A DNA stretch of 51,936 nucleotides from an uncultured Pseudomonadota bacterium. Lineage in GTDB: Bacteria > Pseudomonadota > Gammaproteobacteria > Enterobacterales > Succinivibrionaceae. Of the stretch, positions 1 to 51,936 are shown one piece after another (the stretch's first letter is position 1; every line of letters begins with the position of its first letter). The DNA lies in the NCBI GenBank assembly GCA_900315145.1, contig OMYE01000013.1, forward strand, positions 1 to 51,936, in the 5' to 3' direction. The notes under the pieces were generated by a model. The model made no database searches. It was not told the origin of the DNA and saw only the letters and a program-made list of their open reading frames with translations. A program made the translations under genes and the position numbers.

Positions 1-135
1 AGTCAGAGCGCGGAACTCACGGAGTTTGATGAGACTCTGGTAAGGCACTGGATCAGAAAAATAACCGTGCATCCCGACCGGCTCACCATCGAGTTTAAGA
101 CCGGTGACATTGTGGAGACCAATGACCGAAAATAA
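1..135 (+). CDS. Serine site-specific recombinase, C-terminal fragment (gene continues left of window)
   Basis: Reading frame 1 is open from the window edge to a TAA at 133-135 and gives 44 residues, including FDETLVRHWIRKITVHPDRL followed by TIEFKTGD. This pattern (FDE, a V/I-x-K-I/V-T-V-H strand, then R-L-T-I-E-F-x-G) is typical of the extreme C-terminus of large serine recombinases of integrative elements, many from Firmicutes. The enzyme family cuts and rejoins DNA at attachment sites to integrate or excise an element; the catalytic N-terminal domain is outside the window. The fragment is visibly richer in G+C than the genes to its right, which fits recent transfer. A degenerate copy of the same 3' end lies near 2485-2588. 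Family call is by motif resemblance only. Confidence 0.6.
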   Translation, partial: SQSAELTEFDETLVRHWIRKITVHPDRLTIEFKTGDIVETNDRK

Positions 136-143
136 TTACCCTT

Positions 144-210
144 CTGCTAACCCTACCTATTCCATAAGGCTCGTCATCATGAAGGGCCTTTTCTTTTTTC
201 AGCTCTGCTT
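144..210 (+). repeat. Direct repeat, copy A (recombinase 3' flank)
   Basis: This segment, just after the recombinase stop, is repeated in the same orientation at 2521-2588 with roughly 85% identity by eye. Both copies start with CTGCTAACCC and end at CTGCTT, and both include an intrinsic terminator. The two copies bracket the yeiH-like/lysR pair. Confidence 0.75.
166..200 (+). terminator. Intrinsic terminator after the recombinase gene
   Basis: An AAGGC...GCCTT stem is followed directly by a T-rich tract (TTCTTTTTT). It lies 30 bp behind the recombinase stop and is conserved in repeat copy B. Confidence 0.6.
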
Positions 211-403
211 AACGCCTAGACCCTATCAAAAAAACAGTCCCTCTCCGCGAAGTTCGTATAAAAGGATAGATGAGCAGTCTTTACATGCCTCTATAACGGT
301 TGATTTCCCATGGTTATTTAAACAAACGAGAATTTGTGCGATTAACTTCAAACATAACGCACTGTTAATTATTCTCTACAAAGACCTTTACTTCTTCATC
401 ACA

Positions 404-1375
404 TCACCAAATTTCCATCACATGCTGTAATAGGAGACTAACCAGCGTTAAACCGATCCAGCAACATCCTCCAAGTATGATGGGCTTTCCTCCTGATTTT
501 ATAAGTTTAATCACATTACTGTTCAGCCCAATTGCCGCCATGGCCATAATGATAAAAAATTTGCTCAGTTCTTTAAGTGGATTAAACACATCAGAAGAGA
601 TACCTATGCTGAGGCAGAAGGTTGTAATGATAGAAGCAAGTACAAAAAACACTATGAACATTGGAAATGCTCTTCTGAAACTAAATCCACTGGTAGATGT
701 TCCTGGCCTTTTTGCTTCCCGCTCCCACTGATAAGCAAGAACCAGCGTAATTGGTATGATAGCCAGCGTTCTGGTCAGTTTCACTGTAACAGCCTTATCC
801 AAAGTCTGACTTCCCAGATTCCACATACTGTCCCATGTTGACGCAGCTGCAGTTACAGATGATGTATCATTAATTGCAGTTCCGGCAAATATTCCGAATG
901 CGTCGCCTGTCGTAATATCAAATCCGATTATTTTCCCTAATGATGGAAATAAAAGTGCTGCAAGTACATTAAAGAAAAAAATTACAGAAATCGCTTGCGC
1001 CACTTCATCGTCATCGGCATCTATAACCGGTGCGGTTGCCATTACTTTATGAAGGATCCATGCAATACCTAGCGAAGTTGAAATTGTACATATGATTATT
1101 GGAAGCGACTGTTTTCCTGTATCAAGGACAACCGAAAGGTTCATACCGAACCCAAGTAGCACAACAGCGGCCTGTAATATCATCTTTGACGTAAACCTAA
1201 TTCCGGCAGATGCTTTTCCTTTATCATTCCAAAATAATGTGATGATCATACCAATAATAATTGCAATTACCGCACCACCCATAACAGGGAATTTTTTCCC
1301 TAAAATCCAGGAAGGAACTGCTATAGCCAGGCAAACAAAAATCCCCAGATAATTCTTTTTAAAAAAAACCATCAT
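404..1375 (-). CDS. YeiH-family (putative sulfate exporter family) membrane protein with an internal deletion
   Basis: Polytopic membrane protein of 323 residues with about nine hydrophobic segments. Hallmarks of the YeiH family are present: a GGAVIAIIIGM stretch near residue 32, LLGFGMNLS near 73, FAGTAIND-TSSVTAA in the middle, VKLTRTLAIIPITLVLAY, and AMAAIGLNSNV near the end. Family members are usually 330-350 residues. The segment that normally lies between the fourth and fifth hydrophobic stretches (about 23 residues with a G-x-S-I-C-G-x-x-A signature) is missing: LHKVM joins directly to ATAPVIDADDDE with no frame disruption. Transport function is therefore doubtful. An AGAGG precedes two adjacent ATG codons (1375 and 1372). 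The divergent LysR gene, 118 bp away, is its likely regulator. The substrate is not established for the family. Confidence 0.75.
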   Translation of the reverse strand: MMVFFKKNYLGIFVCLAIAVPSWILGKKFPVMGGAVIAIIIGMIITLFWNDKGKASAGIRFTSKMILQAAVVLLGFGMNLSVVLDTGKQSLPIIICTISTSLGIAWILHKVMATAPVIDADDDEVAQAISVIFFFNVLAALLFPSLGKIIGFDITTGDAFGIFAGTAINDTSSVTAAASTWDSMWNLGSQTLDKAVTVKLTRTLAIIPITLVLAYQWEREAKRPGTSTSGFSFRRAFPMFIVFFVLASIITTFCLSIGISSDVFNPLKELSKFFIIMAMAAIGLNSNVIKLIKSGGKPIILGGCCWIGLTLVSLLLQHVMEIW

Positions 1376-1493
1376 TATACCTCTTTCCTTTTTCTTATTG
1401 TTTCAGGTCTAATTCTATGCCCTTCATTGAAAAAGTTAAAATTATATATTATTATCTAATCATAAATATTTCTTATCGTTATGGAGATTGGAA

Positions 1494-2375
1494 ATGCTAG
1501 ATTTTAGAATTGATACTTTTCTTTGTGTTTGTAAATACCTTAATTTTACCAAGGCTGCAAATGAGCTCAACATCACTCAGCCCGCTGTTTCACAGCACAT
1601 TCATTATCTCGAGAATGAATATGGAGTGAAACTGTTTTCTCAAGAAGGTAAAAAACTGTTGATAACTGACAGCGGAAAACTTCTTTATAAAAAAATGAAT
1701 CAGATTAAAAACGATGATATAAGACTCAAAGAAAGGCTTACCCAAAAAGACCATAGAATTAAAGAAATCTCTTTTGGCGTTACAATGACCATCGGCGAAT
1801 ATGTAATTGCAGCCCCCATCAGCGGTTACATTAAGAATCATCCCGATTTTGATATCAAGATTCTTTTCGGAAACACATCAGAGCTTCTCGGAAAGCTACA
1901 AGATGGTATTATAGATTTTGCGCTTATAGAAGGATATTATCCTGAAAACGACTATGAGACCTTGCTATTTAGTCGGGAAGAATTTGTCCCCGTTTGCTCA
2001 TCCAACCACTTTTTCGGCAAAAAGCCAAGGAAATTAAAAGATCTATTTTCTGAACGAATATTGATAAGAGAACCAGGGTCAGGAACACGTAATATTTTGG
2101 AAAGATCTTTAGCTTTGAACAATTACTCCACAAGCAACTTCATCCACTTTATACAGGTTGAAAACATGCATGCAATAATTAGTCTTGTAAAAAGGGATTG
2201 TGGTATAACCTTTTTATACAAAGCAGCCGTTACATCTGAGTTGAATTCAGGGGCTCTGAAGACATTATCACTTGATGATTTCAAAATAGAGCATGATTTC
2301 ACATTCATTTGGCCCAAAGATACTATTTTCACAGAAGAAATCCATAGTATTTGCGAAGAAATCCTTCAATACTGA
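1494..2375 (+). CDS. LysR-type transcriptional regulator
   Basis: A 293-residue LysR-family regulator. The N-terminal winged helix-turn-helix is clear: FTKAANELNITQPAVSQHI followed by LENEYGVKLF. A linker helix and a periplasmic-binding-protein-like effector domain follow (about residues 90-290), with the usual E-P-G-S-G-T-R motif at roughly 185-192. I chose the ATG at 1494 because GGAG lies 7 bases upstream; a TTG at 1488 would add two residues. It is divergent from the yeiH-like gene, the classic arrangement for a LysR regulator and its target, and the shared 118-bp gap should hold its operator. Both genes lie between recombinase-associated repeats, so the pair probably moved together. The effector is unknown. 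Confidence 0.88.
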   Translation: MLDFRIDTFLCVCKYLNFTKAANELNITQPAVSQHIHYLENEYGVKLFSQEGKKLLITDSGKLLYKKMNQIKNDDIRLKERLTQKDHRIKEISFGVTMTIGEYVIAAPISGYIKNHPDFDIKILFGNTSELLGKLQDGIIDFALIEGYYPENDYETLLFSREEFVPVCSSNHFFGKKPRKLKDLFSERILIREPGSGTRNILERSLALNNYSTSNFIHFIQVENMHAIISLVKRDCGITFLYKAAVTSELNSGALKTLSLDDFKIEHDFTFIWPKDTIFTEEIHSICEEILQY

Positions 2376-2520
2376 TTATTTATCTAATGCTGATGCAAAA
2401 AGCCTTTTCTTAGAAGTAATAAAATTTGAAATCCAGGAATAATCCTGTCTTCTATAAAATCTCCAACAGGTTCCATTATTTAACAACCGGTGACTTGACC
2501 ATCAAGTCTTTCACCTCCGG

Positions 2521-2588
2521 CTGCTAACCCGACCTATTCCGCAAGGCTCGTCTTCATGATGAGCCTATTCTTTTTTTCTGATCTGCTT
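2521..2588 (+). repeat. Direct repeat, copy B
   Basis: Same-orientation copy of 144-210 with about ten substitutions and a one-base length difference. It is preceded by a remnant of the recombinase C-terminal coding sequence. Confidence 0.75.
2543..2577 (+). terminator. Intrinsic terminator in repeat copy B
   Basis: AGGCTC...GAGCCT stem followed by ATTCTTTTTTT. It is the counterpart of the terminator at 166-200 and could also end lysR transcription. Confidence 0.6.
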
Positions 2589-2900
2589 CCCCTAAATCTT
2601 ATCACAAAGACTCTGACAGCTCTCCTATTCCGCTCAAAAAATCAGCCGATTTGACATATCTACCGAAGTCACAACCCCAAAGTTGTGTTGGGAACACGTC
2701 ATAATTACCACAGCCTTAAGCGTGTTAACCTCGAGTGTTCGGATTGCACATCAGTAAATTTTGATTACATTTTAGCCAAAAGTGTCTCTGTTGATATGTT
2801 CCCCTATACGTGTATGTTGTAACGGGATACAGACATAAGGTCATTTACACACCCTGCAAATTCCTCGCAAAGCCTTATAAATCAAGGGTTTACAAGGATG

Positions 2901-4318
2901 TTACTTTCGAGACATGAGCACTACCGTCTCGACGTGACTTGTCTTTGGAAACATATCAAATATGCACCACTTTTCAACCGAATATCCCTTATTCACCGCA
3001 ACAGAGATGTCTCTGACCAGGGTCAGAGGACCGAATATCCCTTATTCACCGCAACAGAGATGTCTCTGACCAGGGTCAGAGGATTGCATGAGACATAAAC
3101 TATTGTTTCCGGCTTACGTTTAACCAGATAATTCATGACCTTTTCAGCTCCTGCTCTGCCCGGATCAAGTAAAACCTTGTTAAAGGTACTTTTAGCCCAC
3201 AGTGTCTTTTCAAAATCATCAGTTAAATCATGTACATAGAAATCAGCATTATCTATACTGTTGTATTCAGCATTTAACTGTGCCTCTTTAACCATATTCC
3301 ACACACCTTCTATACCGTATACATGATTGCATCTTTTAGCTAAAGGCAGTGTGAAATTTCCTAATCCGCAGAACAAATCAAGTATCTTATCTTCACTGTT
3401 TAGATTAAGGTATGACTGAACCTTATCAATCATCAGAGAATTGATTTCTGCATTGATCTGTATGAAATCACCCGGAACAAAGTAAATTTTACAGCCCTCA
3501 ATCTGATAGAATAGTCCTTTCTCCCCTTCTAAAATATCAGGATTAAGCAACTGTAGCTCTTCCCTGTCTTCAAGATCCTCCTTTCCCTTGACATGCCTTG
3601 TCTGAACATAAACGGCAATTCTCTTATCATTACCGAATTCAGTCAGCATCACAATATCTGCATGGGAGAGATCGGCAATACACCTGAACATTACCGCTAC
3701 AATATTATCGGCTTTAACCAGTTCTACATGTCCAATAAGCTTATAATTTGAAATCTTCTGCAACAGTTCTCTTAAATCCGGAATCAATGCTGAAAGTTCA
3801 GGCTGTAATACACAGCATTCATTAATTTCAGACAAAGCTTTACCATTCTCTTCCCTGAAACCTAAATGAATTTCCTTCTTATCACCTGTCACTGATAATC
3901 TGGCTATTCGGCGATAATGATATTCCTCTCCTGATACCACTGATTCAGGCTCGGCAGGTGCCTGATCAAGGAATTTTTTCATCAGACGCATAACACCTCT
4001 GGCTTTAAACTCCTTCTCATGTTCAACAGACATATGCTGCAGCGAGCACCCTCCGCAGTTATGATTAGGGCATTTAGGAGAAATACGGATATCACTTCTT
4101 TTCTTCACACTTATAAGTTCAGCTTCACCGGTACCGTTCTTCTTAACGGAAACTGTACGTACAACTACTTCTTCACCGGAAAGCGCCCCCGGTACAAACC
4201 AGGTAATTCCTTTATCATCCCTGGCTACACCTCTTCCCGTAATATCAACATCAACAATATTTAAAGCGAAATGTTTAGGGGAAATTTCTTTTTTTTGGGG
4301 TTTAAAAAACTTAACCAT
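2901..4318 (-). pseudogene. rlmD: 23S rRNA (uracil-5-)-methyltransferase RlmD, frameshifted by a 53-bp tandem duplication
   Basis: RlmD methylates U1939 of 23S rRNA using S-adenosylmethionine. A TRAM domain (about residues 15-75), an iron-sulfur cysteine set (CPNHNCGGC near residue 83-91) and the methyltransferase core follow in order: DLFCGLGNFTLPLA, LLDPGRAGA and the nucleophile motif YVSCNP. The ATG-start frame ends prematurely at 3023 after GYSVL, giving 431 residues. The missing end is intact in another frame down to a TAA at 2901: YSVEKWCIFDMFP, then KTSHVETVVLMSRK. Removing one 53-bp repeat unit from 2901-4318 leaves exactly 455 codons (454 residues), restoring a full-length gene. The lost tail contains the HVE glutamate, equivalent to the catalytic general base of the family, so the product is probably inactive unless the duplication is lost. 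Position beside divergent barA matches E. coli. Confidence 0.85.
2977..3083. repeat. 53-bp perfect tandem duplication inside rlmD
   Basis: Two head-to-tail copies with a period of 53 bp (2977-3029 and 3030-3082, plus one matching base). They are identical throughout. As 53 is not a multiple of three, the duplication shifts the reading frame of rlmD. Confidence 0.95.
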
Positions 4319-4636
4319 GGAAAACTCTTATCTCTCATCAACAATCATCTATGATATCCGCTACCATAGAACACATAATACTGAAAACAAAAAAACGGAT
4401 ATCTTCCCAATAAGAATGGCAGGTATCACGTCAATATAGTGAACTGAAATTAAAATTGCTAAAATAAAGACTGCTATAATGTAAAATACTTTACATATGC
4501 ATAGAGCCTGAAATAACAAACTGCATAAAAATAAAGATTTTATTAGAACGGAAAAACAATTTTAAACTGCAATTTTTCAGATAAATATTTGTTGTATTAT
4601 ATACTTTTTCGGTTCTTTTATCATTAAGAGGACATC
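4319..4636. other. Divergent intergenic region rlmD/barA
   Basis: Very AT-rich, 318 bp, no gene seen. It must hold the promoters for rlmD and barA; TATTAT and TATACT boxes lie about 30-40 bp before barA, but I could not pair them with a good -35 element. The barA ATG is preceded by AAGAGGA with good spacing. Confidence 0.4.
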
Positions 4637-7600
4637 ATGAATCGACACGGTCTGCGTACCAGAATTCTTATATATTCAGTATTACCTTTACTGTTAATCG
4701 GACTGGCAACTATCAGTTATTTTCTGATTAACAACTACACAAGGCTGAATAATAATATTATCAACCATGGTAAAATGATTCTTTCGCCGCTGGCAACAAG
4801 TCTCAGTTATGCCATGTCTCAGAAAGATGAAACTCTGGCTCAGGGATTAATCAATGAATTCCACCGTCTGAATTCACGCGATATCATCGCCATTTCCGTT
4901 TTTGACAGTGACAACAATATACTGGTTACCTCCAGTGTTGCCTTTGAAATTAATAAATTCCGTTTAGACCCGCTGAAAAATGAGTATATATACGAGGCTG
5001 AAAGTGTTCAGTTCACTGATAACGGCATAATCATGCGCATGCCTATATATTCATATAATGAAGCCCAGATGCTCAAACTGTATCTTGATAAAGATACAGT
5101 TCAGTATTCAGATGATAGTACACCTCAGCCGGCATACACCAACAGTAAAATAAATTATCCGCGTCATGTAGCAGGATATGTCTGCATCTACCTTAATACA
5201 CAGCAGACAGTACTGGATATGTATTCAAGTATAGCCATAGCCCTTATCATTCTGGGACTCGGTGTTCTGTTCAGTCTGCTGTTCGGCATTAATCTCAACC
5301 ATATTATCGTTGACCCAATAAACAGACTCAGTACAACAATATATGAAATTCGCGAAGGTAATGTTAATACCAAGGTAAACGGCATTATGCACGGTGAACT
5401 GGAAAGACTGAGAAACTATATCAATTCCATGGCCGACAGTATGTCTGAATACCATAATCAGATGCAGTACAGTATAGACGAGGCCACAAACGATCTGCGC
5501 AAAACACTTAACCTTCTTGATGAACAGAATAAAGAACTTGATTCCGCTCTTTATCAGGCCAATGAAGCCTCCAAAATCAAATCAGAATTCCTGGCAAATA
5601 TGTCCCACGAACTGAGAACCCCGTTAAACGGCATTATCGGTTTCGCCCAGCAGCTCTATAAGACACCATTAAAAACGAACCAGACAGATTATCTGCAAAC
5701 AATAGAAAGAAGTGCCAAGAATCTTCTGAGTATTGTTAATAACATTCTTGACTTCTCCAAACTGGAAGCAGGTAAGCTGTCTTTCGAGGAAATACCTTTT
5801 TCTTTAAGAAAAGCATGCTATGAGACTGTTAATCTCCTCACTCCTACCGTTTATCAAAAAGGTATTGAATTAACCGTTAATATCGATCCTGATGTCCACG
5901 ATTACGTTATCGGTGACCCTATACGTGTCGGCCAGATTCTGACAAACCTTCTCGGTAATGCCATTAAATTTACAAAAAACGGTAACGTAGCACTGAAAAT
6001 CAGCCGAGCCGAACTTCAGGGAATTCCTTTCTCAAAAATCAATCTGGCTGTATCAGTACAGGATACAGGTATCGGTATTGAACCTGACAAACAGAATGTA
6101 CTGTTCAAGCCTTTCACCCAGGCTGATTCCTCCATATCCCGCCGTTACGGCGGTACCGGTCTCGGACTTATTATTACCAGCCATCTTATTGAACAGATGG
6201 GCGGTAAAATTACCCTTCACTCAGAACCTGGTCAGGGTACCACATTTACCTTCAATATTATTCTTAACAAGGGTATTTCTCCGGTCATAAACATTAAGAG
6301 TCCTGAAGAAAAAGCCCTGGCTCACAACAAAGTGGTGGTTATTGAAAACAACACCTGGGTACGAGACTCCATCAAGAGTCTGTTATCCGAGCTGAACATG
6401 GATGTTATCACCATTTCTACAACCGGGGCCATCAATGCTCTAGCTTCAGCTGATAATCCTAAATACATAATCATCGGTCAGCCAAGTAATTTTGAATTCA
6501 ACAGACTGCTTACCATATTTAACTCTATCAACCTTAATCAGGTTACTAAAGTTATTATTGCTGTGAATACCATGGACGAAAAGGTTCACCGTGAACTGCT
6601 GAATTTATCACCTAAGGTTGCCGTCCTTGTAAAACCGCTGACCACGGCTAAAATTGTGGAAGCCATGACTAGGACATCTGAATCAACCGGGACTAAACAG
6701 GACGATAATACTGCCGACAAGAAAACCCCCGATACTAACACAAATTCAGGTAGCACACCTGCTTTAGAAGACAGAAACACCGGCCATGAAACTTCAGACA
6801 GAAAGGATAATGCTCCTGAAGTCGGAAATCTGATTCCGGCATCCATTCTTGCCGTCGATGACAATCCAATAAATCTGTCTTTAATCAAAGCGCTGCTTAA
6901 AGACATCGTTACCGATGTCTATACCGCCATTGACGGCAATGACGCTATCGAAAAATGTATGCATACGGAATTTGATTTAATTTTCATGGATATTCAGATG
7001 CCTATCATGGATGGCGTAACAACCATGAAAAATATAAAAAAGACGCCTACCAATAAAGATACACCGGTTGTTGCCGTTACCGCTCTCGTGGTTAAGGAAG
7101 AACAGGAAAGATTTATTCGTGAAGGTATGGCTGACTATATGGCTAAACCGCTGGATGAGAAAATTTTACTGGACATGATCCATAAATACTGCGGTTCTAA
7201 GGCCGTATCCTTACAGATTACCTCCGCGAGTCAGACTGGAGGAGATAACACCGGGACGGAAAAAATCAATTCCGTTCAGGAGGACAATAAAAAAACTACA
7301 GATGATAAGAAAAAGAAGCACAAAAGAATAAAAGTCATCGATAGCCGAAAAAATGACGATAATTCCCGGAAAACAGATGCTTCAGGTAAGTCTGAACAAA
7401 ATGCACCAAAGACAGCCCAAAATAATACAACCAGAAATACGGCACAGTCAGGTTCTCTGAAATCGACTGCTTCATCCGTAGACAGCAGAACCGGTACCGA
7501 CACTGCCGGGTCATCCGTAAAAAAGTCTGCCCCGGAAGGTGTGAAATCAATCAGTAACAGCGCTCAATCTGGCAGTCAGAATAGCAACGTCCTGTGGACT

Positions 7601-7942
7601 GTCGATGACGCACTTAAAATGGCCGCCGGCAAGCAGCCTCTTGCTGTAGAAATGCTTGAAGGCCTTTATGCCAGCATTCCTGAGTTTGAAAAGAATTATC
7701 AGAAGCTTAAGGACAAGAATACACCTGATTTAGCCAGAGTTATTCACAAGTTTGCCGGTAGCGCCGTGTACTGCGGCATGCCGAAGGTTAAAGCCCTGTG
7801 CAATACTATTGAATCCATGCTGAAGGAGGGAACTGATGTCAGTGATATTGAACCGGAGATGCTAGAGCTCGAGGATATGTTAAATATTATCAAAGCCAAT
7901 AAAAACAACTGGCTTAATTCTCTGAAGAGCCAAAAGAAATAA
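4637..7942 (+). CDS. barA: Hybrid sensor histidine kinase BarA (Gac/Csr pathway)
   Basis: Inner-membrane tripartite sensor kinase of 1101 residues; in relatives it phosphorylates the response regulator UvrY/GacA and so controls the CsrA-sequestering RNAs. The N-terminus starts like E. coli BarA with a first membrane segment at about 10-31, a periplasmic sensor of roughly 165 residues and a second segment near 197-220. HAMP, dimerisation and ATPase domains follow: phospho-acceptor His324 in SHELRTPLNG, N-box near 437, DTGIGI near 476 and GGTGLGL near 505. A degenerate receiver-like region (about 565-675) precedes the true receiver with Asp785 in MDIQMP, and the HPt domain has His1037 in IHKFAGSA. 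It is about 180 residues longer than the E. coli protein because of two Ser/Thr/Asn/Lys-rich linkers (about 680-735 and 850-985). It ends close to convergent recO. Confidence 0.95.
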   Translation: MNRHGLRTRILIYSVLPLLLIGLATISYFLINNYTRLNNNIINHGKMILSPLATSLSYAMSQKDETLAQGLINEFHRLNSRDIIAISVFDSDNNILVTSSVAFEINKFRLDPLKNEYIYEAESVQFTDNGIIMRMPIYSYNEAQMLKLYLDKDTVQYSDDSTPQPAYTNSKINYPRHVAGYVCIYLNTQQTVLDMYSSIAIALIILGLGVLFSLLFGINLNHIIVDPINRLSTTIYEIREGNVNTKVNGIMHGELERLRNYINSMADSMSEYHNQMQYSIDEATNDLRKTLNLLDEQNKELDSALYQANEASKIKSEFLANMSHELRTPLNGIIGFAQQLYKTPLKTNQTDYLQTIERSAKNLLSIVNNILDFSKLEAGKLSFEEIPFSLRKACYETVNLLTPTVYQKGIELTVNIDPDVHDYVIGDPIRVGQILTNLLGNAIKFTKNGNVALKISRAELQGIPFSKINLAVSVQDTGIGIEPDKQNVLFKPFTQADSSISRRYGGTGLGLIITSHLIEQMGGKITLHSEPGQGTTFTFNIILNKGISPVINIKSPEEKALAHNKVVVIENNTWVRDSIKSLLSELNMDVITISTTGAINALASADNPKYIIIGQPSNFEFNRLLTIFNSINLNQVTKVIIAVNTMDEKVHRELLNLSPKVAVLVKPLTTAKIVEAMTRTSESTGTKQDDNTADKKTPDTNTNSGSTPALEDRNTGHETSDRKDNAPEVGNLIPASILAVDDNPINLSLIKALLKDIVTDVYTAIDGNDAIEKCMHTEFDLIFMDIQMPIMDGVTTMKNIKKTPTNKDTPVVAVTALVVKEEQERFIREGMADYMAKPLDEKILLDMIHKYCGSKAVSLQITSASQTGGDNTGTEKINSVQEDNKKTTDDKKKKHKRIKVIDSRKNDDNSRKTDASGKSEQNAPKTAQNNTTRNTAQSGSLKSTASSVDSRTGTDTAGSSVKKSAPEGVKSISNSAQSGSQNSNVLWTVDDALKMAAGKQPLAVEMLEGLYASIPEFEKNYQKLKDKNTPDLARVIHKFAGSAVYCGMPKVKALCNTIESMLKEGTDVSDIEPEMLELEDMLNIIKANKNNWLNSLKSQKK

Positions 7943-7980
7943 AAAAGACGGCGGATTATCATTAAATATGATAATCCGCC
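7941..7980 (-). terminator. Strong hairpin terminator between barA and recO
   Basis: A perfect 13-bp stem, GGCGGATTATCAT against its complement, with a 5-base loop (stem 7950-7980). On the minus strand it is followed by GTCTTTTTTATTT, so it ends the recO operon; the plus-strand side has no immediate T run but may still stop barA transcripts. Confidence 0.85.
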
Positions 7981-8042
7981 ATGTAATTGAGTAATTATTT
8001 TTATAGCAGAACCGGAAGCATTATCCGGATCTCATCCGTTAT

Positions 8043-8978
8043 TTATACATCACTGCATGCTGGAACAGAAGAAGAATTCAGATTTTCAGAGACCTGATTA
8101 TCCACCTGTGGCTCCTGCTGATCTTTTGAGGTAATCCTGTCAGAAGAACATCCTTTTCTGTTCTTATCCTTCACACGTGATTTATTTGCTTTTTCTCTGC
8201 GATTCTGAAAACTATCCTTGAACGAATCTGCATATTTGACATCACTTTCAATATATTCAAGATAAAGCTTTCTGCTCATCAGTTCTCTGCCATTAAGAAG
8301 TGACTGAATATTCTGCCGGCAGATTCTCTTGGCGGCCCGCAATGATGACGGGGTGTATTTGCGTTCTAGAATATTCAAAAGATCTGCTCCGCGATATACT
8401 TCATCAACATTAATATTTGAACTGATTAAATCACTGTTTATCGGAATAAATCCTTTGTTTAATCTGTAGAGGTACCAGGTATGAGGATTTACTACCTTCT
8501 CACTGTCTGATTCGTGATAAAAATCAATGCCTACCCCCAGTTCCTCCATCATGGTCAACTCAAAATTACGCAAAGCCATTTCCACTTTACGTTCATCAAG
8601 CATCATATTCAGAGCTTCCGTATATGCTGAAAAAAGACCAGTACTGTCATCTTCAATTTTATACAGAAAATAAATGAGTTCATTAAGATACAACGCTGAA
8701 AAAAGGGTAGGCGGCAGAAAGGATATCTGTTTCCCTGCCTGTTCACATTCGACAAGAGTCTTTAATCCGTTATTCAATCCTTTAAGCGTAACTTTAATTG
8801 GGGTAAAAAGCTGAAGCATGGACTTTAAAGAGCTGCGTACATTTCTGGCACCTTTTGCTACAAACGAAATCCGCCCCATATCCATGCTGAGAGCATCGAT
8901 AATAAGCGAACTTTCCTTATAAGGCACAGCTCTGATCACAAAGCATACTGTCTCACGACCGCGATTATTTGTATACAA
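8043..8978 (-). CDS. recO: DNA repair protein RecO
   Basis: RecO works with RecR to load RecA onto SSB-coated single-stranded DNA in the RecF pathway. The N-terminal OB-fold region shows SLIIDALSMDMGRISFVAKGAR and a serine/leucine-rich LKSMLQLFTP, followed by the helical domain with LYLNELIYFLYKIE and ALRNFELTMMEELG, all family-typical. I prefer the TTG at 8978, since AGGA sits 8 bases upstream; a TTG at 9008 would add ten residues. Family members are about 240 residues. Here an extra tail of about 65 residues, rich in Lys, Ser, Asn, Asp and Gln, follows the normal end and looks disordered. It is last in the block rnc-era-recO, 53 bp after era, ahead of a strong terminator. Confidence 0.9.
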   Translation of the reverse strand: MYTNNRGRETVCFVIRAVPYKESSLIIDALSMDMGRISFVAKGARNVRSSLKSMLQLFTPIKVTLKGLNNGLKTLVECEQAGKQISFLPPTLFSALYLNELIYFLYKIEDDSTGLFSAYTEALNMMLDERKVEMALRNFELTMMEELGVGIDFYHESDSEKVVNPHTWYLYRLNKGFIPINSDLISSNINVDEVYRGADLLNILERKYTPSSLRAAKRICRQNIQSLLNGRELMSRKLYLEYIESDVKYADSFKDSFQNRREKANKSRVKDKNRKGCSSDRITSKDQQEPQVDNQVSENLNSSSVPACSDV

Positions 8979-9031
8979 TTTAAAATTCCTAATAGTTAAT
9001 ACTATCAAGATTAAAAAAACATGATACTTAA

Positions 9032-9970
9032 CTAATTATCCATGAAATCCATATATCCTAAAGATCTCAGTGCACGTTCATCATCAGCCCATCCTGATTT
9101 AACCTTAACCCACAACTGCAAAAAGACCTTTGATTCAAGCATGTTTTCTAAATCTTTTCTAGCCTCTGTACCAATGGTTTTTAATTTTTCACCACCGGCA
9201 CCTATAATCATTTTTTTCTGACCTTCTCTTTCAACAAGAATAAGGCCGCTAATTTTGGTGGTACCATTAGGCTGAATCTTATATTCCTCGATCTCCACCG
9301 TCACACTGTATGGAAGCTCATCCCCGGTATATCGCATAAGTTTTTCACGAATGATTTCTGCAGCCATAAAACGGCTGGATCTATCCGTAATATAATCATC
9401 AGGGAAACAGAAATCACCTTCGGGCAGAACGTCTCTGGCCATTTTCTTGAGATTTTCCACATTTGTTCCCTGTTTGGCTGATACAGGAATGACATCTTTG
9501 AAATTCATCCTTCCGGCCAGTTTTTCCATTACAGGAAGCAGTTCGTTCTTATTCTGAACAGAATCAATTTTATTTATTACCAGAATAGTCGGAATATTAC
9601 TCTGCTTAACCTTTTCGAGTACCATTTCGTCATCCTGATTCCACTTGGAACAGTCCACCACAAAAAAAATCAGTTCCACATTACCGATGGAGCTTTCAGC
9701 TGCCCTGTTCATCAGTCTGTTGATAGCTCTCTTTTCTTCCTTATGCAATCCGGGAGTATCGACATAAATAGTCTGATAGCTTCCTTCGGTATCAATGCCG
9801 ACAATTCTATGTCTTGTTGTCTGCGGTTTTCTGGAGGTAATACTAATCTTCTGTCCTAAAATTTTATTTAACAGTGTTGATTTACCTACATTCGGTCTTC
9901 CCACTATAGCCACAAAACCACAGTGGGTATCAGATGATATTACATCATCCATTTCATAATTTAAATTCAA
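9032..9970 (-). CDS. era: GTPase Era, 30S ribosomal subunit maturation
   Basis: Era is an essential GTPase that binds the 3' end of 16S rRNA and helps 30S assembly. G-domain motifs are in order: GRPNVGKS (G1, about residue 23-30), DTPGLH (G3), NKID (G4) and SAKQG (G5). A KH RNA-binding domain follows with [19 protein letters not shown]. The start is a TTG at 9970 with AAGAGG 7 bases upstream; the next in-frame ATG (residue 6) has no ribosome-binding site. Size of 312 residues is normal. It is separated from upstream rnc by 319 bp, whereas the two genes are adjacent or overlapping in many relatives. Confidence 0.95.
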
Positions 9971-10289
9971 AAAATTACCTCTTATTAAATCTTATTCCTG
10001 CCAGCTGTAGGCAGAACTCTTTGACGTACTGAAAACGTCACGATCACAGGAAAAAACTCTTCCGGCATTTGCACATATTTCCGGCATCTTTTAAAGCGTC
10101 TCCGACTTTCAGCCACGGTGACCTGTAGACGGATAATCGTCAGGCATTATTTCGATTCTAGTACTGGCAGCAATGATAAAACTTTAGCTGTGACTTTCAT
10201 TATGACCGGACCTGACAACGCCTCTTAACCTTATCCTGTCATGAAGCCGGCAACTATCTGCAAAAATAAAAAACTGACCTGCGTACCCA
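9971..10289. other. Long rnc-era spacer without a clear gene
   Basis: Only short unsupported open frames are present on the minus strand (17 and 31 codons). A CTGCC...GGCAG inverted repeat lies about 30 bp upstream of era, and may matter for RNA processing given that RNase III is encoded just upstream. No terminator or clear promoter was recognised. Confidence 0.4.
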
Positions 10290-10997
10290 TTATTTTTTAG
10301 CTTTTGAACAAATAGCCTGCAATGCCTTGGATGCAGCATTCTGCTCAGCTTTTCTTCTGCTTCTACCGTATCCTACGTATGCTTCATTAGGATTGTTTTC
10401 AAAGGTAAGTTTAACCGTAAAACTCTGATCATGATCATCGCCGGATATCTCCACCACACTGTACACAGGTAGAGGCTGATGCTTAGCCTGCAGATATTCC
10501 TGCAGCTGGGTTTTGGAATCCTTCTGATCATTACCCGGATGAATATCCTTGAGACGGGAATCAAACCAGGTAAGAATAAGTTTTCTGATTACCTCAATAT
10601 CTCTTCCGCTGTCCAGATAGATAGATGCAATAATTGATTCAACGGCATCAGCAAGTACCGAATCACGACGGTATCCGCCGCTCTTCAGTTCGCCTGGGCC
10701 CATAATCAGATAATCACTGAGTTTGAATTCCTTGGCTATATCAGCGAGTGTAGGTTCCTTAACCAGTGATGAACGCATTCTGGTTAAATCCCCCTCCTGA
10801 ACTTCAGGAAACTGCTCAAACAGCTTGTCAGCAATCACAAAGCCCAGTATTGAATCACCAAGAAACTCAACTCTTTCATTATGAATTAAGCCGGCGCTTC
10901 TATGAGTTAAAGCATTTTCTAGGAAACCAAGGTCTTTATATGTATATCCTAAGGATTTTTCCAACCTGAAATACTTTTCCCTTAAATCTCTACCCAT
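10290..10997 (-). CDS. rnc: Ribonuclease III
   Basis: Endonuclease specific for double-stranded RNA, used in rRNA processing and decay of structured mRNA. The catalytic domain has the signature NERVEFLGDSILGFVIAD near residue 39-56 and the second acidic cluster DAVESIIASIYLDSG near 115-130. The double-stranded RNA-binding domain occupies about 155-230 with DSKTQLQEYLQAK and a typical GYGRSRRKAEQNAASKAL ending. At 235 residues the protein has normal length. The start lies 3 bp after the stop of lepB, so the two are translated from one message. Confidence 0.96.
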   Translation of the reverse strand: MGRDLREKYFRLEKSLGYTYKDLGFLENALTHRSAGLIHNERVEFLGDSILGFVIADKLFEQFPEVQEGDLTRMRSSLVKEPTLADIAKEFKLSDYLIMGPGELKSGGYRRDSVLADAVESIIASIYLDSGRDIEVIRKLILTWFDSRLKDIHPGNDQKDSKTQLQEYLQAKHQPLPVYSVVEISGDDHDQSFTVKLTFENNPNEAYVGYGRSRRKAEQNAASKALQAICSKAKK

Positions 10998-11000
10998 GAT

Positions 11001-11882
11001 CTATTTAAGACCTCCCAGTCTTCCAACTCTTAATCCGTCATCTGAGGTAAAACTGAGCCAGATCCCTACAGCTCTGCCTATCAGATAATCATCAGGAACA
11101 AAACCCCAGAAACGGCTGTCCCTTGAATGTTCACGATTGTCCCCCATCACAAAATAACTGCCTTCAGGAACAACCCATTCTCCATGACTCCTGCCATTCT
11201 GAACGAAGAATTTATCAGTAATTCTAACTGAAAAATCCCTCATTATTTGATGTGAATAGCCTAAAAGGTTCTCTGTACCGGTAATCCCGTATTCGCTAGG
11301 ATAATTACTGTTGAAATTTTTCCACAGCTGTTTGTCTTCAGGATTAACATCAGCATGAACTTTTACCAGTTCACTGGAACCGGCTGCCTGAATGAATAAC
11401 TCACCGCGTTCAAAAACCACCTTATCCCCGGGAAGCCCGATGATACGCTTTATATAATCTATCTTCGGATCCTCCGGATATTTAAACACCACTATATCCC
11501 CTCTCGCCGGAGATGAGGTTTCAATCCATATCTTGTTGGTCACTGGATTACGCAGGCCGTATCTGAATTTCTCCACAAGTACAAAATCACCACGCAACAG
11601 GGTAGGCATCATTGAAGCAGAAGGTATTCTAAACGGCTCATACGCAAATGTACGGATTACCAAAACGACCAGCAGTACCGGAAAACAGCTAGCCAGTGAA
11701 TAGAAAAATCCGCCTGGATTTAAAATCTCCTCTTTTTCCTCTTTGGTTAGAGGAACTTCTCTGGAGCCTTCAACATTTTTCAACTCTGCCTTTCTCTGCG
11801 GGCGCAACACCAGCAGATCAGTAAACCACAGGATTGCAGTAACGGCAGTTAATATATATATAACTAAAGTAATAGTATTCAC
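11001..11882 (-). CDS. lepB: Signal peptidase I
   Basis: Inner-membrane serine protease that removes signal peptides from exported preproteins. Two N-terminal membrane segments (about 3-25 and 60-82) flank a short cytoplasmic loop, followed by a large periplasmic domain. The catalytic serine lies in PSASMMPTL (about residue 91) and the catalytic lysine in YIKRIIGLPGD (about 146); MGDNREHSRDSRFWGFVP is the conserved C-terminal box. The start is a GTG with AAGAGG 6 bases upstream, overlapping the end of lepA. It is 293 residues, slightly shorter than the E. coli enzyme. The lepA-lepB-rnc order is conserved. Confidence 0.96.
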   Translation of the reverse strand: MNTITLVIYILTAVTAILWFTDLLVLRPQRKAELKNVEGSREVPLTKEEKEEILNPGGFFYSLASCFPVLLVVLVIRTFAYEPFRIPSASMMPTLLRGDFVLVEKFRYGLRNPVTNKIWIETSSPARGDIVVFKYPEDPKIDYIKRIIGLPGDKVVFERGELFIQAAGSSELVKVHADVNPEDKQLWKNFNSNYPSEYGITGTENLLGYSHQIMRDFSVRITDKFFVQNGRSHGEWVVPEGSYFVMGDNREHSRDSRFWGFVPDDYLIGRAVGIWLSFTSDDGLRVGRLGGLK

Positions 11883-11892
11883 TTTTTACCTC

Positions 11893-13692
11893 TTAATCGC
11901 TACCTACCTGCAAAATAGCAAGGAATGCTTCCTGAGGTACCTGAACCTTACCCAAGGCCTTCATACGCTTTTTACCTTCCTTCTGTTTTTCCAAAAGCTT
12001 GCGTTTTCTGGTGATATCACCGCCATAGCATTTGGCCAGCACGTCCTTTCTTAACGCCTTAACTGTACTTCTGGCAACAATCTGACTGCCGATGGCAGCC
12101 TGAATAGCAATATCAAACATCTGTCTCGGAATAAGCTCTTTCATCTTTTCAACCAGCAGACGGCCCTTGCTTACTGCATTATCCTTATGAGTGATAATAG
12201 CCAGCGCATCAACTCTTTCCTGACTGATTAGAATATCCAGACGAACCATCTTGGCCGGTTCAAAACGTTTAAAACTGTAATCTAGAGAAGCATAACCGCG
12301 GGAAGTTGACTTCAGACGGTCAAAGAAATCAAGAACGACCTCAGCCATAGGTATTTCATAGGTAAGAGCCACCTGATTACCGTGATAAACCATGTTGGTC
12401 TGAATACCGCGCTTTTCCTGACAGAGCTGCATTACATTACCTATATAGTCAACAGGTGTCAGAATATTACATTCAGCAATCGGTTCTCTGATTTCCGCAA
12501 TGTTACTTACCGGCGGAAGTGCGGCCGGAGAATCAATCCTCACAACTTCACCGTTGGTAAGCTGAATCTCATATACTACAGTAGGAGCAGTAGTAATCAA
12601 ATCAAGATTATATTCCCTTTCCAGTCTTTCCTGAATAATTTCCATATGGAGCATACCAAGAAAACCGCAGCGGAAGCCGAATCCCAGCGCTGTAGAATTC
12701 TCCGGTTCAAAAAATAACGATGCATCATTGAGTGAAAGCTTATCCAATGCTTCTCTAAAGGCATCATAATCATCGGTGGAAATAGGAAACATTCCGGCAT
12801 ATACCTGAGGTTTAACCTTCTTGAATCCCGGGAGCGGTTCTTTAGCCCCGTCCTTGGCATTTGTTAAAGTATCGCCCACAGGTGCACCATGAATTGTCTT
12901 AATACCACAGACAACCCAGCCTACTTCACCGCAGGTAAGAATCTGCCGGTCAACAAGTTTCGGGGTAAATACACCGAGTCTGTCCACTCCCCAGCATACT
13001 CCTGTACTCATAACCTTTATCTTATCGCCCTTTTTAAGCTGACCGTTTTTAATACGTACAAGAGAAACAACACCGAGATAATCATCAAACCACGAGTCAA
13101 TAATCAGTGCTTCAAGGCATCCGTCAGGATCTCCTTCAGGTGGAGAGATCTTTTCCACAATCTGTTCCAAAATCTCATCAACACCGACACCGGTTTTGGC
13201 TGAACATCTCACTGCTTCAGAGGCGTCTATACCGACAATATCCTCAATCTCTGCGGCTACCCTATCCGGATCTGCTGCAGGAAGGTCTATCTTGTTAAGT
13301 ACCGGCAGAACCTCAAGATTAAGGTCTATAGCCTGATAACAGTTAGCTAGAGTCTGAGCCTCCACCCCCTGGCCGGCGTCAACAACCAGAAGAGCCCCCT
13401 CACAGGCAGCGAGAGAGCGTGATACTTCATAGGAAAAGTCAACATGCCCCGGAGTATCGATAAAATTAAGCTCATAAGTCTCGCCGTTTTTAGCTTTATA
13501 GTCCAAAGTAACTGAGCGGGCCTTTATGGTGATACCTCGTTCCCTCTCTATATCCATTGAATCGAGAACCTGCTCCTGCATCTCTCTTTCTGTCAAACCT
13601 CCGCATAACTGAATAAGTCTGTCTGAAAGAGTTGATTTTCCATGATCAATGTGAGCTATTATTGAAAAATTTCTAATATTATTCTTTATCAT
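11893..13692 (-). CDS. lepA: Elongation factor 4 (LepA), ribosomal back-translocase
   Basis: Translational GTPase related to EF-G that acts on ribosomes stalled before or after translocation and influences 30S biogenesis. The G domain shows [14 protein letters not shown] (about 11-24), [14 protein letters not shown] and SAKTG. The LepA-specific C-terminal domain ends with [18 protein letters not shown] and [23 protein letters not shown]. Length of 599 residues equals the family norm. It lies 10 bp upstream of lepB. The 243-bp gap before it (13693-13935) suggests it also has its own promoter apart from the rpoE operon, although I recognised no convincing box. Confidence 0.97.
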
Positions 13693-13935
13693 TCTTTAAT
13701 TAATATCACGTCAGCCGGGATTTCAAATATTCTTATTCTGTGCACCTTGTATGATTCATCAGAACTGTCACGGCGGGATGTTTGCGCTCTGACAGAACTG
13801 CTGTCAGGTGGCCGTTTCCCCTGAATTACACATCTGATATCTAGGGATAGCCTATAGATTATGAATCATATGCACAATATATAAAACCTGTTATGTTTAA
13901 AGTTACAAAAAACTCTTTTCGGCATTATACATTAT

Positions 13936-14436
13936 TTAATGATTTTTTGTTGAGTTACTGCATTGAGTGTTTAACGGCAGAATTCCAAGCATTTTCGGAT
14001 TCCAGATGGTTTTTCCCAGTATTTTTGCCAGAACAGCGGCTGTAAGAAAACCGAGAACCAGACCGATAAAAGCACCAATCATGGCAGCAATGTCTGAATT
14101 GCTGTTCTGAGAAAAATACACTCCTAGTCCGGAACAGCAAATGATAAAAAGCAGGGGGATCCCGTAGGCGATAAACGCACCAAGAAGAAGTGAACGTTCG
14201 GGGATACCGACTCTTACTACCTGATTAATCTCCGCCCCGCATGTATTTTTCAATAAAAAAACCGCCTGGGACTGAGGTTTTGAAAATAATTCAGGAACAC
14301 AGTCATCTGATTTTTCCTTACATCCTCCGCAGAGCCCGGCAGTACCGTACTCACAGGTGACATAACCGTCACCGCTTTTTGATATTACCAGCGCCAGTTT
14401 TTCCACATAGGAATTGTTAGAAGTCAATTTCGACAC
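13936..14436 (-). CDS. rseC: SoxR-reducing system / sigma-E regulatory protein RseC
   Basis: Small inner-membrane protein of 166 residues. The cysteine-rich N-terminus (CEYGTAGLCGGCKEKSDDC, about residues 29-47) fits the RseC/MucC family, as do two adjacent membrane segments (about 82-104 and 114-137). In E. coli RseC is linked to reduction of SoxR and has a minor positive effect on sigma-E. The ATG overlaps the rseB stop by one base, indicating translational coupling. As last gene of the rpoE-rse cluster it precedes lepA, exactly as in E. coli. Confidence 0.85.
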   Translation of the reverse strand: MSKLTSNNSYVEKLALVISKSGDGYVTCEYGTAGLCGGCKEKSDDCVPELFSKPQSQAVFLLKNTCGAEINQVVRVGIPERSLLLGAFIAYGIPLLFIICCSGLGVYFSQNSNSDIAAMIGAFIGLVLGFLTAAVLAKILGKTIWNPKMLGILPLNTQCSNSTKNH

Positions 14437-15485
14437 TATTCATCCCCGCTTCCGGATGTTTGGGACTCAACATTAGCAGCATCTGTCTCCGTATAGGATT
14501 CGGCTATCTTTTCCTCTTCTTTCAGCAGAAGATCACCTACAACTATAACTTCATAATCGCCGTATGTATGTCTTAACAGGTTAACCGGTCCCTGATTAAC
14601 CACCGGGAATTCCCGGGCATCCATGGTTTTAATCCGGTATACGGAAAAATCCGCCAGTCCGTCACTGTAGAAAAGGTGGTCTGCATGTACATCAGAGTCA
14701 GTAAGTTTCACAGTCTCGGAATAGATCAGACTAAAACCGCTGGGAATATATTCCAGTCTCCAGGAAAAATTACTTTGTCTTCTTTTCGTACCTTTGAAAC
14801 TGTCAGCTGAATCATTTCTTCCCGTAACGTCAGCTTCCGGCACTGTCGCTTCGCTTATATTCTGAATAATCTGATTCGGGGTGTCTCCATATATGTAATG
14901 AGTGGCCAGATAGCACTCAATTATCATACCGTTATCAGGACTGATAACATCCACCTGCAGCAGAACGTTGGTAGTTTCATCCAGATAAAGCATGTAACCG
15001 TACAAATCACTGTGCTTAGAATTAAGTCTTATGGCAAGAACATTCCTGCCGGCAATACGGTTACGGCCTGTAACTACGGGGACGTAGTTACTGTAGAGAT
15101 GAGCCAGATTGATTTCATTAAATCTGCCCAGCAGGAAATGATGCCTGCCGCTTTTTACAACATCAGGTCTCTCCCCTGCCTTAAAATAGACGACCTTGTC
15201 ACCAACGGTGAAGTATCCCATCGGTATACCGTTAAGATACATCCAGTGACTGTACTGTTTATCATTTACCACCCCGTGGGAAAAAATAACAGGTTCACTT
15301 AAAGCCGATGTCTGTTTCACAAAAAAAAGCTCAAAATTTGACTGTCTGTATGCCTGTTGCATTTTTTCCAGCCATACTTTTGCATCAAGTCCGGGATTTA
15401 CGCTTTCATCAGCTCTTAAATCGGAAAAAGGCAATACTGCCATTAGCAGTACTGCCATTATTACTTTAGTTCCAAATATTTTCAC
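14436..15485 (-). CDS. rseB: Periplasmic negative regulator of sigma-E, RseB
   Basis: RseB binds the periplasmic part of RseA and protects it from DegS cleavage; mislocalised lipopolysaccharide and lipoproteins displace it. A signal peptide covers about residues 1-25 (hydrophobic KVIMAVLLMAVLPF, cleavage near DLRA-DE). The MucB/RseB fold follows, with WLEKMQQAYRQSNFELFFVKQ at the start of the lipoprotein-binding domain and WRLEYIPSGFSLI opening the C-terminal domain. It ends with an acidic tail, giving 349 residues against about 318 in E. coli. It starts 4 bp after rseA. Confidence 0.9.
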   Translation of the reverse strand: MKIFGTKVIMAVLLMAVLPFSDLRADESVNPGLDAKVWLEKMQQAYRQSNFELFFVKQTSALSEPVIFSHGVVNDKQYSHWMYLNGIPMGYFTVGDKVVYFKAGERPDVVKSGRHHFLLGRFNEINLAHLYSNYVPVVTGRNRIAGRNVLAIRLNSKHSDLYGYMLYLDETTNVLLQVDVISPDNGMIIECYLATHYIYGDTPNQIIQNISEATVPEADVTGRNDSADSFKGTKRRQSNFSWRLEYIPSGFSLIYSETVKLTDSDVHADHLFYSDGLADFSVYRIKTMDAREFPVVNQGPVNLLRHTYGDYEVIVVGDLLLKEEEKIAESYTETDAANVESQTSGSGDE

Positions 15486-15489
15486 TTGA

Positions 15490-16206
15490 TTACTTTTCCT
15501 GAGACACCTTTCTTCTCACAGAATCATGATCATTCAGTAAAGCTTCCAGAGTGTTTACTTCATTGATTTTTTTCTGTTTATACTGTTCAGCCTGTTGAGC
15601 AGAAACATTGTCCGCAGCCGCCAGTACCTTTTCATTTACAATGTTCTTATCAATAACAGATGCGGTTTTACCTGTATTGTCAATATCCAGCTTAAGACCG
15701 TTATCATCTGAAACCAGTGTATTGCTCACAGGAGCAATGCTCATATTACTGTTTGATATGGAGTTTTCATTAAAGTCGGAATTATTATCCTTAGGCAGAT
15801 ACTGCACCCCGAACACACAGATACAGGCTATAGTGGCGGCAACAGCCAGTCTGCCGAGAGACCCCCAGAAATCTGAAGCATTTGCGGCCTTTCTTTCGTA
15901 GATATCAGCCTGATCTACCTGCTGAGACCTGTTTTCCTGCTGTACGTTTCCGGCAGCCGGAACGGCAATGGAAATGTACTGAGGTTCCTGAGCAAGTCTT
16001 GATACCAGCCCCTCGCTGAATGATTTCATATCCACGCCCTTAGGCAGTTCATCACGAACGACTGCTCTCTGAAAAGTATACTCATCCCACTTAGCCATTA
16101 CTTCTTCGTCGCCCATCAGTTCCAGCAACTGTTCATCTGATAATTTTTCGCCGTCCAGAAAAGCAGAAAGAAGCTCAAACTTATTTTCACGGATAGTCAT
16201 ACACAT
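15490..16206 (-). CDS. rseA: Anti-sigma-E factor RseA
   Basis: Single-pass inner-membrane protein that holds sigma-E inactive and is degraded stepwise by DegS and RseP during envelope stress. The N-terminal cytoplasmic domain has the family pattern ENKFELLSAFLDGE and WDEYTFQRAVVRDELP. One membrane segment at about residues 114-133 (LGRLAVAATIACICVFGVQY) and a periplasmic tail rich in Asn, Asp and Lys follow. Length is 238 residues against 216 in E. coli. It lies 7 bp behind rpoE, consistent with one message. Confidence 0.9.
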   Translation of the reverse strand: MCMTIRENKFELLSAFLDGEKLSDEQLLELMGDEEVMAKWDEYTFQRAVVRDELPKGVDMKSFSEGLVSRLAQEPQYISIAVPAAGNVQQENRSQQVDQADIYERKAANASDFWGSLGRLAVAATIACICVFGVQYLPKDNNSDFNENSISNSNMSIAPVSNTLVSDDNGLKLDIDNTGKTASVIDKNIVNEKVLAAADNVSAQQAEQYKQKKINEVNTLEALLNDHDSVRRKVSQEK

Positions 16207-16213
16207 ACCCCAG

Positions 16214-16798
16214 TTATTTTCTCATTCCAGAATTGTCTGATAAATATTTATCAATTATTTCTCTTGCCCTGAAAATACGTGATCTGACGGTGCCTACGGG
16301 ACAATTCATCACAACTGCGATATCCTCATATGACATTTCATCAATCTCACGTAAACAGATAGCCTGACGAAGATCTTCGGATAAGGATTCCAAAGCTTTC
16401 ATTATCAGCTTTCTCGCATCCTCTCCAACCATAATACTTTCAGGATTATCAATATCATGAAGCCTTTCAGAACCGTCATAGGATTCAATTTCAGGGGTAT
16501 CCACATCTACCGCCCTAATCTTGTTGGCACTGCTAGACACATAATTCATGGCTGTATTCACGGTTATACGGTATAACCACGTATAAAACGCACTCTCCCC
16601 CCTGAAATCAGCCAGTGCTCTATATGTCTTGATAAAAGCCTCCTGAGCTATATCCTGCGCATCATCCGGATTGGATACATATCTTTGGGCAATACCTATA
16701 ACTTTATATTGATATTTTTTAACAAGCAGATCAAAAGCCTGTTTTTTCCCTTGCTGAACCAACCTGACAAGTTGTAAATCAGCATCCTGTTCACTCAT
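16214..16798 (-). CDS. rpoE: RNA polymerase sigma-E factor (extracytoplasmic stress)
   Basis: ECF sigma factor of 194 residues that directs transcription of envelope-stress genes. Region 2 contains FDLLVKKYQYKVIGIAQRYV and DAQDIAQEAFIKTYRAL with FYTWLYRITVNTA, all near-identical to the E. coli type. Region 4 contains ESLSEDLRQAICLREIDEMSYEDIA and GTVRSRIFRAREII. First gene of rpoE-rseA-rseB-rseC. A sigma-E-type promoter about 45-70 bp upstream suggests autoregulation. Confidence 0.97.
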   Translation of the reverse strand: MSEQDADLQLVRLVQQGKKQAFDLLVKKYQYKVIGIAQRYVSNPDDAQDIAQEAFIKTYRALADFRGESAFYTWLYRITVNTAMNYVSSSANKIRAVDVDTPEIESYDGSERLHDIDNPESIMVGEDARKLIMKALESLSEDLRQAICLREIDEMSYEDIAVVMNCPVGTVRSRIFRAREIIDKYLSDNSGMRK

Positions 16799-17348
16799 AA
16801 GATAGTTACCCTAAATACCATCTCCGTGTCATGCTCATTATGTAAGACCGGAGTTTCCGTTAAAAGTTCAGTTATATTATTTTTACTATACTGAAAAAGA
16901 ATACTTTTGTGCGAATTGTTGCACTTTTTCTTAAAACAGTTCGTATATTTTAACATACAAATTTAATAATCCTTAATAATCTGTACATCTGTTTAACTAT
17001 TTATGCATACAGTCATTTCTTTGTACCTCTGCAGGAAAATATTCTGAAAACTTAACGGCTGCTACCAGTATTTACTTATTTATCTCCGTTACCACACATA
17101 TTGTCACCGGTTCTCACAGAAAAACTGTTTTCTGCACCGCGGAAAAAAGAATGAAACCGCTATTTTTTTCCGTAAACGGATATCAGAGAGCACTCTTTAT
17201 ATAATTCCCCCTCAAGTGTGGTAAAATCATATTGATAATTTACTGCGGGAACAAACAGGATAAACTATACGTGGATGATATTGTCTGCCTACAGAAACAG
17301 AAATCAGACGTCATAGCCATGCGAATCCCGATTTAGGAGAATATAATA
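16799..17348. other. Divergent control region rpoE/nadB
   Basis: 550 bp without a convincing gene. It contains the sigma-E-type promoter of rpoE at 16843-16869. A perfect inverted repeat CAGAAAA-ACTG-TTTTCTG lies at 17117-17134; it has no T run, so it looks more like an operator or RNA hairpin than a terminator. nadB is preceded by AGGAG 10 bp before its ATG. I could not assign a nadB promoter. Confidence 0.45.
16843..16869 (-). promoter_or_regulatory. Sigma-E-type promoter of rpoE
   Basis: On the minus strand GAACTT (16864-16869) and TCTTA (16843-16847) are separated by 16 bp, close to the sigma-E pattern GGAACTT-N16-TCTRA. The position, 45-70 bp before the rpoE ATG, fits an autoregulatory promoter as known for E. 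coli rpoE. Confidence 0.6.
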
Positions 17349-18977
17349 ATGAGTGAAAATATCGAACACAGTTGTGACGTTCTTGTTATAGGCAGCGGTG
17401 CAGCCGGACTCTCCCTGGCTCTTTGTCTGGCCAAAGAAGCTAAAGTTATAGTTTTATCAAAATCAGAACTGAGTGCTGGTTCTACAAATTATGCTCAGGG
17501 CGGTATCGCCGGTGTATACAATACAGCTGACGACAACGACTCTGTTGAAGAACATATTGAAGATACCAAAATTGCCGGCGGCGGGCTATGTGACCCGGAT
17601 GCAGTGGAATTCACCCTGCGCAACGCGAAGTCCAGCATCGCCTGGTTAATAGAACAGGGCGTGCCCTTCGATGAAAAAGAGGAGGAACCTACAGATGAAC
17701 AGTCTCCATACCACCTGCACCGTGAAGGCGGACACTCCCACAGAAGAATATTCCATGCTGCCGACCACACAGGTCACACCATTCAGGAGACATTAAACCA
17801 GCGAGTTCTGGAACATCCTAACATTACCGTTCTCGATCACCATAACGCCATTGACCTGATAACCACAAGAAAACTGGATCTCGCAGGCAACCGTGTACTG
17901 GGGGCGTACGTTTTCAATACCGTTTCAAACAAAGTTGAAACCATCAAGGCAAAATTCGTAGCTCTGTGTACAGGCGGTGCTTCAAAGGTTTATCAGTATA
18001 CCTGCAATCCTGAAGTAAGTTCTGGTGACGGTATTGCCATAGCATGGCGTGCAGGCTGCCGTGTTGCAAATATGGAATTCAACCAGTTCCATCCTACAAC
18101 CCTTTACAATCAGAAGGATCGTAATTTTCTTCTGACTGAAGCTCTTCGCGGCGAAGGCGCCCTTCTTAAAAGACCTAACGGCACCCGTTTCATGGATGAC
18201 TATGACCCTCGAGGAGAACTTGCCCCTAGAGATATTGTTGCAAGAGCCATTGACCATGAAATGAAAAAACTTGGTGTGGAGTGCATGTATCTCGACATAA
18301 GTCATAAGACACCGGAATTTATCCGCAAGCATTTCCCTACAATTTACGAAAGATGTCTTAAAGCTGGCATAGATATGATTCATGAACCTATACCTATTGT
18401 TCCGGCCGCCCATTTTACCTGCGGCGGCGTTATGGTTGACCGCAGAGGCAGAACCGACCTCGAGTGTCTGTATGCTGTAGGAGAAGTTTCGTATACCGGG
18501 CTTCACGGAGCCAACCGTCTGGCATCAAATTCCCTGCTGGAATGCGTGGTATACGGACAGGCAGCGGCAAAGGATATTCTCGGACGACTCCCTCTGGCCA
18601 TTGATCCGCCGGCCATCCCGGCATGGGATGAGAGTCAGGTAACGGATGCAGATGAGGAGGTCATCATTCAGCACAACTGGCACGAACTGAGATTAACCAT
18701 GTGGGATTACGTCGGCATTGTCCGTACCGATAAACGTCTGGAACGAGCCATGCACCGCATCAAACTACTTAAGGATGAAGTTAATGAATTCTATTCAAAC
18801 TTCCGTGTATCCAGCAATCTGCTTGAACTTAGAAATCTGCTTCAGGTGGCTGAACTGATTGTACGTTGCGCCATGAAGAGAAAGGATTCCGTAGGTCTTC
18901 ATTACAATGTAGACCATCCTAACAAACCTGACGTTTACAAACCTACAATTCTGTCTCCGTTTGAAAGCAGCAATTAA
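17349..18977 (+). CDS. nadB: L-aspartate oxidase
   Basis: Flavoprotein that oxidises L-aspartate to iminoaspartate, the first step of de novo NAD synthesis; it can use fumarate as acceptor without oxygen. The FAD-binding motif [16 protein letters not shown] lies at 10-25. AQGGIAGV near 50, [30 protein letters not shown], the active-site stretch [24 protein letters not shown] and RDIVARAID follow in order. The C-terminal helical domain contains [19 protein letters not shown]. At 542 residues it matches the E. coli enzyme (540). It is divergent from rpoE as in E. coli. nadA is not in the window. Confidence 0.97.
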
Positions 18978-19004
18978 TCTTTTTAGACAAACGTCATAAA
19001 ATGA

Positions 19005-19038
19005 GAAAAAGCCTGGGGATACACTATCAGGCTTTTTC
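19005..19038 (+). terminator. Bidirectional terminator between nadB and the ABC transporter ATPase gene
   Basis: An 11-bp stem GAAAAAGCCTG...CAGGCTTTTTC (19005-19015 with 19028-19038) with a 12-base loop. T tracts on both sides allow termination of convergent transcripts. Confidence 0.85.
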
Positions 19039-19076
19039 TTTGTCACAGGAAACAGACTTTATTTTTATCGACATTG

Positions 19077-19838
19077 CTATCCATCCGCAAGCACTCTCCC
19101 TTCAGAAGTTTCAATCACCTTCAACTGACATCCATACACCTCACTCAAAAATGCCGAATCAACCTCTCTGACACATCTTTCTGTCATAATGCCTCCCGGC
19201 ATAACAGCAAACACCTTATCATCATCTCTCAACGAAAGAACAACATGAGGCCGGTGAGTAACCATTGCTATCCCCTTATGCTCCTCGTAGGCCAGCCTTC
19301 TTATAACCTGATAGAACTCCCTGGCTCTTTTAATATCCAGACTGGCATCAGCCTCATCCACAAGAATAAATTCAGTATCCTGCATAACAGCTCTGGCCAT
19401 ATTAACTACTGCCAGTTCACCGCCGCTTAATTTGTCTACTGAGCGGTCAGCAAGTTCAGCAATTCCCCATGACGTCAGAAGTCTAAGCGCCCGTTCCCTT
19501 ATATTTTTATACCCTGTGGATAAACCGGCAAACGGATTTATAGAATCAACTCTCCCCATTGCCACCACCTCCAGTACCGACATAGGGATATTAACATTAA
19601 AGAACTGGGGAACATATGCCATAATTCTTGACCTTCTGGAAAGAGACATCGAATCAAGAGGCTTTTCACCGTAAAAAAGCCGTCCCTTTTTTAAATCAAC
19701 AAGTCCCAGTACTGTCTTCAGCAATGTAGTCTTACCACAGCCGTTAGCTCCCAGAATAAGATGAATTTTACCAGTGTTCAGCGATATCTCCCCGTGAACG
19801 CCATTAACCGTTGTAATGTTCCCTTTAATTATTGACAT
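19077..19838 (-). CDS. ABC transporter ATP-binding protein, FecE/BtuD type
   Basis: Cytoplasmic ATPase of an importer for iron-siderophore complexes, haem or cobalamin. Walker A is GANGCGKTT, the signature motif LSGGELAVVNMARA, Walker B FILVDEADASLD (Glu present; an unusual EADAS in place of the common EPTSALD) and the switch histidine is in VTHRP. I favour the ATG at 19838, which begins MSIIKGNITT close to the family start; an in-frame ATG at 19883 would add 15 residues, and neither has a strong ribosome-binding site. It lies about 95 bp behind the FecCD-type permease gene. No substrate-binding protein gene is nearby, so the substrate remains open. Confidence 0.85.
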   Translation of the reverse strand: MSIIKGNITTVNGVHGEISLNTGKIHLILGANGCGKTTLLKTVLGLVDLKKGRLFYGEKPLDSMSLSRRSRIMAYVPQFFNVNIPMSVLEVVAMGRVDSINPFAGLSTGYKNIRERALRLLTSWGIAELADRSVDKLSGGELAVVNMARAVMQDTEFILVDEADASLDIKRAREFYQVIRRLAYEEHKGIAMVTHRPHVVLSLRDDDKVFAVMPGGIMTERCVREVDSAFLSEVYGCQLKVIETSEGRVLADG

Positions 19839-19933
19839 GATGTTAGTGATTCTCTTTATAAATTTACTACCATGAGGAATCATCTGCTGTATCAGAATAA
19901 TCCCTTCTCAGGATACACACTATTTTCTCAGGT

Positions 19934-20914
19934 CTAATGTCTGAGATTTCTGGCCATAATCAGCAGAAAAACAGGACAACCGATGATACCTACCAGAATC
20001 CCCACTGGTATTTCCACCACAGTAAAAGCTCTGGAACAGAAATCGGCAGTAAGCATAAAACAGGCCCCCATTAAGGCGCTTAAAGGCAACATAATTCTGT
20101 TGTCACCCCCCACCCACATTCTTGACAGATTAGGAATAATTAAAGATACCCATCCTATTATGCCAGCGACAGCCACGGTGCTGCATACGCATAGAGATGC
20201 CAGGAACAAAGAAAACAGGCATAAAAAAACAACCCTGATTCCCTGAGTTTCCAGCACATCAAGAGGTAATGCCAGAAGATTCATTTTTCCTGACATAATA
20301 AACATTCCCAGAGATGTCCCTCCGCCGAACACCAGTAGAAGAAGCATATCATCATAATTTAGACCGTTCAGTGACCCCATCAGGAACGTGGTAATTCCAA
20401 GCATGGTGCTTTCTTTCGGCATGAAGTAATGCAGAAGGTTTATTACAGCTACAATGAGGGATGATAAAAGAATCCCTGTAAGAATAAGTACCAACTGATT
20501 AAGCCCTCTGCCTTTACCTATAATTCTGGATATCAGAACACAGAAGGCTGTGATCAGACCACCGGTAACAAGCCCGCCAAGAGGCAGCCACCATTCCTGA
20601 ACACCTAAGAAAGCGCTTAAAATTATCCCCAGTGCAGCACCGCTAGTTGCTCCGAGAAGATCCGGAGAAACTAGCGGATTCTGAAAAACCGCCTGAAATA
20701 CGGCTCCAGAGAGAGACAGCATGGCACCAATTAAAACTGTGCAGATTATTCTAGGCAGTCTTATCTCCCAAAAGACAGCAGCCATTTCGTCACTCTGCCA
20801 CGGAAAACACCAGGCCATATCTGCCGTACCCATTAATGATGACAGCATCAGGATTAAAATAAACCAGCCGAATAAAAGTATGAATTTAGTAGTGATGACC
20901 CAATAATTATGCAC
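19934..20914 (-). CDS. FecCD-family ABC transporter permease
   Basis: Inner-membrane permease of about 326 residues with 9-10 membrane segments. FecCD/BtuC signatures are visible: LPRIICTVLIGAMLSLSGAVFQ, QNPLVSPDLLGATSGAALG, the cytoplasmic coupling region TFLMGSLNG and GIIGWVSLIIPNLSRMWVG, and the terminal VPVG-like EIPVGILVGIIGCPVFLLI. I place the start at a GTG (20914) with GGAAG upstream; a TTG at 20926 is also in frame. An AT-rich sequence at about 20960-20978 begins with TGATAAT on the minus strand and matches half of a Fur box; I treat this as weak. Together with the downstream ATPase it forms an incomplete importer operon. Confidence 0.88.
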   Translation of the reverse strand: MHNYWVITTKFILLFGWFILILMLSSLMGTADMAWCFPWQSDEMAAVFWEIRLPRIICTVLIGAMLSLSGAVFQAVFQNPLVSPDLLGATSGAALGIILSAFLGVQEWWLPLGGLVTGGLITAFCVLISRIIGKGRGLNQLVLILTGILLSSLIVAVINLLHYFMPKESTMLGITTFLMGSLNGLNYDDMLLLLVFGGGTSLGMFIMSGKMNLLALPLDVLETQGIRVVFLCLFSLFLASLCVCSTVAVAGIIGWVSLIIPNLSRMWVGGDNRIMLPLSALMGACFMLTADFCSRAFTVVEIPVGILVGIIGCPVFLLIMARNLRH

Positions 20915-21060
20915 TTGATCTTCCAATAGTTTTACTGCAACAAAGCATTATCCTGTTAATCTATAATATAAAATTATCAATACATAATGCCAGCTGTACA
21001 CGCTTTTATGTCAAATTATTCTTAAAAATTCAGCCTTGTTAAAATTAACGGACAATAAAT

Positions 21061-21093
21061 AAAAAAGCAGGCCTCCTCAGAGAGAATTCCTGC
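21061..21093 (-). terminator. Terminator after the ferredoxin gene
   Basis: GCAGG...CCTGC stem (21067-21071 with 21089-21093) followed on the minus strand by TTTTTTATTT. It lies about 100 bp behind the ferredoxin stop. No gene is seen between 20927 and 21191. Confidence 0.6.
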
Positions 21094-21191
21094 TGTATAT
21101 GCTGAATACCATCAGAAGATACATCCATCTTCTCAGGTCTTCGGAAAAACGGTTCCGGCAGACGGCATCGACAGAACGGCTTTTCAACCGG

Positions 21192-21383
21192 TTAGTTGGC
21201 GTCTTCCACCTCTTCGATTGCTTCAAACGGACATTCCGCTTCACAGGCACCGCATTCAGCACAGAGTTCAAAATCTATTGTAAATACATCCTCATTCTGT
21301 TCATCGGGATGGATAGCTCCACATGGACAGACTTCTGAACATGAACCGCAACCGGTACATTTCTCATGATCAATTTTAAACAT
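21192..21383 (-). CDS. Small 2[4Fe-4S] ferredoxin
   Basis: A 63-residue bacterial-type ferredoxin for low-potential electron transfer in the cytoplasm. Two cluster motifs are complete: CTGCGSCSEVCPCGAIHP (residues 9-26) and CAECGACEAECPFEAI (41-56), each giving C-x2-C-x2-C-x3-C-P, with an extra cysteine after the first proline. The ATG at 21383 has GAGGAG 9 bases upstream. It is a single-gene unit, with the pilU terminator upstream and its own terminator downstream. Such ferredoxins usually serve pyruvate:ferredoxin oxidoreductase or similar enzymes in anaerobes; the partner is not visible here. Confidence 0.93.
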   Translation of the reverse strand: MFKIDHEKCTGCGSCSEVCPCGAIHPDEQNEDVFTIDFELCAECGACEAECPFEAIEEVEDAN

Positions 21384-21590
21384 TAAAAAAACTCCTCATA
21401 AATTATCTTATTATTTATATACTTACGACTGTTCCTAAATACAACAGTGTAACTGGCCCGGCCTCCAGCTAAAGCTAATAAACCTCCGCCCGGAGACATA
21501 AAAAAGAGTAAATAAAATTATCGAATTTTAATATATATAACGAAGGTAGGCAATACCGCCTTGAAATAAACCATTATCGAAATAAATAAC

Positions 21591-21620
21591 AAAAAAGGTA
21601 TCCGCCAAATGACAGATACC
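21591..21620 (-). terminator. Terminator after pilU
   Basis: GGTATC stem (21597-21602 with 21615-21620) followed on the minus strand by TTTTTTG, 29 bp behind the pilU stop. Confidence 0.75.
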
Positions 21621-21648
21621 TGTTAATAGCAATTACATTATCTGAGTA

Positions 21649-22779
21649 TTATTCAAATACAATATTAGCCATTTCATCAGAACCTCTGACGCCCTCAGCC
21701 AGTTTGATCATCAGACGTACTTCGTTTTCAGAATCGGCGAAGTGGAGAGCATTATGGTAACTGATAATACCCTGCTGGTAAAGTTCAAACAGGCTTCTGT
21801 CGAAGGTTGTCATACCTTCATCAGGAGACTTAAGCATGATTTCCTTTAACTTATAAAGCTCATTCTTCTGCAGACAGTCGGACACGGTAGGAGTATTCAC
21901 CAGAATATCAAATGCCGCACGTCTCCCACCTGATGTAGTTTCAATCAACTGCTGTGCAATAATAGCCTTCAGGTTAACTGAAAGGTCGAACAGCATCTGA
22001 CGCTGATTGCTTTCAGGAACCAGATGGAGAATACGGTCAATTGCCTGGTTAGCGTTGTTAGCATGCAGAGTTGCAAGTACAAGGTGACCGGTTTCCGCAA
22101 AGCTTAATGCGAATTCCATGGTCTCCTTGGAACGAATTTCACCGATAAGGATTACATCAGGAGCCTGACGCAGTGCTGATTTCAATGCAGCATCAAAGCT
22201 CATGGTATCTGTTCCGACTTCACGCTGGGTAATCAGAGATCTCTGATGATGGTGAACATATTCGATAGGGTCTTCGATGGTAAGAATATGACCGTCGGAA
22301 TTCATATTACGATGACCAATCATTGCCGCCTGGGTTGTAGACTTACCGGCACCGGTAGCACCAACAAACAGCAGCAGACCACGGTCCTCCATAACCCATT
22401 TGGTAAATGATGGAGGAAGGTGAAGTTCATCAGTGGTAGGAATTCTTTCCACGATACGACGGAATACGACACCAGGATTATTCAACTGCCAGAAGCAACT
22501 TACACGGTAACGTCCGAGTTCAGGACGGTAAATAGCGAAGTTTGCTTCTCTCTCGTTAACATACTGTTCCTGAAGGTCTGGACGTTCTAAAAGAGTTTCC
22601 TGAACAAATTCCAAAACCTGATCATAGGTAAGCTTACCCGGTTCAATCGGAGTAAGGTGACCGTCAAGCTTTACTGCAGGCTCAAGATCCACTGTTAAGA
22701 AGAGGTCTGATGCCTTGTTTTCATTCATGAATTGAAGATATCTATCTATCTTTAAGGGCTGATTATGTGCGTGTGTCAT
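21649..22779 (-). CDS. pilU: Type IV pilus retraction ATPase accessory protein PilU
   Basis: Cytoplasmic hexameric ATPase that supports PilT-driven retraction of type IV pili. The N-terminal PAS-like region has the family pattern ASDLFLTVDLEPAVKLDG (about residues 18-35). Walker A is GATGAGKST near 135-143; the Asp box ILTIEDPIEYVHHH, Walker B VILIGEIRS and the His box TGHLVLATLHANN follow. The C-terminus ends in an acidic tail, and length (376) agrees with PilU rather than PilT. It starts 15 bp after pilT, as in Pseudomonas. Pilin and assembly genes are elsewhere. Confidence 0.93.
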   Translation of the reverse strand: MTHAHNQPLKIDRYLQFMNENKASDLFLTVDLEPAVKLDGHLTPIEPGKLTYDQVLEFVQETLLERPDLQEQYVNEREANFAIYRPELGRYRVSCFWQLNNPGVVFRRIVERIPTTDELHLPPSFTKWVMEDRGLLLFVGATGAGKSTTQAAMIGHRNMNSDGHILTIEDPIEYVHHHQRSLITQREVGTDTMSFDAALKSALRQAPDVILIGEIRSKETMEFALSFAETGHLVLATLHANNANQAIDRILHLVPESNQRQMLFDLSVNLKAIIAQQLIETTSGGRRAAFDILVNTPTVSDCLQKNELYKLKEIMLKSPDEGMTTFDRSLFELYQQGIISYHNALHFADSENEVRLMIKLAEGVRGSDEMANIVFE

Positions 22780-22794
22780 TTACTGCTTCTCCCG

Positions 22795-23868
22795 TTAACC
22801 AACAATTGAGTTAGGATCCTTTGCCTTGGACTTAGCTTCAGATACACTGATAACGCCTCTTGCCACCAGTGACTTCAGGTCGGCATCCAGAGTCTTCATA
22901 CCATGCTGAGCACCGGTCTGAATCATAGAGTACATCTGGGCAATCTTATCTTCACGAATAAGGTTACGAATTGAAGGAATACCGATCATTATTTCATGTG
23001 CAGCGACTCGACCACCGCCGTTTTTCTTCATCAGAGTCTGTGAAATAACCGCTCTTAATGATTCTGAAAGCATTGAACGCACCATGTCCTTTTCAGCGCC
23101 AGGGAATACGTCTATGATACGGTCAATTGTCTTTGCTGCGGAATTGGTATGCAGAGTACCGAACACCAGATGACCGGTTTCTGCAGCTGTTAATGCCAAA
23201 CGAATTGTTTCAAGGTCTCGCAATTCACCTACGAGGATAATATCAGGGTCTTCACGGAGTGCTGAACGGAGAGCATTACTGAATGATTGGGTATCACGGT
23301 GTACTTCACGCTGGTTAACCAGACAGTTCTTATTCTGGTGTACGAATTCGATAGGGTCTTCGATTGTCAGGATATGACTGTGCTGGGTTTCATTAACATA
23401 GTCAACCATCGCAGCCAGTGTTGTTGATTTACCAGAACCGGTAGGTCCGGTAACAAGAACAAGACCTCTAGGATAGCTGGCGATTTTCTTGAATACTTCC
23501 GGACAGTGCAGTTCTTCCAGAGTAAGAACCTTTGAAGGAATGGTACGGAATACTACCGCCATACCTCTGTTCTGATTGAATACATTCACACGGAAACGAG
23601 CCAGTCCCTTAACTTCAAAAGAGAAGTCACATTCCAATGTTTCTTCAAATTCCTTACGCTGAAAGTCGTTCATGATATCATAAACAAGGTTATGAATAGT
23701 GGACACGTCAAGTGGAGGCATATCATTTACTTCCAGACTAACACTATCTGTAACCTTCAACTTTCTCATATCGCCATCAACACGAATCATTGGTGGCACA
23801 CCAGCTGACAAATGCAAATCTGATGCATTATTCTTTACACCATAATGCAATAAATCTAAAATATCCAT
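22795..23868 (-). CDS. pilT: Type IV pilus twitching motility retraction ATPase PilT
   Basis: Hexameric motor that depolymerises type IV pili, giving twitching motility and DNA uptake. The start MDILDLLHYGVKNNASDLHLSAG is canonical. Walker A GPTGSGKSTT (about 142-151), Asp box ILTIEDPIEFVH, Walker B DIILVGELRD, His box TGHLVFGTLHTNSAAKTIDRI and the AIRNLIRE-like motif SIRNLIREDKIAQMYSMIQTG are all present. Residues about 45-55 form a short insertion (SLEVNDMPP) compared with typical members of about 345 residues. Divergent from yggS, 97 bp apart, an arrangement shared with many gammaproteobacteria. Confidence 0.96.
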   Translation of the reverse strand: MDILDLLHYGVKNNASDLHLSAGVPPMIRVDGDMRKLKVTDSVSLEVNDMPPLDVSTIHNLVYDIMNDFQRKEFEETLECDFSFEVKGLARFRVNVFNQNRGMAVVFRTIPSKVLTLEELHCPEVFKKIASYPRGLVLVTGPTGSGKSTTLAAMVDYVNETQHSHILTIEDPIEFVHQNKNCLVNQREVHRDTQSFSNALRSALREDPDIILVGELRDLETIRLALTAAETGHLVFGTLHTNSAAKTIDRIIDVFPGAEKDMVRSMLSESLRAVISQTLMKKNGGGRVAAHEIMIGIPSIRNLIREDKIAQMYSMIQTGAQHGMKTLDADLKSLVARGVISVSEAKSKAKDPNSIVG

Positions 23869-23965
23869 GTGTAATCTCTCTTGTGAAGACCTTAATTCAA
23901 TTGCAACATTACAATATTATAATTGTTTAAAATTGGTTAAATCAGAATACAATTCTATAAATAAT

Positions 23966-24673
23966 ATGAGCACAATACAAGAAAACGTTATAAATATACA
24001 AGAATTAATTTTAAAATTTGCTAACTTAGCCAAACGAACAGCATCTGAAATTAAACTTTTGGCCGTCAGCAAAACAAAGCCTGTGGAAAATATCATAGAT
24101 GCATACAATGCCGGACAGCGACACTTCGGTGAATCCTATGCCAAAGAGGCGGAAATAAAAATCCCTGAACTGAAGGAAAAGGGATATAAGGACATTATCT
24201 GGCATTTTATCGGCCCAATTCAGTCAAACAAAACAAAAATTATTGCTGAATACTTTGATGTTGTTGAAAGTGTTGATCGCATCAAAATCGCCCGCAGACT
24301 GAGTGAGCAGCGTCCATCTGGCATGCCTCCGCTCGAGGTATACATTCAAGTCAATATCAGTGAAGAACCTCAGAAATCCGGATGCTCTTTTTCAGAAATT
24401 GACGAAATCGCGGACTACATCCGCAGCACAGACAATCTGATTCTCAAAGGATTAATGGGGATTGCAGAAAACACTACTGACAGCAGAGAAATAGTTTCAC
24501 AGTTCTCCAAACTCGCAGCAAAATTCAATGAAATGAAAAAGACAGATACCGGTATCACCGAGCTTTCTTTAGGAATGACCGGCGATATGCAGGAGGCAAT
24601 CCAGTGCGGCAGTACGGAAATCCGCATAGGAACAGCAATATTCGGAGCAAGAGAATACCCTGAACATAAATGA
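23966..24673 (+). CDS. yggS: PLP homeostasis protein YggS (YBL016/PLPBP family)
   Basis: Pyridoxal-phosphate-binding protein with an alanine-racemase-like N-terminal fold but no known enzymatic activity; it maintains PLP and amino-acid balance. LLAVSKTKP contains the PLP lysine (about residue 35). HFGESYAKEAEIKI, WHFIGPIQSNKTK, ESVDRIKIARRL, VNISEEPQKSG, LKGLMGI and LSLGMTGDMQEAI-with-IRIGTAIFG follow in family order. I take the ATG at 23966 (MSTIQENV); an upstream in-frame ATG at 23867 would overlap the divergent pilT gene. Length 235 is normal. proC follows on the same strand. Confidence 0.93.
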   Translation: MSTIQENVINIQELILKFANLAKRTASEIKLLAVSKTKPVENIIDAYNAGQRHFGESYAKEAEIKIPELKEKGYKDIIWHFIGPIQSNKTKIIAEYFDVVESVDRIKIARRLSEQRPSGMPPLEVYIQVNISEEPQKSGCSFSEIDEIADYIRSTDNLILKGLMGIAENTTDSREIVSQFSKLAAKFNEMKKTDTGITELSLGMTGDMQEAIQCGSTEIRIGTAIFGAREYPEHK

Positions 24674-24811
24674 TTTTTTTAACTGGTTCCGATTCCGCAT
24701 ACCTTTATGAAAAAGCCGGGGATGAAAATGTACAATCCCGGAATGCGAACATCAGAATTATGAGTAATACAGTTTCAAACAAACTTTGATACAGAAAAAG
24801 GACACTTTTAT

Positions 24812-25636
24812 ATGAAGCACCATAACATTACCTTTATCGGCGGCGGCAACATGGGAAAAAGCCTAATTAAAGGCATTATTAACGCCGGCTACCCTACAGA
24901 AAAAATCACCGTCTCCACCCCTTTTGCAGAAGAAGTTGCTAAACTTAAGGAAACTTTCGGTATCAACGGAACCACCAGCAATCCGGAAGCGGCCAAAGAA
25001 GCCGATATTGTAGTAATGGCAGTCAAGCCGCAGATGATGCATGATGTTTTGACTGAATTTTCCGGTTCAGGAATTGATTTCAGCAATAAACTGATTATAT
25101 CAATCATGGCAGGCGTAACCACTTCCAGAATAGCAGAACTGGTTCCTGGTCTCACCAGAATCGTCAGAGTGATGCCTAACACCCCTGCACTTATAGGCCT
25201 CGGCATGGCTGGTTTATACCCGGCAGCCGGTGCAACCGAAGATGACAGAGTTTTTGCCGAAGAACTTTTAAGTTGCTGCGGTAAAACAGTATGGGTTCAG
25301 TCTGAGGAAGGTATCGATAATATTACAGCTCTCTCCGGCAGCGCTCCGGCATATTTCTTCCTCTTCATGGAATGTATGGCGGAAAAGGCCAAAGAATACG
25401 GATTCAGCGAAGAACAGGCCAGAACCATTCTTGAGCAGGTTGCTCTAGGTTCTGCTCAAATGGTAATCAAAAATCAGGATAAAACCATTGCTGAGTTAAG
25501 AGAAGCCGTTACATCAAAGGGCGGTACAACTTATGAAGCCCTGAAGGTATTCAATGAGAGCAATCTGATGGAAACAGTCTCCAAAGCTCTGGATGCATGT
25601 AAAAACCGCGCTGAAGAGATGTCTAAACAGTTCTAA
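24812..25636 (+). CDS. proC: Pyrroline-5-carboxylate reductase
   Basis: Last step of proline synthesis: reduces 1-pyrroline-5-carboxylate with NAD(P)H. The Rossmann motif is ITFIGGGNMGKSLIKGI near residues 5-21. AVKPQMMHDVL, MAGVTTSRIAEL, RVMPNTPALIGLGMAGLYPA and the signature ALSGSAPAYFFLFMECMAEKA (about 170-190) followed by TSKGGTTYEALKVF are all in place. Length 274 is standard. AAAGGA lies 10 bases before the ATG. The yggS-proC pairing is common in gammaproteobacteria. Confidence 0.96.
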   Translation: MKHHNITFIGGGNMGKSLIKGIINAGYPTEKITVSTPFAEEVAKLKETFGINGTTSNPEAAKEADIVVMAVKPQMMHDVLTEFSGSGIDFSNKLIISIMAGVTTSRIAELVPGLTRIVRVMPNTPALIGLGMAGLYPAAGATEDDRVFAEELLSCCGKTVWVQSEEGIDNITALSGSAPAYFFLFMECMAEKAKEYGFSEEQARTILEQVALGSAQMVIKNQDKTIAELREAVTSKGGTTYEALKVFNESNLMETVSKALDACKNRAEEMSKQF

Positions 25637-25663
25637 CAGATTTTTCTGAAAAATAATCCTGTA

Positions 25664-25698
25664 AAAAAGCCGTTAACTCCCATTGTTAACGGCTTTTT
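25664..25698 (+). terminator. Bidirectional terminator between proC and yggU
   Basis: GCCGTTAAC stem (25669-25677 with 25685-25693) extended by A5/T5, with a 7-base loop. It suits both the plus-strand yggS-proC unit and the minus-strand parC-plsC-yggT-yggU unit. Confidence 0.9.
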
Positions 25699-25739
25699 CA
25701 GATAATCAAGTCATCCCTCAGACACCGTTCACCGTTAAA

Positions 25740-26045
25740 TCAACTTTTATCATTGTCATTCACCAGAGCTTTCAAAATGTCCGGAATAACTCTGTAGTTT
25801 CTGATTTCCACAGTTTTATGTTTACTGGTCTCACCTTTGACTATCGATACATTACTTTTAGCGGTTTTAAATTCGCCGGCTAGAAACTTGCAGATATGGG
25901 CATTTGCCTTACCATCAACCGGAGGTGCTGTAATAGCGACTTTTACCGTCTCCCCGTATATACCTACTATAGAATCACGACTTGACTTCGGCACCGCCGT
26001 CACTGTCATGATTATCATATCTTCCTTAACCGTAATTACTGCCAA
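25740..26045 (-). CDS. yggU: DUF167 family protein YggU
   Basis: Small 101-residue protein of the YggU/DUF167 family, whose function is unknown. The hallmark stretch is VPKSSRDSIVGIYGETVKVAITAPPVDGKANA (about residues 18-49), very close to the E. coli sequence, followed by LAGEFKTAKSNVSIVKGETSKHKTVEI. The start appears to be a TTG at 26045 with AAGAGG 7 bases upstream; ATGs at residues 10 and 13 lack such a site. It lies 62 bp after yggT on the same strand, matching the yggT-yggU order in other gammaproteobacteria. Confidence 0.9.
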   Translation of the reverse strand: MAVITVKEDMIIMTVTAVPKSSRDSIVGIYGETVKVAITAPPVDGKANAHICKFLAGEFKTAKSNVSIVKGETSKHKTVEIRNYRVIPDILKALVNDNDKS

Positions 26046-26107
26046 AACCGACCTCTTTAGTTTAATAAAACCACGTATTTTTCAGCCGGCGTACACCGGC
26101 CCATCCG

Positions 26108-26662
26108 TCAAAACTGAATTTTGGAAAAGAACCTGAAAACAGCCGGCATAGCATACTGATCTACAAATGTCATTAACAGGAAAACTGCCAGAAATGACAG
26201 AGATATAACCCCGATTCTCGGAATAAATCTGTCAAACGGGGCAATAAGCGGCTTTAACATGGTTAACAGATAATAATTTATCCCGATAAGCTTTGGAATC
26301 CAGCTCAAAACAGCTGTCACAATAAGCAGAATAATCAGAACCTCAACTATCCCCCATGCCAGAAAAACCAGATTTAAAATAAACAGCTGTATAAGACTGC
26401 CAATCCAACCGGACAGATAGAAGAATACGCAAAGCCCTAATTCGGCGGAAAGTAACATGTTCAACAGCGATGCCACACTGATATCACCGGCTGACATATT
26501 ATTAAACAGTTTGTTAAAGGGCTTGGTTACAATAAACAGGAACTGACTGAACCTGTGGTAATAATTACAACCGGAATACTGAACCAGAAAACGCAAGAAA
26601 AAGATTATCGCTGGAAGCATGAAAACGAACATCAGCGGATAATTTGCAAGTAGAACAGGCAT
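26108..26662 (-). CDS. yggT: YggT family membrane protein
   Basis: Inner-membrane protein of 184 residues with two YGGT repeats, each of two hydrophobic segments: the first with FFLRFLVQYSGCNYYHRFSQF followed by TKPFNKLF, the second with TAVLSWI followed by LKPLIAPFDRFIPRIG. E. coli YggT has been linked to osmotic tolerance; a general role in membrane organisation is proposed for the family. It sits between plsC and yggU, all on the minus strand. Confidence 0.9.
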   Translation of the reverse strand: MPVLLANYPLMFVFMLPAIIFFLRFLVQYSGCNYYHRFSQFLFIVTKPFNKLFNNMSAGDISVASLLNMLLSAELGLCVFFYLSGWIGSLIQLFILNLVFLAWGIVEVLIILLIVTAVLSWIPKLIGINYYLLTMLKPLIAPFDRFIPRIGVISLSFLAVFLLMTFVDQYAMPAVFRFFSKIQF

Positions 26663-26749
26663 ACTATTTTCCTAATTTATCATTTTATCTGCGATGGTTA
26701 CTCTATCCGGAGAAAACCATCGCCCCCGCACAATATGATACTTATTCTG

Positions 26750-27562
26750 CTACTTGTTGTCCTCAGAAACGGTACCGGCATTTTCGTTCTTTTCTTCAGA
26801 TCCGCTTCCGGCGGTCTCCTGATTATCTGACTGCTTGTCATATTCACGAATAAAACCGTTGGCCTTATCCATATTATCAATACAGTCCTTCATATCCTGT
26901 CTAAGCTGTCTGGTAACCATTTTGACGCCCTTTCTGTCAAGATTATCCACTGTCACAGGAGGCAGAGACTTGATAGTCACGGTGCCATTATCCCATCTGT
27001 TCAAATCTATCTTATATGAGGAAATAGCAAAAGGAAGGATCTTTACTCCGGACTGATTGGCAATATTTACCGCACCATTCATAAAAGGCTGAATTCCCTT
27101 TCCTTTTGAGCGGTGACCTTCAGGGAATATCCAGATGGACTTCTTTTTCGTTTTAATAATTTCAGCAATCTTCAGAATTTCATTTCCGCCCTTCGATGAC
27201 TTGCTTCTATCAATAAAAATATTACCTGAAAGATAAAACAGCAGGCCGAATATAGGAGTCCACATCAGACTCTTTTTTCCGATACAGGCGATGCCCGGCT
27301 GCGGAATATCCGCCATAACAATAATATCCCAGTTATACTGATGGTTTCCCACAAATACCGCAGGCATCTCCTCTCTGATTGCCTTGACATCTATCTGACT
27401 GTCCACCTTTATACCGATGGCCCAGCGAGCACAGCGAAGCATCTGGGTCAACCAGTATATATTACCTCTGTGCCCCGGTCTGCAAACACATACTATCAAA
27501 CCAAAAATCAGCCACAGCAGAGCAAGTATCAGCAACAATACTATGCGAAAAACTAATATCAT
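26750..27562 (-). CDS. plsC: 1-acyl-sn-glycerol-3-phosphate acyltransferase
   Basis: Membrane-associated enzyme converting lysophosphatidate to phosphatidate. An N-terminal hydrophobic segment (about 5-27) is followed by the catalytic box NHQYNWD (H-x4-D, near residue 72-78), the glycerophosphate-binding box FIDRSKSSKGG, and the third box FPEGHRSKG with the downstream ILPFAISSY. The last roughly 30 residues are a Glu/Asn/Asp/Ser-rich tail absent from the E. coli enzyme (245 residues against 270 here). It lies about 100 bp behind parC, the conserved parC-plsC pairing. Confidence 0.94.
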   Translation of the reverse strand: MILVFRIVLLLILALLWLIFGLIVCVCRPGHRGNIYWLTQMLRCARWAIGIKVDSQIDVKAIREEMPAVFVGNHQYNWDIIVMADIPQPGIACIGKKSLMWTPIFGLLFYLSGNIFIDRSKSSKGGNEILKIAEIIKTKKKSIWIFPEGHRSKGKGIQPFMNGAVNIANQSGVKILPFAISSYKIDLNRWDNGTVTIKSLPPVTVDNLDRKGVKMVTRQLRQDMKDCIDNMDKANGFIREYDKQSDNQETAGSGSEEKNENAGTVSEDNK

Positions 27563-27662
27563 ACGACTTTCCTAAATCTAATATAAACCGGTTTTTATAT
27601 TCAGGTTTACGGTTAAAATAATAAAAAAACAATCCGGCTAGATCCTAGCACAAATATGCAGT

Positions 27663-29987
27663 CTAAGAATCAATATTTTTTTCTGATTCATCATTATTGT
27701 CTGTTTCTGTCTGTACGGCTGTTTCTGCTACTGTTTCTCCGGCAATTCTTTCGATATAACTCACCTTCTGTAATCCGCGTGGAAGCGTCAGTCCACGACG
27801 GCCTCTCTCATTCTTATAGTTGTCAATTTCAGAAGGATTAACCGTAAAATGACGCTTGCCGGCATATATAACAGCCGAATCCTTAGGTGAAAGAACAGTA
27901 TACGCCACCACAAACTCCTCTCTGTTCACAGACTTGTCTGTAGGGATATTAATCATTCTATTCCCCTTTCCCTTAGAGAGACGTGGCAGTTCACTTACCT
28001 TAAAAATCAGCATCTTACCTATGTTTGAAATAATCAGACACAGAGAATTTTCAACATCACTTACAACTACCGGTTTCAACACTCTGGCATTTTCAGTCAC
28101 ACTGATAAATCCCTTACCGTTGGTAGTACAGCTGAGCATATCTCCAAAAGTACAGACGAAGCCGTATCCGGCATCAGTGGCAACCAGACAGAAGTCTGTC
28201 TCACTGCCGCATACTGCCGCTACAACAGTCTCATTAGGCTCCAGAGCAAATTTACTGGTTAATGGCTCCCCCTGACTTCTTGCCGAAGGCATGGAGCTGA
28301 CATCCATTGTGTATGCCTTTCCCTTGCTTGACAGGAATACCACCTGCATATTTGACTTGCAGTATACCGAATCAAGATATTCATCCCCCTGCTTGTATGA
28401 TAGAGTCTGAGGATTATCAATATATCCTTTAGCTGCCCTTATCCACCCCATCTTGGAAAGAACCACGGTCGTAGGTTCAGCAGGAGTTAAATCCTTCTCG
28501 GAAATAATTCTGGCCTCTTCCCTTTCGACAATAGGACTGCAACGATCATCACCATACTCTTCGGCAGTAGCCTTCAATTCCTTTTTCAACAGATTTTTAA
28601 ATTTAACAGCTGACCCCATCAGTGCCTCAAGATGCTCTTTCTGCGGCAGAAGTTCATTTTTCTCGCTAAGAAGCGCCATTTCAGAAATTCTGGCAAGCTG
28701 TCGCAACTTGGTTTCAAGAATATATTCAGCCTGAACCTCGGACAGATTAAATCTCTCTATGAGCTTCTGTTTAGGTTTTTCCTCCTCCCGGATAATCCTT
28801 ATAACCTCATCAATATTCAGAAATACCGTTAAAAGTCCGTCAATCAGATGAATTCTGTCATTTATCTTCTCTAATCTGGTGACGATACGTTTTCTTACAG
28901 TTTCCTTGCGGAATTCCAGCCATTCACCAAGAATAACCGGCAAAGACTTCACTGCCGGATTGCCATTAAGTCCGAGAATATTAATATTTATGGCATAGCT
29001 CTTTTCCAGATCCAGTTTGGGCAGAGCAAAAAGGTGAGACATCATTTTATGAACATCTACACGATTTGATTTCGGTACCAGTACAATACGGCAGGTGGCT
29101 GATGTCTCATCTCTTATGTTGCTGAGCATCGGCAGCTTTTTGGCATTCATCATTTCAGCTATTTTAGCTACAATGTCACCTCCTCTTGCCTGATATGGCA
29201 AATCAGTGATTACCACCTCTCCTTTTTCCACCTTGTATACAGCACGCATACGTATACTGCCTTTTCCTGTTTCATAGATTTTTTTTAACTCGGATACAGG
29301 AGTAATGATTTCCGCTCTGGTAGGGTAGTCAGGCCCCTTGACGAAGTTCATTAGTTCATCAACTGTGGCATCAGGGTGATCGAGCATGTATATGCAGGCA
29401 TCAGCGACCTCTCTAGCGTTATGCGGAGGAATATTCGTCGCCATCCCCACAGCAATACCTGATGTACCATTTAACAATATATGAGGAAGTCTTGCCGGAA
29501 GATATTTCGGCTCCTGCATTGAACCGTCAAAATTCGGAATATAATCGGTACAGCCTTGACTGAGCTCTGACAACAGTACTTCGGAAAATTTGGATAATCT
29601 CGCCTCTGTATAACGCATGGCAGCATACGAATTAGGTTCTTCAGGATGTCCCCAGTTTCCCTGACCATCCACCAAAGGATAACGATAGGAAAAATCCTGA
29701 GCCATCAGCACCATTGAACCATAGCATGATGCATCTCCGTGAGGATGATACTTACCCAGTACATCACCCACAGTTCTTGCAGATTTCATAAATTTTGAAG
29801 AGGCACTTAATCCAAGTCTGTCCATGGCATAGATGATACGACGCTGAACAGGTTTTAATCCGTCAGAAATATGAGGCAGTGCTCTGTCCCTTATTACAGC
29901 CATTGCGTAATTAAGATATGCCGACTCAGCAAAATTCTCTAAAGGGAGCTGTTCGACCCCCTCATAACTCATTTTTTTATCATCCAT
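27663..29987 (-). CDS. parC: DNA topoisomerase IV subunit A
   Basis: ATP-dependent type II topoisomerase subunit that decatenates daughter chromosomes. The DNA-cleaving tyrosine is Tyr126 in [11 protein letters not shown]. The tower and coiled-coil regions include NLS-like [16 protein letters not shown]-type stretches, and the C-terminal domain is short, as in ParC rather than GyrA. The sequence [16 protein letters not shown] in the quinolone-resistance region has Ala86 and Gly90 where E. coli ParC has Ser80 and Glu84 (offset of six fixed by the active tyrosine). Length is 774 against 752 in E. coli; the last 20 residues are Asp/Glu/Ser-rich. parE is not in this window. Confidence 0.96.
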
Positions 29988-30408
29988 AAGTCTGCTTTTC
30001 CACTAGATTAATCAATACCGGCCTGTCTGTATTTTTCAATAATGTGCATCAGTTACAGCTCTACCGCTGTATAAACCGTATATAACAAGAATAACGCTAA
30101 TTATACCTTATGTAATAGAATATTAAATCAGGCTATTTTTAAAACCTTTAAAGATACAGGCAGGCGTATTCACCGAAACCACCTGTCATCTGCTATGCAG
30201 CAATGCATAAATCAAAGGCTGCCATCATCAGCCCCCCGTTGAAAACGACTATAAAAAAAACAAATGATTACTTCTCAAATCATATTTACAATAAATTGTC
30301 TTATTTGACATTCAAATATCTTATAATGTCGCACTTAACATGTAATGACGATTTATTTAAAATACTGTTATATGTCAAAATAACAAGAAGTTAAAAAAAA
30401 CAAATATC
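29988..30408. other. Divergent intergenic region parC / L,D-transpeptidase
   Basis: 421 bp, AT-rich on the right-hand side, with no gene recognised. It must contain promoters for both genes. A TTGACA (30305-30310) and a TATAAT (30322-30327) are present but only 11 bp apart, too close to work as a pair. Confidence 0.4.
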
Positions 30409-31098
30409 ATGAAGCATTCCCGTTTTGGTTTATCCGTTATGAAAGTTTCTGCTGACATTTTCTTAAAATCCCTTTTAGCAGTCAGCTTACTGTCAGTCCA
30501 TGCCTCGGCTAAAGAGGACACCACCATCGCAGGAACAAGTCTGCCGTACTCCGTTTTTATAGAGGCACTACTGGAATCCCCTGAATATGATGAACTCACA
30601 GACTATACCAAACTTAATACTGTTCATCTTCGTATTCTGCCGGGCTCTGTTCCGTCCGTCCATAAAAACAGCGGTTTAATTGACAAGGTAGTGGTTAAAA
30701 AATCAGTTTACCGTATCTACCTCTATAAGGATAACAAGGTGGTTAAAACGTACTTCATAGCTCTGGGAGCCAATCCAAAAGGGCACAAACAGTATGAAGG
30801 AGACAAGAGAACCCCGGAGGGAACGTATATCCTTGATTATGTTAAGCAGAATTCCAGATTCTATAAATCATTTCATATATCATATCCGAACAAAAAGGAT
30901 ATTGAACATGCCAAAGCATTAGGTAAACGTCCCGGTGGTATGATCATGGTTCACGGTCAGCCGTACATACAGAACAATCCGACACCTGGTTTACAGTCGT
31001 CAAACTGGACAAACGGCTGTATAGCCCTGATGAACGATGATATGGATGAGTTTTTGGAACTCGTTGCTCCGGGTACCGTAATAGAAATTCTGCCTTAA
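30409..31098 (+). CDS. L,D-transpeptidase (YkuD family), exported
   Basis: Periplasmic enzyme of the YkuD fold, which makes or breaks L,D-linkages in peptidoglycan or links lipoprotein to it. An N-terminal signal peptide covers about residues 15-34 (hydrophobic FLKSLLAVSLLS, cleavage near ASA). The catalytic motif is complete: His182 in MVHGQP and Cys204 in NWTNGCIALMNDDMDEF. GDKRTPEGTYILD is the usual substrate-binding strand. At 229 residues it resembles the YafK/DpaA-type subgroup without a LysM domain. No clear ribosome-binding site precedes the ATG at 30409; an ATG at 30439 would shorten the signal peptide but leave the mature enzyme unchanged. Convergent with the acidic unknown gene 8 bp away. 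Confidence 0.85.
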   Translation: MKHSRFGLSVMKVSADIFLKSLLAVSLLSVHASAKEDTTIAGTSLPYSVFIEALLESPEYDELTDYTKLNTVHLRILPGSVPSVHKNSGLIDKVVVKKSVYRIYLYKDNKVVKTYFIALGANPKGHKQYEGDKRTPEGTYILDYVKQNSRFYKSFHISYPNKKDIEHAKALGKRPGGMIMVHGQPYIQNNPTPGLQSSNWTNGCIALMNDDMDEFLELVAPGTVIEILP

Positions 31099-31106
31099 AT
31101 TACCGG

Positions 31107-31544
31107 CTAGTCCAATATTTCATCACAGTCTTGAGGATGCCATTTCAAATAAGCTTCACCCTTGTTCTCATCTTCGCTCCCGAGACTGTCCAGTTTAATA
31201 AGAACAACCACAAAATACTGTTTGTTCCCGATTCCGTCAGCAGAACCTTCAGCAGCAAAGTACACTTCCGCGTACTGCATGGCATCTACAGGAGATGACA
31301 GAATATCAGCTAGATTTTCATCCACGCTGCCCCAGTCATATGCAGGAGGTCTGACAATTTCCTGATACAGGACATCCGCATCAAGAGCTTCATTGAATGC
31401 TGCAATATCATCTTCAGTGATATTGCCGTTATCCAAATCAACCTGAATTGATTCCTGAATAATATTAAAGGCTACATCTATTAAGTGCGATGATGTGTCA
31501 TCATCCAGCTCATAAGCCTCATTATTATCAACATCTGTAATCAT
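31107..31544 (-). CDS. Acidic protein of unknown function
   Basis: I do not recognise this 145-residue protein. It is strongly acidic, with runs such as ELDDDTS, DLDNGNITEDD and HPQDCDEILD, no signal peptide and no membrane segment; predicted secondary structure would be mixed helix and strand (for example NKQYFVVVLIKLDS). The start at 31544 is chosen because AGGA lies 8 bases upstream and MITDVDNNEAYELD begins there; an upstream in-frame ATG at 31619 has no ribosome-binding site. Sequence composition is like its neighbours. The small convergent gap to the L,D-transpeptidase leaves no room for a separate terminator. Confidence 0.65.
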   Translation of the reverse strand: MITDVDNNEAYELDDDTSSHLIDVAFNIIQESIQVDLDNGNITEDDIAAFNEALDADVLYQEIVRPPAYDWGSVDENLADILSSPVDAMQYAEVYFAAEGSADGIGNKQYFVVVLIKLDSLGSEDENKGEAYLKWHPQDCDEILD

Positions 31545-31935
31545 AAATATTCCTATTTTATATGACGGTTTTTCCACCGGTATACTTTCCTTATTCAGGA
31601 AACCAAAATAAACATACAAAGGGACATTATAAGAAATTTTTTCTTATACAAGGTAGTTATTTCAAAAAAACAACAATAAACATCATTATATGTTAAAATT
31701 CATTTCTGTTTTTCAAACATCTATTGTTTATCATTTATAACTTATAAGGCATTATGCCATTCTCAATAAAGAAATAGATACAATGGATAATGACTTTATT
31801 CTCGATATCAGGATAAATCAGAACAATTGTTTTTTTTACTCTGAAAAAGAAGATTAGAAGCAAATACAGCTTTCCGAACCAAAGGTATCTACAGTTCATT
31901 AATGTAATACCCTAAAATTATCGGTGGTATTAAAA
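31545..31935. other. Intergenic region upstream of the Wzy/PglL-like gene
   Basis: 391 bp of very AT-rich sequence between divergent genes. A 24-codon frame beginning at an ATG near 31782 lacks a ribosome-binding site and is not called. Promoters for both flanking genes must lie here, but none stands out. Confidence 0.35.
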
Positions 31936-33585
31936 ATGCAGCAGAAAATTATTAATTATCTATTTGTAATCACTGTCTCAATCTATTTTATACTGTTTTC
32001 CCATATCCATCTTCTGGATGGTATCAACTATATCAAGAGCACAGGTAATTCCAGCAATCTGATAACTCTTATTGCAGCGGCAGTACTTATTAGTCTCGGG
32101 CTGTGGAACATTGCTGCCAAAAAAGAAATTGCCATATGTAACTCACTAAAAATTCTCTGTCTCCCTGCTATCTTCTCAACAGCTTTAACGACCTACCATT
32201 TTTATGTCAACGACAACGTTAATTTAACTCATGCTGTGGGCTATATATTTGTTCTTCTAGTTTTCTTTGCTTTATATCAATTATGGAATAACGGTGCTGT
32301 GAGACATGTATTTTCCAGAATTCTCCCGGTTGGAGGACTTGCAGGACTTATTTTTTCCATATACTATGATCAGATATACAGCTTCAACATGATTGTCCAG
32401 AATGAATCCGTTATTCCATGGATTACCCACCCCGAAGCAGAACTAATGGGAACAGCCTGCATGATTATTCTGGCTCTATCAAAATACACCCTGAAACCCA
32501 TGCAGTTTATAAAAATTGTCATGCTTTGCGCATATACCCTGCTTCTGGGTTTTGTCCTGATCAACCACAACGACCCGGTAGTAGGCTTAATAATCTCCAT
32601 CTCTCTGCTTACAGCGGTTTTCGGGATGATAAAGAACGAAGGAAAAGCTGCCATACCTTCAATTGCACTTCTTTGCACAGCCCTGGCTGTTGTCACATCC
32701 AGTATTGTATTATCACCTTCCGGTTCCCTGTCATCATATGACTTGTACTCTGCTGACGTTTACATCAGAATAATCGGTGAACATCCGATTGTCGGAACCG
32801 GTCAGGGAACAAGCGACAGTTCAATAGTTCACTTTCTGGTATTAAATGACTACAACCTGCCGCTGCTACAGAATAACAACATTCTCATCAGTACTGTAAT
32901 TAACGGCGGAATTCTAGGATTTATCTGCTTGTTCAGCTTTCTAGTATGGATATACAAAGTTTATTTCAAATACTATACTGAGAATAGAATCACATCAATT
33001 AAGCATTTCAGTATAATCATGCCGCTTCTGGCAGGTATTATTCTGTGCGATTCGCTGGATACCTGTTTTGCCATTGCCCTTCTTCTTACAGTTTGCATCT
33101 GGATGTTCACCTCGGAGTACAATAACAACAATACATACATAATTCACACAAAATCAAACTTTTTAGTAGGTCAGATGGCCTGGATTATTCCATTATTAAC
33201 CTTTGCGTACTCATTTGTAGGCATCATGTCTCTTCCTGACCTGAATAACATTATCAATAAAAAGCAGTTATCTCCTGACATTAACAGTGCATACTTTTGG
33301 GCTTTTGTAAGAAATGCCGACTATGATGAATCAAATTTCATAAATTCTTCGAAGACGATTTATGAATCCCATTTAGACACACTAATGCTGGAGGTACTCA
33401 ACAATTTATATAAAAGCGAACAGTACAGTACCAACTACGAACTTTATGATATATTATCAAAGCTTGAAATGATGTACTCCACCAATGAGAATTTTTCAAC
33501 TGATGAACAGCTTGATTTGATACATAAAAGCGTTAATCACGAAAAAATTAGTACATATTTAAAAAATAATTTACATAAGGATTAA
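31936..33585 (+). CDS. Polytopic membrane protein, O-antigen ligase/polymerase (Wzy/PglL)-like
   Basis: A 549-residue protein with about 11-12 membrane segments over the first 430 residues and a soluble C-terminal tail of about 110 residues. The loop [18 protein letters not shown] (near residue 280), followed by [27 protein letters not shown], matches the pattern of the Wzy_C ligase domain (H-P-x-x-G-x-G near the start of a large periplasmic loop, then a small-residue-rich helix). Members join O-antigen to lipid A, polymerise O-antigen, or glycosylate type IV pilins (PglL/PilO); with pilT and pilU nearby a glycosylation role is possible but unproven. Start at ATG 31936 (GGTGG upstream); a GTG at 31924 is alternative. 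Stop is 2 bp before ribA. Confidence 0.6.
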
Positions 33586-33587
33586 TC

Positions 33588-34241
33588 ATGAACCCAGACA
33601 ACAAGATCCTTAATGAACAGACTGGAAAACACATCACTGACGTAACTGAAAGTGCCATGCTGCCGACATCCTTTGGTATTTTCAAAATTATGGCATTCAA
33701 GGATGACCAGAACAAAGAACATGCAGCAGTGTACATGGGGGACATTACTTCAGATGAACCTGTATTATCAAGAATTCATTCTGAATGCCTTACAGGAGAC
33801 ACCATGTTCAGCCTCAAATGTGACTGCGGATTCCAATTAGAAACTGCAATGAAACAGATTGCCAAGGAAGGACGCGGAGTTCTTCTTTACGTTCGTCAGG
33901 AAGGCAGAGGAATCGGTCTGTTTAACAAAATAAAAGCCTATCATCTTCAAGACAAAGGGCTGGATACAGTTGATGCGAACCTTCAGCTTGGTCTGCCTGC
34001 AGACGCCAGACATTACGAAATTTGCGCAGAAATGTTCAATTACCTTGGGGTGAAGGCCATCAAACTCATGACCAACAACCCTTTAAAGGTGGACGAAATG
34101 AAAAAATATAAGATTAATGTGGTGGAACGTGTGGCAATTGAGGTCGGTCGTAACAAATATAACGAAGGCTATCTAGACACCAAAGAAGATAGAATGGGAC
34201 ATATTCTCATGCAGGGACACCATAAAAAGCAGGAAGACTGA
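33588..34241 (+). CDS. ribA: GTP cyclohydrolase II
   Basis: First step of riboflavin synthesis from GTP, releasing formate and pyrophosphate. The zinc-binding region is complete: [21 protein letters not shown] (Cys residues about 67, 78 and 80). [22 protein letters not shown] carries the active-site arginine, and [10 protein letters not shown] followed by LMTNNPLKV agrees with the family. Length is 217 residues, with an N-terminal extension of about 15 over E. coli RibA. AAGGA lies 7 bases before the ATG, inside the end of the preceding gene, so translation may be coupled. It is a monofunctional enzyme with no RibB domain. Confidence 0.95.
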
Positions 34242-34324
34242 AGAATATAATCCCTTACCATTGTAACGTATCATTCTCCGGTATTTTTCTCATATTTCAA
34301 ATTTTTTTTCATCATCAATAACCA

Positions 34325-34355
34325 AAAAAGCCCTCCAGTTTGGAGGGCTTAACTT
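34325..34355. terminator. Bidirectional terminator between ribA and the amylase gene
   Basis: AAGCCCTCCA stem (34328-34337 with 34341-34350) with a 3-base loop, A-rich on the left and T-rich on the right. It serves both convergent genes. Confidence 0.9.
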
Positions 34356-34387
34356 TTATTTTTTAATACAGTACGTCAGGCAGTACA

Positions 34388-36448
34388 CTACTTTCTTCCT
34401 GCAGAAACAATAACCACCTTATCCTTGCCGTTCTGTCTCATAAATGTATAAGGAGACTTTGAAAGTGTTGCATGACTGCCGGCGGCAACAGCAGGATGTT
34501 TTAGACGGAAATTAGCCAGGATAGACCAGTGTTTTACTAAATCCTTGTTTTCTGGTTTATCCAAATCACCCCAGTTCATATCTGAACGCAAAGACTGATC
34601 CAAATATCCGCCATCTTTCATTAAATCTCGTCCTGATTCATCACCATAGTAGATCTGAACCTGACCAGGAAGCATCATAAAACTGTTAGCAGCTCGCTTC
34701 TGCAATGCAAAATCCTTATAATCACCAAAGAATAATTTTGTATCATGAGATGAAATGTAAGATAAAGCATTGAAACCAGGATCACTGCTAATCATCTTGG
34801 AATACTTCTTGTAGACGTCATCAGCTGTTTTCATACACTGGGTATATGACATTGATTCCTTCTGATAATCAAAGTTTATAATACTGGAGAAGCCGTTGTC
34901 ATACCACAAATCTCTGGCTACACCATGATCCCATACTTCACCGACCATAAAGAACGGAAGATCATCAATCTTCTTGGTAGGGTTTTCAGCCTTCCATTCC
35001 TTCAGAGCTGCAGTAGCTGACTGATGGAGTTTCTTCCAGGCAATAGGATCCACATGCTTTACAGTATCCCCTCTGAAACCATCGATACCGAATTTTCTAA
35101 CATAGTAGGTATGCCAGCTTACAAGGTAATCAACAACTGTAGCATTAGGCAGATCTACGGCCTTGGTGTCTTTCTTATGTTTAAGGAAATACGGTAGGGA
35201 AACAGGTTTGTTACTTTCTGTCAGGAAATCAGGCAGACCGCCGATTGACATATCAGCATCGCCGACACCAGGTTCAGGATATCCTGGCAAACCGGCTCTT
35301 ACCCAGTCAGGTCCCCACCATTTTTTCCATTCCTTGGTCTTTGTATTAATTGAACCGTTTACACTGCTCCATGTACCATATAAACCTACCGGCTTAAAAT
35401 CTGAGTAATCAGCTGGTAACTGATCGGCATTAACAACCAGCTCAGGAAGGTTAAAATCCTGAAGATCCTTAAGTGTAGCATGTCCGGCATGGTTCATAAC
35501 CACGTCAACAAGCACACGAATGCCTCTCTTATGAGCCTCATCAACAAACTTCTGGAAATCCTCCTCACTACCGAGGTTCTTATCGATATTTGTAAAGTCT
35601 GCTGCCCAGTACCCGTGATAAGCATAGAACGGGAATGATTCCTCTGTACCTCCACCAACAAAGCCGTGGGACTGTTCTACAATCGGAGTAACCCAGATGG
35701 CATTTATACCCAGATCCTTAAGGTAATCAAGCTTTTTGGTAATACCTCTGAAATCACCACCATGCCACGTACCGATTTCATCCTTACCATCAAACTTACG
35801 ACCATATGAATGGTCATTGGATTTATCACCATTATTAAATCTATCTGTCAGCAGGAAGTATACATTGGCATTATCCCAGCTAAATGGAGCAATACTGTAA
35901 TCCTTTGCTTCCTCAAGCAGAAGAATACCTTCGCTTTCAGGAGCCGGAGTCATAGTAACCTTGCCGTTTTTAACAACAGCAGTCTGCCCTGTATACGCAT
36001 CACGAACAGTTGTGCCGTTTTTCCATGCCTTAGACACATTTGCAGTAATGGCTCCACCATCCCACTTATCACAGTCTACAGCAGGAGGCTGACGTTTTAC
36101 TTCAACCTTCTTGGTGCCACGAAGAATACTCAAAGTAGGAGTATCCTTGGTATAGTTCAGAGTAAAATCATAAGAACCAGCCATAACAACTTTAAGTTCA
36201 AACTCACCCTTGGCACATGAAGACATTTGAGTAGCTGTTCCGAATGAAATACGGGTATCAGCATTAGGGCCGAAGGTTGTGTCACAGCTCTGAGCTTGAT
36301 CCGCAATCTTAATCTTGTATGTCCCTTTATCTAGTGAAACAGATGCCTTATACAGATTGTTCTTTTCATGGAGTTTGAATTCTCCATCGCCTCCGGAACT
36401 TACACCGTTAACAAACACGAAAACCGGCTTTGCTAATTTACCTGACAT
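34388..36448 (-). CDS. malS: MalS-like alpha-amylase (GH13) lacking a signal peptide
   Basis: Glycoside hydrolase family 13 enzyme of 686 residues that hydrolyses alpha-1,4 glucans. Two beta-sandwich-like N-terminal modules (about 1-185) precede the barrel. Catalytic residues are visible: the nucleophile Asp in DGFRGDTVKH, the acid Glu in MVGEVWDHG and the third Asp in YISSHDTKL; DVVMNHAGH is region I. Cysteines at 55, 78, 126 and 538 match in number and spacing the two disulfides reported for periplasmic E. coli MalS. Yet the protein begins MSGKLAKPVFVFVNG with no hydrophobic signal; the ATG at 36448 has GAGGA 5 bases upstream and in-frame stops lie just before it. A palindrome GAAAAC-N5-GTTTTC (36547-36563) upstream could be an operator. 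Confidence 0.85.
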   Translation of the reverse strand: MSGKLAKPVFVFVNGVSSGGDGEFKLHEKNNLYKASVSLDKGTYKIKIADQAQSCDTTFGPNADTRISFGTATQMSSCAKGEFELKVVMAGSYDFTLNYTKDTPTLSILRGTKKVEVKRQPPAVDCDKWDGGAITANVSKAWKNGTTVRDAYTGQTAVVKNGKVTMTPAPESEGILLLEEAKDYSIAPFSWDNANVYFLLTDRFNNGDKSNDHSYGRKFDGKDEIGTWHGGDFRGITKKLDYLKDLGINAIWVTPIVEQSHGFVGGGTEESFPFYAYHGYWAADFTNIDKNLGSEEDFQKFVDEAHKRGIRVLVDVVMNHAGHATLKDLQDFNLPELVVNADQLPADYSDFKPVGLYGTWSSVNGSINTKTKEWKKWWGPDWVRAGLPGYPEPGVGDADMSIGGLPDFLTESNKPVSLPYFLKHKKDTKAVDLPNATVVDYLVSWHTYYVRKFGIDGFRGDTVKHVDPIAWKKLHQSATAALKEWKAENPTKKIDDLPFFMVGEVWDHGVARDLWYDNGFSSIINFDYQKESMSYTQCMKTADDVYKKYSKMISSDPGFNALSYISSHDTKLFFGDYKDFALQKRAANSFMMLPGQVQIYYGDESGRDLMKDGGYLDQSLRSDMNWGDLDKPENKDLVKHWSILANFRLKHPAVAAGSHATLSKSPYTFMRQNGKDKVVIVSAGRK

Positions 36449-36546
36449 AGATTCCTCAACAATTCAAAATTTATCGAATTTTCAAATACGCAGTAAACGT
36501 GAATACAGTTAAACAATTATGCGGTATTTTAGGTTATAGATACAAA

Positions 36547-36563
36547 GAAAACTTTCAGTTTTC
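36547..36563. promoter_or_regulatory. Palindrome upstream of the amylase gene, possible operator
   Basis: GAAAAC-TTTCA-GTTTTC, 6-bp arms, about 100 bp before the amylase ATG. It has no T run and lies between the rpoA2 terminator and the amylase start, where the promoter must be. The regulator is unknown. Confidence 0.3.
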
Positions 36564-36585
36564 CTATAAAAAGAGTGAGATAAAC

Positions 36586-36614
36586 GAAAAAACCACCATA
36601 ATGGTGGTTTTTTT
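36586..36614 (-). terminator. Terminator after rpoA2
   Basis: ACCACCA/TGGTGGT stem (36591-36598 with 36602-36609) flanked by A and T runs on both sides, 20 bp behind the rpoA2 stop. It separates rpoA2 from the amylase gene. Confidence 0.9.
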
Positions 36615-36633
36615 AAGAATTTATAAACAGATA

Positions 36634-37731
36634 TTACAATCTGTACTTAATCTGCTTTTCGGTATTCTCAATTGGTTCTTCCGGCCAGTTTTCAATACGC
36701 ATACCGAGAGTAAGACCTTCACGAGATAATACATCTTTGATTTCTGATAAAGACTTCTTACCAAGATTTGGAGTTCTTAACAATTCAACTTCAGTGCGCT
36801 GTACTAAATCACCTATAAGCTTAATACCTTCAGCCTTGAGACAATTAGCTGAACGTACAGTAAGTTCAAGTTCTTCAACAGGTTTCAGAAGCTGTGGATT
36901 AATCTTAGGTTCATTATCCTCCTCCACAACAGGTTCAGTAAATGAACTGATGTTGATAAACGCATCAAGCTGTTCGTGGAATATAGTAGCCGCATGCTTC
37001 AAGGCATCCTGAGGAGTGATGGTGCCGTCAGTTTCAAGATTAACAATAAGGCTTTCAAGATTTCTGCCGGAAACATCATCTTCGTACGGAACAACCTTAT
37101 ATGCAACATTCTTAACCGGACTGTATGTAGCATCAACCAGCAAACGTCCTTCTCCATGATCATGATGTTCATCACTATGAACTACAGAACGGAGATCAGC
37201 ACGATCAAAACCTCTACCGCGATCTACAAAAATTTCCATAACAAAAGGAACAGTGCGGGAAGTAATGTGACAGATGACCAATTCAGGGTTAAGAATCTTT
37301 ACACCGGTAGGACAATAAATGTCGCCGGCTGTAATCTGTCCTACATAGTCCATCTTACAATCGTGATTGGTTTCAACTTTACATTCTGGATCATTAACAC
37401 GTAAAGACAATACCGCATCAGACATAGTGGTATTTTCAATCTCAATAGCTACCTTCTTCAAATTAAGAAGAAGAACCAGGATATCTTCCTGCAGACCTTC
37501 CTTAGTAGTATATTCATGATCAACGCCCTTGATTCTAACAGCATTGATAGCACTACCAGGCATGGAGGATAACATAATACGTCTTAAAACATTGCCAAGA
37601 GTCAGGCCGAAATTAGGCTCAAATGGTTCAAGTCTAATGATTGACTGTGTTTGAGAAACTACGTCAATTTTAGCTTCTTGAGGTCTAAAAGTATCAGTAG
37701 AGAAGTTCAAGTTTGATTCCTCATTTGACAT
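36634..37731 (-). CDS. rpoA2: Second RNA polymerase alpha subunit (alpha-2)
   Basis: A 365-residue divergent paralogue of the alpha subunit, intact over both domains. The N-terminal domain keeps [19 protein letters not shown] with Arg51 (E. coli Arg45), [11 protein letters not shown] and [12 protein letters not shown], but the segment equivalent to E. coli 187-201 (EAARVEQRTDLDKL) is replaced by [15 protein letters not shown]. It has an extra Cys/His-bearing insertion (about 113-128, Cys117, His123, Cys125) and a His-rich loop HSDEHHDH (185-192). The C-terminal domain retains the DNA-contact set (R, N, C in [15 protein letters not shown]). The N-terminus lacks the usual GSV-x-x-FLKP start and the C-terminus ends EKQIKYRL. 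No ribosome-binding site precedes the ATG at 37731; a GTG at 37764 is also in frame but would sit in the leader hairpin. Own promoter and terminator. Confidence 0.93.
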
Positions 37732-37744
37732 AATACATAAGTTT

Positions 37745-37764
37745 GCGGTAAAAAAACTTACCAC
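37745..37764 (-). promoter_or_regulatory. Hairpin in the rpoA2 leader
   Basis: GTGGTAA and TTACCGC pair (7 bp, one G-U) around a GTTTTT loop, 13 bases before the rpoA2 ATG, where a ribosome-binding site would normally be. It may control translation of the second alpha subunit. Confidence 0.4.
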
Positions 37765-37787
37765 AAAAAAGAAATAACGATCACATC

Positions 37788-37815
37788 ATTATATATGTTG
37801 CCATATAAAAGTCAA
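37788..37815 (-). promoter_or_regulatory. Promoter of rpoA2
   Basis: On the minus strand TTGACT (37810-37815), a 16-bp spacer and TATAAT (37788-37793) form a near-consensus housekeeping promoter. It starts just after the rplQ terminator, predicting a leader of about 50 bases. Confidence 0.8.
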
Positions 37816-37821
37816 GCTTAA

Positions 37822-37855
37822 GATAAAAAAAAGACCCCGTAAGAACGAGGTCTTT
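37822..37855 (-). terminator. Terminator after rplQ (end of alpha operon)
   Basis: AAAGACC/GGTCTTT stem (37830-37836 with 37849-37855), extended by an inner CG pair set, followed on the minus strand by a run of T. It lies 15 bp behind the rplQ stop. Confidence 0.88.
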
Positions 37856-37870
37856 AGTACCAAATATTAA

Positions 37871-38263
37871 TTAAGCTTCAGCAGTTTCTGCTGCTACTTC
37901 TTCAGCCTTCTGATCAACCAGACTGATGTAAGCCATCTGGCTCATGTCACCTGGACGTAAACCACACTTGAGAATACGAGTGTAGCCACCGTTACGATCA
38001 AGACAACGCTTACCAATATCGTTGAAAAGCTTAGTAACAATATCTCTATCACGGGTACGTGCGAAAACTAAACGACGATTAGCAACACTGTCAACCTTGG
38101 CAATAGTGATAAGACGCTCTGCAACACGACGTAATTCCTTAGCCTTAGGTAAAGTAGTCTTAATAGTTTCTTCTCTAAATAAGGCTACAGCCAAAGAACG
38201 GAATAATGCAGCACGATTGCTGCCATTGCGGTTCAACTGACGACCGCTCATACGATGACGCAT
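37871..38263 (-). CDS. rplQ: 50S ribosomal protein L17
   Basis: Large-subunit protein close to the exit tunnel. It begins [25 protein letters not shown], the canonical L17 start, and the ATG at 38263 has AAGGAAG upstream; the open frame runs further left of that without support. 130 residues, with a short Ala/Glu tail ([10 protein letters not shown]). Last gene of the alpha operon, 43 bp after rpoA. Confidence 0.97.
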
Positions 38264-38306
38264 GATATCTTCCTTATTAAAAAAATTGTTATGACTTAGA
38301 ACAAAC

Positions 38307-39290
38307 TTATAAATCAGCCGGAGGCCAATTTTCAAGACGCATACCAAGAGACAAACCTCTCTGAGCTAAAACGTCCTTGATTTCGGTAAGAGATTTTCTA
38401 CCTAAATTAGAAACTTTTAATAACTCAACTTCGGTACGCTGAACTAAATCACCGATATACTGTATGTTTTCAGCCTTTAAGCAGTTGGCAGAACGCACTG
38501 TTAATTCCAGATCATCGACTGACTTCAAAAGCATCGGATCCGGAGCAGGTACGTGAGTCTGCTCTACCTGGCTTACTGTCTTAACAGCATCTAAATCCAC
38601 AAAAGAATATAGTTGTTCACGAAGGATACTTGCACCTAAATGAATAGCCTGTTCTGGATCTAACACGCCGTTAGTTACAACATCAAGTACCAGTTTATCT
38701 AATTCGGTTCTTTGCTCAAGACGAGCTGATTCAACCTCATAAGACAAATATTTAACTGGACTGAAACTTGCGTCCAACATAATGTTATTGTCTTCATCAA
38801 AAGCAGGTTTTCTTCCTTGCTGACTGGCAGCCAGGAAGCCGACACCCCTTCTAACGCACATTTTAATCTGAACGCTAGATTTAGCATCAACCAGATTGCA
38901 TAACACATGATCAGGGTTAGCTATGATAACTTCATTGCTAACGATATCACCTGCTACAACAGGGCCTGCACCTGATTTGGACAATTCTATATAGACTTCA
39001 TTTACTGCATCATCTAATATATTTACTGCTATTCCCTTGATATTTAATAACAGCTCGAGAACTTCTTCTCGAATATCTGACTTTGCACTATATTCATGCG
39101 CAACACCTTCAATAACTACATCGGTAATTGCACAACCAGGAACAGACATCAATAGACAACGACGCAATGCTTGGCCAAGTGTATTGCCAAAACCACGTTC
39201 CAAAGGTTCTAAAACAACATTTGAGTGATTCTGAGCAACAACATCTATTGCAACCTGTTTTGGTTTTAAAAAGTCTTTTACAGAGCCCAA
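38307..39290 (-). CDS. rpoA: RNA polymerase alpha subunit (alpha-1, operon copy)
   Basis: 327-residue alpha subunit at its conserved place between rpsD and rplQ. The start [11 protein letters not shown] and end [13 protein letters not shown] match E. coli RpoA. It begins with TTG (39290), with GAGGGA upstream, unusual for so central a gene. In the N-terminal domain, Arg44 and the QRTELDKL region (E. coli 194-201) are conserved, but LLSSMPG is LLMSVPG, STKEGVQEDIL is [11 protein letters not shown], and GRLLVDACYSPV is [12 protein letters not shown]. The C-terminal domain keeps [13 protein letters not shown] and NLGRKSLTE, the surfaces for DNA and sigma region 4. It differs clearly from the second alpha gene 0.6 kb downstream, so the two are old paralogues. 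Confidence 0.96.
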
Positions 39291-39316
39291 AATTATTCCC
39301 TCGTTTAGAGACTAGA

Positions 39317-39940
39317 TTACTTAGAGTAAAGTTCGATAATAAGCTGTTCTTGAATATCAGCAGGTAAATCTGAACGTTCAGGAACACGTACATAAGTACC
39401 AGCCATATTATCAGCATCAACTTCAACCCAGCTAACTGGTTCGCTGTTCTTAGCTAAATCAAGAGCAACCTTGATACGATTCTGATTCTTAGCCTTTTCA
39501 CGAACTGCGATCTTTGCACCAGCAACAACCTGGAATGAAGGGATATTTACAACCTTGTCATCAACCATAATAGCCTTGTGGCTAACAAGCTGTCTTGCTT
39601 CTGCTCTGGTTGAACCAAAACCCATTCTGTATACTACATTGTCAAGGCGTGATTCAAGAAGCTGAAGAAGATTTTCACCAGTGTTACCATTTAAACGTGA
39701 TGCCTTCTTATAGTAGTTTCTGAACTGACGTTCTAAAATACCATAAATACGACGAACTTTCTGCTTTTCACGTAACTGAAGACCGTATTCAGAAGTACGA
39801 GGTCTGTTTTCCCAATGCTGACCAGGAAGCTTTCTTGATCTTTCGCCTCTAGAAGCAAAAGCCTTAACGCCTGACTTAAGGAAAAGGTCTGTACCTTCTC
39901 TACGGCTTAATTTAATAGATGGTCCAATATATCTTGCCAT
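39317..39940 (-). CDS. rpsD: 30S ribosomal protein S4
   Basis: Primary 16S rRNA-binding protein that nucleates 30S assembly; in E. coli it also represses the alpha operon by binding the leader ahead of rpsM, and such a leader is present here. [24 protein letters not shown] start, [20 protein letters not shown], and the S4 domain ([33 protein letters not shown]) are conserved. 207 residues. No N-terminal zinc cysteines. Confidence 0.98.
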
Positions 39941-39968
39941 TTTAATACTCCATTATGCAAAGAAGGTA

Positions 39969-40370
39969 CTACACACGACGCTTCTTCGGTGGACGACAGC
40001 CGTTGTGTGGAATTGGGGTTACATCAGTGATATTGGTGATCTTATAACCAATAGCATTGAGAGCACGAATTGAAGATTCACGACCAGGACCTGGGCCCTT
40101 AACGGTCACTTCAAGACTCTTAACACCATATTCCTTTGCTGCTTCACCAGCACGTTCAGCTGCAACCTGTGCAGCATATGGAGTAGACTTACGTGAACCA
40201 CGGAAACCTGAACCACCGGAGGTAGCCCATGAAAGAGCATTACCCTGACGGTCAGTGATAGTAATAATAGTATTGTTGAAAGAAGCGTGAATGTGTGCAA
40301 CACCTTCTGCTACCTGCTTCTTTACGCGCTTACGAGCACGAGCATTAGTGCTATGAGATGCTTTAACCAT
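39969..40370 (-). CDS. rpsK: 30S ribosomal protein S11
   Basis: Platform protein of the 30S subunit that contacts mRNA near the E site. [26 protein letters not shown] and the terminal [13 protein letters not shown] are diagnostic. 133 residues, four more than E. coli at the N-terminus ([11 protein letters not shown]...). It lies 15 bp after rpsM and 28 bp before rpsD. Confidence 0.98.
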
Positions 40371-40385
40371 TTATATTAACCTCAC

Positions 40386-40742
40386 TTACTTCTTGATAGC
40401 CTTGCGCGGACCCTTACGAGTACGAGCATTAGTCTTAGTACGCTGACCATTTACTGGTAAGCCTTTGCGATGACGAAGACCACGGTAACAACCAAGATCC
40501 ATAAGACGCTTAATATTTAAGGTAATTTCACGACGAAGGTCACCTTCTACAGTGTATTTAGCAACCTGTTCACGTACTTTGTCTAATACAGATTCATCTA
40601 AATCTTTAAATTTAACGTCTTCTCTAATCTGAGCATCAGCACAAATCTTCTTGGCAGTTGTAGCGCCAATACCAAAAATGTACTGTAAAGCAATTACAGC
40701 ATGCTTCTGATCAGGAACGTTAATACCAGCTATACGGGCCAC
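40386..40742 (-). CDS. rpsM: 30S ribosomal protein S13
   Basis: Head protein of the 30S subunit, contacting the P-site tRNA and bridging to L5. [26 protein letters not shown] and [30 protein letters not shown] are canonical; 118 residues. The start is GTG (GUGGCCCGU), just as in E. coli, with AGGAG 7 bases upstream, and it is embedded in the S4-responsive leader. Confidence 0.98.
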
Positions 40743-40822
40743 TATAAACTCCTAATTTAAAAGTTATAAAAAATAGCCTCCGCAAAGCCCGTTAGGATAC
40801 GCGGGGGCCGACTAGTGCACAA
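40734..40822 (-). promoter_or_regulatory. Alpha-operon leader, S4-binding pseudoknot (Alpha_RBS type)
   Basis: The RNA upstream of rpsM contains GUAUCCUAACGGGCUUU and, nearer the start, UAGGAGUUUAUAGUGGCC. These match, at the same distances, the E. coli alpha-operon leader (GUAUCCUGAAAACGGGCUUU and UAGGAGUGCAUAGUGGCC), which S4 binds to trap the initiation complex. An 8-bp stem GCCCCCGC/GCGGAGGC (40801-40808 with 40776-40783, one G-U) closes it here, followed by UAUUUUUU (40768-40775), so it could also act as an intrinsic terminator. Match is from memory of the E. coli sequence. Confidence 0.75.
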
Positions 40823-40823
40823 T

Positions 40824-40866
40824 AAAAAACTGCAGTCACAGATTATACATGACATGCAGTTTTTTT
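40824..40866 (-). terminator. Terminator of the spc operon after rpmJ, overlapping the alpha promoter
   Basis: CTGCA-GTCA pairs with TGAC-A-TGCAG, extended by A6/T6 runs on both sides (40824-40838 with 40850-40866). It is followed on the minus strand by TTTTTTATTG and lies 28 bp behind the rpmJ stop. Confidence 0.8.
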
Positions 40867-40870
40867 GCAA
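40842..40870 (-). promoter_or_regulatory. Probable promoter of the alpha operon (rpsM-rplQ)
   Basis: TTGCAA (40865-40870), a 17-bp spacer and TATAAT (40842-40847) on the minus strand, placed inside the rpmJ terminator hairpin. Transcription would start near 40835, directly ahead of the S4-binding leader. Confidence 0.65.
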
Positions 40871-40893
40871 ACAAAATATTTTGTAAGTTAAAA

Positions 40894-41007
40894 TTAACCC
40901 TGACGCTGCTTATGCTTTGGGTCGTCACAGATTACTCTAACAACACCACCACGCTTGATAATCTTGCAGTGACGGCAAATCTTCTTAACTGAAGCACCAA
41001 CTTTCAT
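40894..41007 (-). CDS. rpmJ: 50S ribosomal protein L36
   Basis: 37-residue protein [15 protein letters not shown]..., ending KHKQRQG. The zinc ligands of the C+ form are present (Cys11, Cys14, Cys27, His32), so this is the zinc-binding type. It lies 18 bp behind secY as the last gene of the spc operon, with AGGAG ahead of its ATG. Confidence 0.97.
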
Positions 41008-41025
41008 GACACACTCCTAATCGGA

Positions 41026-42357
41026 CTAACGTCCATAGTTTAACAAATTTGCTTTCTCTAACACATCGCCATATTTAAACTTAGCCTTATGACTCTGGTA
41101 CTGAGCGATAAAATCCATAGTAACAACTACGATAATCAGCAATGAGGTTCCACCAAAGTAGAACTGAACATTAAACCAATTCATGAGGAACTGCGGAACA
41201 AGACACACAAACACCATATAAAGAGAACCAGCAAGAGTTAATCTTGTCATGACTTTATCAATGTGTTTAGCAGTCTGCTCACCAGGTCTAATACCTGAAA
41301 TTAATGCCCCACCCTTTCTTAAATTATCTGCTATCTCACGAGGATTAAACACCATCGCAGTATAGAAGAAACAGAAGAAAATAATTGCTACAGCATACAA
41401 AATTTCGTATAAAGGCTGACCCGGAGATAACAGCATGGAGATTTCCTGTATTGTATTAACTACAACACCACTGTTACCATCGCCACTGCCAACCCAGGCA
41501 ACGATCGTAGCTGGGAACATAATAATACTTGAAGCAAAAATTGCTGGAATAACACCAGACATATTCAACTTCAAAGGTAAATGACTTGCAGGCGGCTCAT
41601 AAATGCGATTACCGCTCTGTCTCCTAGCATAACTAATAGCTATTCGACGCTGACCAAGTTCAACAAACACAACGAATGTTGTTACAGCTACAACAACAGC
41701 CATGATGACTAATATACTCATCGGGTTCAAATCACCCTGACGTGACTGTTCAAAGGTTACACCGACTGCGCGAGGCAAACCGGCAACAATACCTGCAAAA
41801 ATAAGCAGGGATATACCATTGCCTATACCACGCTCAGTAATCTGTTCACCGAGCCACATCAAGAATAATGTGCCTGTTGTCAAACTAACTGTCGCAACAA
41901 CATAAAATTGAAAGCTAGGATTTTCAACAAGACCTGGCATCATCTTCGGTAAACCAAAGGCAATACCAAGTGCTTGCATCAGACCTAGAAGCAAAGTTCC
42001 CCAACGGGTATACTTCGTTAATGTTCGTCTGCCAGATTCTCCTTCCTTTTTTAATTCAGCCAAAGACGGAATCATAACCGACATCAGCTGAATAATAATG
42101 GAAGCAGAAATGTAAGGCATAATACCTAAGGCTAAAATGGACGCACGTTCTAATGCTCCACCGGAAAACATGTTAAACATTCCCATTACGTTACCGCTCT
42201 GGGAATTAAACATTTCGCGAAGAACATCAGCATTAACACCAGGAACCGGAATATAAGAACCAAACCGGAAAATTAATAATCCGATAACAACGAAAATCAA
42301 TCTCTGACTTAATTCATTATTTTCAGGTTTATTAGGCTGTCCTGGTTTTGCTACCAT
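41026..42357 (-). CDS. secY: Protein translocase subunit SecY
   Basis: Pore-forming subunit of the SecYEG channel for export and membrane insertion, with 10 membrane segments. [21 protein letters not shown] forms the first, the plug region follows with [28 protein letters not shown], and the cytoplasmic loops include [11 protein letters not shown] and [22 protein letters not shown]. 443 residues, matching E. coli in size. In the usual place between rplO and rpmJ. Confidence 0.98.
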
Positions 42358-42367
42358 CTTACAATCC

Positions 42368-42820
42368 TTATTCTTCTACCTTACCACCAGCTGCTTCAAT
42401 AGCTGCCTTAGCACCCTTAGTAACCTTAAGGCCCTTTACAACTACAGCTTTGTTTAAATTAGCTTCTTTAGAAAGAATAATCTTAACAGTATCAAACTTG
42501 TGTCCGATAATATCAGCTTTCTTCAATGACATTAAGTCAACTACTTCGCCTTCAACCTTGTTTAATTCGTTGAGAGGAACTTCAGTAGTAGTCTGAGCCA
42601 TTCTTGAGAAGAAACCAAATTTAGGTAAGCGAATCTTAATTGGCATCTGACCGCCTTCAAATCCTGGTCTAGTACCGCCACTCTTACGAGCACCAGCACC
42701 TTTAACACCACGACGACAGGTCTTACCAACACCAGAACCCATACCACGACCTACACGAACCTTAGGCTTCTTTGAACCTGCAGCTGGGTGTAGAGAATCT
42801 AATGTCAATTTCTTTTCCAT
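42368..42820 (-). CDS. rplO: 50S ribosomal protein L15
   Basis: Late-assembling large-subunit protein. [32 protein letters not shown] at the N-terminus and [17 protein letters not shown] are diagnostic. 150 residues against 144 in E. coli, ending EAAGGKVEE. One base separates it from rpmD and 10 bp from secY. Confidence 0.97.
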
Positions 42821-42821
42821 A

Positions 42822-43004
42822 TTATTCTTCCACCTTCACCATGTAATACACAGTAGCAACCATACCACGAATCTGTGGATTATCAGGAAGAGTTACAGTG
42901 TGACCAATGTGACGAAGCTTAAGAGCACGTAAAGTAGCTACGTGATTAGGCTTACGGCCAATAGCACTCTTAATTTGGGTAACTTTAATAGTCTTCTCAG
43001 CCAT
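42822..43004 (-). CDS. rpmD: 50S ribosomal protein L30
   Basis: 60-residue ferredoxin-like fold protein: [27 protein letters not shown] then [14 protein letters not shown], the standard L30 pattern. It lies 3 bp after rpsE. Confidence 0.97.
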
Positions 43005-43007
43005 TTT

Positions 43008-43514
43008 TTACTCCAAAATATCTTCAAGTGTTAAACCACGCTTTGCGCATACTTCTGCAGGTGATTTCATAGAATTCAGAGCTGCAACAGTTGCTCTTAC
43101 GATGTTACCTGGGTTAGTTGAACCGTATGCCTTAGCCAACACGTTCTTAACACCAGCAACTTCCAATACAGCACGCATAGCACCGCCGGCAATGATACCG
43201 GTACCTTCAGAAGCAGGCTTCATGAATACAGTTGAGCCAGCGTGAGTACCCTTAACTTCGTGGAATAAAGTACCATTATTAAGTTCAACCTTATTCTCAT
43301 TGATGTTAGCTTTAGCCTGGTCCATAGCCTTGGCAATAGCAGCTGGAACTTCAGAAGCCTTACCGTAACCATAACCAACACGGCCATTACCGTCACCAAC
43401 AACAGTTAAAGCTGTGAATGAGAAAATTCGACCACCCTTAACAACCTTTGCTACACGATTTACTGCAACTAATTTTTCCTGCAGTTCGTTAGTCTGAGTT
43501 TCATTTCTTGCCAT
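43008..43514 (-). CDS. rpsE: 30S ribosomal protein S5
   Basis: 30S protein at the mRNA entry tunnel; changes in it affect decoding accuracy. [43 protein letters not shown] opens the double-stranded RNA-binding-like domain. I favour the ATG at 43514 (MARNETQ), since AAGG lies 9 bases upstream; an ATG at 43520 is too close to it. 168 residues. Confidence 0.97.
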
Positions 43515-43525
43515 TCTCATTCACC

Positions 43526-43876
43526 TTAGAACTTAAGACCAGCTTCACGTGCGCCGTCTGCTAAAGCAGCAACACGACCATGATACTGGAAACCTGAACG
43601 ATCGAAAGAAACAGTAGTAACATCCTTAGCGAGAGCTCTTTCACCGATAACCTTACCGATTAACTTAGCAGCTTCAATGTTACCTGTATACTTAACCTGC
43701 TGTGCAAGTTCTTTTTCAAGAGTAGATGCACATACAACTACGTTACCGTCGTTGTTAATTACCTGAGCGTAAATATGACGCGGAGTACGAAAAACAACTA
43801 GGCGAGTAGCACCCAATTCATGCATCTTAGCACGAGCCTTTTTAGCTCTGCGAAGACGAGATAAATTCTTATCCAT
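43526..43876 (-). CDS. rplR: 50S ribosomal protein L18
   Basis: 5S rRNA-binding protein of the central protuberance. [15 protein letters not shown] and the ending [28 protein letters not shown] are canonical; 116 residues against 117 in E. coli. The basic N-terminus ([14 protein letters not shown]) is typical of the free-rRNA-binding arm. Confidence 0.97.
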
Positions 43877-43885
43877 TGCTTATTC

Positions 43886-44419
43886 CTACTTCTTCTTAAC
43901 TTCTTTGATATGTACGACTTCATCAGAATAACGTACACCCTTACCCTTGTATGGTTCAGGCTTACGATATGCACGAAGATTTGCAGCAACCTGACCAACC
44001 AGAGCTTTGTCAAAGCCCTTAACAACGATTTCAGTCTGAGAAGGAGTTTCAATAGTAATTCCTTCTGGAACTTCATAGTTAATTGGGTGTGAATAACCTA
44101 ATTCAAGGTTAAGCACCTTGCCTTTAGCCTGAGCACGGTAACCTACACCGATGAGGGTAAGTTTGCGTTCAAAACCCTTTGAAAGGCCGTTAACCATGTT
44201 AGCAACGTTTGCACGGGCAGTTCCAGACTGAGCATTAGCTTCAGCAGAGTCGTCAACTGGAGCAAAAGTAATAGCACCGTCCTGAACCTTCACAGCAACT
44301 AAAGAATTGATCTTAGCGCTTAATGAAGCAGACTTGCCTTTAACAGTAATATTATTGCCATCAAGAGCAACTTCAACACCTGCAGGGATAACTACAGGAG
44401 ATTTAGCAACACGAGACAT
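43886..44419 (-). CDS. rplF: 50S ribosomal protein L6
   Basis: Two-domain protein near the GTPase-associated centre. [30 protein letters not shown]-like opening and the C-terminal signature [14 protein letters not shown] are present. 177 residues, as in E. coli. It follows rpsH by 10 bp. Confidence 0.97.
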
Positions 44420-44429
44420 TGTTTACTCC

Positions 44430-44822
44430 TTAAGCTACGTAGCAAATAACTTCACCACCGATACCCAGCTTGCGAGCAGCGCGGTCAGTCATAAGCCCTT
44501 TAGAGGTAGAAATTACAGCAATACCTAAACCGTTCTGAATCTTTGGAAGTTCAGAGCAGCTCTTGTAGATACGGAGACCAGGACGTGATACACGCTTGAT
44601 CATTTCTACTACAGGCTTGCCTTGGAAATACTTAAGGCTGATTTCAAGAACTTTCTTTACATCGCCAGAAACAGTGTAATCAGAAACATAACCTTCTTTC
44701 TTGAGCAATTCAACAATAGCAATCTTCTGCTTTGAAGAAGGTAAACTAATCGTAACCTTACCGGAAGCCTGGCCGTTACGAATACGAGTTAATAAATCCG
44801 AAATTGGATCCTGCATACTCAT
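44430..44822 (-). CDS. rpsH: 30S ribosomal protein S8
   Basis: Binds helix 21 of 16S rRNA; in E. coli it also represses the spc operon at the rplE start. [18 protein letters not shown] and the C-terminal RNA-binding [27 protein letters not shown] are diagnostic. 130 residues. Confidence 0.97.
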
Positions 44823-44839
44823 AAGTCAATCTCCTAGAA

Positions 44840-45145
44840 TTACCAGCTAGCCTTTTTGAGGCCAGGAATTTCGCCCTTCATCATGTGTTCACGAACCATG
44901 ATACGAGACATACCAAACTTACGTAAAAAGCCATGTGGACGGCCAGTAATGCTGCAACGGTTACGCTGACGGCATGGGCTTGAATCACGTGGAAGTGACT
45001 GTAACTTAACTACAGCCGCAAATCTTTCTTCTTCAGTTGCGGTAACGCTAGAAATAATAGCCTTAAGTTCTTGACGCTTCTGAAAATACTTCTTAGCAAG
45101 GAGTTCGCGCTTCTTTTCGCGCATTAACATTGATGTTTTAGCCAT
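44840..45145 (-). CDS. rpsN: 30S ribosomal protein S14
   Basis: Head protein of the 30S subunit, the long zinc-free (C-minus) form of 101 residues. It has [26 protein letters not shown] near residue 53 and ends [11 protein letters not shown]. It lies between rplE and rpsH as usual. Confidence 0.97.
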
Positions 45146-45156
45146 TTATTATGTCC

Positions 45157-45696
45157 TTACTTGCGGAATGGGAAATTAAATGCTGAAAGAAGTGCTCTTG
45201 CTTCGTCATCAGTCTTTGCAGAAGTGGTGATTGTAATATCCAAACCACGGATTGCATCAACCTTATCGAAATCAATTTCTGGGAAAATGATCTGTTCACG
45301 AACACCCATTGAGTAATTACCACGACCGTCAAAAGACTTGGCATTAACACCACGGAAGTCACGGATACGAGGCATAGCGATGGAAATTAATCTTTCAAGG
45401 AATTCCCACATACGTTCGCCACGTAATGTAACCTTACAACCGATCGGATAGCCTTCACGAATCTTAAAGCCCGCTACGGATTTACGAACTTTAGTGATTA
45501 ATGGCTTCTGGCCAGAAATAGCAGTTAAGTCCTTAACAGCGTTTTCTAAAACCTTCTTATCAGCCACAGCTTCACCGACACCCATATTAAGGGTAATTTT
45601 TTCAATCCTAGGGACTTGCATGACAGTCTTGTAACCAAACTGTTCAGTTAAAGTCTTGATCACTTCTTGTCTATAAATATCATGCAGTTTCGCCAT
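45157..45696 (-). CDS. rplE: 50S ribosomal protein L5
   Basis: 5S rRNA-binding protein bridging to S13. It starts [34 protein letters not shown] at 45696 (GGAG upstream); the extra four codons further up have no support. [32 protein letters not shown] is conserved. 179 residues. The first 18 coding bases appear identical to E. coli, where S8 binds this start region to repress the operon; the same control is plausible here. Confidence 0.97.
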
Positions 45697-45708
45697 TGTA
45701 AACTCCAA

Positions 45709-46026
45709 TTATTTAACAAGTTCATTATTAGACTTGAAGAATCTAACTTTCTTGTTATCCTCAAATCTGAAACCAACACGATCTGCCTTCTGAGTTGAAG
45801 GATTGTAGATCGCAACATTAGAAACATCGATAGGGGCAGGTTTAGTTACGATACCACCTTCGATACCATAGGCTGGATTTGGCTTAACATGTCTTTTGAC
45901 TAAGTTAAGGCCTTCAACAATAACTTTATGTTCAGCAGTTAAAACTTTAACTACCTTACCAGTCTTGCCTTTATTCTTACCAGCTATAACAATTACTTCG
46001 TCATTAAGACGGATTTTGCTTGCCAT
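45709..46026 (-). CDS. rplX: 50S ribosomal protein L24
   Basis: Early assembly protein of the 50S subunit. The KOW motif [19 protein letters not shown] and the segment [13 protein letters not shown] are diagnostic. 105 residues. It lies between rplN and rplE. Confidence 0.97.
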
Positions 46027-46042
46027 ATTATTTCGACCTCAA

Positions 46043-46411
46043 TTAAAGCACTTCAGGAGCCAATGAAACAATCTTCATGAAACGTTCAGTACGTAATTCA
46101 CGGGTAACCGGTCCAAAAATACGTGTTCCAATTGGCTGATACTGACCATTAAGAAGTACAGCAGCATTGCGGTCAAAACGAATGACAGAACCATCCTGAC
46201 GGCGAACGCCTTTCTTAGTACGAACAACAACAGCGTTAACTACGTCACCTTTCTTAACCTTTCCGCGTGGAATTGCTTCCTTTACAGAAACTTTGATAAC
46301 GTCACCAACATTGGCGTAACGACGATGTGAACCACCAAGAACCTTAATACACATTACACTACGAGCGCCTGAGTTATCAGCGACATCTAGCATACTCTGC
46401 ATCTGGATCAT
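46043..46411 (-). CDS. rplN: 50S ribosomal protein L14
   Basis: Interface protein that contacts 16S rRNA and receives the silencing factor Rsf[34 protein letters not shown] and [23 protein letters not shown] are canonical; 122 residues against 123. First gene of the spc operon, preceded by ACGGAG and a leader with a 7-bp hairpin. Confidence 0.97.
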
Positions 46412-46637
46412 GATTATGCTCCGTTATAAATTAAATTAAAAACAAAATTACATTTCATTCTTATGAAATGGTGCGTTATAGTAACATAAAAATTAAAAAA
46501 GATTAAGGATTTTTTTGATCTAAATTCAATTATTTTTCTTTACTAAGAAAACACATGCACATAAATGAAAGAAAACTATGACTTTCGTTATTCAATAAAT
46601 CATCTATCGAAACGTACCAAATCATATGCTTATAACA
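46412..46637 (-). promoter_or_regulatory. Probable spc-operon promoter region and rplN leader
   Basis: After the S10-operon terminator this 226-bp stretch must supply transcription for rplN onward. A TATAAC box lies at 46475-46480 on the minus strand, without a clear -35 partner. A CATTTCA-N6-TGAAATG hairpin (46451-46470) would sit at the 5' end of the transcript. Otherwise the sequence is simply AT-rich. Confidence 0.4.
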
Positions 46638-46667
46638 AAAAAAGGAAGAGCTATGCCCTTCCTTTTT
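46637..46667 (-). terminator. Terminator of the S10 operon after rpsQ
   Basis: AAAAAGGAAG/CTTCCTTTTT stem (46639-46648 with 46658-46667) followed on the minus strand by a T run, about 25 bp behind the rpsQ stop. It divides the S10 and spc transcription units. Confidence 0.85.
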
Positions 46668-46691
46668 AATTAAGTTAATTACCTAACGCAA

Positions 46692-46940
46692 TTAGTTTGA
46701 TTCAACAACACGAACTAAAGTCCAGGAGATTGTCTTTGAAATAGGACGACATTCCTTGATTTCAACGATATCACCTTCTTTAGCCAGGTTGTTTTCATCC
46801 TGAACATGAAGCTTGGTAGTACGCTTAACGATCTTACCATAAATAGGGTGCTTAACTTTGCGTTCGATAGCAACAACAATAGCTTTGTCCATCTTGTCAC
46901 TAACTACACGGCCCTGCTTTAAACGATTAACTTCGCTCAT
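46692..46940 (-). CDS. rpsQ: 30S ribosomal protein S17
   Basis: Primary 16S rRNA-binding OB-fold protein of 82 residues. [35 protein letters not shown] and the ending [13 protein letters not shown] are family-typical. Its ATG overlaps the last base of rpmC. Last gene of the S10 unit. Confidence 0.97.
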
Positions 46941-47143
46941 TACTCACCATCCTTCTTTGAAGATTTCTGTGCCAATACAAACTTAACACGAGCGATATCA
47001 CGACGGGTCTTCTTAAGTTCAGAAGTGTCCTTAGTAGCACCAGTCTTTAATGAAAGCTTTAAGCCAAACTGCTTACGCATTAGGTCAGCTAATGTAGTGT
47101 TGAGTTCTTCAACACTCTTTTCATTGAGTTCTTTTGCAAACAT
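46940..47143 (-). CDS. rpmC: 50S ribosomal protein L29
   Basis: 67-residue helical protein at the peptide exit, part of the docking area for trigger factor and [35 protein letters not shown] and [14 protein letters not shown] are typical. It overlaps rplP and rpsQ by one base each, so translation is coupled. Confidence 0.96.
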
Positions 47144-47556
47144 TATAATACCGCCTTAGATACAAAAGTAGTCTGAACAGAGAGTTTTGCAGCAGCAAGT
47201 TCAAATGCATGACGAGCTAAATCTTCAGGGATTCCGCCAAGTTCGAAAAGAACCTTACCTGGCTGAATTGGACATACCCAATATTCTACACTACCCTTAC
47301 CTTTACCCATACGAACACCGAGAGCCTTTTCAGTAATTGGCTTATCAGGGAATACACGGATAAAGATTTGACCCTTACGCTGAATAGCACGAGTGAAAGC
47401 ACGACGTGCAGCTTCGATTTCACGTGCAGTAATCTGACCACGTGTAACAGCCTTAAGACCAAAATCACCGAATGCAACAGTACCACCAGCAAAGGCAAGA
47501 CCACGGTTACGGCTCTTCTGAGTCTTACGGTATTTAGTACGCTTTGGTTGTAACAT
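47143..47556 (-). CDS. rplP: 50S ribosomal protein L16
   Basis: Contacts A-site tRNA and the peptidyl-transferase region. [21 protein letters not shown] and [22 protein letters not shown] are canonical, the latter holding the arginine hydroxylated by YcfD/RoxA in E. coli. 137 residues. Confidence 0.97.
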
Positions 47557-47567
47557 TATCGTTCTCC

Positions 47568-48287
47568 TTACTTAGCAGCCTGATTTCTAGCGTTTGAACG
47601 CTTGTTGAAATTCTTTGAAGGCTTCTTTTCTGGCTGAGCTTCAACTTCAAGTGGTAAACCACCTAAAATTTCACCCTTGAAAATCCATACCTTAACACCA
47701 ATCACACCATAGGTAGTGTTAGCTTCAGATACAGAGTAATCAATGTCAGCACGAAGTGTATGTAATGGAACACGACCTTCACGAAGCCATTCAGAACGAG
47801 CGATTTCAGCACCGCCTAAACGACCACTAGCTTCAACCTTGATACCCTTAGCACCAGCCTTCATAGCAAGCTGAATAGCTTTCTTCATTGCCTTACGGAA
47901 CATTACACGATGTTCTAACTGAGCAGCAATGTTGTCAGCAACGAGCTTGGCATCTAATTCAGGAGTTCTAACTTCCATAACCTTTACAGAAGCAGCAACA
48001 CCGGCAATCTTTGAAACCTGAGCACGGATCATTTCGAGGTTTGCACCCTTTTCACCGTAAACAGCCTTTGGCTTGCTGGTATAGATGGTAACAGTGATGC
48101 TCTTTGCAGGTCTGTCGATAACAATACGTGATACAGAAGCGTTCTTTAATTCCTTAGAAATAAAATCACGAACCTGATAGTCACAATATAAGTTATCAGC
48201 AAAATCAGCAGTGTTAGCATACCAAGTTGAATTAAACTGCTTAGTGATACCTAAGCGAATACCATTTGGATTAACTTTCTGGCCCAT
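47568..48287 (-). CDS. rpsC: 30S ribosomal protein S3
   Basis: Forms the mRNA entry site of the 30S subunit with S4 and S5. [14 protein letters not shown], the KH-domain [14 protein letters not shown], and the C-terminal [30 protein letters not shown] are conserved. 239 residues, with a Lys/Asn/Ala-rich tail. Confidence 0.97.
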
Positions 48288-48297
48288 TGCTTACTCC

Positions 48298-48633
48298 TTA
48301 CGCCTTAGCTGCCACAACAACAGTGATGTGGGAGGTACGCTTGGTGATACGGTCAGCACGACCTTTAGCACGAGCGCGGATACGCTTGAGTGAAGGACCT
48401 TCGTCAACCATAATCTGTGAAACATACAATGAATCAACATCTAAACCAACGTTGTTTTCAGCGTTAGCCATTGCTGATTTCAAAACCTTTAAAATAATAG
48501 CTGCGGCCTTTCTTGGGCTAAACTGTAAAGTATATACAGCCTGAGCCGCAGGCAATCCGCGTACTTGGTCAGCTACTAAGCGTGCTTTTTGAGCTGAAGT
48601 ACGGGCATTCTTATGTATAGCGATAGCTTCCAT
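48298..48633 (-). CDS. rplV: 50S ribosomal protein L22
   Basis: Its extended hairpin lines the exit tunnel and is a site of macrolide-resistance changes in other bacteria. [31 protein letters not shown] and the hairpin [27 protein letters not shown] look wild type. 111 residues. Confidence 0.97.
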
Positions 48634-48644
48634 TTAATTACTCC

Positions 48645-48917
48645 TTACTTACCTGCTTTATCAGCAGCGTGACCCTTGAAAGTACGAGTAGGTGCAAATT
48701 CACCTAACTTGTGACCAAGCATTTCGTCAGAAATGTATACAGGTACATGCTGACGACCATTATGGACAGCGATGGTCATCCCGATCATACTAGGGATAAT
48801 TATAGAACGACGAGACCAAGTCTTAATTGGTTTCTTGTCATTGCTTTCCACCGCTTTCTCTACCTTCTGCAGCAAGTGTTGGTCAATAAAAGGACCTTTC
48901 TTGAGCGAACGTGGCAT
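48645..48917 (-). CDS. rpsS: 30S ribosomal protein S19
   Basis: Head protein bridging to the 50S subunit. [22 protein letters not shown] and [31 protein letters not shown] are canonical; 90 residues against 92 in E. coli. Confidence 0.97.
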
Positions 48918-48938
48918 GGTAATACCTCTTATCTAAAA

Positions 48939-49760
48939 TTATTTATCACGACGACGAACGATGTACTTATCAGTACGCTTATTCTTACGGGTCTTATAGC
49001 CCTTACATAAAGTACCCCAAGGTGATCTTGGCTGAATACCCTTGTTACGGCCTTCACCACCACCATGTGGATGGTCAATTGGGTTCATTGACATACCACG
49101 AACGGTAGGACGAATACCTAACCAACGCTTAGCACCAGCTTTACCTAACTGACGAAGCATATGTTCTGAGTTACCAACTTCACCGATAGTAGCACGACCA
49201 TCTGCAAGAACGCGACGCATTTCACCAGAACGCATACGTAAAGTAACATAGTCACCTTCACGAGCAAGAATCTGGCAGTATGCACCAGCTGAACGGGCAA
49301 ACTGAGCACCCTTACCTGGGTACAATTCAACTGAGTGAACGTTAGTACCAACTGGGATATTACGTAATGGAAGAGCATTACCTACTTTAATTGAAGCATG
49401 AGCACCTGATTCAACAACATCGCCAGCCTTTAATCCCTTTGGTGCGAGAATATAGCTACGAACACCATCAGCATAGCAAATTAAAGCAATATGTGAACTA
49501 CGGTTTGGATCGTATTCAATACGTTCAACTTTAGCAGGAATACCATCCTTAACACGCTTAAAGTCAATGATACGATAACGCTGCTTATGACCACCACCGA
49601 TATGACGGGTAGTGATACGACCATAGTTATTGCGACCACCGGTCTTACGCTTTTCTTCAACTAAACCAGCAAATGGAGCACCCTTGTAAAGGTCAGGAGT
49701 CACAATCTTAACTACATGACGACGACCTGGAGATGTTGGTTTGCAATTAACAATTGCCAT
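48939..49760 (-). CDS. rplB: 50S ribosomal protein L2
   Basis: Core 50S protein needed for subunit association and peptidyl-transferase assembly. Basic N-terminus, [23 protein letters not shown], and [21 protein letters not shown] carrying the universally conserved histidine near residue 229. 273 residues, one codon from the E. coli length. Confidence 0.98.
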
Positions 49761-49771
49761 TTTTCTTACTC

Positions 49772-50074
49772 CTATTGTGCCTGATTATTTCCAAAATCAA
49801 CAGTCTGACCAGGCATTAAAGTTACATAAGCCTTTTTCCAGTCCTGACGACGACCTAAACGCTGACCAGTACGCTTAACCTTACCCTGGCAGTTAAGGGT
49901 ATTAACACTCTTAACCTTTACAGAGAAGATCTGTTCAAATGCTTCTTTGATTTCGTACTTGTTAGCATCACGTACAACAGCTACAGAAACAACATTGTAC
50001 ACTTTATTGAGAGCAACAGTCTTTTCAGTAAATACTGGGCTCTTAATGATATTGTAAAGACGAGACTTAATCAT
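49772..50074 (-). CDS. rplW: 50S ribosomal protein L23
   Basis: Exit-tunnel protein that docks trigger factor and [21 protein letters not shown] and [32 protein letters not shown] are typical, and the trigger-factor-binding glutamate region is kept. 100 residues. The start overlaps the last base of rplD. Confidence 0.96.
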
Positions 50075-50682
50075 TATGCTAATAACTCCTCAATCTTTTT
50101 AACTGCAGCAGAAGTTACTAAAACCTTCTCGTGAGAGATAAGGCTTACAGGATTAAAACCAGCACCCTGTACGCTGCATACATCAACCTTATACAGGTTG
50201 CGAGCAGAAAGAGCTAATTTTTCTTCAAAATCTGGAGTTACGATTAAAACATCTTTAAGAGCTAATTCGTTAAGTTTGCTTACCAGAGCCTTGGTCTTGA
50301 TTTCTTCAACACCGAAATTCTCAACAACAACTAAACGATCCTGACGAACTAATTCGCTGAGAATGCTACGAATAGCTACACGATACATCTTACGGTTAAC
50401 TTTCTGTTCCCAGTTCTGTGGCTGAGCGGCAAAAACCTTAGCACCGCCTCTCCATAATGGAGAACGGATAGAACCGGCACGTGCTCTACCAGTACCCTTC
50501 TGACGGAATGGTTTCTTACCGCCACCAGATACTTCTGAGCGAGTTAACTGAGCCTTTGAACCCTGACGAGCAAAGTTCATGTAAGCAACTACAACCTGAT
50601 GAACAAGCGCTTCGTTGTATTCACGACCGAAGGTTGTTTCAGAAACCTGAAGTGGGCTAGAGCCTACCATCTTTAATTCCAT
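50074..50682 (-). CDS. rplD: 50S ribosomal protein L4
   Basis: 50S assembly protein with a long loop into the exit tunnel ([25 protein letters not shown], about residues 57-81). In E. coli it also represses the S10 operon by acting on the leader and stimulating early termination; a leader with an attenuator-like hairpin is present ahead of rpsJ. 202 residues, one more than E. coli. Confidence 0.97.
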
Positions 50683-50696
50683 GACTATCCCCTCGC

Positions 50697-51335
50697 TTAC
50701 GCTTTAACACTTGGCTTAACAACAACAGTACCGTTGATTGCACCTGGAACAGCACCCTTAACTAAGAGAGCCTTACGTTCAGCATCAACACGTACAACCT
50801 CAAGAGCCTGTACAGTAACTTGAACATTACCAAGATGACCGCACATACGCTTACCCTTGAATACACGACCTGGAGTCTGGTTCTGACCAGTTGAACCTGG
50901 TACACGATGAGAACGTGAATTACCGTGAGTCATGTCCTGAGTACGGAAGTTCCAACGCTTTACTGAACCAGCAAAACCTTTACCTTTAGAGGTACCAGTT
51001 ACATCAACCTTCTTAACATCGTTGAATAACTCAACTTTAACTTCTGAACCTACAGAATAGTTAGCAATATCAGCGTCATCAAGACGGAATTCCCATAAGC
51101 CACGGCCTGCTTCAACACCAGCCTTTGCAAAGTGACCGGCTTCAGGCTTGTTTAAACGACTAGCCTTTACAGAACCAGTAGTAACCTGAATAGCAGTGTA
51201 ACCGTCAGTATCTTTAGTCTTAATCTGAGTTACGCGATTTGCTTCAACTTCAATAACAGTCACAGGAATTGACTTGCCATCTTGTTCGAAGATACGAGTC
51301 ATACCAACCTTGCGACCAATTACGCCAATTGACAT
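50697..51335 (-). CDS. rplC: 50S ribosomal protein L3
   Basis: Early 50S assembly protein whose extension reaches the peptidyl-transferase centre. [18 protein letters not shown] and [35 protein letters not shown] are canonical; the Gln in GQNQTPG is the residue methylated by PrmB in E. coli. 212 residues. Confidence 0.97.
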
Positions 51336-51349
51336 TATTTATCCCCTCA

Positions 51350-51825
<476 letters not shown>

Positions 51826-51831
51826 TAGTTT

Positions 51832-51859
51832 ATTATAGTCATTTTTTGGACAATAGCAA
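51832..51859 (-). promoter_or_regulatory. S10-operon promoter
   Basis: TTGCTA (51854-51859), a 16-bp spacer and TATAAT (51832-51837) on the minus strand. Transcription would begin near 51825. The rest of the window to 51936 shows no gene. Confidence 0.7.
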
Positions 51860-51936
51860 CTATTTTTGTGATCTTTTTTTAATTTTCGAATAATTGCTAG
51901 TTAAACATTAAATCTTAATTTTTTACCATGCCGTTC

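Follow-up and report, generated by a model that had tools for sequence, protein, structure and literature searches.

Bacteria normally use the alpha subunit of RNA polymerase as two identical copies, and this dimer is treated as near-universal in the bacterial enzyme. In E. coli, footprinting of alpha showed that beta protects residues 30-55 and 65-75 and that beta' protects residues 175-185 and 195-210; the R45A substitution abolishes formation of alpha2-beta, and residues 35, 38 and 39 of one protomer are in contact with residues 46, 50 and 227 of the other (PMC3294249). According to that paper, alpha-1 and alpha-2 of Francisella have been shown biochemically to assemble as a heterodimer, and oriented heterodimers with one R45A protomer have been engineered in E. 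coli. The genomes that it lists as also having two rpoA genes are those of Chloroflexus, Streptomyces avermitilis, Psychromonas ingrahamii and Leptospira borgpetersenii, with no member of the Succinivibrionaceae among them. In archaea (Rpo3/Rpo11) and eukaryotes (Rpb3/Rpb11), two non-identical alpha-like proteins that go back to an ancestral duplication form one scaffold (PMC13374769 and PMC3294249); of the two proteins, one is by far the smaller, and assembly draws on additional subunits (PMC3294249). A search of the open-access literature, judged by title and the start of the abstract among the matches listed, gave no account of the alphas of the Succinivibrionaceae; the original prediction had likewise named only Francisella as a described case. 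By term search, Francisella and Succinivibrio are absent from the main text of a 2026 review of alpha-like subunits (PMC13374769).

In most genera of the Succinivibrionaceae, whose members live in gut and rumen, rpoA is present as two different genes. The pair described here lies in a window of 51,936 nucleotides, by which we mean the whole stretch of DNA analysed (GCA_900315145.1, contig OMYE01000013.1, positions 1-51,936, forward strand); the source is an uncultured Pseudomonadota bacterium, a congener of Ruminobacter amylophilus and, according to NCBI, a member of the Succinivibrionaceae. A minus-strand block of ribosomal protein genes, recognised by eye, runs in the order rpsD, rpoA for alpha-1, rplQ and a second intact rpoA for alpha-2. 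Alpha-1 (38307..39290, minus strand) has 327 residues from a TTG start and sits in the alpha operon; rplQ (L17, 130 residues; 37871..38263, minus strand) separates it from alpha-2 (36634..37731, minus strand), which has 365 residues from the ATG at 37731, or 376 if an upstream in-frame GTG is used (36634-37764). PF01193, PF01000 and PF03118 score above cut-off in both proteins, as do the NCBIfam rpoA equivalogs TIGR02027 and NF003513, and the two proteins of the window are 41% identical over 339 positions. No third alpha was found, the assembly of the window giving two insert-domain matches only. The original prediction, made from the letters of the window, had placed a full-length rpoA in the alpha operon and an intact second copy behind rplQ, and both reading frames are where it put them. 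Its rough alignment to E. coli RpoA also holds: alpha-1 is altered at LLSSMPG and TKEGVQEDIL and keeps the beta' side, and alpha-2 does the opposite. Arg45 is present in both copies of the window, a point that the prediction did not contain.

Two alphas occur in 45 of the 56 Succinivibrionaceae genomes examined, that of the window included. Six genomes have a single alpha, all from two genera (five of g5 and one of g11); one (G529) has one match, located at a contig end, and the four without any match are each 77-89% complete. Within the 12 two-alpha genera both copies are found in 45 of the 46 genomes with any alpha, the exception being the contig-end match. According to its listing, one of the two-alpha genomes (G517) comprises a single 3.5-Mb contig, and for these reasons we discount assembly error and chance: both rpoA genes are real and intact. 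Alpha-2 was also found in the named records of R. amylophilus DSM 1361 and two Ruminobacter MAGs, and the order alpha-1, rplQ, alpha-2 holds in 26/26 of the two-alpha genomes with mapped loci. Outside the family but within its order, 24 genomes were examined and each has one alpha. A search across the class (276 genomes, nine of them with no alpha match) gave more than one match in the genome of the window, in three genomes of family f70 and in G247, which has 4% contamination; across the phylum (199 genomes, two with no match) only the genome of the window and three of genus g317 gave more than one.

The explanation that we favour, with a probability of roughly 0.82 and on the strength of the sequence comparisons below, is that rpoA was duplicated once, around rplQ, on the branch leading to the two-alpha Succinivibrionaceae, and that the two products would now split the jobs done by one alpha in E. 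coli. Alpha-2, encoded behind rplQ, would be the protomer docking on beta and alpha-1, encoded in the operon, the protomer docking on beta', together giving an oriented heterodimer.

The two-alpha genomes fall into two subgroups, with 18 of Succinivibrio type and eight of Ruminobacter type (including the window) among the first 26, and 37 and eight, respectively, among all 45. In the window, the segment of alpha-1 that aligns with E. coli residues 66-79, on the beta side, is altered (39057..39098, minus strand) and that aligned with residues 188-200, on the beta' side, is kept (38694..38732, minus strand); in alpha-2, the alignment shows the 66-79 segment to be kept (37477..37518, minus strand) and the beta'-side motif to be lost (37051..37095, minus strand). 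The 18 Succinivibrio-type alpha-1 proteins have lost Arg44, Arg45 and the HEYSTKEGVQED segment, all of which the 18 alpha-2 proteins keep, with ARVEQRTD lost or deleted. The eight Ruminobacter-type alpha-1 proteins keep Arg45 and lack E72 and G73 in 8/8, and the eight alpha-2 proteins have lost the ARVEQRT segment. To count retention we used seven residues for the beta side (H66, E67, Y68, E72, G73, E76 and D77) and seven for the beta' side (A190, R191, E193, Q194, R195, T196 and D199), both sets being chosen after the first 26 genomes had been inspected. In those 26, alpha-1 retains 1-5 beta-side and all seven beta'-side residues, and alpha-2 retains seven and 0-1. A further 19 genomes (g2 and g8), which are not independent because they are congeners of genomes already sampled, gave 1-3 beta-side residues (19 genomes) and seven beta'-side residues (18 genomes; G531 is cut off) for alpha-1, and 6-7 (19 genomes) and 0-1 (18 genomes; G521 is cut off) for alpha-2; Arg45 is lost from alpha-1 in 19/19. 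Overall, alpha-1 keeps 1-5 of the seven beta-side residues (45/45 genomes) and 7/7 on the beta' side (44/44 measurable), and alpha-2 keeps 6-7 (45/45) and 0-1 (44/44 measurable). Arg45 is lost from alpha-1 in 37/37 Succinivibrio-type genomes, retained there in 8/8 of Ruminobacter type and retained in alpha-2 in 45/45; in these Arg45-keeping alpha-2 proteins the segment next to Lys200, a beta' determinant, is lost in 44/44 measurable genomes. Against a clean division, K86, where an E. coli beta' mutant maps, is retained in both copies. The six single alphas of the family keep 7/7 beta-side and 5-7/7 beta'-side residues. Each copy thus appears to retain one of the two docking faces, alpha-2 that for beta and alpha-1 that for beta'.

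The dimer contact divides in a similar manner. Among the first 18 Succinivibrio-type pairs, alpha-1 has T38 in 18, F35 in 12 (Tyr in six) and L39 in 11 (Ile in seven), with I46 in seven, S50 in one and Q227 in two; Q227 is also retained in alpha-1 of three later genomes (G511, G513 and G514). Alpha-2 of the same pairs has F35 and T38 in none and L39 in six, with I46 in 18, S50 in 17 and Q227 in 18. Since T38 is kept in one copy and I46, S50 and Q227 in the other, one ancestral half-contact is complete in the mixed pair only. In the Ruminobacter type, alpha-1 has lost I46 alone among the six dimer residues (8/8) and keeps T38, S50 and Q227 in 8/8, and alpha-2 differs only at F35 (1/8) and L39 (2/8). 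With an alpha-1 that lacks Arg45 and a half-contact kept in the mixed pair only, the Succinivibrio-type heterodimer is probably obligate. In the subgroup of the window the heterodimer may be the favoured arrangement, less strictly imposed, as alpha-1 keeps Arg45 there and an alpha-1 homodimer could still bind beta; the evidence for this subgroup is weaker than that for the other members of the family.

The division seen in these proteins resembles that in Francisella (PDB entry 6wmp, chains A and B). There too the two rpoA genes are divergent: one product has Arg45 and residues 66-77 but a cut in residues 190-199, and the other lacks Arg45 and 66-77 and keeps ARV..RTDLD. Family f70 is of this type: the copies of G313 match 'alpha 1' and 'alpha 2' of PDB entry 6wmp with scores of 610 and 624 bits (against 247 and 212 bits for the runner-up PDB chains), and the other two f70 genomes align with G313. 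Two changes in the dimer helix of the beta-side copy are shared, G36A (Francisella type 3/3, Succinivibrio-type alpha-2 18/18) and T38I (3/3 and 12/18). The operon copy, however, is the beta-side copy in Francisella and the beta'-side copy in the Succinivibrionaceae, and the second gene lies elsewhere in Francisella but behind rplQ in the Succinivibrionaceae (26 genomes mapped), a difference in location and not in mechanism. Positions 287 and 317 are changed in the Francisella-type CTDs, whereas the Succinivibrionaceae CTDs keep both.

The statistical comparison covers 129 NTD positions, each conserved in 80% or more of a reference set of 29 single alphas; those of G052 and G057, which sit on long branches, were left out of this set, and re-adding them changes little. 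A difference profile was calculated per site as the beta-side copy minus the beta'-side copy and was compared with that of the three Francisella-type genomes. The profiles correlate with r = 0.376, a value reached in 0/20,000 permutations and 0/128 circular shifts, and for the subgroup of the window alone with r = 0.279 (20/20,000 permutations, 0/128 shifts). At conservation cut-offs of 0.7-0.95, r is 0.345-0.433, reached in at most 2/10,000 permutations and in no shift. Of 49 clear sites, Francisella differs in the same direction at 27 and in the opposite direction at five, with 17 tied; in the CTD no correlation was found (r = -0.148). The match with the Francisella profile is the strongest evidence, and an external one, for the suggested division of labour. 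When the published footprint ranges are used instead, separation of the copies is moderate for the family (permutation 26/10,000, shift 17/128; variants of the test gave permutations of 44-309/10,000 and shifts of 16/156 to 21/99); the ranges also separate the copies in the Succinivibrio type (6/10,000 and 7/128), but do not separate them in the subgroup of the window (1113/10,000 and 33/128), and we therefore rejected these ranges as the sole test. Complementarity over the whole NTD was also rejected: across the 129 sites, retention in one copy shows no negative association with retention in the other (Fisher p = 0.51, 0.57 and 0.86), so that the division is limited to segments.

A tree of 83 alphas recovers alpha-1 and alpha-2 as one clade each (100/99), and both subtrees show the same two subgroups. 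Independent duplications in the two subgroups were rejected for that of the window, as forcing its two copies together gave AU p = 0.005; alpha-1 and alpha-2 go back to one duplication. The alpha and RpoB/RpoC trees agree with a lineage-specific duplication inside the Gammaproteobacteria. The single-alpha genera fall outside the paralogues in the alpha tree (91/66), although placing them beside alpha-1 or alpha-2 is not rejected either (AU p = 0.59 and 0.58); in an RpoB+RpoC tree made by a quick method, g5 and g11 are sister to all two-alpha genomes with SH-aLRT 100. The single alphas carry both sides, so copy loss, if there was any, would have predated the division of labour. When the Francisella-type copies are included in a joint tree, their second copy groups with alpha-1 (94/99, not starred), and does so again with the role segments removed; alpha-1 is then no longer one clade, and a single clade for the whole family is not rejected (AU p = 0.42). 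We take this affinity to be long-branch attraction, because the branch is very long (more than three changes per column) and identity shows no such kinship: the CTD of the second copy of G103 is 62% identical to alpha-1, 64% to alpha-2 and 62% to E. coli-like alphas. An origin independent of Francisella is likely, on the basis of taxonomy and of the single alphas in the sampled other families rather than of the alpha tree; a common origin of the two kinds of pair by transfer is less likely.

The original prediction had spoken of two different C-terminal domains per polymerase. This expectation found no support, as the CTDs are the conserved part. Same-genome identity averages 81% in the CTD and 35% in the NTD over 26 genomes (72% and 36% for the pair of the window), and the residues listed for the 265, 261 and 287 determinants are the same in both copies save for Asp/Glu at 258, 259 and 261 and Ile/Leu/Val at 318. 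We thus rejected CTD specialisation as the main effect, the divergence sitting in the NTD. It is accordingly highly improbable that the cell holds two specialised polymerases, with each copy using its CTD to serve promoters or activators of its own, even though there are two genes and, in the genus of the window, separate promoter-like sites. CTD identity between copies is 77-83% by subgroup within a genome and 78-81% across subgroups, and with such similar values gene conversion need not be invoked. Even less credible is a decaying or dispensable alpha-2: the gene has lost its beta'-side segment, but it persists beside alpha-1 in 45/46 genomes of the two-alpha genera with any alpha, with Arg45 and 6-7/7 beta-side residues in 45/45. 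Purifying selection acts on both alpha genes, all finite dN/dS values being at most 0.24, with many dS values saturated. Absence of alpha-2 from close relatives and relaxed selection had been named beforehand as findings that would speak against the pair; 45 of the 56 family genomes carry both copies, and the dN/dS values show no such relaxation.

A mixed population fares better and is still unlikely. Here alpha-1 would still homodimerise, and cells would hold (alpha-1)2 polymerase next to the heterodimer, in a balance that a separate alpha-2 promoter might set. Alpha-1 of Francisella homodimerises weakly (PMC3294249), and in the subgroup of the window alpha-1 keeps Arg45, T38, S50 and Q227 in 8/8; the same eight, however, have all lost E72, G73 and I46, and alpha-1 of the other subgroup lacks Arg45 in 37/37. 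Alpha-2 of the window has candidate expression signals of its own, which are consensus matches and not functional evidence: an intrinsic-terminator-like hairpin with a T tract after rplQ (37830..37855, minus strand), a sigma-70-type promoter-like site, TTGACT-16-TATAAT (11/12; 37788..37815, minus strand), and a terminator-like hairpin after the gene (36587..36613, minus strand). A hairpin followed by a promoter-like site (11-12/12) precedes alpha-2 in the Ruminobacter genus (G000-G003) and in G009, with sites scoring the same as that of the window in G001-G003; the 18 Succinivibrio-type spacers contain no promoter-like site above 8/12 and a terminator-like hairpin in two, again as consensus matches only. 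We continue to prefer the oriented heterodimer. The orientation first predicted, with alpha-2 docked on beta and beta' left to alpha-1, draws support from the complementary segments in 45 genomes and from the Francisella-like partition, and is qualified by the presence of Arg45 in both copies of the subgroup of the window. The physical heterodimer, its orientation and the need for both genes are what we infer from this partition.

Among the beta subunits read, an insertion of about 140 residues co-occurs with two alphas. It matches no Pfam family above cut-off (best E = 0.19), and a comparison of one of its two sequences with the PDB gave no sequence match. The insertion arises in the same stem and may be linked to the alpha pair.

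Compared with Francisella, what is new here is probably an independent origin, together with the opposite gene roles, the location next to rplQ and the unchanged CTDs; the logic is the same. As in the engineered E. coli heterodimers (PMC3294249), loss of Arg45 from one copy would force the orientation in the Succinivibrio type, those being made in the laboratory and the Succinivibrionaceae pair being natural. We would give slightly better than even odds to a wider statement: on at least two occasions the bacterial alpha dimer turned into an obligate heterodimer of fixed orientation, and each time the same residues were lost, namely Arg45 and 66-77 from one copy, 190-199 from the other, and one half of the contact in the dimer helix, while the role taken by the operon copy differed. 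As CTD regulation is unchanged, this would suggest that complementary losses acted as a ratchet, rather than that a new function was gained. Unlike in Rpo3/Rpo11, neither Succinivibrionaceae copy is reduced, both having dimerisation, insert and C-terminal domains, and the resemblance is one of logic and not of kinship.

Most genera of the Succinivibrionaceae thus appear to have left the dimer of identical alphas in the manner of Francisella, with the gene roles reversed. The family would be a second replicate of alpha heteromerisation, one with intermediate stages, Arg45 being kept or lost by subgroup, and its single-alpha sister genera would serve as controls. The route from a homomer to an obligate heteromer becomes testable, as does the question of whether Rpo3/Rpo11 could arise by such a ratchet; if the reading is true, the step leading to Rpo3/Rpo11 is repeated in miniature by the Succinivibrionaceae pair. 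For these rumen commensals it would mean a natural enzyme whose two alpha CTDs can be altered one side at a time.

In an alignment of the RNA polymerase β and β′ sequences (rows L070–L100), every two-alpha Succinivibrionaceae genome for which β was read (24 of 24) carries an insertion of 133–148 residues in rpoB at E. coli β positions 411–414. The same-position insertion is also present in G024 and G033, two genomes in which alpha was not found; it is present in none of the five genomes of the single-alpha genera g5 and g11 and in none of the nine outgroup rows. The lengths of the rpoB open frames across the family follow the same pattern, with 1349–1396 in all five g5/g11 sequences versus 1486–1551 in all 39 other full-length β sequences, a count that leaves out G008 (split) and G030 (partial). 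The insertion matched no Pfam family above the cut-off, and a search of the PDB with one insertion sequence gave no sequence match. The window's own β lies outside this comparison because none of the 246 contigs of its genome, G000, gave an rpoB match, which is probably an assembly gap.

The β′ subunit also carries insertions: one of 26 residues at E. coli β′ position 592 in all of the Succinivibrionaceae sequences aligned, and one of 50–60 residues at position 1072 that is found only in the Ruminobacter-type genomes (six genomes). In G008 (L077) the rpoB gene is broken into two frames and rpoC contains a run of ∼160 X, the latter probably a gap or a masked stretch.

Within the window, a 217 nt direct repeat with 71% identity (36683–36899 and 38323–38539) corresponds to the DNA of the CTD regions of alpha-2 and alpha-1, and is the only direct repeat of at least 25 nt found between 36500 and 39400 (seed 11). 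In the genus Ruminobacter, the spacer between rplQ and alpha-2 contains terminator-like and near-consensus promoter-like sites (37788–37855 in the window); alpha-2 may form a separate transcription unit.

Across the class, the search for the alpha insert domain gave no match in nine genomes (G064, G069, G121, G128, G137, G169, G200, G220 and G261), which have completeness values of 94–100%; gaps or unavailable stretches of sequence are possible causes. Additional alpha genes (L122–L125) occur in three genomes of family f202, two of them in G397 and the others in G404 and G411, with recorded contamination of 3–6% for these genomes. They share 57–61% identity with the operon copies, L124 being cut off, and neither rpsD nor rplQ was found in the stretch around each gene. 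All four retain Arg45 and NARIGQQTDYDKL or DRL, and the HEYS..ED motif is changed in L123–L125 and mostly retained in L122. The additional alphas of f202 could possibly represent a third lineage with a partial division of labour.
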